A stretch of 64,000 bases of DNA, from contig JAZKEU010000015.1 of the NCBI GenBank assembly GCA_040386775.1, forward strand, positions 1 to 64,000, in the 5' to 3' direction. The translations under genes and the position numbers were made by a program. The DNA is from Bdellovibrionota bacterium. GTDB lineage: Bacteria > Bdellovibrionota > Bdellovibrionia > Bdellovibrionales > JAEYZS01. This document shows positions 1 through 64,000 of this stretch, piece by piece; position 1 is the first letter of the stretch, and each line of letters begins with the position of its first letter. The notes under the pieces are model-generated. The model was not told the DNA's origin and ran no database searches. It worked only from the letters and a program-made list of their open reading frames with translations.

Positions 1-2
1 CA

Positions 3-95
3 AACAGAATTCAATCCAAGAAAGGATACGAGGCTCGAACAAAATATCTAGATGCTTTCAACAGCTATCTTAAAACCCTAAAACTTCAGACTTAA
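3..95 (+). CDS. C-terminal end of a protein cut by the window edge (30 residues visible)
   Basis: Of the three forward frames, only frame 3 stays open from the window edge, ending at a TAA at 93-95. It gives a basic, helix-like tail (NRIQSKKGYEARTKYLDAFN and ten more residues). There is no start codon inside the window, so this would be the tail of a gene beginning upstream. It converges with the acetyltransferase gene on the minus strand. It is too short to recognise a family, and chance openness over 90 bases is quite possible. Confidence 0.3.
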   Translation, partial: NRIQSKKGYEARTKYLDAFNSYLKTLKLQT

Positions 96-133
96 AAGAA
101 ATCCCTACCAAGGAAAACGATTCTAAATCAATA

Positions 134-697
134 CTACAAATCCATTTTGTAGAGAATAGCAGAGCAGATGCAAGGCTGCACATTGCAACCTGGACACTCG
201 AAGGGATGATCTATGCTCTGTTGAATGTAGAATTTATCGACTTGCTTTACGGGGGAAAATCCGATTTTTTCGAAAACTCTATTCGAAGTGTGTTTGAGGC
301 CACTGACCCAAGAAACTCCTACGACAACATCGCATTTTTGGTTTTTGACCCACTCTAATCTTTTTTGGCTCATGAGTTTTCCAATGCCTTTTCCTTGATA
401 GGATTCATGAGTGCACATCGTAGAAAAGGATCCTACTTTTTTATTTTTGAAAAGCTCATTGATGTTTGGCGCGAAAGGGAGATAGTAATCGTAATTTGTG
501 ATCAACTGAGCAATGGAAATGCCAATGAGTTGGGATTTATCAAAGGCAGCTATCACGTAGCTGTCGGGATCTTCAGTTCTAACAGTGAGATAATCTGGAG
601 GAAATAAATCTCTTCCTTGAGTGCGATTTAAGAGTTCAATGCCCTCAGGGAAATGATTAGAATCTTTGGTTGTGAGTTGTCGGATGGTAATATCCAT
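134..697 (-). CDS. GNAT family N-acetyltransferase with cysteine-rich tail
   Basis: This 187-residue protein has the GNAT fold signature. The acetyl-CoA pyrophosphate-binding loop is seen as YQGKGIGKLM near residues 100-110, and a late NRVFEKIGF segment is typical of the last GNAT helix and strand. The acyl acceptor cannot be predicted. Unusually, the last 20 or so residues hold four cysteines (CPGC...PCIC), suggesting a small metal-binding or disulfide tail not normal for the family. It starts 14 bases after the stop of the secreted protein gene upstream on the same strand, so the two may be co-transcribed. The ATG at 697 has only a weak ribosome-binding site (TGAGAA). Confidence 0.75.
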   Translation of the reverse strand: MDITIRQLTTKDSNHFPEGIELLNRTQGRDLFPPDYLTVRTEDPDSYVIAAFDKSQLIGISIAQLITNYDYYLPFAPNINELFKNKKVGSFSTMCTHESYQGKGIGKLMSQKRLEWVKNQKCDVVVGVSWVSGLKHTSNRVFEKIGFSPVKQVDKFYIQQSIDHPFECPGCNVQPCICSAILYKMDL

Positions 698-711
698 TGA
701 ATTCTCATTTT

Positions 712-2040
712 TTATTTTGCGCCAGTTGTTGATCCACCAGCGGAGTTTATTTTTGGCGTAATAGAAGTGCCGCTCGCCTGCATAGTGTTGATATCCTCCA
801 AAAGTGAACAGTCCATTGCTAGTCTTGCCCCGGCATCGATCATGCTTTCTAAGCCTTCCATATTCGTAAACTTAATAAGTTCACGATTGGAATTTGTTAT
901 TGTCACGGGCGTTTGTACTCCGAAAGACTTGAAAAGGATAAACTTGTCTCCGATTTGTTTCACTTTTTGTGTGACTTGGCGGAGAGCTACGGGATCTTTG
1001 CTGAGATCATACTTTAGCATTCTCATTGAAAAAATAGCTTCTGTGGCAGATGTTCTTTCAATAAGTTTTACATTGGTGACAATTGCTTTGACGAGATTTG
1101 TTTGGCCATCCACGCGGCCTTGAGCACTTCTAATTTCTGTACTGAAAAGACTCTTGAGCCTTTGGCCGCAACCATTTGCTACAAGGTTTTCGATAAGACG
1201 TTGATTGTTGTCAAATCCGCAAGTTTCTCCTGCGAGTAAATCAAAGGCTGGTACGAGGGCTTTGTTTTTTCTACTTTGAGTACAGCCATTCATTTGCGCG
1301 CTTGCTGCGGTTCTTCTTTCACGAGCGGCGGTAGCATTGGAAGTAGGAGCTGTCGCAAGTTCTGAATCGGCAGTTTCGGCAACGAGGTTTTTATTGTAAG
1401 TATCTAGGGCGGCAATTTTGATATGCAACTCTTCAGTTACGCTCGTCATTCTCTTTGCGAGGAACTTACAACCATCTTTGGTATTCGATGCAGAGGTTGA
1501 TTTACAAAGTTGTGCAAAATCCAATGCAATGGTCTTGACCATTTTTTCATATTCATTTTTATTGGTGATTTTTTGGGATGCGCTTTTAAAACCTCGTTCA
1601 GAAATATTCGAAATGGGAATCCTGCTGATGCAGACTTCACCAAAGATTGGTCCGCAACGGAATCCATCAAATTTGGGGTCGCCACTGTCATTACAAGGTT
1701 TTCCCTTTGTCGGACAAACGTTCTTTCCGTTGACATTAACTGTATTCAAAATACTTCCGCAAATGATGCAAGTTTGATCATTGGCTTCGGCGGTTTCCAT
1801 AAAAAGTCTTTGCCAGAGTTGAGTGTTTTTTGCTGTGCTGATTGGATATTTACTTTCAAATTCCATCCAGGCTTTTCTGATGTTATTGATATATTCTTTT
1901 TGTAAATCTTTGGGCATTTGTTCATAGGTGCTAAAATTCAACATTGAAATACTCAACGTTTCCGCTTTTGCTATAGATGAGATGGCAAATGTTGCGATCA
2001 ATAAAAGTAGAGCAGTTTTATATAAAAAATTTGAAAACAT
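712..2040 (-). CDS. Secreted protein of unknown function with paired cysteines
   Basis: This 442-residue protein starts with a clear Sec signal peptide (LLLLIATFAISSIAKA, cleavage after about residue 26). The mature part is mostly helical and polar, with a cysteine-rich stretch at roughly residues 92-137 (CIICGS, CPTKGKPC, CGPIFGEVC). That stretch may form disulfides in the periplasm or bind metal. I recognise no family. A low-complexity Ala/Thr/Ser segment lies near residues 225-250. It precedes the GNAT gene on the same strand and follows the DusC-like gene with a gap of about 80 bases. Being exported fits the large secretome expected for a predatory or surface-associated bacterium, but that is inference. 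Confidence 0.7.
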   Translation of the reverse strand: MFSNFLYKTALLLLIATFAISSIAKAETLSISMLNFSTYEQMPKDLQKEYINNIRKAWMEFESKYPISTAKNTQLWQRLFMETAEANDQTCIICGSILNTVNVNGKNVCPTKGKPCNDSGDPKFDGFRCGPIFGEVCISRIPISNISERGFKSASQKITNKNEYEKMVKTIALDFAQLCKSTSASNTKDGCKFLAKRMTSVTEELHIKIAALDTYNKNLVAETADSELATAPTSNATAARERRTAASAQMNGCTQSRKNKALVPAFDLLAGETCGFDNNQRLIENLVANGCGQRLKSLFSTEIRSAQGRVDGQTNLVKAIVTNVKLIERTSATEAIFSMRMLKYDLSKDPVALRQVTQKVKQIGDKFILFKSFGVQTPVTITNSNRELIKFTNMEGLESMIDAGARLAMDCSLLEDINTMQASGTSITPKINSAGGSTTGAK

Positions 2041-2118
2041 AAATTTCCTTTATCATATTCCCTGTACTCTTAATTTTAGAGGAAAAGGGTGTTTCTTGAC
2101 AATGGGAATATGGCCAAA

Positions 2119-3090
2119 TCAAAGACGGTCTAGTCTTTGTTGGAATTCCTTGGGCTTTAGTATGATTTTGACCTCGTCAAAGAAGTCTTTTGCTTGAGGG
2201 TTTTTCAGAGACAGGGCTCTTAACCACTGTTTGGTACGAGAAATTGCGAATTCTTCATGTCGGTAAATTTGGCTCGCTTCAAAAAACTGTGGAAGAAGAA
2301 GTTTGATCTTGGACCAATCTGAATCCAAAGTTGCGCTGGAAGTTTTATCCGAAATTTTTCTAAAGAGAAATGGATCACTCAAAACTCCACGGCCGATCAT
2401 AAAATCATCACAGTCAGTCACTTCTTTGCAGCGATTAAAATCCGCTACGGTCCAAATTTCTCCGTTGGCTACGATTTTTATTTTTGTTTTTTCTTTAATT
2501 TTTGGAATCCAATCCCAATAGGCAGGAGGTTTGTATCCGTCTGTTTTTGTACGACAGTGAATTGTAATCCACTCAGCACCTGCGGCCTCTACGGCTTGAG
2601 CGATATCAATACAACTTGTAGGATGATCAAAACCCAATCGAATTTTTGCGGTCACGGGAATTTCTTTGGGCAAAGCTGTTCTCACGGCAGAAACTATATC
2701 ATAAACTCTATCGCAAGATTTTAAGAGTGCGGCACCGCCATCATTTTTATTTACAGTTTTAGCAGGACATCCGAAATTCAAATCAATACCGCGAGCACCA
2801 AGGCTTACAGCTTTTTGCGCATTGAGAGCCATAGGTTCTGCTTGGCCGCCCAACAGTTGAACAAAGACGGGGACTCCAGATCTGGTTTGAGAATTGGTTT
2901 TTAACTCTGGACAGTATCGATGGTAAACGTAATCAGGATAGACTTTGTCGACAACTCTAATGAACTCCGTTACACAGTGATCCACGCCACCGATCTGCGT
3001 AAGGAAATCCCTCATTACCCAATCCACAACACCCTCCATTGGAGCTAGGTGGAGAGTTGTGCTGCGTGATTCTGCCAAGAGAAATTTCAT
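2119..3090 (-). CDS. dusC: tRNA-dihydrouridine synthase, DusC-like
   Basis: This 323-residue FMN-dependent TIM-barrel enzyme reduces uridine in the tRNA D-loop. Visible family motifs are the N-terminal LAPMEGVVDWVMRD, DLNFGCPAKTVNKNDGGAAL with the catalytic cysteine of the NFGCPA motif, TAKIRLGFD, ITIHCRTKTDGY and FMIGRGVLSDPFLF with phosphate-binding glycines. The MEGV...CVTEFIRVVD beginning is closer to DusC than to DusA or DusB, so U16 is the likely target, by analogy only. The length is normal. The gene stands between a secreted-protein gene and the hybrid kinase on the same strand without obvious functional coupling. Confidence 0.88.
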   Translation of the reverse strand: MKFLLAESRSTTLHLAPMEGVVDWVMRDFLTQIGGVDHCVTEFIRVVDKVYPDYVYHRYCPELKTNSQTRSGVPVFVQLLGGQAEPMALNAQKAVSLGARGIDLNFGCPAKTVNKNDGGAALLKSCDRVYDIVSAVRTALPKEIPVTAKIRLGFDHPTSCIDIAQAVEAAGAEWITIHCRTKTDGYKPPAYWDWIPKIKEKTKIKIVANGEIWTVADFNRCKEVTDCDDFMIGRGVLSDPFLFRKISDKTSSATLDSDWSKIKLLLPQFFEASQIYRHEEFAISRTKQWLRALSLKNPQAKDFFDEVKIILKPKEFQQRLDRL

Positions 3091-3116
3091 TGGTGAAATT
3101 TATGACGTGGGCGAAG

Positions 3117-5582
3117 CTAAATCAACTTTTTAATTTCTCTAAGTAATGTTTGGATAGAGACAGGTTTTGTTACGTGAGCTTGAAACCCAGCTCCCAAGAA
3201 TTGGGCTCGCTCTTCATCTCGAGCATATGCTGTTAAAGCGATAGAAGGAGTAGCATCGGTCTTTCTGAGCCTTTTAATAAACTCTAAACCATCCTCATCA
3301 GGCATGCCTATATCGCAAAGAATAACGTCAGGTTTAAAATTTTTAAGACATTTTCTAGCATCAATCGCAGATTCAGCTTCTTGAACTTCAGCGCCATAAT
3401 TGGAAAGAAGTCTTGTGATCAGCAGTCGATTGTCTCTTGAATCTTCAACCAATAAAATTCTGACATTTTCTAAAGCATTTTCAGGTATAGTAGGAGGAGA
3501 TATGACGGTTGGCTTTTGAGGAGTAGGAACAATAGGAATTTTTACTAAAAATTTGCTACCCTTGTCTTTGCCGTCACTCTGAGCTTCTACGGTACCACCA
3601 TGCATTTCTACCAAATGTCTTACGATCGCAAGTCCAAGCCCAAGTCCACCATATTTCCTAGTCATACTTCCGTCTTCTTGTCTAAAACGTTCAAAAATAT
3701 GAGGCAAGAAGGACGAAGCGATTCCAATTCCGGTATCTTGAACTTCGATTACACAAGTTTTATTTTCAAGATAATTTTTAATTTTTATTTCACCACCTGG
3801 GATAGTAAATTTTATGGCATTAGAGACCAAGTTCCAAATGATTTGCTGAATGCGCGTAGAATCCATCATGATATAAATCGGTGTTTTTGGAGTTTCTGAT
3901 ATGAGTTTGATATTTTTAAACTCAGCCATTTTTACAGAGTTTTTAGCTACGGATAAAATGATTTCCGTAGGAGTCTGTAAGGTTAAATTCACACTCATTT
4001 TTCCGGTTATAATTCTCGAAACATCCAAGATATCATTAACAATATTGCTTTGCTCAACGGCATTTCTATGAATCGCATCTATGCTATCAAATTTTTCTCT
4101 GTCGGTCATTTTATCTGAGAATTTTTTAAGTAGCTCCGAATAACCATGAATAATATTGAGTGGAGTTCTAAGTTCATGAGAGAGAGTGGCGAGGAATTCG
4201 TCTTTCAATTGATTTGCTTTTCTAGCTTCACTAAAAAGCCTTGCATTATCTATAGCAAGACTGGCTCTCTCTGCAAGCTCTTCTGCGAGTTGCATATCGG
4301 TAATACTAAAAAGAGTGGTAGAGTTTGTGTACCGGGCTAAAAGTATGCGGCCAAGGTTGTTTCCGCGTACTTTAAGTGGAACATTAATAATAGATTTAAA
4401 TCCTGATTTTTTTAATTTTAGAAAAATATTTTTTTGGTCAGAATTTGAATTTATGGCTTCATCGATATCGCGTATGAGTTTCCATCGGTTTTCTTTAGTG
4501 GCTAGTGAAATTTCAGGATCAATGGCAGACGTTTCAAATACAAACTCAGGATTGTCATCCTCATCGTTTTTGTAAATAGTGATATGTACCCAATCTGCCA
4601 TTCTTGAAATCATAAAGTCATAGAAATTTTTAAGTGTAGATTCGTATTCGAGAGAGGATGTGAGGATTGTGCTGGCATCCCCGAGGATTTCAAGTCTAGC
4701 AACATTGATTTCGGCTTCTTCTCTTGCGGCCTGCTCCCGGACAAATTTCAGACGTTCTGCTTCAGCTCTTTTAATGTCTGTGATATCTTCTGATATTCCT
4801 AGCAAATATTTGGCTTGGTTATTGGCATCAACAAGGGGAATTTTCTTAGTGTGAAGAATTCGCGTCCCTTTTTTTGTAGTGATAGGTTCCTCAGGAATAT
4901 CTAAGATCATCTTCTTTTCCAAAACATTTCGATCTTTTTGGATAAAGAATTCGGCTTCTTCCTTAGGGAAGAAATCATAATCACTCTTCCCAATCATATC
5001 TGCTCTATTGATACCCAAGAGTTCTTCACCAGCCTTGTTGAACCTTACAAACTTTAAATCGTTAGCATCTTTTACAAAAATCATATTGGGAATATTTTCG
5101 ATAAGAGATTGTAAGAAAGAATTTGTTTCAGAGAGATCTTTTGTTCTAGTGCGTACCCTTTCCTCCAGTTGCTCTCGAGACATAGCCAACTCTTGCTCGA
5201 ATTTTTTTCGAGTGGAGATGTTTATGGCATAAGTCATATTGTCATAATGTGTAGTGTTTTTTACGCGAACTGATCCCATAAGGAGTTGAACGCGTGAGCC
5301 ATCTTTTCTGAAATATTCTTTTTCGTAAGGAGGGCTAATACCTTTGGTTTTCAAATTGTGAATAGCTTGATCTGTAATAGGCATAAATTCAGGAGGTGTA
5401 ATTTTGATCCAATCGATCAAACCTTTTTCTAAATCTTTTCTAGAGTAGCCAATGAATCCCAGAAAGGCGTCGTTGGCTTCGATGATTTTGCCTTCAAAAG
5501 TAGTAAAAAGTAGTCCGATCATACCGGATTCAAATATTTGTCGAAACAAACTGTCATTGATTTCTTTAGACGAAAACGGCAA
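3117..5582 (-). CDS. Hybrid sensor histidine kinase (PAS-PAS-GAF-HisKA-HATPase-REC)
   Basis: This 821-residue protein has no membrane segment. In order it holds two PAS domains (about 10-135 and 155-275, each ending in a PAC-like segment), a GAF domain (about 300-455), a HisKA dimerisation domain with the phospho-accepting histidine in LATLSHELRTPLN (about residue 470), a HATPase_c domain (GLGLGLAIVRHLVEMHGG) and a C-terminal receiver (about 700-821). The receiver's phosphorylated aspartate lies in DVILCDIGMPDEDG. It is probably a cytosolic multi-input sensor. No output regulator is adjacent, so its partner is unknown; an HPt protein elsewhere would be needed to pass the phosphate on. Confidence 0.9.
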   Translation of the reverse strand: MPFSSKEINDSLFRQIFESGMIGLLFTTFEGKIIEANDAFLGFIGYSRKDLEKGLIDWIKITPPEFMPITDQAIHNLKTKGISPPYEKEYFRKDGSRVQLLMGSVRVKNTTHYDNMTYAINISTRKKFEQELAMSREQLEERVRTRTKDLSETNSFLQSLIENIPNMIFVKDANDLKFVRFNKAGEELLGINRADMIGKSDYDFFPKEEAEFFIQKDRNVLEKKMILDIPEEPITTKKGTRILHTKKIPLVDANNQAKYLLGISEDITDIKRAEAERLKFVREQAAREEAEINVARLEILGDASTILTSSLEYESTLKNFYDFMISRMADWVHITIYKNDEDDNPEFVFETSAIDPEISLATKENRWKLIRDIDEAINSNSDQKNIFLKLKKSGFKSIINVPLKVRGNNLGRILLARYTNSTTLFSITDMQLAEELAERASLAIDNARLFSEARKANQLKDEFLATLSHELRTPLNIIHGYSELLKKFSDKMTDREKFDSIDAIHRNAVEQSNIVNDILDVSRIITGKMSVNLTLQTPTEIILSVAKNSVKMAEFKNIKLISETPKTPIYIMMDSTRIQQIIWNLVSNAIKFTIPGGEIKIKNYLENKTCVIEVQDTGIGIASSFLPHIFERFRQEDGSMTRKYGGLGLGLAIVRHLVEMHGGTVEAQSDGKDKGSKFLVKIPIVPTPQKPTVISPPTIPENALENVRILLVEDSRDNRLLITRLLSNYGAEVQEAESAIDARKCLKNFKPDVILCDIGMPDEDGLEFIKRLRKTDATPSIALTAYARDEERAQFLGAGFQAHVTKPVSIQTLLREIKKLI

Positions 5583-5755
5583 TTGATTCGACCTCTTTAA
5601 TATTTTTAATGAGCAAGTGACTAGAAGGATAAGTGTTTTTCGGCTTTTCGGATAGATTTCTTTTATGTAGTTTTCTTCAAACCTTTCATTGGTCTAGGGT
5701 GATTGACCGTTTCTTAGTGAGATGACTAGAATAAGGCAATGTCTTAGGAGAGAAA

Positions 5756-7129
5756 ATGTCTTCAGTACGGCTTAATGTTGAAAATCAACGAAAGTATTTT
5801 AATTCTAACGTTACGAAGCCTTTAGAGTTTCGTATGGAGCAGCTTAAGAAATTAAAAGAACTTGTGATCTCAAATCAGCAAAAAATTATCGATGCTTTAA
5901 AAGCAGATCTCAAAAAGTCAGAGGTAGAGGCTTATATTTCTGAGATTGGTCTGGTTTTGAAAGAAATAAATTATACGCTGAAACATCTAAAAAAATGGCA
6001 AAAACCAAAAAGAATGCCAACACCCTGGAGTCTTAAGCCTGGGAGCGCAAAAATTATTTCCGAACCCTATGGAGTAACCTTGATCATATCACCATGGAAC
6101 TATCCCTTTCAGCTGGCGATTGCACCAGCAATAGGAGCCATGGCAGCGGGAAATACTATTGTTCTAAAACCTTCTGAGCTTGCCACTCAAACAGAAAAAC
6201 TTTTAGCTGAAATGATTAACTCAAATTTTGATTCTCAGTATTTTTGTGTGATCACAGGGGGAAAAGACGTTGGGCAGGAACTTTTAAAACAAAAATTTGA
6301 TTTTATATTTTTCACTGGTAGTACAGCTGTTGGAAAAATAGTCATGAGCGCGGCTGCTGAAAATTTAACACCTGTCTGTCTAGAGTTGGGAGGTAAAAGT
6401 CCTTGCATCATTGATGAATCTGCAAATCTTGAGGTTGCGGCCAGAAGAGTAATCTGGGGGAAATTCTTTAATGCTGGGCAAACTTGTATAGCTCCAGATT
6501 ATCTTTATGTGCATGAATCAATCAAAACTACATTCTTATCGCTGCTAAAGAAAAACATCAGAAAGTTTTACGGTGAAAATGAATTTAAGAGTAATGATTA
6601 CGGAAAAATTATTTCTAAAGACCATTTTGATAGAATTTATAAATTGATTGAAGGATCAAAAATTCTATATGGAGGTGATCAAAATAAAGAAGCGCAATTT
6701 ATTTCTCCGACATTACTGGAAGTGAGCAGTTGGGACGAAAAGATCATGCAGGAAGAAATTTTTGGGCCGGCTCTTCCTATATTGTCATACACCGATATCG
6801 ACGAAGTGATTTCCGTAGTGAAGTCCAAAGATCGTCCTTTAGCTCTCTATATTTTTTCTACCAATAACCTTCAGATTGATAAAGTTTTAAATGAGCTGAG
6901 TTTTGGAGGAGGATCTGTCAATGATTGTTTGATTCACTTTTCGTCAACGGAGATCCCTGTCGGAGGAGTGGGGGCGAGTGGAATGGGTCGCTATCATGGA
7001 AAGTATACTTTTGATACCTTCACTCATCAAAAAGCTATATTAACAAAGAGTTATTTCTTTGATTTGGATTTGAGATATCCTCCATACACAGAAAAGAAAT
7101 TTAATCTAATGAAGAAATTTTTAAAGTAA
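5756..7129 (+). CDS. Aldehyde dehydrogenase, class 3-like
   Basis: This 457-residue NAD(P)-dependent aldehyde dehydrogenase has all key elements: the ISPWNYPFQL cofactor region, FFTGSTAVGK in the Rossmann fold, the general base glutamate in CLELGGKSP, and the catalytic cysteine in FNAGQTCIAPDY. The short length and the missing N-terminal arm place it near class 3 / fatty-aldehyde dehydrogenases (AlkH, YwdH type). A hydrophobic C-terminal tail rich in Phe and Tyr could touch the membrane, as in fatty-aldehyde enzymes. The gene is monocistronic, in the intergap opposite the hybrid kinase, and ends directly against the convergent outer-membrane protein gene with no spacer. Confidence 0.92.
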   Translation: MSSVRLNVENQRKYFNSNVTKPLEFRMEQLKKLKELVISNQQKIIDALKADLKKSEVEAYISEIGLVLKEINYTLKHLKKWQKPKRMPTPWSLKPGSAKIISEPYGVTLIISPWNYPFQLAIAPAIGAMAAGNTIVLKPSELATQTEKLLAEMINSNFDSQYFCVITGGKDVGQELLKQKFDFIFFTGSTAVGKIVMSAAAENLTPVCLELGGKSPCIIDESANLEVAARRVIWGKFFNAGQTCIAPDYLYVHESIKTTFLSLLKKNIRKFYGENEFKSNDYGKIISKDHFDRIYKLIEGSKILYGGDQNKEAQFISPTLLEVSSWDEKIMQEEIFGPALPILSYTDIDEVISVVKSKDRPLALYIFSTNNLQIDKVLNELSFGGGSVNDCLIHFSSTEIPVGGVGASGMGRYHGKYTFDTFTHQKAILTKSYFFDLDLRYPPYTEKKFNLMKKFLK

Positions 7130-8218
7130 TTAGAAATTAAATATGATTTTTGTTCCCAGACCAAAATCAGGTTGTCCAGTAGAGTAGACCATATCGTTAT
7201 TATGGTCTTTGTCGCCAGGTCCCCAATCTTCTAGGAAATAGAAAATCCACATGTTATTGGTGCCAAACTTTCTTCTTAAACCAATCATCTGTTGACCACG
7301 GACTTCGACTAAAGAATTGTAACCAGATGCTATCTTTTCGTAGACTTTTTCTTTGGTCGTGGAACCAGCGTAAACGATATCTAATTGCTTCTTTTTCATT
7401 AGAGGGGAGTGGAAAGAGAAATCAAAGATCACGCCCCACTTGTCGTTAAGCCCAATATCAAACATAAAATCAATCATCCAGAGAATTTCATTTCTTGGCC
7501 AGTCCTTAAACATCCAATTATTTTTGGCATAAGTGACAGCGGCTGTTGTGTAAAAGGCGCTCTGCTGGCCTATGAGAACTCCGGCGTTCATCATTGCAGT
7601 GACATCGACCTCACCCGAGGTCATACCTTTTTCTTCGTCCTCAATGGGAGCTTTAATATGAAGACCAAAACCAACTCCGGTATTTTTCTCGCCTTGAACT
7701 GGCCAATACTTTAATTTCAACTTTAAATTTCCAGCGCCCGAGGGAGCATTGTAGGGTCCGCGTCTCACGCCGTCTGTGGAAGTTTCGAAAATACTTTGTC
7801 CAAAGGGATAAAGCGGTCTTCCAAAATTATCAAAGTGGAAAAAATCATGGAATTCATCGATGAATCTATCTGTGGTTTTTCCTTCGTGTCTTGCGGCATA
7901 GGGAATTTCGATAGCTATCGCCCATTTTTTGGAAATGGCCTTTCCGAACTCCACAAATAAACTGGTTTGCTCATAGTCGGCGGTAAGAGTGAGTTGTTTG
8001 CCTGTTTTTAAATTGGTGAAGGTGGTTGGAGCTGCCCAATAGTTGGCGTTGATCACTTCAAACTCTACCCAAGTGTCCGAAGCCCAACCCGGAGACTCTC
8101 CGGTGGGAAGCATATGTTGCCAGCTGATGGGGTGAGTGGGTCTTGCCGAGAGGGTTTGTGCGCGTGCAAAATTAAAAGAAAGTAAACAGCTTGTTAATAG
8201 TATAAATCCATTCCACAT
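7130..8218 (-). CDS. Exported outer-membrane-like protein, DUF3187-like
   Basis: This 362-residue protein has a signal peptide (cleavage near ARAQ, residue 21) followed by alternating beta-strand sequence with many aromatic girdle residues and a terminal phenylalanine (GTKIIFNF). Both are typical of outer-membrane beta-barrels. The block TTDRFIDEFHDFFHFDNFGR resembles the DUF3187 family, whose role is not established. Its stop codon abuts the stop of the convergent aldehyde dehydrogenase. The family call is from memory of motifs and should be treated as moderate. Confidence 0.7.
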   Translation of the reverse strand: MWNGFILLTSCLLSFNFARAQTLSARPTHPISWQHMLPTGESPGWASDTWVEFEVINANYWAAPTTFTNLKTGKQLTLTADYEQTSLFVEFGKAISKKWAIAIEIPYAARHEGKTTDRFIDEFHDFFHFDNFGRPLYPFGQSIFETSTDGVRRGPYNAPSGAGNLKLKLKYWPVQGEKNTGVGFGLHIKAPIEDEEKGMTSGEVDVTAMMNAGVLIGQQSAFYTTAAVTYAKNNWMFKDWPRNEILWMIDFMFDIGLNDKWGVIFDFSFHSPLMKKKQLDIVYAGSTTKEKVYEKIASGYNSLVEVRGQQMIGLRRKFGTNNMWIFYFLEDWGPGDKDHNNDMVYSTGQPDFGLGTKIIFNF

Positions 8219-8271
8219 AGAGAATTAGGATAAATGTGATGCTGATTTTGAGTCAACGAGTAAGAGTTGGT

Positions 8272-9051
8272 CTAGAAGCCAAAGAGCCCTGCGCAAGTTG
8301 CAATGATACTAAAATGATCAAGGCCCACTTTAACTGTAGTTAAAAGCGCAGGACCTGTACTGTATTCTTCGTTTCTCACTAAAGCGTTATAGAAAGCAGC
8401 TTCTTGCTCCGCGGTTCTAATGTTTAAGTTTTTAGGATGAATTTGGTAGATATTGGCATCTTGTGCTCTTCTCAGTTCGTCAGAGATTTTGTTGTGAGTT
8501 TCGATGATTTTACCAAGTCTGTGTTTTAAGTTTTCGTTAGTGTCAAAATTAGTGAATATTAAGTTTTCAGCTTCACTTCTTGAAATGATTTCTTCTACAT
8601 ACTGAGGTTGGAAAGTTGAAATAATTCTTATTAAAAATCCAGTCTCTACTGCTTTATATCTAGGTAAGAAAGCTTTTACTAGAGCAATATTGTATAGAAG
8701 TTTTGCCTCTTCGAAGATTTCAAGCGATTCAGGATCACTCTCTAATGAGCTAATTACAGATTCATAACCTCTTAGTGCTGATTGGATGTTTGAATGAATT
8801 TCCGCTAATTTTTTCAACTTTTCAGCGTCTTCAGGTTCAAGCTTTAGATGTGAATCTGTTATTTTAAGTTTTGGTAGGTTAGTCTTAGTCTTTAAAGCGA
8901 TCATATTTTCAAAGTAACCATCGATAGCTTCTGTCAGTGCAGAGAGTTCGGATGCGAGGTTTTGTTCAACCACAGCAGGTTGAGTGGCCGCATACGATGT
9001 GATTTGGATCAGTAGAGTTATTAGGAAAGTAAGAGTTGTTGGGGTTTTCAA
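8272..9051 (-). CDS. Secreted helical protein of unknown function
   Basis: This 259-residue protein begins with a short signal peptide (LTFLITLLIQITSYAA, cleavage after about residue 21). The mature chain is acidic, strongly helical and nearly cysteine-free, with heptad-like leucines, so a helical bundle is likely. The last residues are hydrophobic (IIATCAGLFGF). No family is recognised. It lies 53 bases upstream of the DUF3187-like gene on the same strand, so the two may share a transcript. Confidence 0.65.
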   Translation of the reverse strand: MKTPTTLTFLITLLIQITSYAATQPAVVEQNLASELSALTEAIDGYFENMIALKTKTNLPKLKITDSHLKLEPEDAEKLKKLAEIHSNIQSALRGYESVISSLESDPESLEIFEEAKLLYNIALVKAFLPRYKAVETGFLIRIISTFQPQYVEEIISRSEAENLIFTNFDTNENLKHRLGKIIETHNKISDELRRAQDANIYQIHPKNLNIRTAEQEAAFYNALVRNEEYSTGPALLTTVKVGLDHFSIIATCAGLFGF

Positions 9052-9199
9052 CTTTCATCCTTATTTGCTTGAGGTTACCCTTCTCTATAGCAAACAGTAT
9101 GCCCTTATTTTGACTTTTAAATAGAATATAACTTTATCTGTGGAGATAAAAACATAGAAATATTGAAGCCCTTACAAAAGTGACTAACTAATTTACTGA

Positions 9200-9328
9200 T
9201 TAATGATCGAGAGGTGCCAGCATCGTCAATGCAGGTTTCCTCGTCATTTTGTTCAAATCTTGTTGGGCTCGTGGTACCAAAAAATTTAAAACCGCGAACA
9301 CTATAATTATCGTAACCAAGTATTTCAT
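9200..9328 (-). CDS. Possible 42-residue secreted or membrane small protein
   Basis: The 489-base gap between the secreted protein gene and the photolyase holds a short frame with ATG at 9328-9326. A good ribosome-binding site (GGGAGAGG, about 6 bases upstream) precedes it. The peptide starts MKYLVTIIIVFAVLNFLVPR, a positive N-terminus plus a hydrophobic core as in a signal peptide or membrane anchor, followed by about 22 polar residues ending LDH. A longer overlapping frame in the same region starts at TTG without a ribosome-binding site and lacks such features, so I prefer this one. The rest of the gap (9360-9540) shows nothing I can name. Confidence 0.4.
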   Translation of the reverse strand: MKYLVTIIIVFAVLNFLVPRAQQDLNKMTRKPALTMLAPLDH

Positions 9329-9540
9329 AATCATCCTCTCCCAATAAAATAACCCTCAAGCTATCGCTCGTACATTCCCTATAGGCAAGAGTAGTGCCAG
9401 GTCTCAGATCTTAGATATTTAATTTGAAATGAAAATTCCAAAGTCGAGAGACAATCCTTGTTCCTCGATTTGTATTCTCTTCAAAACTGGTGATAATGGG
9501 ATTTTGTTGTAATTATCTAAAGATAAAGTAAGATTTCTAC

Positions 9541-10857
9541 GTGAGTACGGCAAAACAAGTAAACATCTTTTGGTTTAGAAGAGACTTAAGGACACACGAT
9601 AACCGTGGTTTTTTTGAAGCTCTTTCGCATGACCTCCCGGTTCTTCCGGTTTTTATTTTTGACTCCAATATATTAGAAAAGCTCCCACCCAAGGATCATC
9701 GTGTAGACTTTATCTTAAAGTACCTTGAGGAGCTTCATGAAAAATTTAAAAGTCATGGGTCAGGTCTTCATGTCTATTTTGGTGATCCATTAGAAATATA
9801 TAAGAAGCTCACCAAAGAATACAAAGTCCATACGGTCTTTACGAATCACGATTATGAACCCTATGCGATCAAAAGAGATGAAGGTGTTCAGCGGTTATTG
9901 CGAGAGCAGAAAGTGGACTTCCAAACGTTTAAGGACCAAGTGATTTTTGAAAAGTCTGAGGTCGTAAAAGACAATGGGGAGTTCTATTCTGTCTATACTC
10001 CGTACATGAGAAAGTGGAAAGAGACTTACGCAAAGCTTTTAGGGAAAGAGAAAAAGCTCATTCAGTATGTTTCAGAACGAAAACTTGATAGTTTGATAAA
10101 ATCTAAAGGTCACTTGCTTGCACACAGGGACATTGGTTTTACACTCTCTAATATTCCAGCTCCTGGAAAGACCGTAAAAAAAGAAATCCTTACGAAGTAC
10201 GGTGAGCAAAGAGATTTTCCCGCACTCGACGCAACCTCACACTTGGGCGTTCACTTAAGATTCGGAACGGTGAGTGTACGAGATCTTGTCAAGAAAGCCA
10301 TCGAACTCAAAGCTTCTGTTTGGTTGAGTGAATTGATCTGGCGAGAATTTTTTATGCAAATTCTCTGGCACAATCCTCATGTAGTGGATGGGCCTTTCAA
10401 AGAAAAGTATTCTAAAATTCAATGGCGCAATAACAAAGAAGAGTTCAAGGCATGGTGCGAAGGGCGTACCGGTTATCCCATCGTCGATGCCGGCATGAGA
10501 GAGATCAATGCCACGGGACATATGCATAACCGAGTGCGTATGATCGTGGGAAGCTTTTTAGTGAAGCATCTCTTGATCAATTGGCAGTGGGGCGAAAAAT
10601 ATTTTGCACAAAAACTTTTTGATTTCGATCTTTCTGCTAACAATGGAAACTGGCAATGGGTGGCAGGCTGTGGTTGCGACGCCGCACCTTACTTTCGCGT
10701 TTTTAATCCATATACCCAAACGGAAAAGTTCGACAAAAAAGAAGAATATATAAAAAAATGGATTCCAGAATTAGGCTCCCGTACATATCCAGATCCCATC
10801 GTCGAACATTCTTTCGCCAGGAATCGTGTACTAGAAGCCTATAAAGTCATAAAATAA
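9541..10857 (+). CDS. phrB: Deoxyribodipyrimidine photolyase, class I CPD type
   Basis: This 438-residue light-driven FAD enzyme splits cyclobutane pyrimidine dimers. The N-terminal antenna-binding domain starts IFWFRRDLRTHDN. The C-terminal FAD domain carries WREFFMQILWHNP, the GYPIVDAGMRE block, HNRVRMIVGSFL and the ANNGNWQWVAGCGCDAAPYF signature of class I enzymes. The start is GTG at 9541; an upstream AAAGTAAG may serve as a weak ribosome-binding site. It is somewhat shorter than E. coli PhrB (472). It stands alone, with mutS 1.3 kb further on, so repair genes are near but not in one operon. Confidence 0.92.
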   Translation: MSTAKQVNIFWFRRDLRTHDNRGFFEALSHDLPVLPVFIFDSNILEKLPPKDHRVDFILKYLEELHEKFKSHGSGLHVYFGDPLEIYKKLTKEYKVHTVFTNHDYEPYAIKRDEGVQRLLREQKVDFQTFKDQVIFEKSEVVKDNGEFYSVYTPYMRKWKETYAKLLGKEKKLIQYVSERKLDSLIKSKGHLLAHRDIGFTLSNIPAPGKTVKKEILTKYGEQRDFPALDATSHLGVHLRFGTVSVRDLVKKAIELKASVWLSELIWREFFMQILWHNPHVVDGPFKEKYSKIQWRNNKEEFKAWCEGRTGYPIVDAGMREINATGHMHNRVRMIVGSFLVKHLLINWQWGEKYFAQKLFDFDLSANNGNWQWVAGCGCDAAPYFRVFNPYTQTEKFDKKEEYIKKWIPELGSRTYPDPIVEHSFARNRVLEAYKVIK

Positions 10858-10882
10858 AAAACAATAATCTTTAACGATATCT

Positions 10883-11284
10883 TTAAGGCATTACCAATTC
10901 GTTAACCAGGCAGTTCACCGCTGCTTCTGAAACAATCTCCGTGCCGCCTTCGTCTATTACAGTCAACTTTGCAGTTAAAGCTTGGTCGTAGATATTGTCT
11001 GGATTTACCCATACAGTTTTTTCATCTTGCAGATGGAGTTTGTAATTCCAATCTTTGTAGTTTGTCCAGTCGTTGCCATCTTCAACGGTGAAATCTTTTT
11101 GAGCTACAGTTTGTCCTCTCACGATGAGAATTTTTGATCCCATTGGAGTTCCAACTGGAACATTTGGAATACCAAAGCTTTTAATATCTTCGATATAAGT
11201 AATTTCATCATTCATACAAATGAGTTTAGCATGCGAAGTTGCACAGAAAAGTACCGCGACCAGAGTCAAAATTAATTTATTCAT
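10883..11284 (-). CDS. Small secreted protein of unknown function
   Basis: This 133-residue protein has a textbook signal peptide (MNKLILTLVAVLFCATSHAK, cleavage after the SHA). The mature part is about 113 residues, beta-rich, with one cysteine near each end that could form a disulfide. It looks like a small periplasmic or secreted beta-sandwich, but no family is recognised. It is convergent with the photolyase gene. The 287-base gap on its 5' side, up to the next gene, shows no clear promoter or structure. Confidence 0.65.
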   Translation of the reverse strand: MNKLILTLVAVLFCATSHAKLICMNDEITYIEDIKSFGIPNVPVGTPMGSKILIVRGQTVAQKDFTVEDGNDWTNYKDWNYKLHLQDEKTVWVNPDNIYDQALTAKLTVIDEGGTEIVSEAAVNCLVNELVMP

Positions 11285-11571
11285 AAAAATCCTCCCTTAG
11301 TTATAGATTGGCAATCTAGGGCATAAATAAGCTCGATGCACCTAAATTGTTAACAGAGAATTAATATTTTTAGTTAATCTCGAATGACGTAGGATATTAA
11401 AAATCCACCGGTCACGATCAAAGATAGAATTGCAGAGAGGTTGGTGTTTTTTTGATACCAGAGGCATACCAAAAAGGGGTTGTAATGGAACTTCTTCGGA
11501 TATTAAAGTAGAGGTTGTTGTTGAAGCTGTAACAGTAATAAGATCTGAAATGGTTTTTTAGAGGGTGTAAT

Positions 11572-12054
11572 ATGCAAATTCAAAATAAGTCTTGGGAAAA
11601 AGAAAATTTTCTTATCAGTACAGATAAAATATTTCTTCAAGTTGATAGAATCCATAAATTTTTAGCAAACGATGCTTATTGGTCTCAAGGCATTCCAAAA
11701 GCTGTTGTAGTAAAATCAATTGAAAACTCATTTTGTTTTGGGCTCTATGATATTTCTGCTGGTGATAAAGAACAGATTGGTTATGCGAGAATTGTAACAG
11801 ACTATGCTTCATTTGCCTGGTTGTGTGATGTCTATGTAGAGCCTAGTCACCGAAATAAAGGGCTTTCAAAATGGCTCATGACCTGTGTAATGTCCCATCC
11901 TGATTTGCAGAATTTAAGACGAATTTGTCTAGCTACCAAAGATGCTCATGAACTTTATAAAAAATTTGGTTTTGAAGTCACAAAGTCCCCTGAGAATTGG
12001 ATGGAAATCAAAGATAATGATTTGTACAAAAAAATGAAATTGCTCGAAAGATAA
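11572..12054 (+). CDS. GNAT family N-acetyltransferase
   Basis: This 160-residue single-domain GNAT enzyme has the acetyl-CoA loop PSHRNKGLSKWLM (R/Q-x-x-G-x-A/S pattern), the strand AWLCDVYVEP before it and the LYKKFGFE block at the end. It resembles the small acetyltransferases often annotated as YjaB/PhnO-like, with unknown acceptor. A strong ribosome-binding site (GAGGGTG) precedes the ATG. It is followed by mutS after 118 bases in the same direction, with no terminator seen between them. Confidence 0.85.
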   Translation: MQIQNKSWEKENFLISTDKIFLQVDRIHKFLANDAYWSQGIPKAVVVKSIENSFCFGLYDISAGDKEQIGYARIVTDYASFAWLCDVYVEPSHRNKGLSKWLMTCVMSHPDLQNLRRICLATKDAHELYKKFGFEVTKSPENWMEIKDNDLYKKMKLLER

Positions 12055-12172
12055 TTATATCTATCAGTAACGTTCGGCGCCGAGTCATTAGGGTTTGTTT
12101 TTGAAACAATCGGTAGTTTAGAGTATCTCTTCTCTCTCAAAGGATAGCAAATATCTAGTCAGAGGGAAATTC

Positions 12173-14701
12173 ATGGAAAATTTGGACAAAAAGCTTACGC
12201 CTCTTATGAAACAATATTGGGAAGTTAAATCTGTTCATATGGACAAGGTTTTATTCTTCCGTATGGGTGATTTCTATGAGCTTTTTGATCAAGATGCGAT
12301 TACAGCCGCACCTCTTTTGGGAATTGCTTTAACTGCAAGAAACAAAAATAATCCTGAAGCCACCGCAATGTGCGGAATGCCTCACCATAGCGTTGCCAAC
12401 TATATAAATAAACTTCTAGCGCAAAATTTCAAAGTCGCTATCTGTGATCAAGTTGAAGACCCAGCAACAGCTAAGGGCATTGTAAAAAGAGCGGTGACCA
12501 GAATTCTATCTCCCGGGATGGTCTACGATCCAGATACTTTGGACCAAGTCACAAGTAATTATATCTGTAGCTACGATGAAACTACGGTTTCTTTTCTAGA
12601 AGCTACAACAGGTGAAGCTTTTTATTATAAATTTGGAAATGAAATCGAAAGACAAAAGCTGATCAATATCTTGCAGCCGGTAGAATTGGTTTTGGATACT
12701 AAGAACTATAAAGCTTATCTTGAAAATAAAACTTCTTTAGAGGGACCATGTGTTACGGAACACAACGAGCTTACAGGAAAAAACGTTAATGTCTCTTCAG
12801 CACGACTTCTCAGTTATGCGATCACCATGCAAGGTCAGAAAGTCCTTTTGACTCTTGGAGAATTTGAGGAAAGAAATTTTCATCAGAGAATGGAGCTCAA
12901 TTTTCAGACAATCAAGCATCTTGAAATTTTTGAAACATATCGCGGAGAGAGCAAGGGCAGTTTCTTTTATGCCATCAACAAAACAAAAACTTCAAGCGGA
13001 AGTCGAAAACTAAAAAACTGGATTCTTTTTCCACTTCAGAATCCTCAAGAAATTTTATCCAGACAGTCAGAGGTAGAATTTTGGATTACAAATTCCGCAG
13101 ACCTTAAGCGTTTAAGACAAACCCTCGGCGAAATGGGCGATATCGAAAGACGTTTGGGTAAAATTTCAAACCCAACTTGCAATGGAAGAGATTTTGTTTC
13201 ATTAAAAAACTCATTACTCGCAGGAATTGCTGTCTCAAGGATGTCTAAAAAGCACTCAGAGGACGCGTTACATAATATTTCTAAGCTCATAGAAAGCATC
13301 GAAAACACCATAGTGGATGAACCGCCGTTAGCGACAAAGAACGGCCACATGATTAGAGCGGGCTATGATGCAGATCTAGATCGTTTAATGAAACTCACAG
13401 AAGATTCACAAAGCCTTCTCAATGAAATGGAATTGGCTGAAAAAGAAAAATACCAAATTCCCTCACTTAAAATCAGATACAACTCGGTATTTGGTTTTTA
13501 TATCGAGGTCACAAAAACTCATACTGATAAAGTCCCTAAGCATTACGTTAGAAAACAGACCCTCACAAATGCAGAAAGATACATCACCGACGAACTCTAT
13601 AAACTCGAAAGCCAAGTTCTATCGGCAAAAACAAAGCGCGAAGAACTAGAGTTTGCCATTTTTGAGAATCTAAAAAATGAAATTCTAAAAAACGCTCAAG
13701 AACTCCTTAAATTTGCCCATGATTGGAGTGAGGTGGACGTAGTGAGTTCGCTTTCTTGGCTAGCTCTCGAAATGAACTACACAAAACCTACTTTTACTGG
13801 AAGCAGAAACCTAAAGCTGAAGAGCTCAAGACACCCGGTGATCGAGCAACTGACTTTGAAACCTTTTGTTCCTAATGATATAGATATTGCTCCCAATGGC
13901 TGTATGCTTCTCACCGGACCGAACATGGCCGGTAAGTCGACATTGATGCGTCAAGTGGCGCTGACCGCAGTTCTTGCGCAAATGGGATCTTTCATTCCAG
14001 CAAAGGAATCCACGCTTCCAATATTTGATCGTATTTTTACTCGTATAGGTGCAAGCGATAATCTTTCGGAAGGTCTTTCTACCTTTATGGTGGAAATGAC
14101 TGAGACCGCGTACTTGCTTAAAAATTCAACTGAAAAATCTCTAGTTGTGCTGGATGAAATTGGGAGAGGTACGAGCACTTATGATGGGATGAGCTTAGCT
14201 CAATCCATCCTGGAGTACTTGGTCACGACGGTGAAGGCTACAACGCTCTTTGCTACGCATTATCATGAAATCACGTCACTTCAAGCACGTTATCCACAGA
14301 TTGAAAATGCGCATATGAAAGTGGCGGAAGATAAAGGCGATAGAAAGAAAGATATCACATTCCTTTACACGCTCACTCGTGGACCAGCCAATAAATCATA
14401 CGGTATTGAAGTTGCAAAACTCGCTGGATTGCCGGTACAAGTAACAAATTTGGCAAAGAAAATCCTCGAGCAAAAAGAGAATACCCAAGAGGAAAGTCTG
14501 CCTCTCTTCTCTATGCAAAATGCTAGTCTTTCAGAGAGAGAAGATGATAGTTTTGTGAGCGATGTTTCTGAAAAATGGACTGATCTTTTGTCAGAGAGTG
14601 CCCGGACGGTGCTGGAGGAAATTACCCAGTTTCCCACGTCACAAACAAGCCCTTTGGAGGCCTTGAACAAAATCGAAATTTGGAAAAAGAATCTGAATTA
14701 A
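12173..14701 (+). CDS. mutS: DNA mismatch repair protein MutS
   Basis: This 842-residue MutS recognises mismatches and starts methyl- or nick-directed repair with MutL. The N-terminal mismatch-recognition domain has the Phe-x-Glu motif in FFRMGDFYELF. The connector, lever and clamp domains follow, and then the ATPase with Walker A GPNMAGKSTLMRQ (about residue 585), Walker B LVVLDEIGRGTST and the ATHYHEI switch. The C-terminal tail is the usual helix-turn-helix dimer region plus a short extension. The length is near the family norm (about 850). The ATG at 12173 is preceded by GAGGG. mutL is not in the window. Confidence 0.97.
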   Translation: MENLDKKLTPLMKQYWEVKSVHMDKVLFFRMGDFYELFDQDAITAAPLLGIALTARNKNNPEATAMCGMPHHSVANYINKLLAQNFKVAICDQVEDPATAKGIVKRAVTRILSPGMVYDPDTLDQVTSNYICSYDETTVSFLEATTGEAFYYKFGNEIERQKLINILQPVELVLDTKNYKAYLENKTSLEGPCVTEHNELTGKNVNVSSARLLSYAITMQGQKVLLTLGEFEERNFHQRMELNFQTIKHLEIFETYRGESKGSFFYAINKTKTSSGSRKLKNWILFPLQNPQEILSRQSEVEFWITNSADLKRLRQTLGEMGDIERRLGKISNPTCNGRDFVSLKNSLLAGIAVSRMSKKHSEDALHNISKLIESIENTIVDEPPLATKNGHMIRAGYDADLDRLMKLTEDSQSLLNEMELAEKEKYQIPSLKIRYNSVFGFYIEVTKTHTDKVPKHYVRKQTLTNAERYITDELYKLESQVLSAKTKREELEFAIFENLKNEILKNAQELLKFAHDWSEVDVVSSLSWLALEMNYTKPTFTGSRNLKLKSSRHPVIEQLTLKPFVPNDIDIAPNGCMLLTGPNMAGKSTLMRQVALTAVLAQMGSFIPAKESTLPIFDRIFTRIGASDNLSEGLSTFMVEMTETAYLLKNSTEKSLVVLDEIGRGTSTYDGMSLAQSILEYLVTTVKATTLFATHYHEITSLQARYPQIENAHMKVAEDKGDRKKDITFLYTLTRGPANKSYGIEVAKLAGLPVQVTNLAKKILEQKENTQEESLPLFSMQNASLSEREDDSFVSDVSEKWTDLLSESARTVLEEITQFPTSQTSPLEALNKIEIWKKNLN

Positions 14702-15056
14702 ACCCGATATTCATTAAGCCTAAATATTCTGAGATAGAGACCTTCGTCTGTAAAGTACTTTTATCGTAGAACTTCTAAAAATGTCAGATTTTGGTTAAAC
14801 CATCAGTTTTCTTAAAAAATCTTAAAAAAACGCTTGCGGACATATTTTTTTTTCTTCACAATTTACTTAACCGAGACAGACTTTCATTGAGTCTAGTTTT
14901 AGTAGAACATGAGAGTTCTTAAATTGATTTGAGGACTTACTTAGTTCAGACTTTAATAGAGGCGATTAAAGTCTAATTAAAAGACAGAATACAAAAATAA
15001 AACGGAAGTTGATCAATGAAGGATCAGCCCGGAAACTTTAAAGGGGAGGAGCAAGG
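14702..15056 (+). promoter_or_regulatory. Leader of the LuxR-type regulator gene with nested inverted repeats
   Basis: This 355-base gap after mutS holds no gene. It contains three exact inverted repeats on the way to the next start codon. One has 5-base arms at 14878-14894 (AGACT...AGTCT). One has 10-base arms at 14948-14974 (AGACTTTAAT and ATTAAAGTCT around a 7-base loop). One has 5-base arms at 15010-15026 (TGATC...GATCA). A strong ribosome-binding site (GGGGAGGAG) lies just before the start at 15057. The 10-base dyad could be a regulator operator or an RNA hairpin in the 5' leader. No clear mutS terminator was found. Confidence 0.5.
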
Positions 15057-15434
15057 ATGCTCAGAGACGTACTTATAAACCAAAAAGGGTTATCAAATAG
15101 AGAAGCTGAAGTTGCTGAATTAGTAACTAAAGGTCTTAGCAACAAGGAAGTTGCAAATCAACTTTTCGTTACAGAAAAGACGGTAAAGTTCCATCTTACG
15201 AACATCTACAAAAAGATGAGCTTAAAGTCTAGAGCGCAACTTATCGTATGGTGTATGCCACACTTTTCATTCGCAGAGACACCGAGCTCTTCAAATGGGA
15301 ATGCTGGAGCAGCAAACACAAATACATCAAACGATGGTGCTATCTCAAGCCAATCTATCCAGAACACAATTCCATCTGGCAACTCAACTGTGGGTGGCTT
15401 AAAAGGTGGTACTGGTTCAGGCTTTGGATTCTAA
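15057..15434 (+). CDS. Single-domain LuxR/GerE-type DNA-binding protein with Gly/Ser tail
   Basis: This 125-residue protein begins straight with a LuxR C-terminal helix-turn-helix (LSNREAEVAELVTKGLSNKE, VTEKTVKFHLTNIYKKM), about residues 10-66. There is no receiver or ligand domain. The remaining 55 residues are low-complexity Ser/Asn/Gly/Thr ending GGTGSGFGF. Such solo GerE proteins can act as DNA-binding regulators when bound as dimers. What would control this one is not visible. Its long structured leader and strong ribosome-binding site suggest high or regulated expression. It is followed 10 bases later by the thioesterase gene, probably in one transcript. Confidence 0.82.
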   Translation: MLRDVLINQKGLSNREAEVAELVTKGLSNKEVANQLFVTEKTVKFHLTNIYKKMSLKSRAQLIVWCMPHFSFAETPSSSNGNAGAANTNTSNDGAISSQSIQNTIPSGNSTVGGLKGGTGSGFGF

Positions 15435-15444
15435 TCGTCAGAAT

Positions 15445-15915
15445 ATGAAAACGGTAAAATCATCGCAAGTCATAATGACGGAGATGGTTTTGCCTTCTCA
15501 CATTAACGCCCTTGGTAGTATTTTCGGGGGCGTAATTATGTCATGGATCGATATCGCGGCCGCTATCTGCGCCCAAAGACACTCCAACAAAACCGTAGTC
15601 ACAGCTAGCATTGATGCTCTTCATTTCGTCGCGCCCGTTTATAAAGGGTGGATCGTGAATTTAAAAGCCTCATGCAATTTTGCCTCTCGTACTTCTATGG
15701 AAATCGGCGTTCGTATAGATGCTGAAAATCCAATTTCAGGAGAAACGTTTCATACTGCGACAGCCTATCTGACTTTTGTTGCAATTGATGAAAACTTAAA
15801 ACCCATTCCAGTGCCAAAGTTATTGCCAGAATCTGCCGAAGAGAAGAGACGATATGAAGCAGCTCAAATCCGAAGACAAACAAGGCTTGAACGCAAAAAA
15901 GCTATCGAAAAATAG
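15445..15915 (+). CDS. Acyl-CoA thioesterase, hotdog fold (YciA/BFIT-like)
   Basis: This 156-residue hotdog protein likely hydrolyses acyl-CoA. Characteristic blocks are MTEMVLPSHINALGSIFGGVIMSWID, with the substrate-binding N-x-x-G-x-x-x-G-G arrangement and catalytic aspartate, and TASIDALHFVAPVYKGWIV. I chose the ATG at 15445 because it follows the stop of the regulator gene and begins MKTVKSSQ, as in relatives. An in-frame start at 15406 would overlap that gene. Its 3' end overlaps the start of the pilin gene by 62 bases. Confidence 0.88.
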   Translation: MKTVKSSQVIMTEMVLPSHINALGSIFGGVIMSWIDIAAAICAQRHSNKTVVTASIDALHFVAPVYKGWIVNLKASCNFASRTSMEIGVRIDAENPISGETFHTATAYLTFVAIDENLKPIPVPKLLPESAEEKRRYEAAQIRRQTRLERKKAIEK

Positions 15916-16903
15916 CCGTACGATCTCTCGTATCTTTTATATTCTAAAAAACAACAAAGGTCTAAGTCTCATAGAGTTAATGGTCACGACAATGATCGGC
16001 ATTATTGTTTCTATGGGCATTGCTTCAGTATTTGTTTTTGCTATGGAACAATTCACTATTTTAGTCGAAAAAAACGCAGCTGAAGAAAGTGTATTGATGT
16101 CGACTTACAATTTAAGAAACTATTTGTCCCAAGCGGTGGATTTGAATGTGGTGGATAGTATAGATAATGCCGCTGTCATTGCTTTGAATGGTGGAGGACA
16201 GTTGGATTTTGATTTTGAGCTATTGGTGCCGGCGCAATCAGAGATCGGAGATGCCGATAGTGGAGAGTTTGCTCGATTTGCTGTCTTTAATCGTGAAGCA
16301 GGAACATACAATATTGGTGCGGGTTCTATGCCGAATGGTGGGTCACAAATGAGACCAACAGGAATTTTTGTGAAAGACACAGATGTCAATGGCCTCAATC
16401 CCGATGCGCAATCTGGTGCTTTGGTTTTTGATACAAACTCGACAACGGGAAATATGATTCCGGGGCCTTCAGACTTTGTTCATTCCAGATTACATAATTT
16501 TAGAGTTCAAAGAATTGCCGCAGGTGCTGCAAATTGTCCTGGTGGGTATGCCATTGAAGTGGTTGTAAATTCTGGCGCTGCAAACAATGGAACGCTATTA
16601 CCTTGTTTGGGTGCAGCGTGGGGCGGTGGTACTCCAGGAGAGAGGTACAAAATTAAAACTCTCACGGTAGAGGTTTGGACAAGATATTTTAAAACGTCCG
16701 ACAAAAGCTCTTGGAACTATAGAGCACCCGTAGGTGGAGCTGCGACAGCTCCTTATAGAGATATTGTGCAAACGGTAAAGATCAACTTTAAAAATAACGT
16801 TCTCACAACCGAGAGTTTAACTGGCGAAGCGGGAGCAGAAGAGCGCGTGCATGGATCACTTTATTTCTATGATTACATTATGCCTGGTGTTGGAGTCTTT
16901 TAA
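15854..16903 (+). CDS. Type IV minor pilin / pseudopilin, PilW-like
   Basis: This 349-residue protein has a type III (prepilin) signal. A basic leader ends in NNKG, followed by LSLIELMVTTMIGIIVS with glutamate at +5 of the mature chain, cut by a PilD-type peptidase. The remainder is a large beta-rich globular domain, with a Gly/Asn-rich part near residues 150-200, resembling PilW-type minor pilins that prime type IV pili. The start at ATG 15854 has a GAAGAGAAGAG ribosome-binding site inside the thioesterase gene and gives a long 36-residue leader. A TTG about 36 bases downstream would give a shorter leader. The next pilin gene follows after 157 bases. Confidence 0.8.
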   Translation: MKQLKSEDKQGLNAKKLSKNSRTISRIFYILKNNKGLSLIELMVTTMIGIIVSMGIASVFVFAMEQFTILVEKNAAEESVLMSTYNLRNYLSQAVDLNVVDSIDNAAVIALNGGGQLDFDFELLVPAQSEIGDADSGEFARFAVFNREAGTYNIGAGSMPNGGSQMRPTGIFVKDTDVNGLNPDAQSGALVFDTNSTTGNMIPGPSDFVHSRLHNFRVQRIAAGAANCPGGYAIEVVVNSGAANNGTLLPCLGAAWGGGTPGERYKIKTLTVEVWTRYFKTSDKSSWNYRAPVGGAATAPYRDIVQTVKINFKNNVLTTESLTGEAGAEERVHGSLYFYDYIMPGVGVF

Positions 16904-17060
16904 ATTTGTATCAATCTGAGACTTTACCAGTCTAAAAATCACCACAGACTTTTGTTTAGGTTTTCTTAATGTGTACCGATAAGATATGGTATTATTTTAT
17001 AATTTTTTTTACCTATATTAATTAAAATAGCGATTTTAAGTAACTTTAAGTGAGGCCTAT

Positions 17061-18389
17061 ATGAGAGCAACTATATTAAATAACGAGCGTGGCGGAATGG
17101 CTGCTTTGTTGTCGGTAATAGTTTTGTCGCTGATCATGGTGAGTACCTTAACTTCATTTTATACTTACCTCGAAAATCGCGCGAGATTTCAAGAACGTAT
17201 TCGTATGAATTATCAAATGGGCTACGTTGTTGAAGATATAAGTAGGGCTCTCATGGAGGCCCACGAGGCATTCTTGGGAGATCCGCTTTGCACTGGAGCA
17301 GCTGTGAGATGGATTGACTGCGCACAGGTTTGTGCACCTTCCACAGCAGGATTGGATGTTCCAAGTGGAACTCCTGCGAATGCTCTCTGTGTAAAAAGTG
17401 ACAATCTCAATAAAATCGTAAATGGTGCAGAATATTTTTGTACTTACAACGTAGATGGAAATAACGGCGAAACTATGCCGGCTTATTGCTCTGCCCTCAG
17501 CGCATCTAACGACCGCGATTTTACAGGCGCAAGTGCTACAATGGTTGCTGCAAATGATACAAAAACTAAAGTGAGCAATTGGTACTCTCGTTTAGATAAA
17601 TTCTTTGATACTACAATTGTCAGAAATGCTCCGGTGATTGCAGGAAAAATGTATCCTGTTCTTGAAGCAAGGATTCAACCACCAACATTGTTGGGCTGGA
17701 TGTTGCCGCAGGCAGCAGTAGCGTCTGCTCCTCCAGGTTATACTTCTCCAGGTGGTCAGGAAGAATTTCCAGGAGGCGGAGAAGAGCCACCAGGAACTAC
17801 GACTCCCATACCTACTTCCCCAAATCAGCCAGATCCCGGAGAAACGGTGGGAGATTGTTCAACCAATCCTGAATTGGATAGTTGTGCTAGCCAATGTGAA
17901 GGGCTGAGTCCTAGAGATCCAAAACCAGCATTTTGTAAAAATGCATTATCAAAAGTCAGAGTCGCTCTTGTGGATGGAAACGGGTGCGGACCTACAAGTA
18001 CAGATGCTCGTTGTAAGCGCTGTAGTGGAAAAGAAAGAAGAAACGGAGCATGTGTTAAAGTTTCTGTATGTCCTCCATGGATTCCGGCAAATGAGTGTGT
18101 ATCAACAAGAGGAGTCGATAAAAGAATTCACCAGATGATAAGAACCGCAGACATTACAAATTTAACAACATATATGTGGGGAACTGGAGAATGGGGAACA
18201 TGTGCTTCGGGTTCTCGAAATAGAAATGTATACTGCATGAATACAGATAACTCTACGATTGCTGCCAATGGATTATGTACTGGTGCTCAACCGGATTCAG
18301 CGAGACCGTGTTTTGCGGGCAGTGGTGGCAGTTGTGGGTCTTGCACTTACGAAAGTGGCGCCGGACGTGTCTGTTACATGTGTCCTTAA
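17061..18389 (+). CDS. PilX-like minor pilin with cysteine-rich, thrombospondin-type-1-like tip
   Basis: This 442-residue protein has a short 11-residue prepilin leader ending ERG, followed by GMAALLSVIVLSLIMVSTLT. That is a PilX-like hydrophobic helix lacking the usual +5 glutamate. Residues about 55-210 form a pilin-like domain with several cysteines. A Pro/Gly/Glu-rich hinge (about 225-260) leads to a cysteine-rich part. Near residue 375 comes WGTGEWGTCASGSRNRNVYC followed by spaced cysteines and ARPC. This fits the W-x(n)-W-x-x-C...R-x-R-x-V-x-C layout of thrombospondin type 1 repeats. It may be a tip adhesin. The last 93 bases overlap the convergent phosphodiesterase gene. The ribosome-binding site is GTGAGG. 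Confidence 0.78.
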   Translation: MRATILNNERGGMAALLSVIVLSLIMVSTLTSFYTYLENRARFQERIRMNYQMGYVVEDISRALMEAHEAFLGDPLCTGAAVRWIDCAQVCAPSTAGLDVPSGTPANALCVKSDNLNKIVNGAEYFCTYNVDGNNGETMPAYCSALSASNDRDFTGASATMVAANDTKTKVSNWYSRLDKFFDTTIVRNAPVIAGKMYPVLEARIQPPTLLGWMLPQAAVASAPPGYTSPGGQEEFPGGGEEPPGTTTPIPTSPNQPDPGETVGDCSTNPELDSCASQCEGLSPRDPKPAFCKNALSKVRVALVDGNGCGPTSTDARCKRCSGKERRNGACVKVSVCPPWIPANECVSTRGVDKRIHQMIRTADITNLTTYMWGTGEWGTCASGSRNRNVYCMNTDNSTIAANGLCTGAQPDSARPCFAGSGGSCGSCTYESGAGRVCYMCP

Positions 18390-19718
18390 CCAATCATCAA
18401 ATTGCAAAGATGTTAACGCTTCCTCTGAATGAGGGAGCGTTGTCATTATTACGCCCAAGGTTTCATCTCTGTGAAAAGACCCATGGGTAGATTGCACTCC
18501 GCTCACGGCAGTGAGGATTTGTAGCGTGAGATTGGTAAATACATATCCTAGCTCGGAGCTAACCAGAACTGAGGCTTTATCTTGAGAATTTTTATAAAAA
18601 CCTTCCCATGCGCGCACAAGAGCATTGGGATAGGTGCTCTTCACGGTTTTGAAAAAGTAATCATCCCAAAGCATGTCTTTTTTAGTCTTGAATAAATGAA
18701 TATGATCAAATGGATCTTTCCCAGAAATCAATTTATAAGACACGGTTTTCTTTTTAGGATAAACTGTAATTTGGGATTCTCCATTTTTAGAAAAAACAGA
18801 AATTTTATCGTTCCCATTATCAACCAAAGCAACATGTACACCTTTTATATCAATAAAATTTCTTGCAAGATTTTTTTCTTGTCCAGGCAAAGTATAGAAA
18901 GCTCCAAAAGAAATAATCTCTGGGGCAACAAAGGCGTAATCTGTCTTTTCTTTTAAAGTCGATTTTTGTAAAAATCCTTTTTTCTCAAGAGGTTCTTTGT
19001 AATCAATGGCTTTTGGAATTTGAAAGTGATTTCCATGGTCGCTAACAATCACAACTTCTAATTTTTTTTTGTATTCGGCTTTAAAATCAGATTGAAATGT
19101 TTTTATTTTTTTGGCTAAATTTTTTAAGTAATTAATAACATTTTTTTCACCACCCACATGGGAAATAATATCTGTATTGACAATAAAAGCACTAGTAACG
19201 GATTTATTCTTAATATTTTTAGGTTCCATTAAAAATCGCAAAAAAGAATCAGTCCAATAGAGTGCAGATGTTTCTGTCCAGGTCATACTCATAAGATGTT
19301 GGAAAACACCCTCAGCCTTAAAATCGAATTTTTTTTCATATTGTGGTGGGGTGGTGAGATGATCGATGAGGGTTCCGTATTCTCTTCCTAACGTTCCATC
19401 AGAATTTTTGATCATGTCGAAACCGGCTTTAGTATATCCTTTTTCAGGAGCTGCATTCATGAGGTGGGCCCAGTTGGGATCTGAAATTGAGGGGAATGTT
19501 GCGACCATAGGAATAGGCCGTCCGAACTCTCTAAAATAACCGCTCTCATGCATTTTTGAAAGAGTGTTGTAACTAATTCCATCGAGGCCGATAATAATAA
19601 TATGTCGAGAGTCTTTAGGCGATGCACCGGAAGAGGACGAGTCCGTTCCCTCTGAATCAGGGCTCCATAAGAGTGAAAATAATGCTAAAACAATAAGCCC
19701 ACTTAAAAAAAATTTCAT
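18297..19718 (-). CDS. Exported alkaline-phosphatase-superfamily phosphodiesterase/pyrophosphatase
   Basis: This 473-residue protein has an N-terminal signal or anchor (LSGLIVLALFSLLWSP). The superfamily metal sites are visible: IIIIGLDGIS (first aspartate), TFPSISDPNWAHL (nucleophile region, where serine appears in place of the threonine usual in NPP enzymes), NTDIISHVGG (Asp/His), VVIVSDHGNH (Asp-His) and STHGSFHRDE (last His). It probably hydrolyses phosphodiesters or pyrophosphates in the periplasm; the substrate is unknown. The last 31 codons are antisense to the pilin's tip domain, and that Thr/Arg-rich tail looks like read-through sequence rather than part of the fold. Confidence 0.85.
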   Translation of the reverse strand: MKFFLSGLIVLALFSLLWSPDSEGTDSSSSGASPKDSRHIIIIGLDGISYNTLSKMHESGYFREFGRPIPMVATFPSISDPNWAHLMNAAPEKGYTKAGFDMIKNSDGTLGREYGTLIDHLTTPPQYEKKFDFKAEGVFQHLMSMTWTETSALYWTDSFLRFLMEPKNIKNKSVTSAFIVNTDIISHVGGEKNVINYLKNLAKKIKTFQSDFKAEYKKKLEVVIVSDHGNHFQIPKAIDYKEPLEKKGFLQKSTLKEKTDYAFVAPEIISFGAFYTLPGQEKNLARNFIDIKGVHVALVDNGNDKISVFSKNGESQITVYPKKKTVSYKLISGKDPFDHIHLFKTKKDMLWDDYFFKTVKSTYPNALVRAWEGFYKNSQDKASVLVSSELGYVFTNLTLQILTAVSGVQSTHGSFHRDETLGVIMTTLPHSEEALTSLQFDDWLRTHVTDTSGATFVSARPTTATTARKTRSR

Positions 19719-19840
19719 TCGATCCCCTCTAAGAGAATTTAACGCACGAAGCTTAATATTGCCACCTTACAGAATGACACATACTGTAGAGAAATTAGAT
19801 TACCTTTAGATAAAGATCAGAGAAAAGATCAGAGGAAAAG

Positions 19841-20446
19841 ATGAAAACTAAAATGTTAAGCCCATCTATAATGGATTTTGCACTTAAGAATTTTGCGGCT
19901 ACCAAGCCAAACACATTGATTAATGCATTGGCAGTTGTTGCGGGAAGTTTCTTGATTGTACTGAGTGCTCAAATCTACATTCCGCTTCCGTTCACTCCGG
20001 TTCCGATCACAGCACAGACATTGTCTGTGCTTTTGGTAGGTTCATTGTTAGGCTCAAAGAGAGCTCCGCTTTCGGTTTTACTTTATGTTCTTTATGGGGC
20101 CTTAGGTTTTCCTGTTTTTTCTGAAAATTCTGGTGGTATGCAAGTGCTAATGGGTGCAACTGGCGGATACATTTTTGGTTTTATTTTAGCAGGATACGTT
20201 GTTGGAAAATTCACGGAAATGGCTTGGGACAAGTCTTTGGGCAAAAGTTTAATTGCAATGACGGTTGCTCAATTATTAATTTTTGTTCCCGGCTTATTAT
20301 GGCTAGGACAATTTGTAGGGTATGCAAATGTTTTAGAGCAAGGTTTCTATCCCTTCATTATTGGTGGAATAATAAAAACACTGCTTGCGGGTTCCAGCTC
20401 GGTTCTGGCTTGGACTCTCATTAAAAAACTTTCACCTAAGGTATAA
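19841..20446 (+). CDS. bioY: Biotin transporter BioY (ECF S component)
   Basis: This 201-residue integral membrane protein has about six hydrophobic helices. The BioY signatures are VLSAQIYIPLPFTPVPITAQ, a LLVGSLLGSKRAPLSVLLYV block, and the GATGGYIFGFILAGYVVGK glycine-rich loop. BioY binds biotin and is imported with an energising ECF module (EcfT/A) or alone. No ECF partner is present here. The ribosome-binding site AGAGG precedes ATG 19841. A small gene follows one base after its stop. Confidence 0.93.
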   Translation: MKTKMLSPSIMDFALKNFAATKPNTLINALAVVAGSFLIVLSAQIYIPLPFTPVPITAQTLSVLLVGSLLGSKRAPLSVLLYVLYGALGFPVFSENSGGMQVLMGATGGYIFGFILAGYVVGKFTEMAWDKSLGKSLIAMTVAQLLIFVPGLLWLGQFVGYANVLEQGFYPFIIGGIIKTLLAGSSSVLAWTLIKKLSPKV

Positions 20447-20447
20447 A

Positions 20448-20738
20448 ATGGCAAATTTAATTGATTCAAAAATGCCAGCGTTGCAACAAGAGCAGGCCAA
20501 AAAAATTCTTATCGAATTAAAAGTTGATAATCTAAAAGTTCACTTTGATGCAAAATCAAATCTACTTGTTTTCGAAAGAGACAGAAGAGTTGTGAGCGTC
20601 CCTGTAAAATTAATCGAAGAAAATCTCTGGTCAGATATCCGGTTTTTATTTAGAGCTACATTGAATTCTCAGAATTCACTCTGGAATAGAGCCGCTGATG
20701 ACAATGACTGGTCCGGAAAAAATCATTACGACGAATAA
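20448..20738 (+). CDS. Small protein of unknown function downstream of bioY
   Basis: This 96-residue protein starts at the ATG one base after the bioY stop. A longer in-frame reading would overlap bioY and is less likely. It begins MANLIDSKMPALQQEQAKKI and has a helix, a short beta segment (LLVFERDRRVVSVPVKL) and a polar acidic tail (DDNDWSGKNHYDE). It has no signal peptide and no cysteines. No family is recognised. Tight spacing suggests translation coupled to bioY and co-transcription with sodB, which starts 16 bases after its stop. Confidence 0.65.
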   Translation: MANLIDSKMPALQQEQAKKILIELKVDNLKVHFDAKSNLLVFERDRRVVSVPVKLIEENLWSDIRFLFRATLNSQNSLWNRAADDNDWSGKNHYDE

Positions 20739-20754
20739 ACAAAGGAGAAATTTA

Positions 20755-21333
20755 ATGGCGTTTGAATTACCAAAATTACCTTACGAAAAAAATGCTTTAG
20801 AGCCGCATATATCAGCAGAGACGTTGGATTTTCACCATGGAAAGCATCACAATGCTTACGTGGTAAAGCTCAATGAACTTGCTAAGGGTACCAAATATGA
20901 AACTATGAGTTTAGAAGAAGTGATCAAAAACTCTGAAGGACCGATTTTCAACCAAGCTGCTCAAATTTGGAATCATACTTTCTATTGGCATTGCTTATCA
21001 CCAAAAGGTGGCGGCAAACCAACGGGTAAATTGGCAGAAAAAATCGATTCAACATTTGGATCCTTTGAAAAATTCAAAGAGCAGTTCACCAACACATCGG
21101 TAGGAACATTCGGTTCAGGGTGGGGATGGCTCGCGCAGGATGCTGCTGGAAATTTAAAAATCATTTCTACATCCAACGCGCAACTTCCAATGACCCAAGG
21201 GTTAACGGCGCTGTTAACTTGTGATGTTTGGGAACATGCTTATTACATTGATTATAGAAATGCTCGCCCAAAATATGTTGAAGCTTTTTGGAATTTAGTT
21301 AACTGGGATTTTGTTTCTAAAAACATGAAGTAG
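20755..21333 (+). CDS. sodB: Superoxide dismutase, iron type
   Basis: This 192-residue enzyme converts superoxide to hydrogen peroxide and oxygen. The metal ligands are visible: the first histidine in ETLDFHHGKHH, the second in QIWNHTFYW, and the aspartate and last histidine in CDVWEHAYYIDY. The AAQIWNHTFYW block with its glutamine favours the Fe over the Mn type. No signal peptide is present, so it is cytosolic. The start at ATG 20755 has a good AAGGAG ribosome-binding site. An upstream in-frame ATG at 20698 would overlap the preceding gene and add a non-family leader. Confidence 0.95.
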   Translation: MAFELPKLPYEKNALEPHISAETLDFHHGKHHNAYVVKLNELAKGTKYETMSLEEVIKNSEGPIFNQAAQIWNHTFYWHCLSPKGGGKPTGKLAEKIDSTFGSFEKFKEQFTNTSVGTFGSGWGWLAQDAAGNLKIISTSNAQLPMTQGLTALLTCDVWEHAYYIDYRNARPKYVEAFWNLVNWDFVSKNMK

Positions 21334-21339
21334 TATGAC

Positions 21340-21360
21340 TGTCGCCACGTATGGGCGACA
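21340..21360. terminator. Shared hairpin between sodB and the convergent peptidase gene
   Basis: A 7-base perfect stem (TGTCGCC / GGCGACA, 7-base loop) sits in the 32-base gap between two convergent stops. On the plus strand it is followed by ATCCGTTATTTT and an AT-rich run, so it likely ends sodB transcription and may also act on the opposite strand. Confidence 0.55.
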
Positions 21361-21365
21361 ATCCG

Positions 21366-22316
21366 TTATTTTAAATTTTTAAAAGATTCCGTTGCGCGAA
21401 TAAGAGCGTCGGTGATGGCGGGTTCATCTACAGCATGACCCGCAAGAACAGGTTCAAATCTTGCTTCAGGCCAAGCTTTATGAAGATCCCAAGCATTCTT
21501 GAATGGACATACCATATCGTATCTTCCATGCACAATGACGGAAGGGATATGTCTGATTTTATAAACATCTTCAATCAATTGATTGTCTGTTTTCCACCAA
21601 CAACCATTGATAAAGTAATGGGCTTCAATGCGCGCAAGTGACAGCGCCATATGATCACTACCAAAAGTATCTATAGCTGCTTGATCGGGAATTAATTTGA
21701 TTGTCGATCCTTCCCAAACGCTCCAGGCTTTTGCGGCTTTTAATCTTTCGGTTTCATTATTGCTCGTTAATTTTTTGTAGTAGGCGGTGAGCATATCGGT
21801 GCGCTCTGCTTCGGGAATGACTTCAATATATTTTTCCCAAAAATCAGGAAACACATGATGGGCGCCAAATTGATAGAACCAATTGATTTCTTCTTTTCTA
21901 CATAAGAAAATTCCTCTTATAACTAACCCTGTTACGGATGTGGGGTGAGTTTCGGCGTAAGCTAAAGCTAGGGTTGATCCCCAAGATCCGCCAAATACGA
22001 GCCATTTTGAAATTTCTAGATGTTCCCTAATTCTTTCGATATCAGCTACTAAATCCCAAGTCGTATTTTGTTTAAGTTCAGCGTGTGGAGTAGATTTTCC
22101 GGCGCCCCGTTGATCAAATAAAACTATACGGTAATGTTTTGGATCAAAATACCGTCTGTGCTTTGCAGATATGCCAGCACCAGGTCCTCCATGAAGGAAT
22201 ACAACAGGTTGACCCTTTGGATTCCCACACTCTTCAATATAAAGTTCATGAATATCAGAAACTTTTAATCTAAATGTATTATAAGGCTCAATCTCCGGAA
22301 AAACATTGTAAGTCAT
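21366..22316 (-). CDS. pip: Proline iminopeptidase (S33 family)
   Basis: This 316-residue alpha/beta hydrolase removes N-terminal proline from peptides. Motifs are the oxyanion loop VFLHGGPGAGIS, the nucleophile serine in VFGGSWGSTLALAYA, the acid in VIVHGRYDMVCP and the histidine in LAGHAVDEP. The FDQRGAGKSTPHA segment is typical of family S33. The length fits the family (about 315). It has no signal peptide, so it is cytosolic. It lies 9 bases downstream of the PhoX-like gene on the same strand and is probably the last gene of that three-gene unit. Confidence 0.94.
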   Translation of the reverse strand: MTYNVFPEIEPYNTFRLKVSDIHELYIEECGNPKGQPVVFLHGGPGAGISAKHRRYFDPKHYRIVLFDQRGAGKSTPHAELKQNTTWDLVADIERIREHLEISKWLVFGGSWGSTLALAYAETHPTSVTGLVIRGIFLCRKEEINWFYQFGAHHVFPDFWEKYIEVIPEAERTDMLTAYYKKLTSNNETERLKAAKAWSVWEGSTIKLIPDQAAIDTFGSDHMALSLARIEAHYFINGCWWKTDNQLIEDVYKIRHIPSVIVHGRYDMVCPFKNAWDLHKAWPEARFEPVLAGHAVDEPAITDALIRATESFKNLK

Positions 22317-22325
22317 AAAAATCCT

Positions 22326-23939
22326 TTATGTGTTTAATCTGTCGAGTAATGGTCCTGAGATGGCGATTACGCTGGATCTCGGGATTGTACCTTCGCCGTC
22401 TGGCCAGCTACTCGTGTAGCCATTTTCTTCTGACGAAGAATTTCCTGGATGCTGTACTGATAAAAATAATGTTTTAAAATCAGGGGAAAAGCAAGGACCT
22501 GCAAATTCAGCATCCACGGGACAAGATGCAACCTGGTAAACGACGCCTTTGTCTTCTCCTGATGTAGGGATATAAAAGAGTCCATTGTTACCAAAGCCTT
22601 TGTAAGGAAAATCTCCGATGAGCTTTTCACTTATGTCTGAAGTGACCCAGAGATTTCCTTTTTTATCTATAGCAAAATTATCAGGGCAAGACATTCCAGC
22701 ATCAGGCCCGCATTCGAGCCATTTGTAAGACTTGAATTTGAGAGATGCTGGATCTTGATTTTCTTCGTCTATGGCTAGAATATATCCGTGGGCATCAAGA
22801 CGTTTTTGATTGTTCGTGCAAGCAATAAGAACAGTGTTTGTTTCCGGCAAGATATCAATGTCTTCTGGGCGATTGAGTGGCGTGGCATCCAGCATTTTTG
22901 CAGCAGTACGAGTTTGTACCAAGAGATCTGTGAGATCTTTAAATTTACCTTTTAATTTAGGATTATCTAGCGTGAGAGGTCTCCACGTTCCCGTTTCCAT
23001 GTGTGCAACATAAAGAGTTCCTTTGTCCAAGCTTCCCTTTTCATCAGAAATAAATTTATAGAGATGTTCATCCTCAGCATCATCTCCGGTGTAGACAACA
23101 GTTCTGCCGTCCTTTGCAAGAATGGGTTTTGCGCATTCGTGAGCCATTCTTCCCATGGTTAAATGTTTTTTTGCTTTACCAGTCAAAGGATCAACTTCAA
23201 CTACCCAGCCATAATGTTCTGGATCGTAATCAAAGTGTTTGTCCCATCCGTATTTTGAGGTATCAAGTTTGAATCTTAAACCATTTTTATATTCGTACTC
23301 GCCATAATAATCGTCATAATTTTCTTCGCATGAAAGAATTGTATTCCAAGGAGTAACACCGCCAGAACAATTTGCAAGGGTGCCTATGGCAGATTTCTTA
23401 CCTTGGATTGTGGCATTCACAAAGGGAATCTCTGTTTGACCAGAAATTCTGCGGTTGTATTTCGAATCTTTGACGAGTTGCCATTGATTGTTGATTTTTT
23501 TGATATGGATTAAGCTTCCGCCAACATTTTTTTGCTCTTGGATAATTTGATCTTTTGTTTTCTTCGAAGATTTTCTTTCTTTATGAATCAAGTAAGGAGT
23601 TGGGAATTCGTTATTGACCCACATAATACCTTCGTCAGCTTTTTCTTCGAGGGGAATAAAAGCTATAAAATCATTATTCATTCCAAAGAATTCAGATTTG
23701 TTAATTGGATCTTTCCATGAAATCAACTTGTGATATTCCAGACCAGTGCTCAAGATAACTTTATCTTCCATTGAAGGTTCAATAGATGGAATATTAGGGT
23801 TTAAGTTTCTTTTGATTTTTGTCGTGGCGCAACCTGTGAGTAGGTTTGCTATTAATCCAGAAGAGGTGAGGGCGATTGCTGTTATACCTGTATTCTTTAG
23901 GAAGTCTCTTCTCGTTGGATGCATGATTTTTCTACTCAC
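22326..23939 (-). CDS. PhoX-like DUF839 protein with Tat signal and lipobox
   Basis: This 537-residue protein has a twin-arginine signal (TRRDFLKNTG, then a hydrophobic stretch) that ends in LLTGC, a lipobox. It may therefore be a folded, Tat-exported lipoprotein. The body matches DUF839/PhoX beta-propellers: NCSGGVTPWNTILSCEENYD, GWVVEVDPLTG, MGRMAHECA, VYTGDDAEDEHLYKF, and a late CFSPDFKTLFLSVQHPG. PhoX enzymes are Ca/Fe-dependent phosphatases, but many DUF839 members are not tested. The start overlaps the flavin reductase stop by 4 bases (ATGA type), so translation is probably coupled. Confidence 0.85.
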   Translation of the reverse strand: MSRKIMHPTRRDFLKNTGITAIALTSSGLIANLLTGCATTKIKRNLNPNIPSIEPSMEDKVILSTGLEYHKLISWKDPINKSEFFGMNNDFIAFIPLEEKADEGIMWVNNEFPTPYLIHKERKSSKKTKDQIIQEQKNVGGSLIHIKKINNQWQLVKDSKYNRRISGQTEIPFVNATIQGKKSAIGTLANCSGGVTPWNTILSCEENYDDYYGEYEYKNGLRFKLDTSKYGWDKHFDYDPEHYGWVVEVDPLTGKAKKHLTMGRMAHECAKPILAKDGRTVVYTGDDAEDEHLYKFISDEKGSLDKGTLYVAHMETGTWRPLTLDNPKLKGKFKDLTDLLVQTRTAAKMLDATPLNRPEDIDILPETNTVLIACTNNQKRLDAHGYILAIDEENQDPASLKFKSYKWLECGPDAGMSCPDNFAIDKKGNLWVTSDISEKLIGDFPYKGFGNNGLFYIPTSGEDKGVVYQVASCPVDAEFAGPCFSPDFKTLFLSVQHPGNSSSEENGYTSSWPDGEGTIPRSSVIAISGPLLDRLNT

Positions 23940-24649
23940 GTAAAGTATATCTCCTGGAATATTTGATCTTTAGGAACACCTTTCGAAGTTAAAATTTCTT
24001 TTACTTCCTTAATCATGTCATTCCCACCGCAAATATAATAATCGGCAAGTGTCCAATCATAATTTTGAGGAAGTTCCTTTAAGTAATGAGTAACACGGCC
24101 TTTAAATCCATTCCAGTTAGGGTTTGGTTGGGAAACCGTAGGTATGTATTCAAACTTGGAGTCTTTGCTGAAGTTGTGCTGATATAGAATTTCGTCGGAG
24201 GTGCGCACACCAAATAAGCAAACTCCCCGCGAAGGATGTTCTTTTTGAAATTTTTCAGATTCAATCATAGACACATACGGAGCAATGCCTGTCCCTGTAG
24301 AAATAAAAAATGGGAATCTAGGTTTAGCGGTTTTATAAACGAATTTCCCGTATGGTCCTGAGAGATCTACAAAATCGTTTACCTTCAGTGCTTTTAAAAA
24401 GTTTGTCCCTTTTCCTTCTTCCACATACTTCACACAAAGAGTTACGACTTTGTTTTCTGGAGGAGACAGAATCGAATAAGCTCTAGATAATAGTTTTTCG
24501 GGGTTTTCTGGGTCTTTGAATTTAACCATTATAAATTGACCAGCTTCAAAATTAAAAGTCTCGGTGTCCAATTGAAAATCAATTTCAAAAACTGTGGGGG
24601 TTATAAATTCGTTGCGGAGAACTTTGCCTTTAAACTTCAAGACTGCCAT
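23936..24649 (-). CDS. Ferredoxin-NADP reductase-like FAD/NAD-binding oxidoreductase
   Basis: This 237-residue protein has two domains. The first is an FAD-binding beta-barrel with RAYSILSPPE (the RxYS motif). The second is an NAD(P)-binding domain with ISTGTGIAPYVSMIES and a late YICGGNDMIKEVKEIL. It lacks an iron-sulfur domain, so electrons go to an outside partner such as ferredoxin, flavodoxin or an oxygenase. It is first in a unit with the PhoX-like and peptidase genes. It diverges from the structured-RNA locus. Confidence 0.88.
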   Translation of the reverse strand: MAVLKFKGKVLRNEFITPTVFEIDFQLDTETFNFEAGQFIMVKFKDPENPEKLLSRAYSILSPPENKVVTLCVKYVEEGKGTNFLKALKVNDFVDLSGPYGKFVYKTAKPRFPFFISTGTGIAPYVSMIESEKFQKEHPSRGVCLFGVRTSDEILYQHNFSKDSKFEYIPTVSQPNPNWNGFKGRVTHYLKELPQNYDWTLADYYICGGNDMIKEVKEILTSKGVPKDQIFQEIYFT

Positions 24650-24763
24650 AGCTGTAAATCCTTTTTAATCAGAAGTTTTATAATAGGTAGGACTATGCTT
24701 TTTGTCCATAAAGTGTTAGCATAATGACAAGGCGTTCGTACGCCCAGGAAGGAGGTGATGCCC

Positions 24764-24829
24764 ATGATCAGTCATAATGACATTACATGGGCAGTAAAGA
24801 CGATTTCATGTGAGGTGATTCTAGCTTAA
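24764..24829 (+). CDS. Possible 21-residue peptide inside the structured RNA
   Basis: ATG 24764 follows an exceptionally long Shine-Dalgarno match (AAGGAGGTGAT at 24749-24759, 4-base spacing). The frame reads MISHNDITWAVKTISCEVIL plus Ala, then TAA. The start codon lies inside the second stem and the stop in the loop of the third, so translation and folding would compete. The peptide has no amino-acid run typical of attenuator leaders. It may be a real small protein, a leader peptide, or merely incidental to a ribosome-binding RNA. Confidence 0.3.
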   Translation: MISHNDITWAVKTISCEVILA

Positions 24830-24870
24830 TTGCTAGATCATTTATCCTTGAGGTCAGATTTACTGCCTCT

Positions 24871-24903
24871 AAGGGCGGGGGAAACCCCGCCCTTAACTTT
24901 TTT
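24871..24903 (+). terminator. Strong intrinsic terminator
   Basis: A 10-base perfect stem (AAGGGCGGGG / CCCCGCCCTT) with a GAAA tetraloop is followed by AAC and six T residues. It ends the structured RNA about 77 bases before the oxygenase start. The first four bases of the stem (AAGG) are also part of the preceding hairpin, so the two structures partly exclude each other. Confidence 0.85.
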
Positions 24904-24979
24904 GCACTCCCTCCAACTTTTCCTATAGTTTTTGAATGTATATGGTATATAGCTCCCTTCATGAAATTTGAGGGCAGTA

Positions 24980-25612
24980 GTGATTATTGATAGAATTTTA
25001 ACCGACATTCAAAATAAGGGTTTTTCGGTTCAAGAACATATCTTTGCTAAGGAAGACCTTTTAAGTCTCAAAACCGACATCTTAAATGCGTATCATAATA
25101 ATTCTCTTGCAGAATACTCTCTAAAAGCAGCCGGGATTGGTAAAAATGCCGATCTCCAAAAAAATATCCGGGGAGATCAAATACATTGGCTACAAAAAGA
25201 ACACTTAAGTTCTACACAAGAAATAGTTTGGGATTTTTTAGAAACACTTAAAGTCCATTTTAATCAGAACTTGTTTTTTGGTCTTAAGGGTTTTGAGACT
25301 CACGTTACAGTTTATCCGGTAAATACATTTTATAAAAAGCACATTGATCAATTCAGGCTCACAGGACAAGGAATGGAATCCATCGACTCTAAGTTTCGAA
25401 AAATTTCATTTATTCTTTATCTCAATGAGGATTGGGAGCAGTCAGATGGTGGAGAATTAAGACTTTTTGATTTCAATGATCAAGAAAAAGAGATCACGAC
25501 AGTCCTTCCACAATTTGGACGAGGAGTATTTTTTTTGAGTGAAGATTTTCCGCATGAAGTTTTAGAAACTCGGCGCGAGCGGGTCTCGATGACAGGCTGG
25601 TTTTATCAATGA
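24980..25612 (+). CDS. 2-oxoglutarate/Fe(II)-dependent oxygenase (prolyl-hydroxylase type)
   Basis: About 210 residues. The iron-binding facial triad is visible as H-x-D in KKHIDQF and the later histidine in FPHEVLETR. The 2-oxoglutarate-binding arginine is in RRERVSMTGWF, and GGELRLFDF is the usual strand. It may hydroxylate a protein residue or act like PiuC/SM-20-type enzymes; the substrate is unknown. The start is uncertain: GTG 24980 has GAGGG about 6 bases upstream, while TTG 24968 would add four residues. It follows the structured RNA and its terminator, and read-through past that terminator could control it. Confidence 0.85.
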   Translation: MIIDRILTDIQNKGFSVQEHIFAKEDLLSLKTDILNAYHNNSLAEYSLKAAGIGKNADLQKNIRGDQIHWLQKEHLSSTQEIVWDFLETLKVHFNQNLFFGLKGFETHVTVYPVNTFYKKHIDQFRLTGQGMESIDSKFRKISFILYLNEDWEQSDGGELRLFDFNDQEKEITTVLPQFGRGVFFLSEDFPHEVLETRRERVSMTGWFYQ

Positions 25613-25621
25613 GAAATTTTT

Positions 25622-26473
25622 CTAGCTTCTTGTGAAAAAACAATGTGCGCCAGAAGGCAATGTCTTGTCTGTTTTATCCAATACCACCAATTCTTCCGCA
25701 ATATATTCACCCTTATAATTTTCGCAAACTTGCGTGAGTAAATTTTTAAGCGCCAGGGGCGTATAACCTTGAGAGTGCGAACTCAATTGAATAAAGCTAA
25801 AATTATCATCCATCAGTTGTTTGATATCATCGAGAAGGGGAATCATATGTTCTTCGATCTTCCAAACTTCATTTTTAGCACCACGACCAAAACTAGGAGG
25901 GTCTAAGATTATACCGTGGTACTTAGATCCTCTGCGAACTTCCTTTTGAACAAACTTTGCAGCATCATCCACGATCCAGCGAACGGGTTTTCCGGCGAGG
26001 CCCGTCTTGTCAGCATTTTCTTTTGCCCAAGCGACAGAAGTTTTTGAAGCATCCAAATGCACAACCTCAGCGCCGGCCTTGAGTGCGCTCACGGTTGCGC
26101 CACCAGTGTAGGCAAATAAATTTAAAAACTTGAATTCCGATTGTTTTGCTAGAGCTTTTTTAATGATGTTTTGAATCTTAAGCCATTGAGGAATTTGTTC
26201 CACAAATACACCCAAGTGACCGAAACTTGTGAGCTTCATAATCATTTGAATATCATTGAATTGCACGGTGAAGGGAGCTTCAATTTTCTTATTTTTAATT
26301 TTCCATTCGCCCTTACCATTAGAATATCTCTCATAGTGAGCATCAGCTTGAGACATCCAATCGTCGAGACTAAGGTCCGGCTTCCAAACAGCTTGAGGAG
26401 AGGGACGGACCACCTTAAAGGGGCCCACCTGTTCCAATTTTTGGAAATTACCACTGTCTAACAATTTATACAT
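25622..26473 (-). CDS. SAM-dependent methyltransferase, RlmI/RlmK-like without PUA domain
   Basis: This 283-residue class I methyltransferase has the SAM motif FLNLFAYTGGATVSALKAGA, the acidic ribose-binding end of strand 2 (VVHLDASKTSVAWAKENA) and the catalytic-loop motif ILDPPSFGRG. This order is that of the RlmI/RlmK-type rRNA cytosine/guanine methyltransferases, but the N-terminal PUA domain of RlmI is absent. The likely substrate is rRNA. It is convergent with the oxygenase gene and divergent from the cNMP-binding gene. Confidence 0.85.
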   Translation of the reverse strand: MYKLLDSGNFQKLEQVGPFKVVRPSPQAVWKPDLSLDDWMSQADAHYERYSNGKGEWKIKNKKIEAPFTVQFNDIQMIMKLTSFGHLGVFVEQIPQWLKIQNIIKKALAKQSEFKFLNLFAYTGGATVSALKAGAEVVHLDASKTSVAWAKENADKTGLAGKPVRWIVDDAAKFVQKEVRRGSKYHGIILDPPSFGRGAKNEVWKIEEHMIPLLDDIKQLMDDNFSFIQLSSHSQGYTPLALKNLLTQVCENYKGEYIAEELVVLDKTDKTLPSGAHCFFTRS

Positions 26474-26552
26474 AAAAGCACCCTAACATTGGACCATAGA
26501 AAAGACAAACAGGACTCACCCAAACCCCCAAAATAACCGAAAAAATACAAAC

Positions 26553-26641
26553 ACCAGATCCCAAAAAAAAAGATCTGACGGCCACGAAGGCCGCAAGACA
26601 CGGGGGTTCGGGGCAAGCCCCGATTACCAGGATGTACAAAT
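26553..26641. repeat. Run of four hairpins between divergent genes
   Basis: The 184-base gap before the cNMP-binding gene holds four exact inverted repeats in a row. They are CAGATC/GATCTG around an A-rich loop (about 26553-26579), CGGCC-ACGAA-GGCCG (about 26580-26594), CGGGG-CAAG-CCCCG (about 26610-26623) and CAGGAT-GTACAA-ATCCTG (about 26629-26646). The ribosome-binding site AAGGAG follows immediately. The GC-rich block stands out from the AT-rich surroundings. It may be a structured 5' leader of the cNMP gene, or on the other strand an early terminator, since the stem there is followed by a T run. Confidence 0.5.
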
Positions 26642-26657
26642 CCTGTAAGGAGCACGA

Positions 26658-27182
26658 GTGAACCTAAAAGCCAGTAAAATTCTTTGGGAAAACATTTTCA
26701 AATTTCACAAGTCCGAACAAAAGACAAAGATCGCTTTCCTAAAAAGCATTCCTTTCTTTTCAAGATTGACCAGAAAGCAGTTGGAAGAAGTTTCCCATAT
26801 CCTCCATGAAAGAATTTACGAAAAAGATGAGTTTATCTTTGAAATGAATCAACCGGGCGCCGCACTTTTCTTGATCCAAGAAGGGGAAGTGAGCATCGAA
26901 GCGAAGACCAATGAAACAGATTTTACCCAGATTGCAATCTTGAAAGATCAATCTTTTTTTGGAGAGCTTGCGCTTTTAGATGAGTCACCAAGATCAGCAT
27001 CGGCGAGATCGGTAATAAGAACTCATGCTTGGGCACTTTTTAGAAGTGATCTTTTAAAGCTTTCAGAATCTAGACCAGATATTGCGTGTGAAATATATAA
27101 AATCTTAGCCAACATGATTGGTGAAAGACTTAAAACTACAAACAAACTTCTCAAATCTGAAGATAGCAAAAAGGTCGCATAA
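26658..27182 (+). CDS. Cyclic-nucleotide-binding domain protein
   Basis: This 174-residue protein has one cNMP-binding beta-roll: FLKSIPFFSRLTRKQLEEVS, the LFLIQEGEVSIE strand, and the phosphate-binding cassette FFGELALLDESPRSASARS with the Gly-Glu...Arg-Ser/Ala pattern for cyclic nucleotide. There is no DNA-binding domain, so it is a stand-alone sensor or adaptor rather than a Crp-type regulator. The GTG start at 26658 follows AAGGAG with good spacing. It sits 3 bases before the AI-2E family transporter gene, which suggests that it may modulate that membrane protein. Confidence 0.88.
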   Translation: MNLKASKILWENIFKFHKSEQKTKIAFLKSIPFFSRLTRKQLEEVSHILHERIYEKDEFIFEMNQPGAALFLIQEGEVSIEAKTNETDFTQIAILKDQSFFGELALLDESPRSASARSVIRTHAWALFRSDLLKLSESRPDIACEIYKILANMIGERLKTTNKLLKSEDSKKVA

Positions 27183-27185
27183 TCT

Positions 27186-28421
27186 ATGAAGTTCAATCGT
27201 GAGCAAAGAGCCTTAATATTTAAAACAATCAGTGGTTTGATTATTGCCGGTGTTTTGATAGCACTTTTGATTTCGTTAAAGCAATTGATACTGCCAATGA
27301 TTGTTGGTGCATTGTTAGCGTATCTTTGTAAACCTCTTCTTGGAATGTTTAAGTACCACTGGCTTCCTGAGGGAATCCGCGTTTTTGGGCTGATTAGTTT
27401 TTTTGTTGGATTTTTATTTTTATCCATTTGGGTGGTAAGATCGAGCATGCCAGATGAAGTGAAGAAGTTAGAGCTTCTTACGCGCATGCAGTACAAATTC
27501 AATGAAAAAATAGACTCCTATTTAGAAGTAAATAAACCTAAAGACGAAAGAAGCTTTGTTGTTAATCTTTTGAACGATGAAGTGATGCCGTTGGTAGTAG
27601 ATGTGAATAACTATCTGACGTTGAACGCTGCTCAACAAGGTGCTTTCATAGAATTTTATGAAAAAAAACTAATTGAAGATAAATACTATAAGTACTTCTT
27701 AAAAAATATTGATCACAAAGAAATGGACGAAAAAAGAGAAATTTCATCTGTAGCAGGAAAAGACGAAGTGAAGTCATTTACACTTTCACGAGTGATGAAT
27801 GTATTTTCGATTTGGATCATTATGCCGCTCATCTTTGTATTCTTGTTATTTGATAAAGGCGATATCCAAAGATACTTCGTGAATTTCATTCCGAACAGAT
27901 ACTTTGAATTGACGTTGACCGTATTTGAGCAAGTGAATTTAGCGATTGGACGTTATTTGAGAGGAACCTTGATTGAATGTGCTCTGGTGGGAGCTTCGAT
28001 TTTTGCAGGTCTTATATTGATTGGCATTGAGATTAAGGCTGCATTTTTGATTTCTGTAATTGCAGGATTGACGAACGCGATTCCTTTTTTGGGAACGGTG
28101 GTGGGCTGTGTGGTGGGGCTTGCGTACGCGATGATTGCAGAGGGTGTGACACCGATTCTTCCATTCATTACGGCAGATGATTTGATGATTGGAATTATTG
28201 TTACGATGATGATAGCGCATTTCTTAGACAATGCGATTTTCCAACCGGTGGTGGTAGGGTCAGCGGTGAGCTTACATCCGATTGTGATTATTCTAGGAAT
28301 CGTGGGCGGATCACTTTTGTTTGGCTTTGCGGGTATTTTATTAGCGATTCCCACTATTGTCGTTATAAAAGTTTCCACAGAGACACTATTCAAAGGTTTA
28401 AAAGACTATTACATAATTTAA
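27186..28421 (+). CDS. AI-2E family transporter (PerM/YdiK type)
   Basis: This 411-residue membrane protein has the N-terminal TM pair (SGLIIAGVLIALLISLKQLI, then MIVGALLAYLCKPLLGMF), a central soluble helical part (about 95-200) and a C-terminal set of TM helices. The latter include LIECALVGASIFAGLILIG, the NAIPFLGTVVGCVVG motif and HPIVIILGIVGGSLLFG. Family members include TqsA and Na+/H+ exchangers, so the substrate cannot be assigned. It is coupled with the cNMP-binding gene upstream and a small two-TM protein downstream. Confidence 0.88.
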   Translation: MKFNREQRALIFKTISGLIIAGVLIALLISLKQLILPMIVGALLAYLCKPLLGMFKYHWLPEGIRVFGLISFFVGFLFLSIWVVRSSMPDEVKKLELLTRMQYKFNEKIDSYLEVNKPKDERSFVVNLLNDEVMPLVVDVNNYLTLNAAQQGAFIEFYEKKLIEDKYYKYFLKNIDHKEMDEKREISSVAGKDEVKSFTLSRVMNVFSIWIIMPLIFVFLLFDKGDIQRYFVNFIPNRYFELTLTVFEQVNLAIGRYLRGTLIECALVGASIFAGLILIGIEIKAAFLISVIAGLTNAIPFLGTVVGCVVGLAYAMIAEGVTPILPFITADDLMIGIIVTMMIAHFLDNAIFQPVVVGSAVSLHPIVIILGIVGGSLLFGFAGILLAIPTIVVIKVSTETLFKGLKDYYII

Positions 28422-28454
28422 AACACGCCCAGAAAAGGCGCCTTCGGAGAAAAC

Positions 28455-28922
28455 ATGGCAGCATCGCTCTTGATTGAAAAAATTAAAATGTATAGGAATG
28501 TTCTATATGCTTTCTATTTTTTCAACGTACTTTCTGTTATTTCTGGAATTGTTTTGAGCGTCAGCCTTTACCGCAAAATGGATGAAGTGCATTGGGAATT
28601 GATAGCAATTGCTGTAGGAACAATTCTCTTTGGTATTGTGCTTCCGTATTTTTATGTTCTAAAAATCAAACAAAGAATTTTACAGTTGCGAATAGAGGTC
28701 GAAAAACAAGTGCAGACTTGGGTGCAAGGTTGGTTTGAAACCTACCGTGAATTCGGAGAAGAATCTTTTCAAAAATCTGAATTCTGGCTAAAAATCGTAA
28801 TGCTTTCCGTAGAACAACTTTCACATTACAGTACACATCCTGCCGTTTATATGGGCGCCGAAATCTCAAGAATCGTAAGAACAGAATTAGACAAACAAAA
28901 AAACCGACCAAAAGGCGCTTAA
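28455..28922 (+). CDS. Small membrane protein with two transmembrane segments
   Basis: This 155-residue protein has two hydrophobic helices (about 15-38, YAFYFFNVLSVISGIVLSVS, and about 50-70, LIAIAVGTILFGIVLPYFYV). An amphipathic helical domain follows (about 72-150) with many Gln, Glu and aromatic residues. No family is recognised. It starts 33 bases after the transporter stop behind a GGAG site, so it is likely the third gene of the cNMP-transporter unit and may form an accessory subunit. It converges with the DUF502 gene. Confidence 0.65.
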   Translation: MAASLLIEKIKMYRNVLYAFYFFNVLSVISGIVLSVSLYRKMDEVHWELIAIAVGTILFGIVLPYFYVLKIKQRILQLRIEVEKQVQTWVQGWFETYREFGEESFQKSEFWLKIVMLSVEQLSHYSTHPAVYMGAEISRIVRTELDKQKNRPKGA

Positions 28923-28950
28923 CGTTTTTTTGGTGTCGCTTTTGGCAATT

Positions 28951-29571
28951 CTAGATTTGGACCCAGCCGGTGAGGGCGCCTTGCATGGCTTTTTCGAAGG
29001 GTAAATTAATTTCCTCGACTTGGCTTCTGTTTACAAAAATCGAAAATCCTCCCATTTGATAACTCATGGGTACAAATACGGTGACAAGCTCATCATCATT
29101 GATACCTTTGGGCATATTTTTTAAATTTGAAACTGTCATAAATCCTACAAGTTTAAATTTTTGAGGAGCATCCTTAGAAGGGAAGTGCACGACGACAGTT
29201 TTTCCACGGGCGGCGTTATTTTTAGGATTTAAATAATCGGCTAAACTTTTCAAAGCATTAAAAATAGCACCTATTCCTGGTATGCGAGCCATCAAGCTCT
29301 GAATAAAATTATTGATGGATTTTGCGATCAAGAACTCAGACGTAATTCCTACGATAAAAATAATCGAAGCGCCGATGATCAACCCAAATCCTGAGGGAAG
29401 CTCTAACTCAGGATTTAAGGTTTTTAAAATTCTACCAAAAACTCCATCAATACTTCCGGCAAGCCAGATTAAAACATAAATACTTACAAAAAGAGGAAGT
29501 AGAACCAGTGCTCCTCTCAAAAAGATCTGTCCAATATTTTTCATGCTAAAGCTCGATTGTTTAGGTTCCAT
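28951..29571 (-). CDS. DUF502 family membrane protein
   Basis: This 206-residue protein has two TM helices near the N-terminus (FLRGALVLLPLFVSIYVLIW, and LIIGASIIFIVGITSEFLI) and a cytosolic or periplasmic beta-rich C-terminal domain. The RIPGIGAIFNALKSLADYL segment and the FVPMSYQMGGFSIFVNRSQV block match DUF502. The function is not established; in other organisms the family is membrane-associated. It lies 3 bases downstream of the DTW gene on the same strand, so co-expression is likely. Confidence 0.82.
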   Translation of the reverse strand: MEPKQSSFSMKNIGQIFLRGALVLLPLFVSIYVLIWLAGSIDGVFGRILKTLNPELELPSGFGLIIGASIIFIVGITSEFLIAKSINNFIQSLMARIPGIGAIFNALKSLADYLNPKNNAARGKTVVVHFPSKDAPQKFKLVGFMTVSNLKNMPKGINDDELVTVFVPMSYQMGGFSIFVNRSQVEEINLPFEKAMQGALTGWVQI

Positions 29572-29574
29572 TAT

Positions 29575-30204
29575 TTAGGTTCCATGTTTTGATTGCTCAT
29601 AATTTTCTAATTTTTTTCCTCTAGTGTCTAAAGTCTTTTCTACCATGATTCTAAAAACATTTTCCATACTTTGTTGAATTTCTTTGGATTCGATCACGCC
29701 AAGAGCTCTGGCGATGGCTTCTATGGTGGAAACGCCTTCTTCTTTGATTTTTCTTCGGAGATAAAAAATTCCCGACGAAGCATCACTTAGCTTCACATGC
29801 TGTACATTTTTTAAGAAAGGTTCACGTCTGGCCACTCGTTTTGCTTGTCTCCAGCTGCCATCAGGAACAATCAATTGAACTTTTCCGCCTAAGGATTGTA
29901 CAAGCTCTGGAGTGAGGGGGGCGGATTCTTCCGACGGATAAAGGTACAGGGGCGTAAATCCGCTCTGCAAAATTTGGCTTTCCACCAGTGGGTTTTCGAT
30001 GAGTCCACGATAATGTACGCTGCTGTTTTTGAGCATAAAATGAGCAATTCGCGCCGTATTTGTAGTCGTAACAAGCTCTCGGTAGTGCATCAACACCGTC
30101 ACAGGAGTGCTATTGTTGTGTGCGATCAAATGTGAGCAGATGCAATGAGTGTCTTTCATTCGACATTTGTCGCACCTGTTGCCTTTATTGGCTTTACGGC
30201 TCAT
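29575..30204 (-). CDS. DTW-domain tRNA-uridine aminocarboxypropyltransferase-like protein
   Basis: About 209 residues. The N-terminal zinc cluster (CDKCRMKDTHCICSH) and the LMHYRELVTTTNTARI block mark the DTW family, which adds an aminocarboxypropyl group from SAM to tRNA uridine (TapT, TuaA). The signature motif appears as VPDGSWRQAKR, that is D-G-S-W rather than D-T-W, a known type of variation. I prefer ATG 30204 over an upstream TTG at 30240, which would add 12 residues absent from the usual family start. Neither has a strong ribosome-binding site. The zinc cysteines precede the SAM domain as in relatives. Confidence 0.85.
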   Translation of the reverse strand: MSRKANKGNRCDKCRMKDTHCICSHLIAHNNSTPVTVLMHYRELVTTTNTARIAHFMLKNSSVHYRGLIENPLVESQILQSGFTPLYLYPSEESAPLTPELVQSLGGKVQLIVPDGSWRQAKRVARREPFLKNVQHVKLSDASSGIFYLRRKIKEEGVSTIEAIARALGVIESKEIQQSMENVFRIMVEKTLDTRGKKLENYEQSKHGT

Positions 30205-30332
30205 ACCAAAATTTATAGCACTACTGAGGTATGAAAACAAAGAGGGAATATGGACTTTTGTAGGGAGCGCGGAAAATATATTTCATTAGTAATAATAGAA
30301 GGTTATCTTTAATAAACAAGGAATACGACATC

Positions 30333-30698
30333 ATGATAGAGACACTTTTAACGATATTTTTTTTGCTGATAGCAGGTCACGCTGTTGGTGATTTTGCAAT
30401 CCAAACAGACTGGGTTGCTTACAATAAGAACAGGCATACTAAAGACAATATGTCTCTTGAAACCAAAGGTAAAATCGAACAAGTGTGGCCATGGGTACTC
30501 AGTGCCCACTCTTTACATCACGGTTTGATCGTATTCTTGATAACGCAAAGAATTTGGCTCGGGCTGGCAGAAACGGTTGTTCACTGGGTTACTGACTACG
30601 GAAAGTCTGAAGGTTGGTACGGATTCCATGTGGATCAAATTCTACACGTCACAGCTAAAGTTGCTTGGATCGCACTTCTGTACTATCAAGTGGTTTAG
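30333..30698 (+). CDS. DUF3307-like membrane protein
   Basis: This 121-residue protein has hydrophobic helices at the N-terminus (LLTIFFLLIAGHAVGDFAIQ), the middle and the C-terminus. The GHAVGDFAIQTDWVAYNK and AHSLHHGLIVFLI blocks with conserved histidines and aspartate match DUF3307, a family of unknown role. A possible ribosome-binding site AAGGAAT precedes the ATG. It lies just upstream of mreB in the same direction, but the large hairpins between them argue for separate transcripts. Confidence 0.65.
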   Translation: MIETLLTIFFLLIAGHAVGDFAIQTDWVAYNKNRHTKDNMSLETKGKIEQVWPWVLSAHSLHHGLIVFLITQRIWLGLAETVVHWVTDYGKSEGWYGFHVDQILHVTAKVAWIALLYYQVV

Positions 30699-30748
30699 AA
30701 CCTAGATATAACTACTATCAAATAGTTTAAGATAGTCACTGGAAAATA

Positions 30749-30797
30749 TTTTCTGTTCGTATACGAACAGAAAACCACAAGGCCGATTGTATCGGCC
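30749..30797 (+). promoter_or_regulatory. Two perfect hairpins in the mreB leader
   Basis: A 26-base perfect palindrome (30749-30774: arms TTTTCTGTTCG / CGAACAGAAAA around TATA) is followed 6 bases later by a GGCCGAT-TGT-ATCGGCC hairpin (30781-30797). The mreB ribosome-binding site GGAG and ATG 30817 come next. The first may be the terminator of the upstream gene or a dyad operator. The second is likely present in the mreB leader RNA. No canonical T run follows either. Confidence 0.6.
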
Positions 30798-30816
30798 GCG
30801 TTAGCTTGGAGAAAAC

Positions 30817-31845
30817 ATGGTAAATCCTTTCAAAAAATCAACCGCGGGTGCGGACATATACATCGATTTAGGAACTGCTAACACTCTAGTGGTAGCTCTT
30901 GGTAAAGGCCTTATCGTAAACGAACCTTCTGTCGTGGCTTACAAAGACATGAATGGAAAAAAGAAAATCTTAGCAGTAGGAGCAGATGCAAAAGAAAAAA
31001 TGGGCCGTGCTCCAGGCAATATGATTGTCACTCATCCACTCGTAGACGGTGTTATTGCAGATCTTGATGTCACAGAGACAATGCTAAAATATTTTCTTCA
31101 GAAACCAGGCGTTGTTAAATTTTATAAAAAACCAGAAGTTGTTATTTCTCTTCCTTACGGCGTGACCGATGTCGAGAAGAAAGCCTGTATCCAGGCTGGA
31201 ATTTCTGCGGGTGCAAAGAAAGTTTATCTCATAGATGAACCCATGGCTTCTGCTGTAGGAGCAGGACTGAAAGTGGAGCAACCCAAAGCCAGCATGATCA
31301 TTGATATTGGTGGCGGTACAACTGAAGTTGCTGTGATTTCATTATTTGGTATCGTACACTGTGAAGCGGTAAGAGTGGGTGGCCACGCGTTTGATAGAGA
31401 TATCGTCAACTATGTGAAAAGAAATTTCAATTTGATCATTGGTGATCAAACAGCAGAAAAAGTAAAGCTTGCCGTGGGTACGGCGTTAACGGATCGTCCG
31501 GAGTTAAAAACCACAATCAAAGGTATCGATGCAGCGACAGGTTTACCAAAGTCCATCGAAATTTCTTCTTTTGATATCAGTAAAGCCATGAATAATTCTC
31601 TTTCTACGATTGTAGATGCGGTTCATAAGACTCTAGAGAATATTCCTCCGGAATTGGTCTCAGACATAATTCAAGATGGAATTGTGCTCGCAGGTGGCGG
31701 AGCACTTATTCGTGACTTGGACGAGCGTTTACGTCGCGAGGTGAGAGTTCCTATTCAATTGGCAGCGGAGCCTCTCTTGACTATCGCTAAAGGTGGCGAG
31801 ATGATTATTGGTTCGAAGGACTTTCTGAATAGGGTAATGATTTAA
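30817..31845 (+). CDS. mreB: Rod-shape actin-like protein MreB
   Basis: This 342-residue bacterial actin organises cell-wall elongation at the inner face of the membrane. The ATP-site motifs are seen: DLGTANTLVVALGKG (phosphate 1), IDIGGGTTEVAVISLFGIV (phosphate 2) and GIVLAGGGALIRDLDERL (adenosine). The length is normal. mreC and mreD do not follow. The next gene is convergent and overlaps its 3' end by 41 bases, so this is a lone mreB. Bdellovibrio is known to carry two mreB genes, and a lone copy fits a second paralogue. Confidence 0.96.
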   Translation: MVNPFKKSTAGADIYIDLGTANTLVVALGKGLIVNEPSVVAYKDMNGKKKILAVGADAKEKMGRAPGNMIVTHPLVDGVIADLDVTETMLKYFLQKPGVVKFYKKPEVVISLPYGVTDVEKKACIQAGISAGAKKVYLIDEPMASAVGAGLKVEQPKASMIIDIGGGTTEVAVISLFGIVHCEAVRVGGHAFDRDIVNYVKRNFNLIIGDQTAEKVKLAVGTALTDRPELKTTIKGIDAATGLPKSIEISSFDISKAMNNSLSTIVDAVHKTLENIPPELVSDIIQDGIVLAGGGALIRDLDERLRREVRVPIQLAAEPLLTIAKGGEMIIGSKDFLNRVMI

Positions 31846-32323
31846 TCGTTAGCTTTCCGATGTCTCTCATAGAGTCTTCGCTTCTGAATCCATCCACGTC
31901 TTTATCAAACTCCGAATCATTCACAGTCCAAGTGAGCTGAAGAGTTCCCATATTGTGAACTTCTTTGGCCTTTGCTTCCTCTGGTTGTTTGATTCTTTCG
32001 ACATCAAGCTCATGACGGATCCAATGCTTTGTGTTTTTAACTTGATGGATGCAAGCTATCTTAGAAAATGCGAGTTTCTTTTTGATAGATTTAAATTGGT
32101 AAACACCATCAGCGGCTAGTCTTATAGTTGGAGCGATATCTGAGTTTAAGAAAAGATCGCAGGTGAGATCGGGATTGGTTTTGCCGTTGAGATCCACTTG
32201 GATGATGCCGGTGTAAACGCGTTCGTCGGGTTTGAGCTTATCGAAATTGATTTCTTGTTTGGTGGGTGTAGAGCAGGCGCCTAGAATTAAAGTGAGTGAT
32301 AATAACGATAGTATTTTAAGCAT
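31805..32323 (-). CDS. Small lipoprotein of unknown function
   Basis: About 172 residues with a lipoprotein signal peptide (LLSLTLILGAC, with the cysteine as the lipid site). The mature part is beta-rich and polar, with two more cysteines, and no family is recognised. I prefer ATG 32323 over the in-frame ATG 32329: GGAGG directly touches the upstream ATG but lies 6 bases before the downstream one. A hairpin covers this ribosome-binding site. Its 3' end overlaps mreB by 41 bases on the opposite strand. Confidence 0.7.
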   Translation of the reverse strand: MLKILSLLSLTLILGACSTPTKQEINFDKLKPDERVYTGIIQVDLNGKTNPDLTCDLFLNSDIAPTIRLAADGVYQFKSIKKKLAFSKIACIHQVKNTKHWIRHELDVERIKQPEEAKAKEVHNMGTLQLTWTVNDSEFDKDVDGFRSEDSMRDIGKLTIKSLPYSESPSNQ

Positions 32324-32325
32324 AA

Positions 32326-32350
32326 GCATCCTCCGCGATTAAGAGGATGC
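32326..32350 (-). promoter_or_regulatory. Hairpin masking the ribosome-binding site of the lipoprotein gene
   Basis: An 8-base perfect stem (GCATCCTC / GAGGATGC, 9-base loop) contains the GGAGG ribosome-binding site of the lipoprotein gene. In the mRNA it would hide that site unless opened. Confidence 0.5.
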
Positions 32351-32392
32351 TATTGAATTGAGAGGGAGTCGTCAATAAGGATGATATTAAGT

Positions 32393-33601
32393 TTATTCCT
32401 TAGCTTTTGTACTGGCAGGTGGAACTTGTGATGCTGGCACTAAGCGACCATTTTGGATATTGTTTAAGTTCACTTCAGTGTACTTAACAAAGATTTCACC
32501 ACCAGGGACTCTTTTGATATTGAGTTCTGGGCTAAGAACGATCTCTTGGTTTTCAATGTTGTAGCTCCATCCAGTTTGATCTCTTGGGATGATTTGTCTT
32601 TCAGTGTTAGCAGGGTTTCCATAAGAAACTTGGATGCTATTTGAATCAGGGATAAATTGAATTGGAATTCTTTGTGAGCCCACTTGATTCACTAATCTTT
32701 CACCAAGTTCTGCAAGATCATCACCGAATGAATTAGAACATAAGTCTGCAACAGTACCTTGAGCTATATTCATTAAATCAGGGAATCTAGATTGTGGGCC
32801 AGAGCCATCAAGTCTACAGCTAAGCTTATCTACTTTTGAACTGGGAAGAGCGGCAGCGATCAAGATTTTATTTTCATTTCCACCTTTTGCTGCTTTTAAT
32901 TTTTCGTAGAACTCATATGCATTCTCACCAGGAGTTACATCATCAGCATCTGTTAAGAAGATCACAACAAGGAAGGCATCCTTTTCATAGAATCCAGCAT
33001 TTACCGAATTATTTAAATTATCATCTGAAATGATTTTTAAAACAGGAGAGAAAGATTCTTCAGCTTCTGGGCCCCACTGAGTGCCGATAGCAACAGTGTT
33101 CTTTAAAACATTTTTCGCATCAAGAGTATCGCGTGTGATGAAAGGAGCGCCGGTAATCACTTGGCCGTTAGCATCTTTTAAAGGAACTAACACTCCATTA
33201 TTTTGTACCATAATGCGTGGACCTACTTTAGTTACTCTTTTTCCATTTATAGTTTCGTTGTAAGTGTAGTCTTGTTTAGAATCGTTTAAGTACTTACTGT
33301 CGTATACCGGAACTATACCAATCTTGAAGTCAATTCTAGGATTATGAAAGAACTTATCCGCAAATCTATCGATGTTTTGTTTTAATTTTGTTTGATGAGC
33401 ATCCATAGATTGAGAGTTATCTACTACGAATAAGATATTTACTTTTGGATCCCCAGTACTTTCAACTCTAGGAGCAACCTGGTCCACAACCTTATGTTGT
33501 TCTGGAGGAGCTTGCATTCTGGGGTTGCCTTTTTTGCTACAAGCCGTTGCCGCAAATAATGCAGTCGCTAGCACGGTAAGGGTTACTAAATGTGATCTCA
33601 T
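32393..33601 (-). CDS. von Willebrand A-domain lipoprotein, CglB-like
   Basis: This 402-residue protein starts at ATG 33601 (MRSHLVTLTVLATALFAATAC), a lipoprotein signal. The VWA domain has the MIDAS motif D-x-S-x-S in ILFVVDNSQSMDAHQTK and a second acidic block VVIFLTDADDVTPGE. The C-terminal 130 residues are beta-rich (ISPELNIKR-like strands). In Myxococcus, the gliding adhesin CglB is an outer-membrane VWA lipoprotein of about this length. Here the gene is the last of the motor operon and overlaps the TPR gene stop by 4 bases (ATGA). Assigning it as a CglB-like adhesin is inference. Confidence 0.85.
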   Translation of the reverse strand: MRSHLVTLTVLATALFAATACSKKGNPRMQAPPEQHKVVDQVAPRVESTGDPKVNILFVVDNSQSMDAHQTKLKQNIDRFADKFFHNPRIDFKIGIVPVYDSKYLNDSKQDYTYNETINGKRVTKVGPRIMVQNNGVLVPLKDANGQVITGAPFITRDTLDAKNVLKNTVAIGTQWGPEAEESFSPVLKIISDDNLNNSVNAGFYEKDAFLVVIFLTDADDVTPGENAYEFYEKLKAAKGGNENKILIAAALPSSKVDKLSCRLDGSGPQSRFPDLMNIAQGTVADLCSNSFGDDLAELGERLVNQVGSQRIPIQFIPDSNSIQVSYGNPANTERQIIPRDQTGWSYNIENQEIVLSPELNIKRVPGGEIFVKYTEVNLNNIQNGRLVPASQVPPASTKAKE

Positions 33602-34428
33602 GACTTGCCTCCGGCAGTTGGGCACTTATTGGTTTTTACTTCGTATTTACCGATTTCATCTAACCAAACTTCGCCACTTTCTTGCTCGTCAGGGAATACA
33701 AGAATGTCAGCTGATTTTCTTTTATCGAATTTCAATTTTTCTGGTTTTTCTTTTTCGTACACGAAGGATCTTTGAGCTACTTCAACTTCGATGATTTTCA
33801 TTTTCTTAAGGTTCTTAGAAATTTCTTCTAAGTCTTTTTGAGCTAAAGCTTTCATTCTAGTATTAGTCATCTTCTTTGCTTCTCTTTGAATAAATCTTGG
33901 AAGTTTAGTTAAGTCTTTACCTAATTGTTCGCCACGAGTGATATCGCCTTTAGATAATTTTTGTACCCAAGTGTTAACGAATTCTGAATTTGGGTTTTGT
34001 ACGATGGCTTCCAAAGCTTCAACTCTCGGGAGCATTTCTGCTTTATAAAGAGCAATTTTGTCGAACGCTGATTTGTAGTCACAAATTTTTAAATCCACAA
34101 AAGCGCTAAGAACGTATGTTTCCGGACCGATGTAAGGAGAGAATACCGCATTGAAAGTTGATTTTAATGCACCGATGGCTGAGTTGTAGTCTTGTTTTCT
34201 AGTGTAAGCCCAAGCTTTTTCTTCTACTGATTCTACCCAGAAGTCTGAGTCTTTGGAGATTTGTTCGTATTTGGCAATGGCTTTATCTAGTTCATTTTTT
34301 TCATAAAGCTTTCTAGCTTGATTTAGAATCACTAAATCTTCGGCTTTCGAAGCAGCTTCTGCGAACCTCATGGAGGTTCCGGCAATTGCTAGTCCGATTA
34401 GAATGTAAATTACAAAAGCTTTAATCAT
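33598..34428 (-). CDS. Periplasmic TPR-like protein, GltE/AglT-like position
   Basis: About 276 residues. I chose ATG 34428 (MIKAFVIYILIGLAIAGTSM, with a GGGA site) over TTG 34440. The signal peptide ends near FAEAA. The mature region has TPR-like helices (ILNQARKLYEKNELDKAIAKYEQI, EKAWAYTRKQDYNSAIGAL), then a long charged coiled segment and a beta-rich end. The Myxococcus complex holds periplasmic TPR proteins in a similar place, hence the suggested role as a link between motor and outer membrane. It lies 21 bases after the barrel gene. Confidence 0.78.
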   Translation of the reverse strand: MIKAFVIYILIGLAIAGTSMRFAEAASKAEDLVILNQARKLYEKNELDKAIAKYEQISKDSDFWVESVEEKAWAYTRKQDYNSAIGALKSTFNAVFSPYIGPETYVLSAFVDLKICDYKSAFDKIALYKAEMLPRVEALEAIVQNPNSEFVNTWVQKLSKGDITRGEQLGKDLTKLPRFIQREAKKMTNTRMKALAQKDLEEISKNLKKMKIIEVEVAQRSFVYEKEKPEKLKFDKRKSADILVFPDEQESGEVWLDEIGKYEVKTNKCPTAGGKS

Positions 34429-34449
34429 ATATTTTCCCAACAGTTTTGT

Positions 34450-35181
34450 TTAAAGCAAAATTCCGATCGCAAACATACCTTGGATATTATTCTGACGTCG
34501 ACTTTGGATGCCGTAAGATTCTAGGCCCATTAAGTCTTCGTAAGTTTCGTATCGACCTTCAAGACGAGCTGAAAAGTTTTGTGTTACCCAAACTCCCATA
34601 CCTACGCCTGCTGTCAGAACGTCTGAATCACCAGAAGCCAATTTCATTTTACCGAATCCAGCTAAAGTGTAGATATCGAAGTGAGCTACGCTCATATCAA
34701 AAAGATTTAGTTTTCCGTAGATAGGTGAGTAACTGAAAGTTAAAAGTCCAACGTCTTCGGGATTATCGATTCCAGCCACCAGCTGTGATGAAGCCGCGTC
34801 TTGGTTTTGCGCTGCTCTCACGGTGTCGTACTGTGTTTTACCTTCGCTGGTCAATTCATTGAAATAATGTTGGTATCTGATACCCATCGCAAATCTTGGG
34901 CTAAAGTGGAATTCTAACATTCCGCCAAGGTGCTGAGTTGTTACATAACTATCGCCACCTGCATTGTATCCATAAGAACCTCCGATTTCGAATCTGTTAT
35001 AAAGATCCACGATTCTATTTTGTACGATACGTACTTTTTTATCTTGATCCATTTGCTTTACGCGTTCAGCGAAAACTTTATTGTCGCCGAGGGTATCGAA
35101 ATCTTTCTTCAGAGATTTCGGTGCAGCGTATGCAGACAATGAAACAGATACTGTTAGGATGGATAATAAAAGCTTTTTCAT
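34450..35181 (-). CDS. Outer-membrane beta-barrel protein of the motor operon
   Basis: This 243-residue protein has a signal peptide (MKKLLLSILTVSVSLSAYAA), a charged helical lead (about 20-60) and then about eight beta strands with aromatic girdles (GYNAGGDSYVTTQHLGGMLEF, ARLEGRYETYED, AIGILL end). It looks like the outer-membrane beta-barrel family found in myxobacterial and Bdellovibrio gliding-type clusters. The start overlaps the stop of the preceding lipoprotein gene by 4 bases. It probably forms the outer-membrane part of the complex. Confidence 0.82.
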   Translation of the reverse strand: MKKLLLSILTVSVSLSAYAAPKSLKKDFDTLGDNKVFAERVKQMDQDKKVRIVQNRIVDLYNRFEIGGSYGYNAGGDSYVTTQHLGGMLEFHFSPRFAMGIRYQHYFNELTSEGKTQYDTVRAAQNQDAASSQLVAGIDNPEDVGLLTFSYSPIYGKLNLFDMSVAHFDIYTLAGFGKMKLASGDSDVLTAGVGMGVWVTQNFSARLEGRYETYEDLMGLESYGIQSRRQNNIQGMFAIGILL

Positions 35182-36695
35182 GACTTTTTCCCTGTGCTAG
35201 GTTTTGGTTGTTGAGTTTGAACTTCTACGGCTTTCTTTTCAGCAGCTACTTTCGCTGCGGCTGCTTTTTCTTCTTGAGCTTTTTTCTTTGCTTCTGCATC
35301 AGCCGCTGCTTTTTCCGCGGCCGCTTTCTTTTTAGCTTCTAACTCAGCTGATTTTTTCTCGGCCTCAGCTTTTGCAAGCGCCGCTTTCTCTTCTTTAGCT
35401 TTTAAATCTGCTGCTGCCTTTTCTTCTTTGGCTTTTTGATCAGCATCGGCTTTAGCTTTTGCTGCAGCTTCACAACCTGAGATATCGATTTCGAATTGTT
35501 CTGATAGAGTAGAATCTTTGCTTGCGTTGCCGAGAGTTGCCTTAGCCGTCAACTTTAATAAAGTTGATTTTTGACCATTTGCTTTTGCATTACAAGAAGG
35601 AGTCCAAGAGATATTAAATGATTCTGAGTTGCTATCTGACCCTAATGAAGTGATTGTCTTAGTACCAGATAAGTTAGCGATTTGTGATTCTGCTTTTACT
35701 AAGCTAACTACTGATTGGCCATCAGTGCTTGAGATTTTTAGGTCGATTGAGTTAGATTCACCAGCTTTTACTTTTCTATTTGCACTTAATAATTCGATTT
35801 TAGCTGGTTGAGCAGTATATTTTGCATCTAAACATTCTTCAATCATTATAGAACGGTCAGCTACGCTCACTACTAGAATATTTAGGCACAATCTTACTCC
35901 TGAAGAATTTGGATCGATTTTGCCTTTTCTATCTTTATCTTGAGGTAATTTTGACATGTCCATGATGTAGAAGAATCTAAAGTTACCGCCACCTTCGTGA
36001 ACTGGTTTTAAATTTGGATTTTCGTCAATTAATCTATGAGCTGAAGCAGTGAAGGCTTCTGTATTATCATAAGGTACTGGTGGGAATGACATTCTTGGTA
36101 AGCCTGTATCAACATAGTTTGGATCATTTACGACTACTGAAAATTGAAGATCTTTTCCTTCTACTGCATTAACGTTTAAACCTGTAATCGATTTGATTTG
36201 AGGAGCTTTTAAGTTTCTGCTTACTGTGAACACTAGGTCTTTTGTTTGTTCCGTTAATCTTCCTGCTACTTTTGCACTTACTGAAACTTGGAAGTCTGTT
36301 CTTTCTAGAGCGTTTGATTTAGGAGTCCAAGTGAGTAAGAAAGAGTTTCCCGATTTTCTAACTTCAGGTTGGTTATCGCCAGCGAAGTTTAAGATGTTTA
36401 AGTCTACGTCTTGAATTTTATTTTTTGATCCTACTTGCACAACATCTACTTTAACGCTGCCTTTTTTATTTACTACGAATGTTCCATAAGTTTTTTCAGT
36501 AGTTCCGCCTACGATAATCTTGAACATTGGAACTTCAACTTGCTGAATCTCCGATTTTTCGTCATGCTTAGGCACCAGCTTCACATCTTTGTAGTCCTTT
36601 AACGGATCTGAAGACTGTCCTGCGCAGGCGACGAGGGCCACTGTTACAGCTGCCTTTAGAGAGTTACGGAATATTAAACCAACAACGTTCTTCAT
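35178..36695 (-). CDS. Ig-like lipoprotein with long Lys/Ala/Glu-rich tail
   Basis: This 505-residue protein has a lipoprotein signal (AAVTVALVACAG). Beta-rich Ig-like domains cover about residues 60-400 (repeats such as NSFLLTWTPKSN and SFNISWTPSCN suggest two or three related domains). The tail of about 95 residues is made of K/A/E/Q repeats (KAKEEKAAADLKAKEEKAAL), a long alpha-helix or coiled coil like the TolA stalk. It could span the periplasm or bind peptidoglycan. It follows the AgmX-like gene by 12 bases. No family is named. Confidence 0.78.
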   Translation of the reverse strand: MKNVVGLIFRNSLKAAVTVALVACAGQSSDPLKDYKDVKLVPKHDEKSEIQQVEVPMFKIIVGGTTEKTYGTFVVNKKGSVKVDVVQVGSKNKIQDVDLNILNFAGDNQPEVRKSGNSFLLTWTPKSNALERTDFQVSVSAKVAGRLTEQTKDLVFTVSRNLKAPQIKSITGLNVNAVEGKDLQFSVVVNDPNYVDTGLPRMSFPPVPYDNTEAFTASAHRLIDENPNLKPVHEGGGNFRFFYIMDMSKLPQDKDRKGKIDPNSSGVRLCLNILVVSVADRSIMIEECLDAKYTAQPAKIELLSANRKVKAGESNSIDLKISSTDGQSVVSLVKAESQIANLSGTKTITSLGSDSNSESFNISWTPSCNAKANGQKSTLLKLTAKATLGNASKDSTLSEQFEIDISGCEAAAKAKADADQKAKEEKAAADLKAKEEKAALAKAEAEKKSAELEAKKKAAAEKAAADAEAKKKAQEEKAAAAKVAAEKKAVEVQTQQPKPSTGKKS

Positions 36696-36707
36696 AAATG
36701 CTCCTTC

Positions 36708-37931
36708 TTACGAACCAACACGTCGTAAGACGAATGGATAATTAACTTTTACTACAACTCCACCGCGTGGATTTGGGAATTTCCAAGTTTTAAGTCTGCC
36801 AGTAATGCAGCCTTCAACTTGTTTTGAATGCAAACTTGTATTTGTGATATCTGCTGATGAAACATAACCATTTGCCGCGATAAAGAATTTCATAGATACG
36901 CGACCTGATAATTTTGGATTTGTTTGTAAACCTTGTTCGTAACAGTATCTGATTTCACCTTCATGTCTTTTGATAACTGCATCAACTTCGTTTTTGTCCA
37001 ATCCACCTTCGATAAGGGCTTCAGACTTGACCGGTTGGAAGAATGAACCTGCGGAACCTACAAGAGATAATTGTCCGTAACCAGCTTGACCGCCACCAGC
37101 GCCTTTTGTTCCATAACCGCCAGCACCGTTCGCTCTTTGACCAGCACCGAGTGGAGCTGCAACTAAACCTTTTCCGTAGATGGATTGTTGCATTCCGCCG
37201 CTACCTTGATTTCCACCGCGACCGATGCCTTTTGATGTTGCAACGTTATTTAAATTCAATCCACCTTTTTGCGGGCTTTTATTTAAAGAACCTAAAGCTC
37301 CCAGAGCTCCCATTTGGTTGATCGACATTTCATTCGTTGTGACTTTAACAGCTTTTCTTGGAGTTGCAGTTCTTGCTACACGTGGAGTAGATCTTTTGTT
37401 GGAAGCTTTCACTACTTGTTGCTTTGGCATTTTCTGTCTTTGTCTTGGCTGAACCACCGCTTTTTTCATTTCTTCCGGACGTTCAACGATCTCGACCACT
37501 CTTACTTCTTGTAAATCAGGTTTGATAAAGTGAGCCACGATCATTAATAGAACAAGTAAGGCAGAAGCGGTTGCTCCGATGTATTTTAGAGATAACAAGA
37601 AGAAAGGTTTTGTGTCGTCTTCAGAGTGAGCAGTAGAAGGGGAAACTGTATTGATATCATTTGTAAATCTTAATGTACCCACTTGCGCGATTTTTACAGC
37701 TTTCTTTTGTACGTCAGCTTTTTTTACTTTTTCGATGACCGTGTATTCAACGTGATCCAAGTCTAAAGCCTCAAGATCATCTGTAGCTTCGATTCTTCTT
37801 GAGTCGTGTCTATAAATCACACTCATACTGCCGTTACCTTGCCAGTCGATAACTCTAACAACTTGACCCAATTTGTTCTCAAGAACAAATTTGCTTTCTT
37901 CCGTGTTATTTTTCTTCAAGTTTGTTTTCAT
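36708..37931 (-). CDS. TonB-like protein with AgmX/PglI C-terminal domain
   Basis: This 407-residue protein has a cytosolic beta-rich N-terminus (about 15-100), one TM helix (about 115-137, FFLLSLKYIGATASALLVLL), a basic Pro-free linker (about 150-200) and a Gly-rich region (about 205-295, e.g. GAGGYGTKGAGGGQAGYGQL). The C-terminal domain reads VIKRHEGEIRYCYEQGLQ ... LKTWKFPNPRGG ... VNYPFVLRR, the AgmX/PglI-type TonB-like end. In Myxococcus such proteins (GltG, GltJ) carry force from motor to outer membrane. It lies 4 bases after the small exported protein gene. Confidence 0.88.
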   Translation of the reverse strand: MKTNLKKNNTEESKFVLENKLGQVVRVIDWQGNGSMSVIYRHDSRRIEATDDLEALDLDHVEYTVIEKVKKADVQKKAVKIAQVGTLRFTNDINTVSPSTAHSEDDTKPFFLLSLKYIGATASALLVLLMIVAHFIKPDLQEVRVVEIVERPEEMKKAVVQPRQRQKMPKQQVVKASNKRSTPRVARTATPRKAVKVTTNEMSINQMGALGALGSLNKSPQKGGLNLNNVATSKGIGRGGNQGSGGMQQSIYGKGLVAAPLGAGQRANGAGGYGTKGAGGGQAGYGQLSLVGSAGSFFQPVKSEALIEGGLDKNEVDAVIKRHEGEIRYCYEQGLQTNPKLSGRVSMKFFIAANGYVSSADITNTSLHSKQVEGCITGRLKTWKFPNPRGGVVVKVNYPFVLRRVGS

Positions 37932-37935
37932 AGTA

Positions 37936-38232
37936 TTACCTTAAGCTTTCTGATCTTTCGATACGGTCTTTGAAGTTCTTTCTAACTCCAATAAGATCGT
38001 CGAGAGATTTATCATTTTCTACCGTCGTAATCGCTTCCGTTGAAAAATTGTATTTACCGCCAACCGTGCGATCATCGAAATCTAAATTTGTGCTGAGCTT
38101 TTTCTTAGGCGCCTGAGTCTGTGATTGCTTTTGTTTTTTTTTAGCATCTCTCTGTGTCGCCGCATCCGCGTCTTTAACCACAAAGATCGTAGCCATAAAA
38201 AGGAGGGCAAATGCCAATGCTAAAGTTTTCAA
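37936..38232 (-). CDS. Small exported protein of the motor operon
   Basis: About 98 residues. I choose a TTG start at 38232, one base after the stop of the 988-residue gene, because GGAGG sits at the right distance upstream and the product begins with a clean signal peptide (MKTLALAFALLFMATIFVVK). The mature chain is short and very charged (KKKQKQSQTQAPKKK), likely disordered, with an acidic second half. A start at 38271 would bury the signal peptide. It has no known family and is probably a periplasmic linker. Confidence 0.65.
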   Translation of the reverse strand: MKTLALAFALLFMATIFVVKDADAATQRDAKKKQKQSQTQAPKKKLSTNLDFDDRTVGGKYNFSTEAITTVENDKSLDDLIGVRKNFKDRIERSESLR

Positions 38233-38233
38233 A

Positions 38234-41200
38234 TTAACGTCCTCCTGTTTTGAGCTCAGCAAGTCTCGCATCTAAGTAAGCAACCATGGGGCCACGATTA
38301 AGGCGAGTTTCAATATCTTTCATTTTTTCTAAGTAGCCAGAATCAAATGGATTTTTAGAAACCTGTGTTCTTACAGATGCCAACTCTTGTGACAATTTTT
38401 GTCTTTGTTGCCATTTTTTTGTCAACGTTAGAGCTGAGTAATTCAAGCGCTTAGCAACTTGATTCACGGCTTTTAATTCTTCTTGCGCCAGTTTGTAGCC
38501 TGGAGAGTTGCTTTGAGTTGATACATCCATGATGTCTAAGATCGATGAGTCTTCTTTGTTGTTCCAAAGTTCATCTGTTTTGCTGAGGAGGTCCTTAGAT
38601 TTTTGATTGTAAGGAGCCACTTGGTCTTCTATGAGTTTTTTGTATTGCGTTCTTTGTTGAGCTTTTAAACCCTTGGGCATGGGTAGTCTTAAGATGTCAC
38701 TGGCAAGGCGTCTATTTTCAAAACTTAAATTAGATAATGCCACCAGCTGCAGAGTAAAATCTTTAAGTCTAATGGCTCTATCGGCATGTCTTTCCAATCG
38801 TGAAATGAGGTTTAATCTCTCAGCGATAGAGCTTCTTAAATTCTTCGGTCCGCTACTTCTGAGACGGTGTTGAGACAAATTATTGACTTCTTTTTGCATT
38901 TCTTTAAGAGCGTCGATTCTTTCTAGTAACTGACCTTCAAATGTATTGCTAGATCCTCTTTTCGAGAGCATTTCGCGCTTTAATGAGTCAGATTTTTTCT
39001 CCTCAAAGGCGAGCATTCCGGCTTGCATATAAAGTTTGATATTTCCCGCTAAGATTCCGTCGTATTTATTGAAAGCTTTGTTTTTGTTCTTAGCCAATCT
39101 TACTAGACTGTAAGCCACGTCTTGCCTTTGAGCTTTATTGTTCGAGATATCAAGGAATTCTTCGTAATATCTTGTAGGATTTTGTTCTGCCAGTTCAGAC
39201 AACATTCCCAATTTCAATACGTGTTCGTCTATGTTCTTTTTATCAGGACTGATTCTTTTGAGAGTTGCGAGGGCATTCTTGAAATCCATCTTCATCTCAA
39301 AAGCCCAAGCGAGTTGAGTTAGGGCTTCGTTCTTTTCTGATGGTGATGCGCTTTTTTCTTTAAGAGTTAGGTTTGAAGAGGCGATAAGGGCATCAAGATT
39401 TTTTACTTTGTAAGCGATAAGCGTTCGGTGCTTGTAATAGCTAATTTTCTCAGTATTTGTAGCCTTTGATAAATCCGTTTTTGAAAGCTTTAAGTAATGC
39501 TTTTCTAATTCAGATTCGGATTTAGAACTGTTGATGGCTTTTGCGGCTTGGTTCAATGTTGATTTTCTAGCGATGGCCAAGAATTCTAATTTTCTCTTTG
39601 GCAATTTTTGTGCGTATTCGTAAGCCCATTCCTCTAATTTTTCATCTTCTTTTAAGATCACTAAAGTATCCAGACTGAGATCTGCGGCCTTGTCCTTGAT
39701 ACTTTGTGGTCCTTTTTTATCGGAAAGAGCGATGTCTTTGAATTTCTTTGCAGCATTGGCGTGATCGCCTTTTTCAAGTAAAACTTGAGCAATTTGATAC
39801 TCGACTTCGAGAGCTTTTTCACCGTTTGGATTTAAATTCAAGTATTGCACATAAGCGGCGTCTCGGAGTTCGATGATTTTCGCAAGTTCTGCGACTTCGA
39901 TGGAGCCGAGAAGAGATCCTTCGAAGATTTTTGTGATGCTTTTGTCTTGTGTTTTTAGATCTTTATTATTCTTATACTCATGTGAAAGCTCGGCAGAATT
40001 TTTATAGAATTTGAATGCATCAGCGTATTGCTTTCTTTTTTGTGCGGCAATACCTGCCCAGTAGTTGATTTCGATATCAGGGAAGCTTGAGGTATAAACC
40101 TTATATGCGTTGATCAAATGTTCGGAAGGAGTTCTTTCTTCGGCTTGACCCCAGTCAGTGATCAACTTTCTCAATAATTGTTCTAATGCTTTGCAATTTG
40201 TTTCGCTTTCACAGTCTTCAACTAACATTTTTGCGGCGATTTGGATTTCTTTTACAGTTTCTGGTTTTTTGTTTAGATCATATTGAATTCTTGCGATTTT
40301 AATTTGGCCTTCGATTTTCTCATCGCCTTTTTGTTTGTTGTTTCCGATGATAGCCCAAACTTGAAGTGAGCTTTTCTTTTTACCAGCGCGATCGAGTTCG
40401 TTTGCAAGATACGTTAAGTTTCCTTCTTTAATGTTTGCAGGAGTGAGTTCAATCAATGTCTCGATATCTTGTGCATTGATGTCTTTTCTAGCTAGGAATG
40501 TCGCGAGATCTCTTGATGATTCTTCTTGGAATGAAGAGTCCTGGCTGCCGTCAGGTCTTTTGAAGGTATTTGGGTCTCTTAAAAGAGCAATCATAAGTTG
40601 AATGGCTTTATTTGTATTGCCAGCGTGGAATTCACCCCAAGCTATTCTGTATTTTGCGTATCCGCGTCTCTGAGCTTTTGGAATTGCTAATGCGGATTGG
40701 AAGTGGCTTAAAGATTTTTTGAAATTTCCGGCGTTGTATTCGTGGTCACCAGCTTCGATAAAAGCTTCGGCAACAACCTCTGCATCATAATGTTTTCTGT
40801 TTTTAATAATTTGTTCAAATAGCGATTTTGATTTTTTAGATTCGCCTAAAAGTTGGTGAAGGTGAGCTCTTTGGAGAAGAATAAGTCCTTGAGTTTTCTT
40901 TCCCGCTTTTGCAAATGATTTTTCATATAGACCTAGCGCAATTTTTCTATCGGACTGAATTTCTTTACTGTAAGTGGCTTCGCCTTTTCCTTCATTTTCC
41001 ATAGCATACATTCGGGCTCTTTCAGAGTGGAGATCGGCAAGTCGGATAAGCATATTTTGTTTGTTTGCAGTTTCTTCGGTAAAGCCCACGATTTGAGTTA
41101 GTTTACTGATAAGACTTGTATGTGAATCCAAATCCATCTTATCCGCAATAGCAGGTACCGCGAATGATAATGATAAGATAAGAGCAACAAGTTTAGTCAT
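38234..41200 (-). CDS. Large periplasmic TPR protein of the motor operon, AgmU/GltD-like position
   Basis: This 988-residue protein has a signal peptide (MTKLVALILSLSFAVPAIA). Almost the whole rest is helical with repeated TPR-type pairs (for example YNAGNFKKSLSHFQSALAIP, LEVEYQIAQVLLEKGDHANA, ALTQLAWAFEMKMDFKNALA). The C-terminal 250 residues are coiled-coil-rich. Large TPR proteins of similar size (AgmU/GltD) are periplasmic parts of the Myxococcus motility complex. It follows the second TolR-like gene by 66 bases that hold a hairpin. The small exported gene follows directly. Confidence 0.82.
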   Translation of the reverse strand: MTKLVALILSLSFAVPAIADKMDLDSHTSLISKLTQIVGFTEETANKQNMLIRLADLHSERARMYAMENEGKGEATYSKEIQSDRKIALGLYEKSFAKAGKKTQGLILLQRAHLHQLLGESKKSKSLFEQIIKNRKHYDAEVVAEAFIEAGDHEYNAGNFKKSLSHFQSALAIPKAQRRGYAKYRIAWGEFHAGNTNKAIQLMIALLRDPNTFKRPDGSQDSSFQEESSRDLATFLARKDINAQDIETLIELTPANIKEGNLTYLANELDRAGKKKSSLQVWAIIGNNKQKGDEKIEGQIKIARIQYDLNKKPETVKEIQIAAKMLVEDCESETNCKALEQLLRKLITDWGQAEERTPSEHLINAYKVYTSSFPDIEINYWAGIAAQKRKQYADAFKFYKNSAELSHEYKNNKDLKTQDKSITKIFEGSLLGSIEVAELAKIIELRDAAYVQYLNLNPNGEKALEVEYQIAQVLLEKGDHANAAKKFKDIALSDKKGPQSIKDKAADLSLDTLVILKEDEKLEEWAYEYAQKLPKRKLEFLAIARKSTLNQAAKAINSSKSESELEKHYLKLSKTDLSKATNTEKISYYKHRTLIAYKVKNLDALIASSNLTLKEKSASPSEKNEALTQLAWAFEMKMDFKNALATLKRISPDKKNIDEHVLKLGMLSELAEQNPTRYYEEFLDISNNKAQRQDVAYSLVRLAKNKNKAFNKYDGILAGNIKLYMQAGMLAFEEKKSDSLKREMLSKRGSSNTFEGQLLERIDALKEMQKEVNNLSQHRLRSSGPKNLRSSIAERLNLISRLERHADRAIRLKDFTLQLVALSNLSFENRRLASDILRLPMPKGLKAQQRTQYKKLIEDQVAPYNQKSKDLLSKTDELWNNKEDSSILDIMDVSTQSNSPGYKLAQEELKAVNQVAKRLNYSALTLTKKWQQRQKLSQELASVRTQVSKNPFDSGYLEKMKDIETRLNRGPMVAYLDARLAELKTGGR

Positions 41201-41221
41201 GGTTTACGTCCTTCATCTGAT

Positions 41222-41249
41222 TCCGTACTCATAAACTTTTGAGTACGGA
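41222..41249 (-). repeat. Intercistronic hairpin before the TPR gene
   Basis: A 10-base perfect stem (TCCGTACTCA / TGAGTACGGA) with an 8-base loop lies between the second TolR-like gene and the TPR gene. On the minus strand no T run follows, so it is more likely an RNA-stability or processing element than a terminator. Confidence 0.5.
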
Positions 41250-41266
41250 TACTTTTATTGTGCCGT

Positions 41267-41770
41267 CTATTTTTTATTCTGCGGCATCGCTGCAAATTTA
41301 TACTGATTAAATCCTGCAGATCCACCCGCGCGGATTACGGGGCTTAACAGTGCGAAATCCAATTGTCTGTCGGCTTGGATAATCAGAGAATTTTTAACAT
41401 CATCGGTATCTTTTTCTTTTGATTTTTTAGCTTCGATTAATTTTCCGATCAAATTTTCTAATTTAACTTCTTTTTCATCTACAAAAATTCTATTGCCTTC
41501 TATTTTCACTACCGTACCCATAGTCATCATTTCGGTTTGAGTGGCGTTGGGCAATTGAATGTGTTTTGACAGATTCACGTTTTGAGCATCGCCGCTATAG
41601 TTGGATAATAGGAAGATCACAAGAATTGAGAAAGCATCGATTAGAGCCGTGAGGTTTAAAGAGAACACCATGTTGTGTTTCTTTATTCCGCCACCTTTAG
41701 ATTTGATAGCTCCTTGGCTAGCAATCGGGCCTCTAAGACTATGATTTTTTAAAACACTTTGTGATGACAT
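41267..41770 (-). CDS. Second ExbD/TolR-like stator protein (AglS/AglQ-like)
   Basis: This 167-residue protein has one TM helix with the proton-path aspartate (SLNLTALIDAFSILVIFLLS, about residues 40-60) followed by a periplasmic TolR-type domain (about 75-165). The N-terminal about 35 residues are basic and cytosolic. With the TolQ-like partner, ExbD/TolR dimers form a proton-driven motor. The presence of two TolR genes is a feature of the Agl motor (AglR-AglQ-AglS) rather than a simple Tol-Pal set. No tolA, tolB or pal is present here. Confidence 0.88.
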   Translation of the reverse strand: MSSQSVLKNHSLRGPIASQGAIKSKGGGIKKHNMVFSLNLTALIDAFSILVIFLLSNYSGDAQNVNLSKHIQLPNATQTEMMTMGTVVKIEGNRIFVDEKEVKLENLIGKLIEAKKSKEKDTDDVKNSLIIQADRQLDFALLSPVIRAGGSAGFNQYKFAAMPQNKK

Positions 41771-41797
41771 AAGTTCCTCAGTATTCAGTTAGTTAGG

Positions 41798-41813
41798 AGT
41801 CGCAACAGCGACT
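41798..41813 (-). repeat. Intercistronic hairpin between the two TolR-like genes
   Basis: A 6-base perfect stem reads, on the coding strand, AGTCGC-TGTT-GCGACT. It shares its core with the hairpins at 42298-42322 and 43035-43050. Confidence 0.5.
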
Positions 41814-41818
41814 GCTGC

Positions 41819-42274
41819 TTAAAGCGGTGAAAGTCCAACGTCTTTAATGTTTGCACCTTTTAATGAATCCATGATTTGGATAATGCTGTCGTAAGATGTG
41901 TTACTTGATGGCATCAAAAGAGCGATTTCAAATCCATGTTTTTCAGAAAGGGATTGAATTCTATTCTTCAGTCCTTCAAGGTTCACTTGACCTTTGTTGC
42001 CGGAAACAACTTGGTCACCCAATTTTCCTTTTGTATGTTTGAAAGAAAGTACAACGTTTGATTTTTCATCAACCGTTAGCCAAACCGAAGGAGGATTTTT
42101 AGTTTCGGCTTGGCTTTGGCCGCCAAGGGCTTGTGAGGTTTTAATCTGCCCAACTTGAATCCATACTACCGTCATCAACAAAAAACAAATACACACAGAG
42201 AGAACGTCGAATACTGGTAGTAAATTTAATTCTACATCGAGAGATTTTTTATTTTGTCCGCCTACAAAGCCCAT
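41819..42274 (-). CDS. First ExbD/TolR-like stator protein (AglQ/AglS-like)
   Basis: This 151-residue protein has one TM helix with the conserved aspartate (LLPVFDVLSVCICFLLMTVV, about residues 17-37) and a periplasmic domain with the ExbD-type end (IIQIMDSLKGANIKDVGLSP). The Asp is the residue through which protons drive movement in the family. It pairs with the TolQ-like protein and the second TolR-like protein. It begins 67 bases after the TolQ stop, with a hairpin in the gap. Confidence 0.88.
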   Translation of the reverse strand: MGFVGGQNKKSLDVELNLLPVFDVLSVCICFLLMTVVWIQVGQIKTSQALGGQSQAETKNPPSVWLTVDEKSNVVLSFKHTKGKLGDQVVSGNKGQVNLEGLKNRIQSLSEKHGFEIALLMPSSNTSYDSIIQIMDSLKGANIKDVGLSPL

Positions 42275-42297
42275 CTTTATACTTCCTATGCTTGTTT

Positions 42298-42322
42298 CAG
42301 TAGTCGCATTAGCCGACTACTG
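42298..42322 (-). repeat. Intercistronic hairpin between TolQ-like and TolR-like genes
   Basis: A 9-base perfect stem (CAGTAGTCG / CGACTACTG, 7-base loop) contains the AGTCG...GCGACT core shared with the neighbouring hairpins. No T run follows, so transcription probably continues. Confidence 0.55.
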
Positions 42323-42341
42323 GTTTAAAAATTCTTAAAGA

Positions 42342-43013
42342 TTATTTAAGGATACGTTTCTTAGTTACTGGCTCATATCCGTAGCTCAACCAGTTGAAGA
42401 TCATTAATGAGCTTTGGTTGATATCTTCTTGTAAAGATGTCGCTCTGTTTTGGTAAACGGCGTACATAACAAGAGCCGGGATAGCCATCAAGAGACCATA
42501 TGCCGTTGCATACATCGCCATTGAAATACCTTGAGATAATAAAGTCGCTTTTTCGATTGGGTTTGAATTCGCAACCGCCGTGAAAGAATCGATCAGACCA
42601 ATGATTGTACCTAATAGACCAGCAAGGGTACCGATATTACCAATTGCGGCTAGGAATCCTGTTCTTTTTTCTAATAATGAATTCTCAGACAATAATACTT
42701 CATCCATTTTAGATTGGATTTCTTCTTTTCCACCCATATCGATTGCGGCTTGTACACCGGCCTCAACTACTCGACCCAATGTGTGTGATTGACCTAGAGT
42801 TTTTGCTCTGCTCAATACGGTTGTCATATTTCCTTTTTTAATGTCGGATTCAAAAGACTTAGCTAATTTTTTGTTGTTCAGTCCACGCTTCATATATAGA
42901 GCTTGAAATCTTTCCGCGATAATTGCTAAAGATACGATTTGTCCTGTGAAGATGATCCACATAACAAAACCACCGTGCTCGAACGCTTTTCCAATATTTG
43001 TAATGAAATCCAT
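42342..43013 (-). CDS. MotA/TolQ/ExbB-like proton channel protein (AglR-like)
   Basis: About 223 residues from ATG 43013, which follows a GAGG site. An upstream in-frame start at 43160 would add 49 residues unlike the family, so it is rejected. It has three TM helices: FVMWIIFTGQIVSLAIIAER (about 16-36), GNIGTLAGLLGTIIGLIDSF (the most conserved TolQ segment) and AYGLLMAIPALVMYAVYQN. It is the first gene of the motor operon. Its class gives no direct clue to function, but the operon context indicates the Agl/Glt-type motor rather than Tol-Pal or ExbB. Confidence 0.9.
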   Translation of the reverse strand: MDFITNIGKAFEHGGFVMWIIFTGQIVSLAIIAERFQALYMKRGLNNKKLAKSFESDIKKGNMTTVLSRAKTLGQSHTLGRVVEAGVQAAIDMGGKEEIQSKMDEVLLSENSLLEKRTGFLAAIGNIGTLAGLLGTIIGLIDSFTAVANSNPIEKATLLSQGISMAMYATAYGLLMAIPALVMYAVYQNRATSLQEDINQSSLMIFNWLSYGYEPVTKKRILK

Positions 43014-43384
43014 TTTATCCTCTCTCGTTTCAGCAGCCGCTTGAGCGACTCCTAAGTGTGTATTAATGTTTAGACCTAACTTAAATGGAATAGGTCCATC
43101 GGATACCTTATGAGCAAGGCCGGTGCCAGGTCCTAGGTCGTATAGTTTTGAGACAGGCAAAATTTGGATGAAGAAATTCTATCCACCAGGGACCAAAAAC
43201 GTCACGAACTCAAACGGTCACAACAATGTTGCAACAAATGGTGGTTTTGAGTCATTCAAGTGAATAACTCGCTATAAAGATATCTTTGAGTTTTTGTGGC
43301 GGCGTCTCATTTAATACATATAATATAAAATATACTTTACTTTAATACGATATAATATAAAATAAAGTTTATAAGGAGTATTGT
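43014..43384. promoter_or_regulatory. Divergent control region between the motor operon and hipBA
   Basis: This 371-base gap holds no gene. On the motor side, a short hairpin (43035-43050) of the AGTCGC type lies in the leader. Mid-gap is a 9-base-arm dyad with one mismatch (43249-43270: GAGTCATTC...GAATAACTC) and a perfect 12-base palindrome AAAGATATCTTT (43276-43287). On the hip side are two AT-rich direct repeats (described separately). A motor-operon promoter must lie here, but I could not fix one. Confidence 0.55.
43310..43364 (+). promoter_or_regulatory. hipBA promoter with two 23-24-base direct repeats
   Basis: TTTAATAC followed by AT then ATAATATAAAATA (43310-43332) recurs as TTTAATAC-GAT-ATAATATAAAATA (43341-43364). 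The repeat starts are 31 bases apart, about three helical turns, so a dimeric repressor could bind the same face of DNA. The TATAAT within the second copy fits a -10 box, and AAGGAG lies just before the hipB start. HipB autorepression through several operators is the known rule for such modules. Confidence 0.65.
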
Positions 43385-43702
43385 ATGTATACACCAAATA
43401 AAGCGAAAGAAGCCTTAAAAGAATTGGGAGGGCATATTCGCATGGCTCGCAAAAGACGTCTTTGGACGATTGCGGAACTTTCACAAAAGGTTGGTGTATC
43501 GTCTCCAACAATCATTTCTTTGGAAAAAGGGGAGTCCACTGTCAGTGTTGGAGTTCTTGTTTCAGCGCTTTGGACTCTTGGTTTAGATGCAGAACTTCGT
43601 GCTCTAACAACTTTGAACGATGTTGAAGGAATTAAGTTGATGAATATGAGACTTCCTGAAAAAGTCCGCACAAAAAAGAAAGCTCTAGATAATGACTTCT
43701 AA
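43385..43702 (+). CDS. hipB: HipB-like antitoxin, HTH XRE family
   Basis: This 105-residue protein has an XRE-type helix-turn-helix (IRMARKRRLWTIAELSQKVG, VSSPTIISLEKGESTVSVGV, about residues 17-70) and a basic C-terminal tail (RTKKKALDNDF). It would neutralise the HipA kinase and repress its own promoter. The start at ATG 43385 follows AAGGAG. Its stop overlaps the hipA start by 11 bases, so translation is coupled, as usual for antitoxin-toxin pairs. The tail is a candidate HipA-contacting element. Confidence 0.88.
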   Translation: MYTPNKAKEALKELGGHIRMARKRRLWTIAELSQKVGVSSPTIISLEKGESTVSVGVLVSALWTLGLDAELRALTTLNDVEGIKLMNMRLPEKVRTKKKALDNDF

Positions 43703-44921
43703 GGAATGTTTTGTTTACATTCAACTTCCAAACTCGTTTGAAACTGTAACTGTTGGTAAATTCAAGTGGGAAAAAGCAGGTTCTAATTCTGAAGTTGGCA
43801 CTTTCATTTATGGGCAATCGTATTTGAGAAATCCCAATAGAATTTCACTCGACCCCTTCAATTTGCCACTTGAAGAAAGAGAATTCCAAGTGACCATCAA
43901 TGAAGGCGTGCATGGACCAATACGTGACGCGAGCCCAGACAGTTGGGGGAGATATGTCATCCAAAAAAATACTCCTCTGGATCAACATGACCCGATGGGA
44001 TATTTGTTAAATTCTGCTGGCGACAGGATTGGCGCATTATCATTTGGATTTGGAAAAGTGCCTCCGGCACCAGTTCGAATCTTCAATAAAACAATTGATT
44101 TAGAAAAATTAATTAAAGCTGCTCATAAACTTGAAAAAGATCAGCCATTGAGCAAAGCTGAAAAAGCGCTGCTCATGGTAGGTCCATCAGCAGGAGGGGC
44201 AAGGCCTAAAACAACTGTAGAAAATAACAATAATTTGTGGATTGCTAAATTTCCTGCAGTTGCTGACAAACAGAATTTTTCAAAAATTGAATACGTGACA
44301 ATGAAGTTTGCTAAAAAGTGTGGTTTGAATGTTCCAGACGTTGATCTTGTCCAGATTGGAGGTCAGGATGTCTTTTTAATTAAGAGATTTGATAGAGTTT
44401 ATCAAAAATCAAAACAAGATTACTATCGACATCACTTTGTGAGCGGGCTAACACTTCTTAATCTAGATGAAAGAGACTATGCCAACTGGTCTTATATTGA
44501 TTTTGCAGATCAAATGCGCAGGTGGATTTTAAATCCGTCAAATGACCTGCGAGAGCTTTTTAAGAGAATTGCATTCAACGGTTTAATTTCAAATACAGAT
44601 GATCATCCCAGAAACCACGGCTTTATTCATACTGGAAATGGCTATAGGCTCTCTCCAGTTTATGATTTAGTCCCTAAACCTGAAGCTGGAACTACTCGTT
44701 ACTTAGCGATGCCATTTGGAGATCAAGGTAAAGTATTTATTTTCGAAAATTTGATTTCCAGATCGGATGCATTCGGTTTATCTAGAGAAGAAGCTACGTT
44801 AATTTATAAAAAATTAAAGTCAAATATTTCAAATTGGCGATCATTTTACAGTGCAAACGGATTGGCATCTTCAGATATGGAGTATCTCGAAAATTCTTTT
44901 AATCATTGGAAAACGCTTTAA
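43692..44921 (+). CDS. hipA: HipA-type serine/threonine kinase toxin
   Basis: This 409-residue HipA-fold kinase has an N-terminal small subdomain (VGKFKWEKAG...), the SAGGARPKTTV loop, the ATP-binding lysine in LWIAKFPAV, the catalytic loop NGLISNTDDHPRNHG (Asp-x-x-x-x-Asn) and SPVYDLVPKP with the metal-binding aspartate. HipA proteins phosphorylate glutamyl-tRNA synthetase or other targets and slow growth. The catalytic residues look intact. The length is near E. coli HipA (440). No mobile element is next to it, so acquisition cannot be judged. Confidence 0.93.
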   Translation: MTSKECFVYIQLPNSFETVTVGKFKWEKAGSNSEVGTFIYGQSYLRNPNRISLDPFNLPLEEREFQVTINEGVHGPIRDASPDSWGRYVIQKNTPLDQHDPMGYLLNSAGDRIGALSFGFGKVPPAPVRIFNKTIDLEKLIKAAHKLEKDQPLSKAEKALLMVGPSAGGARPKTTVENNNNLWIAKFPAVADKQNFSKIEYVTMKFAKKCGLNVPDVDLVQIGGQDVFLIKRFDRVYQKSKQDYYRHHFVSGLTLLNLDERDYANWSYIDFADQMRRWILNPSNDLRELFKRIAFNGLISNTDDHPRNHGFIHTGNGYRLSPVYDLVPKPEAGTTRYLAMPFGDQGKVFIFENLISRSDAFGLSREEATLIYKKLKSNISNWRSFYSANGLASSDMEYLENSFNHWKTL

Positions 44922-45029
44922 AAAATTTTAGGCACGTGAGTCTTCTACGTACCCACATCTTTTATTAGGTATGAGTAATTTTTTGAGACAAAACTTATAG
45001 TAATTCTCGGCCAATTAATGTTTGGAGGC

Positions 45030-46124
45030 TTAGAAATTCTCGATGAAAACCCAAGTCGATTCGGTTTGTTCTTTAATGTAGCTTTCGATCTCGTTAGGGT
45101 AGGGAGCTTTGCTACTTCCCATTTCTATGGCTACGGAAATCGTGTTTTTTGCCCAATAGTAGTAATCTGCGCTTGAACCTTTTGCGACGTAGATGACTTT
45201 GGAAATTGGTCCAAAAGTATAACCATTGGCAGCAGACATTTTCTTTGTGAGGTCATTAAAAATCTCTTTGTCTTTTTGGGGAACCGAATCATAAGTGAAT
45301 GCCCAAGGATACATAGTGAGTTCGCCGTAGGCGTGGAAATCTAAAGTTCCCACAAAATTTCTAGAATTAAAAAAATTGATAAGCGCAGCAATACTAGCGG
45401 TTGATTTTGCATTTGGATTTTCCGGAGAAGGATACGATCTGTTCGGATCAACGCCTTTATCGTATCTTGCTCTTGCCACAAACCCATCGGCGTTTACCAC
45501 CGGGATAAAATAAAGTTCATGGGAATTTATCATATTTGTGAGTCTCTGATCACTCCCGTATCCCGCCATCAATTTATCAATCAATCCTAGAGCCACTTCG
45601 GTTGTAATGATCTCATCTCCGTGAGTGGCAGCAGTGATCATCAACTCTGGTTCATCTTCATCCGCTTCAACATTATCTGAGATTTTTACCGCAAAGAGAG
45701 TTCTGCCATCAGCAGACTTTCCGTATTCTACAAATTGCACAAGTTCTGGTCTGTTGGATGCGAGGGTTTGAAGTTTTTCGATAATCTGATCATGGAGTTG
45801 ATACTGCCTCAATAAATTGGTGAGAGAGAATATTTGTGAGCGCATTGTCAGTTTTCTTAATGGAGCAGAATAATCCATTTCGATCAATTTTGCAGCAGGA
45901 GCCAACGCCAAAAAGTTTTGAGCTTGATCTATGGGTACCAACACTTCGTATCCATTACTTAGTTTACGCACAACTTCGAATTGTTCCGCAATTTTCATCA
46001 TCGATTCATCTTGAATGTTTGTAACGTGATAAGTTGAGAGTATAGGATCAGAGGATTGCACGCTATTGGTAGTTCCCGCGACCAAAAGACATCCCATAGC
46101 TATAGCAAAAATAAATTTTTTCAT
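45030..46124 (-). CDS. Exported M14 zinc carboxypeptidase
   Basis: About 364 residues from ATG 46124 (MKKFIFAIAMGCLLVAGTTN). It has a GGGGGG site and a signal peptide, while the ATG-like start at 46178 would place the signal 18 residues inside. The zinc ligands are visible as ATHGDEIITTE (H-x-x-E) and LDFHAYGELTMYPW (third His), and the catalytic glutamate in SVAIEMGSSKAPYP. M14 enzymes cut C-terminal residues from peptides or peptidoglycan cross-links. Being exported fits prey or host digestion or wall editing. It lies 60 bases after the ABC-F gene. Confidence 0.9.
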   Translation of the reverse strand: MKKFIFAIAMGCLLVAGTTNSVQSSDPILSTYHVTNIQDESMMKIAEQFEVVRKLSNGYEVLVPIDQAQNFLALAPAAKLIEMDYSAPLRKLTMRSQIFSLTNLLRQYQLHDQIIEKLQTLASNRPELVQFVEYGKSADGRTLFAVKISDNVEADEDEPELMITAATHGDEIITTEVALGLIDKLMAGYGSDQRLTNMINSHELYFIPVVNADGFVARARYDKGVDPNRSYPSPENPNAKSTASIAALINFFNSRNFVGTLDFHAYGELTMYPWAFTYDSVPQKDKEIFNDLTKKMSAANGYTFGPISKVIYVAKGSSADYYYWAKNTISVAIEMGSSKAPYPNEIESYIKEQTESTWVFIENF

Positions 46125-46184
46125 TTGATCCCCCCACGGATAGGGAGATGTATATCTTGAGATTTTATTGGAAGACAACAGGTA

Positions 46185-47801
46185 TTAGTGGCGCTTTTTC
46201 TCTTGGTAGTAATCCCAGTCGCCGTTGTAGATATTCAGTTCACTTTTATCGAGTTCGAAAACTTTTGATGTAATTTCTCTTAAAAAATATCTGTCATGGC
46301 TTACAATTATTACAGTGCCTTGATAACGTCTGATTGCGTCTAAAAGCACTTCACGAGAAGAAATATCTAAGTGATTGGTAGGTTCATCAAGAATAAGAAG
46401 GTTTGTTGCTCTCGATAAAATTTTAGCAAGAACCACTCTGGATTTCTCACCGCCAGACAATATAGAAATTTTTTTGTCGGCTTCATCACCAGAAAATTTA
46501 AGTGCTCCAAGTAAGCTCTTCACATGGCCAACGCTTGCCGTAGGAATGTTTCCGTGAACTTCTTCTTGAACTGTATTCTTTGGGTTGAGTACGTCCAGGG
46601 CATTCTGCGAAAAATAACCAATCTCAGTGCTTGGTCCTACAGTCAACGAGCCATCAGTTTTTTCGGTGTGTCCCGATAAGATTTTGAGAAGTGTGGATTT
46701 ACCAGCTCCGTTCACGCCGACAACAGCAATGCGATCCAAGCGTTTTACAAGAGCCGTAGCACCTTGAAATACTAATTTCTCTTTCCCGTCATGAGTTTGA
46801 TAAACTTTTTTTAAATTTTCGAATTTCACCACTTCATCACCACCACGGGGACTTTGCGGCCATTCAAAATGAATGACTTGTTCTTCCGGTGGAATTTCGA
46901 TGCGATCTATTTTTTCTAATTTTTTAACTCGCGATTGCACTTGAGCAGCGTGCGATGCGCGGGCGGCAAATCTTGCGATAAATTCTTCTTCTTTTGCCAG
47001 CATGTCATCTTGACGTCTTGCTTGAGCAATCAGTTGCTCTTTTCGGATATCACGGTCTTTTTCATAAAAATCATAGTTGCCGGTGTAGGTGGTGATGGTT
47101 TTATTTGCGACTTCAATGATTTTAGAAACGATTCGGTTCATAAAGTCACGATCATGGCTTGTCATAAGGAGTGCGCCCTTATAATTCACAATCCATTCTT
47201 CTAACCAAACGATCGACTCCAAGTCCAAATGGTTTGTCGGTTCATCCATCAAAAGCACATCTGGCTTTAGAACTAAAATTTTAGCTAGAGCAATTCTCAT
47301 TTTCCACCCACCACTGAAGGTGGCAGTGTCGCGGGATTGGTCTTCGGGTGGAATTCCCAGTCCAGTGAGAACTTCGGCGGCTCGGGAATCCAAGTCATAT
47401 CCTCCGAGGCGCTCAAATTCTGATTGAGCTTCTCCATATCTTTCTAAAACCTTCATCATCTCATCTTCACCCAGAGGTTCAGAGAGTTTGGCTTCCAATA
47501 CTTTAAGTTCTTCTTGAAGTTTAGTAACAGGTCCAGCTGCGGACTTCACTTCGTTGATCACAGTGTTCCCGCGCATGTCTTCGATTTTTTGAGAGAAATA
47601 TCCGATCACGCACTTTTCAGGTTTTGAGACGGCTCCGGTTTCAACACCTTCTTCGCCCATAATGATGCGAAAAATCGTAGTCTTACCGTTGCCATTAGGG
47701 CCAACTAAGCCTATTTTTTCGCCAGCGTTGATTTGAAACCCTGCATTTTTAAACAAAGTTTTTGAGCCATAATTTTTTGTAATTCCAGAGACGTGAATCA
47801 T
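46185..47801 (-). CDS. ABC-F family ATPase (ribosome-associated)
   Basis: This 538-residue soluble protein has two ABC domains without TM segments. Domain 1 has Walker A GPNGNGKTTIFR and signature TFSGGWKMRIALAKI. Domain 2 has GVNGAGKSTLLKI and signature ILSGGEKSRVVLAKI. A charged linker (about 240-300) lies between. ABC-F proteins bind the ribosomal E-site and adjust translation or antibiotic tolerance. The length is close to YbiT/EttA-like members; the subgroup cannot be fixed by eye. Confidence 0.93.
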   Translation of the reverse strand: MIHVSGITKNYGSKTLFKNAGFQINAGEKIGLVGPNGNGKTTIFRIIMGEEGVETGAVSKPEKCVIGYFSQKIEDMRGNTVINEVKSAAGPVTKLQEELKVLEAKLSEPLGEDEMMKVLERYGEAQSEFERLGGYDLDSRAAEVLTGLGIPPEDQSRDTATFSGGWKMRIALAKILVLKPDVLLMDEPTNHLDLESIVWLEEWIVNYKGALLMTSHDRDFMNRIVSKIIEVANKTITTYTGNYDFYEKDRDIRKEQLIAQARRQDDMLAKEEEFIARFAARASHAAQVQSRVKKLEKIDRIEIPPEEQVIHFEWPQSPRGGDEVVKFENLKKVYQTHDGKEKLVFQGATALVKRLDRIAVVGVNGAGKSTLLKILSGHTEKTDGSLTVGPSTEIGYFSQNALDVLNPKNTVQEEVHGNIPTASVGHVKSLLGALKFSGDEADKKISILSGGEKSRVVLAKILSRATNLLILDEPTNHLDISSREVLLDAIRRYQGTVIIVSHDRYFLREITSKVFELDKSELNIYNGDWDYYQEKKRH

Positions 47802-47865
47802 AGTGTGGGGATTCTTTCACAAAACTTCTTGATTCGCAATTCCAAATACAGCATTTTAGCGGTCC

Positions 47866-48651
47866 ATGACTAAAGAAACTCTCAAAAAATACCATCAGGA
47901 ATTAAAAAGTATTTTGGATAAACAACCCAAACCTCCCAGGGAAACCATTGCCTACATTGCGAGATACATTGGCGGTGTTGATCACGAAAAGCGAAAACCG
48001 GATGAACAGAGTCAATTGGTGTACTTGGGAGTTGGAACAGAAGCCAAAAGAGCTGCTGATAAAATTGGTTTTTCATTTTCAAAGCTATCTCAAGATGAGC
48101 AGGCAGAAATTTGGAATTACATCTGGTACAATTCAAATACGTTCGAAGAAAAATGGTATGCCTTAAACTTCTTCAATAAAAAATCCACATTGAAGGTGAT
48201 TACCAAATATTGGGATCTTTTAAAAATTTGGGTGGCAGATGTCGACAATTGGGCGCACTCGGATACTTTATCTGGAATTTATGCGACAGTTTTAGAATCC
48301 GATCATAAAAAATATTTACCTTATTTTAGGAAACTCAATAAATCTAAAAATCCATGGGAGAGACGTCAATCGATTGTAGGGCTTTATTTTTACACTCGAC
48401 TTCGTAAGAAAACTTTACCGGCAAAGATTGGTTTAGAGTTTGTAGAAAATCTCATCGACGATAAACACATTTATATTCAAAAGGGTGTAGGTTGGACCTT
48501 AAGGGAAATCTACCAAGTGGATGAGAATGCGCAATTGGCTTTTGTGAAGAAAAACATAAAAAGAATTGCCCCTGCCGCATACTATGCAACAGTTGAAAAG
48601 TATCCAGCAAAGTTAAAGGCAGAAGTAAAAATACTAAGGATGAAAAAATAA
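47866..48651 (+). CDS. DNA alkylation repair protein, AlkD-like HEAT repeat
   Basis: This 261-residue protein consists of helical HEAT-like repeats. The blocks FSFSKLSQDEQAEIWNYIWYN, VDNWAHSDTLSGIYATVLES, NPWERRQSIVGLYFYTR and KGVGWTLREIYQVDE match the AlkD superfamily, in which tryptophans and an aspartate in the DNA groove excise alkylated bases. The W-x-x-S-D and W-E-R-R pieces are the typical ones. The chain is slightly longer than AlkD (237). It diverges from the ABC-F gene. Confidence 0.85.
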   Translation: MTKETLKKYHQELKSILDKQPKPPRETIAYIARYIGGVDHEKRKPDEQSQLVYLGVGTEAKRAADKIGFSFSKLSQDEQAEIWNYIWYNSNTFEEKWYALNFFNKKSTLKVITKYWDLLKIWVADVDNWAHSDTLSGIYATVLESDHKKYLPYFRKLNKSKNPWERRQSIVGLYFYTRLRKKTLPAKIGLEFVENLIDDKHIYIQKGVGWTLREIYQVDENAQLAFVKKNIKRIAPAAYYATVEKYPAKLKAEVKILRMKK

Positions 48652-48664
48652 TTATATAAATGAA

Positions 48665-49036
48665 TTATTCCCTGTAACCAAATTCTTCAGCGGTTTTTTT
48701 GAGATAGATTTGGCAGAACTCATATTCACGTTCTTGTTGATCAATGGGCATGTTTTTAGTTGATGGCAAAACCTCATCTCGTATTTTAACTAAATTTCTC
48801 AAAACTTCATCATCTTTGAGTGCTCCTTTGATCAAAGCCTTCTTCAAGGCAGTCACGTCTTCGTATTGGATTTTCATTCTTTCATCTAGTTTTGATTCTT
48901 GTATTACGTCATAGATGATATTTTCAATAAATGGGACTGGTGAATCAGCAAAGGTCATTGTAATTCCCGAAAAATTAGCAAAAGCAAGGCATCGGCTTAA
49001 ACTTGAAATCACGAGGATAAAGAAAAGCAATTTCAT
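48665..49036 (-). CDS. Small secreted protein of unknown function
   Basis: This 123-residue protein has a signal peptide (MKLLFFILVISSLSRCLAFA). The mature part is helical and charged, with single cysteines and no family recognised. It has a good ribosome-binding site (AAGGAGGTTTC). It converges with the AlkD-like gene with 13 bases between stops. Confidence 0.65.
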   Translation of the reverse strand: MKLLFFILVISSLSRCLAFANFSGITMTFADSPVPFIENIIYDVIQESKLDERMKIQYEDVTALKKALIKGALKDDEVLRNLVKIRDEVLPSTKNMPIDQQEREYEFCQIYLKKTAEEFGYRE

Positions 49037-49153
49037 ATGAAACCTCCTTTTACTTTTTAAATTACGACACTACTCTAAATATCACGATTGAAAAAGTGTA
49101 GGATACGAAAAACGAAAGTGTGCTGTTAAGAACATAGTTACTTATAAGAAAAA

Positions 49154-50692
49154 TCACCAATCAATGGGTTGATAATCTTTTAAGAATTTACCGCACCAAT
49201 GGTGGCCGGTCAAAATCCCATGCAGGAATGGATCGCAAACCCTCGCTGCGCCATCTACAATATCAAGAGGTGGTTGGAAATCATGTACCGTTTGTTTGTA
49301 TTTAGCTAGAGTCGCGGGATCTTCGTCCGTGACCCAGCCGGTATCTACCGCATTCATAAAGATTCCGTCTTTTGCAAGATCGCTTGCAGACGTATGCGTG
49401 AGCATATTCAGAGCAGCCTTAGCCATATTCGTATGAGGATGTCGATCTTCTTTTTTAAAGCGATAGAATTTTCCTTCCATGGCAGTCACATTCACAATGT
49501 GTTTTTGTCCGGTGTTGTCTCTTCTCATGAGTGTCGCCAGTTTACTGCAGAGAACAAATGGGGCAATGGCGTTTACGAGTTGCACCTCGACCATCTCAGG
49601 AATATCAACGTCTGCAAGCTTTAATCTCCAGCTATTTGTAGTCCTGAGGTCAACCTGTTGAAGATCTTGATCGAGTTTTCCTTCTGGAAAAATTTCTTCC
49701 ACTCTTAGAGAATGATCATAATTGTATGGAATCTGTGAAAGTTGGGCGGATGAGCTGATTCCAATTGCAGGTTTCATGGAGGCATTCCACGAAACGGGCA
49801 TAGCGCCTGAGTTATCGTCTTTGGCAGTTAAGAGATTCAATTGAGCTTTACAGTTCTCATGACTTAAAAGTAAGTGTTGAGCTTCTTGAGGTAAGCCATC
49901 GAAAGGAGCGGTTTCTTTTTCCATGAGGTGAGCATAAAATCCTGGAGGGCGTCTTACGGTTTGAGCAGCGTTATTTATCAAAATATCGAGACGATCTAGG
50001 CTTTGTTCCATGTACCTCGCAAAAATCTCAACACTTGGTGTGTGACGCAAATCCAAGCCATAGATTTGCAGTCTATCTTTCCAAACAAAGTAATCTTCTT
50101 CTTTTGAAAATCGAATTGCTGCATCAACAGGAAATCTCGTAGTTACGATAACTCTTGCGCCAGATTTTAACATCATAAGCGCGCAATGGTATCCAATTTT
50201 GAGTCTCGCCCCGGTAATGATTGCCACTTGACCTGTGAGGTCTGCCATTTGGAATCTTTTTTGATAATTGTAGTCGCCGCAAGATTTGCACATTGTATCG
50301 TAGAAGAAGTGAAGAGTATTGAACTCAGCTTTGCAAACATAACAGTTGCGATAGTTTTCTAGAATTTTTTCTTCTGTTTGAGAGCTTGTGATTTCCTTTA
50401 GAGAAAGCTTAGCAGGTGCTTCGAAAACTGTATTCTCGCGAGCTTTTCTGATTCCCGTTTCGGCGCGTGCCTTACGATCTTTTAAAACTTTTTTAAGTCG
50501 GAGTTCCTTAGAAATAGCTTTGTGACGAATTCTCTGTTCATCGCGCGTAGGTCTGGAGAGTTTTCCTGCAGCCATTAAAAGGCCTTCACGCTCTTCATGC
50601 GATAATTTTGCAAGCTTTGCTGCATCTTGATTGAGGCTATTGATAGCTTCAATCATGCGCTTGATTTCTTCAGATGTAAGATTGTTTTGATC
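49154..50692 (-). CDS. Short-chain dehydrogenase with N-terminal zinc ribbon
   Basis: About 512 residues. The first 125 residues are charged and helical, followed by a zinc ribbon CYVCKAEFN...CKSCGDY (about 120-143). Then comes a Rossmann domain with TGARLKIGY in place of TGxxxGIG and [14 protein letters not shown] (NNAG-type). In the usual YxxxK place I read [12 protein letters not shown]-like TNMAK, so threonine replaces the catalytic tyrosine. A GTG at 50692 is a possible start, and ATG 50656 another; a start at 50770 would overlap the next gene. It resembles a conserved SDR group of unknown substrate. Confidence 0.8.
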
Positions 50693-50750
50693 CACAGAAA
50701 AGCTTATAGCAAGGCATAAGGTTCGGGGTAAAGGATTTCTTGGATTTTGG

Positions 50751-51503
50751 TCAATTAAACAGGGCCGCACAAGTGGCGACGCGGGGATGACGTCTTGTGG
50801 AGTAAATTAAAGGGTTTGGCTGTACTATTTGGTGATAAACGCCAGCCAAGTTTTCAGCTAAATTCTTGGCCCATAAACCATTGAGGTAGGCTGAAGCTTT
50901 CCTAGCTTTTTTTATACCTATTTCCTCAGGCGTTATAGGGTTCTTCTCTCGTTCCACTATATCAGCAATTTTTTCAATCAGAATGATCAATTGCCCTATA
51001 GAATTGGGCGTCCCATCAACATTTAGCAATCCATGTTTCTTGAGCACTGCTTCGTCATATTGTTTAGCATAAAAGTTAAGTTCTTGAATGAGAGCTTTAA
51101 TTTTTTTTGAGTTTACTGAGTCATATTTATTTTGGCCAAAAAAATTATAAAGACGATCGGCAAAGGGAAGCTTATTTTTATAACCCAAATCCCTTAGGTC
51201 CTCTACGGAAGCTAGTTTTTCATAATCATGCATCCTGAGTTTTTCTATCAAAACATGCTCTGGAACATTTTTGAAGTGAGTTTCTTTATATTCATTATAA
51301 AGGTACATACCTAAAGTATAAACATTTTGGGCGTGAGTCTGCGTATGGACCTTAAAGTCCTCTAGATTTTTAACATGTCTAATGTCTTCCTTGCTTTTCA
51401 AGGCAATTAACGAAAAAGAAATAAATATCAGACATGTGTATAAAGACTTATTGTTAAAATGCGTTTTATTTATTCTCATTCCTCTAGGGTATATATAAAG
51501 CAA
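50751..51503 (-). CDS. Exported or membrane-anchored protein with possible HD-type motif
   Basis: This 250-residue protein starts with a hydrophobic helix ([17 protein letters not shown]). The rest is helical and charged. A pattern H...HD...D is visible: [23 protein letters not shown] and [12 protein letters not shown], in the order expected for an HD metal-dependent phosphohydrolase. The spacing is plausible but not proof. The tail is basic and ends with a CAALFN. The start and function are uncertain. Its last bases overlap the upstream-extended form of the SDR gene. Confidence 0.55.
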
Positions 51504-51758
51504 TAAGTGGACCGCTCTATCTCAATTCGAGAAGGACCGTTAATTTTTGCAGCAATTTGGCAACAATGATGACGTTTTACGCTGACAGAAGAAAAGCATC
51601 TGCACACTTTCAAAAGCAATAGGTTCTTAATTAAAAATATTGATTGCTTAAAGTGCTTTTAATTTGCTTTGGGTCTTGGATCGCATCTGGCATAACACCT
51701 AAGAGTAGGCTGTGATAACTATTAAGAATATGGACTTGGCCAAATAAGGAATTAGTAT

Positions 51759-52271
51759 ATGAAATTTTTAAATTTTATTTTAGTAATGAGTATAGTAGCT
51801 GTCTCCCTAGCCCCAAAAAAAGCTGTTGCTGATGAGTCTATAAGAGTTAAGCTTTTTCAAAGTTTAAAAAGCTCAAGGAACACGGTAGAAAGAGAAATAA
51901 GTAAAGGAAAAAATTCAGTTGTTATTTCTGAAGGCATTATTAATTACAATATAACACCCAAACACAAAATTAAGGTCAATCTCGAATTTGTAGGAGATGG
52001 AATGGCAAAATGGATTGATGCGCGACTGGTTGTATATTTAAATAATGATAATGGTGGAATGATTTTAGATGTAAACAATATTTTATCTCCAGAAACTAAA
52101 ATTGCTTCCAAAACTACATATAAAAGCAATAACGAAGTCATAACAAAAATGTACATTCCAATTAATATATTTTCACCTGAAGGAATGGCGATCCGACTGG
52201 GAGCTTTGGCGGCTTACGCTAAAAATGGTAAGTTAGGTAGCCTACATCTCACGCGAGACCATGTTGAGTAA
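51759..52271 (+). CDS. Secreted protein of unknown function
   Basis: This 170-residue protein has a signal peptide (MKFLNFILVMSIVAVSLAPK, cleaved near AVA). The mature part is beta-rich with no cysteine, about 145 residues, and of no known family. It is preceded by AAGGAATT and overlaps the next gene (a signal-bearing methyltransferase) by 11 bases, so the two are likely translated together and may act on the same pathway. The 255-base gap upstream of it shows no structure. Confidence 0.7.
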   Translation: MKFLNFILVMSIVAVSLAPKKAVADESIRVKLFQSLKSSRNTVEREISKGKNSVVISEGIINYNITPKHKIKVNLEFVGDGMAKWIDARLVVYLNNDNGGMILDVNNILSPETKIASKTTYKSNNEVITKMYIPINIFSPEGMAIRLGALAAYAKNGKLGSLHLTRDHVE

Positions 52272-53253
52272 ATGTAAGTTTTTAATATTTATATTTCTTT
52301 TTTACCCGAATTATACATTCGGCTCAGAACAGGTTCTAGGGTGTAAAGGATTATTTTCCACGAGTCATGCAGAGAGAATTTCTCTTAATCTTTCTCAGGT
52401 GGCTTCTCTGCGGAATTTCAGTTTCTATGGGGCTGAGATGGATAAAACTATGCAGGAAAAGCTTTCCCTTATACTGCCATGGCTTCCTTCGGCTGGGCGT
52501 CCAGAAATCGTGGATGTGGGAACGGGAACAGGAAATCTTGCGGGAGCCGTTGCCAAGATGTACCCGCATGCTCAAGTGATAGGGATAGATTTATCCCCGG
52601 AAATGATTGAAATCGCCAAAACTCAAAATAATTTTCAGAATTTAACTTTTCGTTTAGTTGCAGCTCATACACCTTTTTCTAAGGAATCCAGTGCGGCTAT
52701 ATATAGTTCGATACTTCATGAGATCTATTCGTACAGCGGAGATTCTTTAGAAGCTGTAAGATCTGCATTGAGCGTGGCAAACCAGAGTTTAATGAAAGGT
52801 GGCAGAATAATCATCAGAGATTTCATTCAGCCGAGCAATGGCGACAAGGTCGTTATTTTGGTTCATAACAAATCAGATATGGTGCCTGAAAATACTTTCC
52901 AAAATTTTGCGCAAAATTTTGGAAGAAAAGTTCCTTTCAAGGTCATAGCGGAAACAGCGGACTCCATTTCTTACGAAACAAATTTAGCTTCTGCTTATGA
53001 ATATATTTTTAGAAAAGACTACCATGCCAACTGGGATGTTGAACTCAATGAAAAGTATGGATTTTGGACAAGAGAAGAGGCATTATCGTTGCTTCAAGGT
53101 TCAGGATTTAGAATACTAAAATATGAAGAATTAGACAATGCGTGGATTTTAGCTAATAGAATTGAAGGCAAAGTCAAAATAATAGATCCGGCGACCAAAG
53201 AGGATATTCCAATCCCAAAATATCAAACCATTATCGCGGCCGAAAAAAAATAG
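52261..53253 (+). CDS. SAM-dependent methyltransferase with N-terminal signal-like sequence
   Basis: This 330-residue protein has a class I methyltransferase core. Motif I is IVDVGTGTGNLAGAVAKMYP (about residue 85), the acidic strand VIGIDLSPEMIEIAK, then SSILHEIYSYSG and GGRIIIRDFIQPS. Its first 24 residues (LIFIFLFYPNYTFGSEQ) look like a signal peptide or anchor, which is odd because SAM is cytosolic. It may be a membrane-anchored cytosolic enzyme, or the true start may be an internal methionine near residue 60. It is co-translated with the preceding secreted protein. Confidence 0.72.
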   Translation: MLSKCKFLIFIFLFYPNYTFGSEQVLGCKGLFSTSHAERISLNLSQVASLRNFSFYGAEMDKTMQEKLSLILPWLPSAGRPEIVDVGTGTGNLAGAVAKMYPHAQVIGIDLSPEMIEIAKTQNNFQNLTFRLVAAHTPFSKESSAAIYSSILHEIYSYSGDSLEAVRSALSVANQSLMKGGRIIIRDFIQPSNGDKVVILVHNKSDMVPENTFQNFAQNFGRKVPFKVIAETADSISYETNLASAYEYIFRKDYHANWDVELNEKYGFWTREEALSLLQGSGFRILKYEELDNAWILANRIEGKVKIIDPATKEDIPIPKYQTIIAAEKK

Positions 53254-53403
53254 CGCAAGCTAGTTAGGTTAACTGTTGCGTGTTCGACTCTACAAATATT
53301 TAGTGCGTCGTGTAAACTTGTGGTTCAATTCATTAGACAGTAGAACTGTCCTTAAGATATTTTTTAGATTCATTAATTACAACCACAACATTCCGGGGGG
53401 AAT

Positions 53404-53712
53404 ATGAAAATACTTTTAATCGCGCTTACATTACTTACATCACAGGTTTCATTTGCGAGTGAGTGCATTCTTCAGCAAGCAATTAGAAATTTTAATGTTA
53501 TTGATTCGTACACGGTTGAAATCGATGCCGGCACTAAAGACTATGTGGTCCATGTGAATTATTGCAATGAACTTGAGTGGTCGCACAAAATTGGTTTTGA
53601 TACATTTGGAAGTTCAAGAGTTTGTCGTGGAGACAGATTGCTAGTTTTAGATACTTTTTCTAACCAAGTAAAACAAAGCTGCCTTATCAATTCTATCGAA
53701 AGAGTAAAGTAA
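53404..53712 (+). CDS. Small secreted protein of unknown function
   Basis: This 102-residue protein has a classic signal peptide (MKILLIALTLLTSQVSFASE). The mature part of about 83 residues is beta-rich with four cysteines (likely two disulfides). No family is recognised. The ribosome-binding site is the G-rich run GGGGGG. A hairpin terminator follows its stop. It probably has its own promoter in the 150-base gap upstream. Confidence 0.65.
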   Translation: MKILLIALTLLTSQVSFASECILQQAIRNFNVIDSYTVEIDAGTKDYVVHVNYCNELEWSHKIGFDTFGSSRVCRGDRLLVLDTFSNQVKQSCLINSIERVK

Positions 53713-53731
53713 TCCAAAAAGCAATCAAGGA

Positions 53732-53755
53732 GCTCTTGGTATCCTTACCAAGAGC
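53732..53755 (+). terminator. Hairpin after the small secreted protein gene
   Basis: A 9-base perfect stem (GCTCTTGGT / ACCAAGAGC, 6-base loop) lies 20 bases after the stop. Only a weak pyrimidine run follows (CCCCCAGATTTT), so it may be a terminator of moderate strength. Confidence 0.55.
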
Positions 53756-53885
53756 CCCCAGATTTTCCCCCTAAAACACCAAAGAACCCTGACCCTTATT
53801 TTCTTGGGACATTTCGTAGAATCTACGTCCCTTATCAATGAAAAACCATATCGGCTTTCTGAATAATGTTATAAATGAATAAATT

Positions 53886-53979
53886 GACAATGTCTATAAC
53901 AAATAGACAGTTTTATTGTCATAATGACATTTTACGTGTCACAATGTAATTTTTAGTCAAAATCGACAAAAAAAGTCGA
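53886..53979. promoter_or_regulatory. Cluster of four TGTC/GACA inverted repeats
   Basis: In the 456-base gap before the DUF2383 gene, four exact inverted repeats with TGTC/GACA or GTC/GAC arms lie close together. They are GACA-A-TGTC (53886-53894), TGTCTAT-N5-ATAGACA (53891-53909), TGTCA-TAA-TGACA (53917-53929) and TCGAC-N7-GTCGA (53963-53979). The first three have centres about 10 and 23 bases apart. A multi-site operator for one dimeric regulator is likely. The rest of the gap holds nothing else I can support. Confidence 0.55.
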
Positions 53980-54168
53980 AGTTATAGAGATTATAGATTG
54001 GGTGGCATCTTGTAATCTTCAATGGCTATGGCATTTCTACTCATAAAAAGGGAAAATGACCTCAGAGGTTGTGCTGGGATTTAGTTTATTGAATCCTATG
54101 TTGGTCTCGTGTTTGCTCCCTTTTATATAAATTTAGTTTTTCCTTAAAAATTAAACCAAGGAGTTTTT

Positions 54169-54699
54169 ATGCAAGATACTTTTATAGCGCCAATGACGGG
54201 CAAGATACCAAGAGACTATGAAGCCAATCCCGATGTTAACTTTATGAATGAAAACAAAAGCAATTATCTCAATAAAATTCTAAGAGGAGAAATCAGCGCA
54301 GTGGAGGCCTATGAGCAGGTGATTCCTACTTTCAAAGACAAGACAGATCGTCTTCGACTTACAGAAATCAGAGACGAACACGATAGGATTGTAATAAAAC
54401 TTAAAGCTCTAGTAGAGCATTCCATGTTTGCCGCAGATGAAAGCTCAGGTTCCTGGGGAACTATTGTGACAACAATTGTAGGAGCTGCAAAGTTGGTGAG
54501 CAATACGATCTCACTAGTTACATTGATGGAAGGCGAGGAGCATGGATTGAGGCTCTACAAAGAAGCCTTAGAGTACAATCTTACAGAGGAAGAGCATGAA
54601 CTCATCGTTGAAGATATTATGCCACTATTACAAAAGCATATCGCGAGTCTGGAATATATGATCAAGCATCAGAATGATAGCATAGTTCATAAAGAGTGA
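54169..54699 (+). CDS. DUF2383-like ferritin-like four-helix protein
   Basis: This 176-residue protein has an N-terminal about 30-residue lead and four long helices. The key helices read LNKILRGEISAVEAYEQVIPT, TEIRDEHDRIVIKLKALVE, LVTLMEGEEHGLRLYKEALE and VEDIMPLLQKHIASLEYMIK, with Glu and His/Asp in positions that could bind metal, as in DUF2383/PA2169 and ferritin-like folds. It is a likely stress-response protein. A strong AAGGAG site and a terminator at 54759-54790 bracket it. The upstream inverted-repeat cluster suggests tight control. Confidence 0.82.
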   Translation: MQDTFIAPMTGKIPRDYEANPDVNFMNENKSNYLNKILRGEISAVEAYEQVIPTFKDKTDRLRLTEIRDEHDRIVIKLKALVEHSMFAADESSGSWGTIVTTIVGAAKLVSNTISLVTLMEGEEHGLRLYKEALEYNLTEEEHELIVEDIMPLLQKHIASLEYMIKHQNDSIVHKE

Positions 54700-54758
54700 G
54701 CGAAGAATTATTTTTGGCCGCAAAAGCAGGTACGTGCAATTTTTGAAATTTAGCGAAT

Positions 54759-54790
54759 AAAAAAGGCTGTGAGTTTTTACGGCCTTTTTT
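54759..54790 (+). terminator. Intrinsic terminator of the DUF2383 gene
   Basis: An A-run and GGCTGT pair with ACGGCC and a T-run (one G-T pair), loop GAGTTTTT, with six T residues at the end. It is a good intrinsic terminator about 60 bases after the stop. Confidence 0.8.
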
Positions 54791-54865
54791 ATTATTTTAT
54801 AAGCTATTGAATTTACTTAATAAAAATACCAAGGTCCAGATCTAAAAATTATTTTTAAAAAATAC

Positions 54866-54916
54866 TTGAAGTACGGTAAATGTACGGTTACTTTGTGAGT
54901 ACGAGGTTTGTACGGT
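54866..54916 (+). promoter_or_regulatory. lexA promoter with two GTAC-N7-GTAC operators
   Basis: A TTGAAG (-35, 54866-54871), 17 bases and TACTTT (-10, 54889-54894) form a plausible promoter. Operator 1, GTAC-GGTAAAT-GTAC (54871-54885), lies between the two boxes. Operator 2, GTAC-GAGGTTT-GTAC (54899-54913), lies just before the start codon. Both have the same spacing of 11 bases as the alphaproteobacterial LexA GTTC-N7-GTTC box. A TTAC-TTT-GTGA at 54888-54898 is one mismatch from the TTAC-N3-GTAA box described for Bdellovibrio LexA. Autorepression is likely. Confidence 0.7.
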
Positions 54917-55507
54917 ATGAAGAACTTAACAGAGAATCAGAAAAATGTTTTAGACTTTCTTAAGAAATACCAAGAACGGTATGGTTTTCCTCCCACTTAT
55001 GAGGTCATCGCCAAGCATTTTGGGTTCTCTGGTAAGTCTTCAGTACAACATTACATTGATGCACTTATTGCGAAAGGGTACTTAACGAAAGAGAGGTATT
55101 TATCACATGGCCTAGTCCTTCATGAAGAAGGAAATCTAATTCCCCTATTAGGTAAAGTGGCAGCCGGTGCTCCATTAGAGCATATAAAATATAACGAACG
55201 CATTGAAGTACCCTTAGCAATGCTAAAAGGACCCGGCTCCTACTTTGCGCTTCAAGTTTCTGGTCAATCAATGATTGGCGAAGGAATCTTGGATGGCGAT
55301 TATGTGATAATACGCGAACAAGAGACCGCTAATAACGGAGATATTGTTGTCGCTGAACTTGATTACGAAGCGACTATTAAAAAGTTTTTTAAAAAGAAAA
55401 ACAGAGTGGAACTTCATTCTGCGAATCCAGAATTTAAACCCATCTTAGTAGAGGACGGAATACCTTTTAAGATTTCCGGAATCTACTTAGGATTAATCAG
55501 GTACTAA
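54917..55507 (+). CDS. lexA: LexA repressor
   Basis: About 196 residues from ATG 54917; an upstream TTG at 54908 is also possible. The winged helix-turn-helix is seen as LTENQKNVLDFLKKYQERYG, PPTYEVIAKHFGFSGKSS. The self-cleavage site is Ala-Gly in GKVAAGAPLE. The catalytic serine is in VSGQSMIGEGILDGD and the lysine in LDYEATIKKFF. The HTH recognition helix differs from the E. coli pattern, in line with the unusual operators upstream. It controls the SOS response with RecA. A 29-residue membrane peptide gene follows 3 bases after its stop. Confidence 0.95.
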   Translation: MKNLTENQKNVLDFLKKYQERYGFPPTYEVIAKHFGFSGKSSVQHYIDALIAKGYLTKERYLSHGLVLHEEGNLIPLLGKVAAGAPLEHIKYNERIEVPLAMLKGPGSYFALQVSGQSMIGEGILDGDYVIIREQETANNGDIVVAELDYEATIKKFFKKKNRVELHSANPEFKPILVEDGIPFKISGIYLGLIRY

Positions 55508-55510
55508 CAG

Positions 55511-55600
55511 ATGATTAAAAAGCAAGTTTGGTTTTCTCAAGCACAGAGAATTCTCTTAGTAGTCTTACTTTTAAAAATACTTGTTCTGTTGGGTGCCTAA
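55511..55600 (+). CDS. 29-residue membrane peptide directly downstream of lexA
   Basis: ATG 55511 lies 3 bases after the lexA stop. The peptide begins MIKKQVWFSQAQRILLVVLL and continues as a hydrophobic helix ending GA. A basic or aromatic lead is followed by one short TM helix (about 15 hydrophobic residues). Transcription with lexA would put it under SOS control. SOS-linked small membrane peptides of similar size are known elsewhere (TisB in E. coli, SidA in Caulobacter, 29 residues each). The ribosome-binding site is weak (AGG about 10 bases upstream), so translation may depend on lexA translation. Confidence 0.5.
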   Translation: MIKKQVWFSQAQRILLVVLLLKILVLLGA

Positions 55601-55671
55601 AAATATTCACTAATTGAATAGAATTTTAATGATGGCTTGAAAAATCAGCATAAGGAATAGGTGTACCTAAA

Positions 55672-56739
55672 ATGAAGAAACCTTTCCTAAATACGCCCGG
55701 TAGATCTGCATTGCAGAATGAGAACGGACGATTTGAAAAACAAACACACGAATTGGATCTTTCTCACTTTGAGTGGGTGGATCCGGAGGATGTATTAACT
55801 TTAAAAACAAAGTTTTATGAAGATCAGGCAAGATCTATCGTTACGAGTAATGAGAGCCCAGATTTAGGATTTACGTATACGTTGAATTCATATCGCGGTT
55901 GCGAACATGGGTGTGCTTACTGTTACGCAAGACCTACGCATGAGTATCTTGGATATTCCGCAGGTTTAGACTTCGAGTCTAAGATCTTTGTAAAAATGAA
56001 TGCTCCTGAATTATTACGGGAGAAATTTATGTCGAAGAGCTGGAAGCCAGAACCCATTTTTATAAGTGGGATCACGGACTGCTACCAGCCCATCGAAAGA
56101 AAACTAGAACTCACAAGGAGGTGTTTAGAGATATTTAATGAGTTCAATAATCCGTTGTTCATCGTGACTAAAAATCATCTGGTAACTCGGGACATAGATA
56201 TATTGAGCGAGCTTGCAAAAAAGAAATTAGTAAGTGTGACTCTTTCCATCACTACGTTAGACGTCGAACTTGCTAGAAAATTAGAACCAAGAACTTCATC
56301 ACCCCCGGCAAAGCTGGAGGCTATAAAGCTTCTGGCGGAGGCGGGGATTCCCACTGGTGTGAATGTGGCTCCCACCATCCCAGGTCTTACTGATCACGAA
56401 ATGCCAAAAATCTTGGAGGCGGCAGCACATGCCGGAGCCACTCGAGCAGGTTTTGTGGTCTTAAGACTCCCTCATTCTGTTAAGGATATTTTTGTAGAAT
56501 GGATTAAATCTAATTATCCAGAAAAAGCAGATAGGGTAATTAACTATATTAAAGAAATGCGTGGCGGAAAACTCTATGACTCTAGTTATGAAACACGTAT
56601 GAGTGGGGTAGGCGAAAAAGCACAAAGTATAGCGAATGTCTTTGAGGTTTTTACGAAAAGATACAATTTAAATTTAACATCCTCAAAATTAACTACGAAA
56701 CTCTTTAAACGTCCAAGTCACCAATTAGAACTCCTTTAA
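55672..56739 (+). CDS. PA0069-family radical SAM protein
   Basis: This 355-residue radical SAM enzyme has the cluster motif CEHGCAYCYARPTHEYLG (C-x3-C-x2-C). The rest is a TIM-barrel-like core (FIVTKNHLVTRDIDIL, VNVAPTIPGLTDHEMP) and an N-terminal lead of about 60 residues. It belongs to the group related to SplB and annotated as PA0069-like, of unknown substrate. The start at ATG 55672 lies about 70 bases after the small peptide gene. It is convergent with the response regulator gene with no spacer. Confidence 0.9.
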   Translation: MKKPFLNTPGRSALQNENGRFEKQTHELDLSHFEWVDPEDVLTLKTKFYEDQARSIVTSNESPDLGFTYTLNSYRGCEHGCAYCYARPTHEYLGYSAGLDFESKIFVKMNAPELLREKFMSKSWKPEPIFISGITDCYQPIERKLELTRRCLEIFNEFNNPLFIVTKNHLVTRDIDILSELAKKKLVSVTLSITTLDVELARKLEPRTSSPPAKLEAIKLLAEAGIPTGVNVAPTIPGLTDHEMPKILEAAAHAGATRAGFVVLRLPHSVKDIFVEWIKSNYPEKADRVINYIKEMRGGKLYDSSYETRMSGVGEKAQSIANVFEVFTKRYNLNLTSSKLTTKLFKRPSHQLELL

Positions 56740-57135
56740 TTATTCTATGAGCTTCTCTAACTTCTTTCGTAGAATTTCGGCATCAACAGGTTTTATGATG
56801 TAGTCATTTGCACCTGAAGCAACAATCTCTTCGACTTCGTATTTATCATTTACTCCTGATACCATAATGATTTTTGATTTTTCTGTATAAGGATTTGTTT
56901 TCAAATACATTAAAAGTTTTTTTCCATCAACTCTTGGCATCTTCACATCAATAAAAATAAAATCTATTTGTCCATCTGTGGCAATGATATTGTCCCGCTT
57001 GAACAACGCTAGGCTTCCATCTTCAGCCTCATGAATGTATTTGATACCGATTTTTTTAAGAATTTGTTTGAGAACTATGCGGTCAACTTCATTGTCATCA
57101 ACTATCAGTGCTACTTTTTTATTCCATGTGATCAC
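56740..57135 (-). CDS. Single-domain response regulator
   Basis: This 131-residue receiver domain has the acidic pair VDDNEVDR, the phosphorylation aspartate in DFIFIDVKMPRVDG and the conserved lysine in YIIKPVDAE. It has no output domain, so it may signal by protein contacts like CheY. It starts 9 bases after the stop of the CHASE3 hybrid kinase, a probable pair in one operon. The kinase's C-terminal HPt domain is the natural phosphate donor. Confidence 0.92.
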   Translation of the reverse strand: MITWNKKVALIVDDNEVDRIVLKQILKKIGIKYIHEAEDGSLALFKRDNIIATDGQIDFIFIDVKMPRVDGKKLLMYLKTNPYTEKSKIIMVSGVNDKYEVEEIVASGANDYIIKPVDAEILRKKLEKLIE

Positions 57136-57144
57136 TTTTAGCTC

Positions 57145-59319
57145 CTAGCTTACAACTTTAAGTTTTTTTAACTCTATTATTGCTTCGATGTATGATTTTT
57201 CGAGATCATCTAATTTTTGCCTCATTACCAGTTCGTTTTTGGCTAATGCTTTTTCCTCAATGAAGGAACAAATTTCTACCATCGATATAATACCTAAATG
57301 GCTGCATGTTGATTTTAATCGATGTGCGCGATCAGAAAGATCCTGATAATTGGAATGGTTAAGCAGGTTTTTCATATCAGAAAGATCGGTTGGAAAAGTT
57401 TTAATTAAAATTTGGACAATTTCCTGGAGAAGATCTCCGTCGTCATCGCTTAGAGCTTTTATCTTTTGGAGGGCCGTGGGATTAATCTCTACGGGTTCTG
57501 TTTTTATATTTTGCTTACTTGTCCATTCGCCGATTTTTCCTAGAAGTTTGTCAAATGGCATAGGTTTGGAGAGATAATCGTTCATTCCAGCGGCGAGACA
57601 CTTTTCTTTTTCGCCTTTAATAACGCTTGCTGTGGCTGCGATGATTGGAATGTTGGGTTGATTTTTTCCTTTGCGAATTATTTTTGTTGCTTCGTAACCA
57701 TCAATTATAGGCATATGACAATCCATTAAAATCAAATCAAAAACTTCTTTTGCTAGAAGGTCTATGACGTCTTGGCCATTACTTACGATCTTGTACTTGC
57801 AATTCATTTTAGACAGCAAATTTGCAATAACTTTTTGGTTTACGATATTATCTTCAGCAACTAACACGTAAGGTTGATTTTTGAGATCGAAGGGTTTGTC
57901 TTGAAGAATATTTGCTTGTTCAATTCTGCAAATCGAAGCATCAAAAGGTATCTCAAACCAAAACTTAGAACCTTTCCCCGGAACACTACTCACATCGATT
58001 TTTCCATTCATCATTTGAACGAGCAATCTACAAATAGATAAGCCCAGGCCTGTGCCTCCAAATTTTCTTGTAGTTGTACTGTCTGCTTGTGAAAATGCAC
58101 TGAAAAGTTTTGCTTTAATGGTTTCATCAAAACCTACGCCCTGATCTATAACTTCAAAATGCACAATGGCTAAAGAGTCTTTGGTTTCCTTTAATTTTAC
58201 ATTTATGTTGATAAGACCCTTGTGCGAAAACTTAATAGCGTTTCCGACAAGGTTTAAAATAATTTGCCTTAATCTTAGAGAATCACCTAGAACCAATTCA
58301 GGAATACTATCATCATAAGAAATTTTAAGTTCTAAATGTTTGTGCTTTGCGGAGTATTCCATACTTTTGGAAGCAGAAAGAATAAGTTGCTTGATTTCAA
58401 ATGGCGTAATATCTAATTCTAGTTTTCCAGCTTCGATCTTAGACAAATCCAATATGTCATTGATGAGGGCTAATAAAGCTTCAGAAGATTGTTGTAGAGT
58501 TTGCATGAAATCTTTTTGCTCAGCTGTAAGACTTGTTTTTTGCATAAGCTCGATCATTCCATAAATACCATTCATGGGCGTTCTAATTTCATGGCTCATA
58601 TTTGCCAAAAAATCAGACTTCATTTGGGAAGCTTCAATAGCTTTCTGTTTTAAGTCTCGGAGTTGTCTTTGAATTACGCGTTTTTTTCGAATGTCATAAT
58701 ACATATTAGAGCAAGCAATAAACATAAGAGCCAAAATTAAAAAAAGTCCGACATACATTGTAGTGTCTAGAAATCTGGCTGTTTCTCTAGCGTTTAAACT
58801 TCTTTCATCCAAAAGCCTGGTTTCAAGTTCTTCGATCTTGGCCATTTGTAATCGAATTTGGTCCATGATCTGCTTGCCTTCGCCGCTTTGAACTCTTTTT
58901 CGCGCAACCTCTACTTTTCCGCTTCGAACTTGCTCAATGACACTGGACAAGAAATTCATTTCTTTGCTTATTAAATTTTGAAGTTCTGGAAGTAGCGCTT
59001 GTTGGTAGGGATTGTCTTTGGTTTTTTCTCTTAGAATTTCAAGATAGATTTTGATTTTTTCTTCCGAATCTTTATAAGGATCTAAAAATTCTTCCTTCTG
59101 AGCAATAGCATAGCCACGCTCAGCAGTTTCTGCATTCACGAGAAAAAATTTTAATTCATAAATTGTATTGATCACATCTTTACTGTGGTCTCTCCAGGCC
59201 GATTCTTCTTGAAAGAGATGAGAGGTTTTAAATAACACTAGCCCTGTAGCAACTAAAACTATAAAGCCCGCTACGATTGAGAAAACGGTAACGCTCTTTT
59301 TTCTAAATATATTTATCAT
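57145..59319 (-). CDS. CHASE3 hybrid histidine kinase with receiver and HPt domains
   Basis: This 724-residue protein has a first TM helix (about 10-32), a periplasmic CHASE3-type four-helix domain (about 35-180, with ETAERGYAI motif), a second TM helix (about 190-210), HisKA with the phospho-His in LANMSHEIRTPMNG, HATPase_c (GGTGLGLSICRLLVQMMNG), a receiver (VLVAEDNIVNQ, LILMDCHMPIIDG) and a C-terminal HPt with the His in RAHRLKSTCSHLG. The domain order fits a BarA-like phosphorelay. The adjacent single-domain regulator is its likely output. Confidence 0.93.
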   Translation of the reverse strand: MINIFRKKSVTVFSIVAGFIVLVATGLVLFKTSHLFQEESAWRDHSKDVINTIYELKFFLVNAETAERGYAIAQKEEFLDPYKDSEEKIKIYLEILREKTKDNPYQQALLPELQNLISKEMNFLSSVIEQVRSGKVEVARKRVQSGEGKQIMDQIRLQMAKIEELETRLLDERSLNARETARFLDTTMYVGLFLILALMFIACSNMYYDIRKKRVIQRQLRDLKQKAIEASQMKSDFLANMSHEIRTPMNGIYGMIELMQKTSLTAEQKDFMQTLQQSSEALLALINDILDLSKIEAGKLELDITPFEIKQLILSASKSMEYSAKHKHLELKISYDDSIPELVLGDSLRLRQIILNLVGNAIKFSHKGLININVKLKETKDSLAIVHFEVIDQGVGFDETIKAKLFSAFSQADSTTTRKFGGTGLGLSICRLLVQMMNGKIDVSSVPGKGSKFWFEIPFDASICRIEQANILQDKPFDLKNQPYVLVAEDNIVNQKVIANLLSKMNCKYKIVSNGQDVIDLLAKEVFDLILMDCHMPIIDGYEATKIIRKGKNQPNIPIIAATASVIKGEKEKCLAAGMNDYLSKPMPFDKLLGKIGEWTSKQNIKTEPVEINPTALQKIKALSDDDGDLLQEIVQILIKTFPTDLSDMKNLLNHSNYQDLSDRAHRLKSTCSHLGIISMVEICSFIEEKALAKNELVMRQKLDDLEKSYIEAIIELKKLKVVS

Positions 59320-59578
59320 AGTATTAAATTGTTACAAAATTTATTTCATCGGACAAGTTTTAGAAGTGCCCTTCTTGAGAAAATTCAAAAGGTCCAGGTA
59401 TATTAATCGCCCTCGAATGTCACCTTAGGGAAGAATAAATAGTTAAAGTAATACGTTAACAATCTCTTTAAGGCTTTACGGGGTAAAATTTGAGGAAAGA
59501 ATTACCTTAAACTATGATTTTTCAGAGAGCTCTAGATCTATTCAAAACTCCATGCTAATCTAATCTGAAAAGGTAACA

Positions 59579-61000
59579 ATGAAAAAAGCAGTCCTAGTCG
59601 GAATCCAACTTCCCAGCATGTCAGATCATGATCTTCAAAGCTCCCTTCAGGAGCTTTCGAGGCTTGTTAACACTTTAGGTTATGAAGTGGTGGGGCAACT
59701 CACGCAAAAAAGATCCTCAGAACGTGGGGGAACTGTAGTTGGAGAAGGTAAGCTTAAAGAACTTGCTAAATGGACTGGGGGAAATGGAACAGTTGCTTCC
59801 ATGGCCGTTCGCAAATTATCAAAAGCTGCTTTAAAATTTGACAAAAATAAACCTGAAGAAGAAGTTGAAGAAGAAACAGCAGAAGAGGTTTCGGTTGAGC
59901 TTGAAGAAGCAGAAATTCTCGAAGAATCAACAGCCCAAACTCAACAACCGGTTCAAGAAGCTGATGTTGTAATCTTCGATATGGATTTAACTCCATCCCA
60001 ACTTAGAAATTTAGAAAGTGCATTAGGAAAATCTGTTATCGATAGAACGGGCGTGATCATCGAGATTTTTTCTCGTCACGCAAGAACAAAGGCGGCGAGA
60101 CTTCAAGTTGAGATTGCAAGACTTGCATATCTTACTCCAAGAATTCGAGAAGCGGGTGTCGGTGATGGCAGAGGAGGCGGCGGGACCAGCGGTCGTGGCG
60201 GCGGTGAATCAGCCCTAGAACTAGATAAAAGAAATATTAGAGACCGAATCAAAGAATTAAAAAATGAATTGGCGGCCATTGGTCAAGAGCACTTGACAAG
60301 AAGGTCAAGACGCCAACAGGAAATTTCTGTGGCTCTAGTAGGTTACACCAATGCCGGAAAATCATCTCTGATGAGAGCAATGACGGGCAGCGAAGTTTTA
60401 ATTGCTGATAAATTATTTGCGACTTTGGATACAACAATTCGTCCTATGTTTCCAGAATCTCGTCCCAAGATTTTAATTTCGGATACAGTTGGATTTATTA
60501 AAAAGCTTCCCCATGACTTGGTGGCGTCTTTTAAATCAACGCTAGATGAGGCTTTAAGTGCTTCGTTACTATTGTTCGTGGTGGACAGCGCTGACCCTTC
60601 TTTTAGATCACAATTAGAAGTGACTAAGAAGGTTTTAGGTGAAGTTGGCGCAACGGATGTTCCTCATCTTTTAGTTTTAAATAAACAAGATAAACTTAAA
60701 GACTACGAAAAAGAAGAGCTCCAAAAAGAGTTTCCCGATGCATTCCTACTCAGCACAAGATCAAAAGAGGATCTCACTGCTTTAAGAGAAAAAATCTTAA
60801 GTTATTTTGAAGAAGATATGGTGGACGAAGAAATCTTAGTCCCATATTTTGCAAAAGGAATCATTGGAGAAATCAGATCTCGTATGCGCGTTTTATCAGA
60901 AAAATACGACGAAAACGGAGCAAAGCTTCTAGTGAGAGCAACCCCAGAAAATCTAAAAAAAATCAAAGGCCAAATCACAACCGCAATCCGCCGCCAATAA
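59579..61000 (+). CDS. hflX: GTPase HflX with acidic insert
   Basis: This 473-residue protein has the HflX N-terminal domain (SERGGTVVGEGKLKEL, AARLQVEIARLAYL, GGGGTSGRGGGESAL glycine loop) and a GTPase domain with G1 GYTNAGKSSLMRA, G3 DTVGFIKKLP and G4 NKQDK. HflX splits stalled ribosomes under stress. Between the two N-terminal blocks an unusually acidic Glu/Val-rich insert of about 40 residues (EEEVEEETAEEVSVELEEAE, about 90-130) is found. The gene diverges from the kinase unit. Confidence 0.95.
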   Translation: MKKAVLVGIQLPSMSDHDLQSSLQELSRLVNTLGYEVVGQLTQKRSSERGGTVVGEGKLKELAKWTGGNGTVASMAVRKLSKAALKFDKNKPEEEVEEETAEEVSVELEEAEILEESTAQTQQPVQEADVVIFDMDLTPSQLRNLESALGKSVIDRTGVIIEIFSRHARTKAARLQVEIARLAYLTPRIREAGVGDGRGGGGTSGRGGGESALELDKRNIRDRIKELKNELAAIGQEHLTRRSRRQQEISVALVGYTNAGKSSLMRAMTGSEVLIADKLFATLDTTIRPMFPESRPKILISDTVGFIKKLPHDLVASFKSTLDEALSASLLLFVVDSADPSFRSQLEVTKKVLGEVGATDVPHLLVLNKQDKLKDYEKEELQKEFPDAFLLSTRSKEDLTALREKILSYFEEDMVDEEILVPYFAKGIIGEIRSRMRVLSEKYDENGAKLLVRATPENLKKIKGQITTAIRRQ

Positions 61001-61003
61001 CCA

Positions 61004-61022
61004 AAAGGTACCCCGCACCTTT
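61004..61022 (+). terminator. Hairpin after hflX
   Basis: A short stem (AAAGGT / ACCTTT, 7-base loop) lies directly after the hflX stop, followed by a small CACC-TTTC-GGTG hairpin. There is no T run, so terminator function is uncertain. Confidence 0.35.
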
Positions 61023-61102
61023 CGGTGGCGCAACTGCTAACAGGGCACCCATTTTGCTAAGTAAATACCGTTACTAATATGACGGGTATGGGGTTCTAAT
61101 TC

Positions 61103-62095
61103 ATGAATATTATATATATTTTAGCGATAATTTTTACGTTCATTGCTCAAGGTTCATTTGCTCAAAGCGAGTCGTCAGTTAAAAACGACGATTGGTTTGG
61201 TATCAAAGGACGTGTAAGGGCGGTGGATCGTTGGGAAGAAAAATCCAATGATATGCAACACACCGTGCGTGGACAGATTAGAGTCGATGGCTGGGTAAAG
61301 CTTGATAAAGCAGGTTGCGTAAAATTAAATGCCCGTCTTACGAGTGGTCAGAACTACAATAGCGAATGGCTAATCACAAATTTGGCTGATGGATCAGAAG
61401 CCTATGATATCAATCTCAGAAGACTCTACGTGGATTACTCATGTATCAATGAAAAAGTAATACTCCAAGCCGGAGCAATGCCGGTAATGACAAATGGAAG
61501 ACTGGGTCTTACAGATTACGGTTGGGTTGATGGTGTTAGAGTTATTATCGAAGATAAGAATAGAACTTGGTATCTTTCGGTAGGTGAAATTAGCGATTTA
61601 AAAACTCCAAATGTATTCAAAAGAAAGCACGAAGGCATTAATTATCTTCAAGCTGAAGTGAATCAAAAATTTGGAAAAGGAAACTCATTATTCGTAAATG
61701 TTTCAGAATACGAAGACACATTGTATTCTAGAGCAGGTTTAAAGTATGCGATGAATGAGTACTTTAAATGGCTTAGAGTTGTATCGCTGGAATCTGTCGC
61801 GGCCGAAGCTTTACTTTCGGGTGATGAAAAAATTGGTTCGCATTTTGAATCTTTATTCAAAAGAGGAGAGTGGAGTTTTATTGTTATTTATGCTGATATC
61901 CATCCAAACCCATCTGACATTGATAAACTCAATTTATTAGTTAAAAACTCATACGGATATGGTAAGAACTATTACTTCGAACCGAGTCGCACATTTGGAA
62001 AAAATGATAACTGGATTTTTGGAATGCGTATCAGAGATGGGGACGCTGGACTTTTAGTTGAAACGCAGTTCACAAGGAATTTTAAAGTAAATTAA
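61103..62095 (+). CDS. Exported porin-like outer-membrane protein
   Basis: This 330-residue protein has a signal peptide (MNIIYILAIIFTFIAQGSFA). The mature chain is an alternation of short strands with many aromatics (WFGIKGRVRAVDRWEEKS, YVDYSCINEKVILQAGAMP, NWIFGMRIRDGDAG) and ends with a strand, like a 12-16-strand porin. The substrate is unknown. It ends one base before the start of the CvfB-like gene, so the two are probably co-transcribed. Confidence 0.7.
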   Translation: MNIIYILAIIFTFIAQGSFAQSESSVKNDDWFGIKGRVRAVDRWEEKSNDMQHTVRGQIRVDGWVKLDKAGCVKLNARLTSGQNYNSEWLITNLADGSEAYDINLRRLYVDYSCINEKVILQAGAMPVMTNGRLGLTDYGWVDGVRVIIEDKNRTWYLSVGEISDLKTPNVFKRKHEGINYLQAEVNQKFGKGNSLFVNVSEYEDTLYSRAGLKYAMNEYFKWLRVVSLESVAAEALLSGDEKIGSHFESLFKRGEWSFIVIYADIHPNPSDIDKLNLLVKNSYGYGKNYYFEPSRTFGKNDNWIFGMRIRDGDAGLLVETQFTRNFKVN

Positions 62096-62096
62096 T

Positions 62097-62765
62097 ATGA
62101 CAGAATCAATTGCATTAGAACCAACAGTTAAATTAGGCGAGTTCGCACTTCTCAAAGTTGTAGCAGTAGAAGAAGTTGGTGCATTTTTAGATTGGGGAAT
62201 GCCCAAGGACCTTTTCTTGCCTTACGCTGAACAAACTGAAGATCTTAAGTCTGGCGATGAAATAATTATTTATACTTATCTCGATAAAGCAGAAAGAGTT
62301 GCAGCTTCTATGAGGCTTAATCGCAATAAGGCCACGTTTCCAATGTCCTACAAGGCTGGGGATATAGTTGATCTTTTGATCGCAGCACGCACAGATCTTG
62401 GCTTTAAAGCAATTATTGATAGCAAGCACATTGGCGTTCTTTTTAAGAACGAAGTCTTTCAAGAGCTTAGTTATGGACAAAAAATCAAAGGTTACATCAA
62501 AGCATTAAGACCTGACGGAAAAGTAGATTTAAGTCTTCAATCGGGAACAACGGGTCACAAAGCAGCTGCAGGAATTGATGAGAAGATTTTAGAATTACTA
62601 AATGCCAAAGAAGGTTTTTTGCCAATTCACGATAAAACTCCATCGGAATACATTCATGGATTATTTGGAGTAAGTAAAAAGAAATATAAAATTGCTTTGG
62701 GTGCTCTTTACAAAAAAAGATTGATCACAATCTCTGATGATGGAATTAGACTCATTAAGAAGTGA
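62097..62765 (+). CDS. CvfB/YitL-like S1 RNA-binding protein
   Basis: This 222-residue protein has S1-like OB folds: GEFALLKVVAVEEVGAFLDW (first), DIVDLLIAARTDLGFKAIID (second) and KIKGYIKALRPDGKVDLSLQ (third). A C-terminal winged helix follows (GVSKKKYKIALGALYKKRLI). It is shorter than CvfB (about 280-300). The family is tied to RNA binding and virulence control; its target here is unknown. It overlaps the convergent transglutaminase gene by 11 bases. Confidence 0.85.
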   Translation: MTESIALEPTVKLGEFALLKVVAVEEVGAFLDWGMPKDLFLPYAEQTEDLKSGDEIIIYTYLDKAERVAASMRLNRNKATFPMSYKAGDIVDLLIAARTDLGFKAIIDSKHIGVLFKNEVFQELSYGQKIKGYIKALRPDGKVDLSLQSGTTGHKAAAGIDEKILELLNAKEGFLPIHDKTPSEYIHGLFGVSKKKYKIALGALYKKRLITISDDGIRLIKK

Positions 62766-64000
62766 TTTGTGATTTCGCTTTTTTCCAAGATTTCTTTAAA
62801 TCCTTACTAAATCCTGTAGTTTTATTTTCATAAAAATTCGACTCATAGCTTTTTACAAATTCTTTTGAAAATGGTCTAAGTGTCTGAAATTTTCCAGAGA
62901 GTCTTTCTAAATATTTTTCGGGAGATTCATCTTTAGACCTAGGTAATCCTTTTTTATTTCCAAAGGTAAATATTTCTCGAAGTAAAACCTGATATTCATT
63001 TGTATTTTCATATTTATTTAATAGCCACTGAGAAATAATTTTTACTGAAATTAGAAGAGAAATAAATCCCAGCAATATCCATCCTAGATTCTGTCTAATA
63101 CTTTGAATAAGGTCTTTTTGATATTCTTTATCAAAATCGATTAGGAAAGCCATCCAAGTATAATTGATGTTTTCGACCCACGCGAGAACGCTCTCATACA
63201 TCTTTTGAAAGTTTTTTTGAGTATCAGTTCTTGAAGCAAGAGCATCCTCAAAGAATTGTTCTGCACCCAGTTCAATCCTCATGGGCGTAACTAGTGCTGT
63301 CGGGTCAATTCTTTGCCAGCGGTTCTCTAGATAAACTTCTACCCAAGCATGAGCATCTTTTGTAGAGATTCTCCAGAAGTCACCGAAGCTATTCCATGCA
63401 CCGCCTTGAAAGCCCACGATCACGCGAGCCGGGATTCCCATCGCACGAGCAAGCGTTGCATAACCACCTGCAAAGTGTTCGCAGAAACCTTCCTTGCGAT
63501 CAAAGAGAAATTCTTCCAATTCATTTTCGCCATAAACTCCAGGGTTCAATGTATATTTGAATTTAGAAGAGACAAAGAAATTATTGAGAGCTTTGATTCT
63601 ATCAGATTCAAGTTTAGATTTATTTTGATCCACGAAGCTTTGAACTTTTGATGAAAGTTCCGGGACTTGCAGGTCCTGTGCGCCAGGCCTTGTCGTGTCA
63701 AATGCCCCAAAAGTTGAAATTCCTCGATAGAGAAAAGTTTTTTCTAAAGAAAGATTGGATCTAAAAATAGATCCTTCTAATGACCTTACAAAAAAAGTTT
63801 CTCCATTTATTGAATTAGGAGTTTCTAAAGCAAATATATAAGTTTGATTCCCTGGTTCTAAGTAGACGTCATATTTTATTCTTCTAGTATTTTCGCTGGA
63901 AATAATATTTTTATTATTAGAAGAATTTCTATCCCCTTCAATTTTCCAACTGAGTCCTTCAGACTTATTGAGTACAGCGCCTCTCCAATAAAGTTGATTA
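62755..64000 (-). CDS. Transglutaminase-like protein, TgpA/DUF3488 type (5' end outside the window)
   Basis: The frame stays open to the window edge, so this is a C-terminal piece of at least 414 residues. The beginning visible at the edge (NQLYWRGAVLNKSEGLSWKI) and FALETP match the periplasmic part of TgpA/DUF3488 proteins. The transglutaminase core has the cysteine in RKEGFCEHFAGGYATLARAM and the His/Asp in DAHAWVEVY and RIDPT. One TM helix (LGWILLGFISLLISVKIIS) and a cytosolic tail follow. A GTG near 63633 could start a shorter form, but the homology on its 5' side argues for the long gene. Confidence 0.88.
   Translation of the reverse strand, partial: NQLYWRGAVLNKSEGLSWKIEGDRNSSNNKNIISSENTRRIKYDVYLEPGNQTYIFALETPNSINGETFFVRSLEGSIFRSNLSLEKTFLYRGISTFGAFDTTRPGAQDLQVPELSSKVQSFVDQNKSKLESDRIKALNNFFVSSKFKYTLNPGVYGENELEEFLFDRKEGFCEHFAGGYATLARAMGIPARVIVGFQGGAWNSFGDFWRISTKDAHAWVEVYLENRWQRIDPTALVTPMRIELGAEQFFEDALASRTDTQKNFQKMYESVLAWVENINYTWMAFLIDFDKEYQKDLIQSIRQNLGWILLGFISLLISVKIISQWLLNKYENTNEYQVLLREIFTFGNKKGLPRSKDESPEKYLERLSGKFQTLRPFSKEFVKSYESNFYENKTTGFSKDLKKSWKKAKSQITS

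Follow-up and report, generated by a model that had tools for sequence, protein, structure and literature searches.

A small RNA gene with an extended Shine–Dalgarno sequence

The window (the whole 64-kb stretch of DNA that was analysed) carries at positions 24729–24903 of the plus strand a gene for a stand-alone, strongly folded small RNA with an 11-nt Shine–Dalgarno (SD) sequence, a 21-codon ORF and a terminator. Genes of a PhoX-like phosphatase and an FAD/NAD-binding reductase (22326–24649) are divergent from it; the reductase neighbour is also kept at L011. A promoter-like TTTGCA-17-TATAGT (24901–24929) follows right after the terminator, possibly serving the downstream gene for a 2OG-Fe(II) oxygenase. 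The elements of the locus are as follows:

24720..24725, + strand: CATAAT, a possible −10 box (from sequence)
24729..24903, + strand: whole small RNA, about 175 nt (fold z-score and family; 5′ end predicted from the HD100 homologue)
24731..24744, + strand: 5′ hairpin H1, GGCGT-TCGT-ACGCC (from folding)
24749..24759, + strand: 11-nt SD AAGGAGGTGAT (from the 16S 3′ end of a relative)
24760..24766, + strand: GCCC spacer and ATG, the 5′ arm of the start-codon hairpin (pairs with 24786–24792)
24764..24829, + strand: 21-codon ORF MISHNDITWAVKTISCEVILA, stop codon TAA (from family comparison)
24786..24798, + strand: segment X, where CATGGGC pairs with GCCCATG and GGCAGTAAA pairs with X′
24812..24815, + strand: second SD-like GAGG, 11 nt before the stop codon
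24859..24867, + strand: segment X′ TTTACTGCC, complementary to X (the equivalent Chloroflexota pairing covaries)
24871..24903, + strand: intrinsic terminator, stem 24871–24894 and T-run to 24903

The original prediction, a structured RNA at 24731–24903 with an 11-base match to the anti-SD sequence, was confirmed. The fold has a predicted energy of −78 kcal/mol vs −47 kcal/mol for shuffled sequences (z = −7.0), and none of 200 shuffles equals it. The SD AAGGAGGTGAT is the single occurrence of AAGGAGGTGRT in the window (0.06 expected). All of its bases can pair with the 16S rRNA 3′ end ...GGATCACCTCCTTTCT of G014, a genome of the same order; the suggested comparison of 16S ends succeeded with this relative, but the assembly that contains the window gave no match to the 13-base end. 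From the proposed row of five stem-loops, H1, the start-codon hairpin and the terminator are as described, but the middle stems are nested and do not form independent hairpins. The CATAAT put forward as a promoter box is present, but a consensus scan gave no sigma-70 promoter pair at this site. The 21-residue frame with its start codon in a stem and the second SD-like sequence GAGGTGAT (24812–24819) were both found. No match above the Rfam gathering score was obtained for the window RNA or its relatives; a known riboswitch was rejected on this ground, as anticipated.

Relatives in two phyla

A BLAST search with the window RNA reached two genomes of the same family and one more, and no further. 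A short pattern made of the SD and start region matched in 30 of the 141 genomes of the order, while a reversed control pattern matched in two. Nineteen loci of the order were judged true members by the presence of a 5′ hairpin, SD, short ORF and following terminator, and 18 of these were used to build model R1. The model detected diverged members in families f3, f4, f5, f6, f8 and f10; with a derived pattern, it linked the members in the window, f10, f4, f6 and Bdellovibrio.

Hosts found in a GTDB-wide scan belonged to Bdellovibrionales/Bdellovibrionia and, unexpectedly, also to Chloroflexota, including Anaerolineae. An exact 17-mer was present in 49 of 400 Chloroflexota genomes, one copy each (the reversed pattern in one genome), and 47 of the 49 matches were judged members by inspection. 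Among 369 Bdellovibrionota genomes there were 19 exact matches, all of them members and one (L143) outside the order. A model built from Chloroflexota members only, R2, detected the window RNA with E = 7e-5, with much of the score coming from the SD motif that was itself used to find members; several others had E-values below 1e-4. The final set of relatives with distinct ORFs includes 43 from Bdellovibrionota and 45 from Chloroflexota. Descent, transfer or convergence may each account for its presence in both phyla.

Further phyla are possible, since the form of X used in the whole-GTDB scan misses the common Chloroflexota type. The pattern occurred in 4 of 195 Myxococcota genomes (seed included), and these matches were, from the low rate, taken as probably due to chance. 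Only the seed matched among 150 Pseudomonadota genomes. A phage origin was rejected: the 70-nt core had no phage match, and two pattern matches in viral contigs had ORFs of 2–3 codons and lacked the family architecture.

Members share a 5′ part composed of a hairpin, a AAGGAGGTGRTGCC-like SD and an ORF of 12–24 codons in which an in-frame segment, X, is complementary to the SD/start region. The 3′ part has a GAGG near the stop codon (mainly in Bdellovibrionota), then, past the stop, a segment X′ with complementarity to X or to its surroundings and, usually, a terminator. The compensatory changes expected in relatives were observed.

The member expressed in Bdellovibrio bacteriovorus HD100

Genome G031 has a c-di-GMP-I riboswitch at 1,073,868–1,073,951 (−), inside the published merRNA coordinates, which supports its identity as B. 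bacteriovorus HD100. The family match in this genome (535,210–535,258, +) lies in APsRNA2 (535,188–535,321, +; 134 nt; L201). From its length the HD100 member had been suspected to be APsRNA5; the coordinates show APsRNA2.

In the original publication, on a single species (Karunker et al. 2013, PMC3627812), APsRNA2 is listed as a non-coding RNA, one of eight intergenic sRNAs of the attack phase. Its reported expression was 8,869 RPKM in attack phase vs 204 in growth phase, i.e. 43-fold up; attack-phase specificity is published for the HD100 member only. The available part of that paper gives no ORF, switch, relatives or function for APsRNA2. Elsewhere in the literature searched, the term APsRNA referred to plant microRNA only.

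We found in APsRNA2 (G031:C1:535188-535321) a 15-codon ORF, MVKNVDITKAEVTSS, behind an extended SD. Like the window RNA, APsRNA2 has the same kind of 5′ hairpin, SD, ORF, second SD and terminator; the window RNA is homologous to it in both sequence and architecture. Transcription of APsRNA2 was mapped to begin 22 nt before GGAGG. Applied to the window RNA, this spacing puts its predicted 5′ end at 24729, within two bases of the position 24731 originally proposed.

Two competing pairings of segment X

The SD half GGUGAUGCCC does not vary in the alignment of Chloroflexota members, and SD:X is paired in 99.7% of cells though X does vary. The X:X′ pairing is present in 95.6% of cells, with changes on both sides at 6 of 11 pairs. 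The covariation score of this structure exceeded those of 500 out of 500 shuffles (such controls leave sequence relatedness in place) and of every slid version. Both pairings need the same bases of X and are, therefore, mutually exclusive.

The duplex of SD and ORF was stronger than with shuffled ORFs (p < 0.05) in 43 of 45 Chloroflexota and 28 of 43 Bdellovibrionota members; pairing of the ORF tail with the post-stop segment was significant in 38 and 23, respectively. In Bdellovibrionota, the register of the pairings shifts from family to family. Changes in the spacer are matched by changes in X, e.g. GTGCTTAT with ATAAGCAC in L169 and TGCCCTTA with TAAGGGCA in L171. In Bdellovibrio proper, it is mainly the region of the second SD, GGCGGAGGU, that X′ (ACCUUCGCC) covers.

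Partition-function folding of RNAs ending at X gave SD:X contact of 0.89 for Chloroflexota and 0.72 for Bdellovibrionota; with X′ present, the values were 0.30 and 0.24. The SD was only partly free in full-length single-sequence folding (mean 0.39 and 0.32, respectively). In the window RNA, the start hairpin coexists in folding with part of X:X′, and the full X:X′ pairing costs 2 kcal/mol when forced; thus, the switch in this member may be a soft one.

The fit of X to its own SD and spacer bears on a rather unlikely alternative, that these RNAs are trans-acting base-pairing sRNAs whose SD-like stretches or X/X′ segments pair with target mRNAs, translation being incidental. A stand-alone transcript, regulated by attack phase in HD100, and the conserved loop bases of Chloroflexota members agree with such a role; the tailoring of X to the RNA's own SD and spacer argues against it, and so does the distance from AUG to X, by which the segment facing the SD keeps a constant frame in the members examined.

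Translation, peptide and second SD

The start codon is AUG in every listed member. Conservation of frame and start codon among relatives fits the suggestion that the RNA is linked to translation. A plain mRNA of a functional microprotein, with the structure only timing translation as in type I toxin mRNAs, is a possible but not favoured explanation. It would account for the conserved start, frame and ORF length, and the Helicobacter aapA3 mRNA is reported to have hairpins that sequester the SD, one of which lies in the ORF (PMC6733600). In the EV group of Bdellovibrionota, pairwise differences are biased to synonymous ones in the last codon (S; 59 vs 20 non-synonymous) and at codon −2 (36 vs 24), a pattern that hints at genuine translation and at some function of the C-terminus or its tRNA. 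The loop codons of Chloroflexota, however, show 55 synonymous vs 460 non-synonymous differences, the third positions being frozen while residues change; the loop part of this peptide is, therefore, not conserved. The family peptides (ORF list) are polar, variable and strongly different between families, and lack the hydrophobic character of toxic peptides. Glutamate near the stop is encoded by GAG in 61 of 67 tail cases, which fits an SD-like element better than a residue. In sum, the frame and the RNA pairings appear, from the comparison of sequences, to be conserved and the peptide mostly not.

Several features of individual ORFs were observed. In alignment A2 (columns 48–59), third codon positions of the loop codons are more conserved than the first and second ones, the opposite of ordinary coding selection. 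In L183 and L201–L208 of Bdellovibrionota, the last S and the preceding A are kept through synonymous changes (TCT/TCA/TCC and GCT/GCC); Chloroflexota ORFs often end in R, encoded by various codons. Three Chloroflexota members have lost the usual stop codon: in L070 and L083 the frame extends to a later stop at or near X′, and in L109 it reaches 43 codons.

GAGG occurs within 16 nt of the stop codon in 36 of 43 Bdellovibrionota members vs 11% of codon shuffles, and exactly 8 or 11 nt before the stop in 30 of 43 vs 4%. The second GAGG is weaker in Chloroflexota (24 of 45).

Occurrence of a GGAGG-like motif twice could also indicate an RNA of the CsrB/RsmZ type that titrates CsrA via GGA motifs, and CsrA was present in all nine Bdellovibrionota carriers tested, including the window genome. 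Its absence from all nine Chloroflexota carriers tested makes CsrA titration unlikely as a shared role, and each RNA has just one or two of these sites, associated with the start and stop codons. We rejected a CsrA sponge as the family-wide function and consider CsrA titration highly improbable as an explanation of the RNA.

Gene neighbourhood

A terminator-like hairpin follows the stop codon in 29 of 43 Bdellovibrionota and 32 of 45 Chloroflexota members vs 5–6% of shuffles. Downstream genes differ among members and are convergent at several loci, among them L012, L018, L019, L020, L029 and L030; gene contexts of Chloroflexota members are likewise varied. No conserved co-directional downstream gene was found among the Bdellovibrionota and Chloroflexota members compared. 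Family members were thus taken to be stand-alone transcripts, as their sequence contexts suggest.

Control of the downstream oxygenase gene, one of the roles initially proposed, did not hold up; the RNA may still have one of the other two, as a small RNA that binds ribosomes or as a regulator of translation. In favour of a transcription attenuator or leader, the oxygenase gene lies downstream here, and a similar protein is encoded downstream in L011, the closest relative, and only there. In other members, different and often convergent genes occupy this place, which argues that the RNA is not an oxygenase leader. Furthermore, X′ and the terminator of the window RNA do not overlap, and a promoter-like site follows the terminator. 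We regard the leader explanation as very doubtful.

A putative ribosome-gated switch

With about even confidence, we interpret the window RNA as a small RNA that belongs to the APsRNA2 family, stands alone, is translated and contains a bistable switch gated by ribosomes. Comparison supports the family itself, the HD100 transcript, the conserved frame, the two competing pairings and the autonomy of the gene; on the same comparative grounds, ribosome gating appears well supported.

The predicted sequence of events is as follows. The 11-nt SD, complementary to the 16S tail, would recruit 30S subunits. While transcription has proceeded only to X, this segment of the short ORF would pair with the 3′ half of the SD, the spacer and AUG, and the start site would be closed. 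The 5′ AAGGA, left free, may serve as a toehold from which a 30S subunit could invade. The 16S rRNA and X would compete for the same SD bases, a plausible reason for an SD spanning the 16S tail. Post-stop X′ would then compete for X and the start site would be reopened. The second GAGG near the stop codon, present in most Bdellovibrionota members, could anchor the terminating ribosome. What has been conserved seems to be the act of translating, more than the bulk of the peptide.

We infer that gating, ribosome invasion and ribosome retention would take place in cells, along with a role in trans, and that the cellular role may be the sensing or holding of ribosomes. Most likely, the RNA would report on or hold free ribosomes and act in trans, with relevance at growth stop, as in the attack phase of Bdellovibrio. 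More tentatively, the family may represent a widespread ribosome-sensing or -holding class: a mini-mRNA with a full-length SD at the start (in Bdellovibrionota, with an SD near the stop too) and its own fold competing with 16S rRNA, which would tune or store ribosomes at growth stop.

An attack-phase sRNA of one predator, so far unexplained, becomes a member of a family in two distant phyla, and this family looks like a self-contained translation switch without a gene to control. If the RNA indeed reads ribosome availability, it would constitute an RNA-only link between translation capacity and the non-growing state.

Comparison with known systems

Extended SD–aSD pairing and small ORFs are shared with the extended-SD mRNAs of Staphylococcus aureus (PMC13009471); those are, however, ordinary genes and uORFs, and the available part of that report does not describe an SD:X:X′ switch. 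Leader-peptide attenuators such as trpL of Sinorhizobium (PMC7298713) similarly combine a short ORF, competing pairings and then a terminator, and sequence comparison shows here, too, a short ORF coupled to pairings that exclude one another, most strongly in Chloroflexota. Unlike these attenuators, the APsRNA2-family RNA stands alone, in varied contexts and without a consistent regulated gene. The aapA3-type type I toxin mRNAs of Helicobacter pylori (PMC6733600) encode toxic peptides and have an antisense antitoxin, whereas the peptides of our family are polar and variable and a consensus scan gave no minus-strand promoter inside the window RNA. The likeness to these mRNAs lies in sequestering of the SD by hairpins, one of them in the ORF, which are proposed to be transient during transcription; in the family described here, prediction and comparison point to an SD sequestered by a start-region hairpin.
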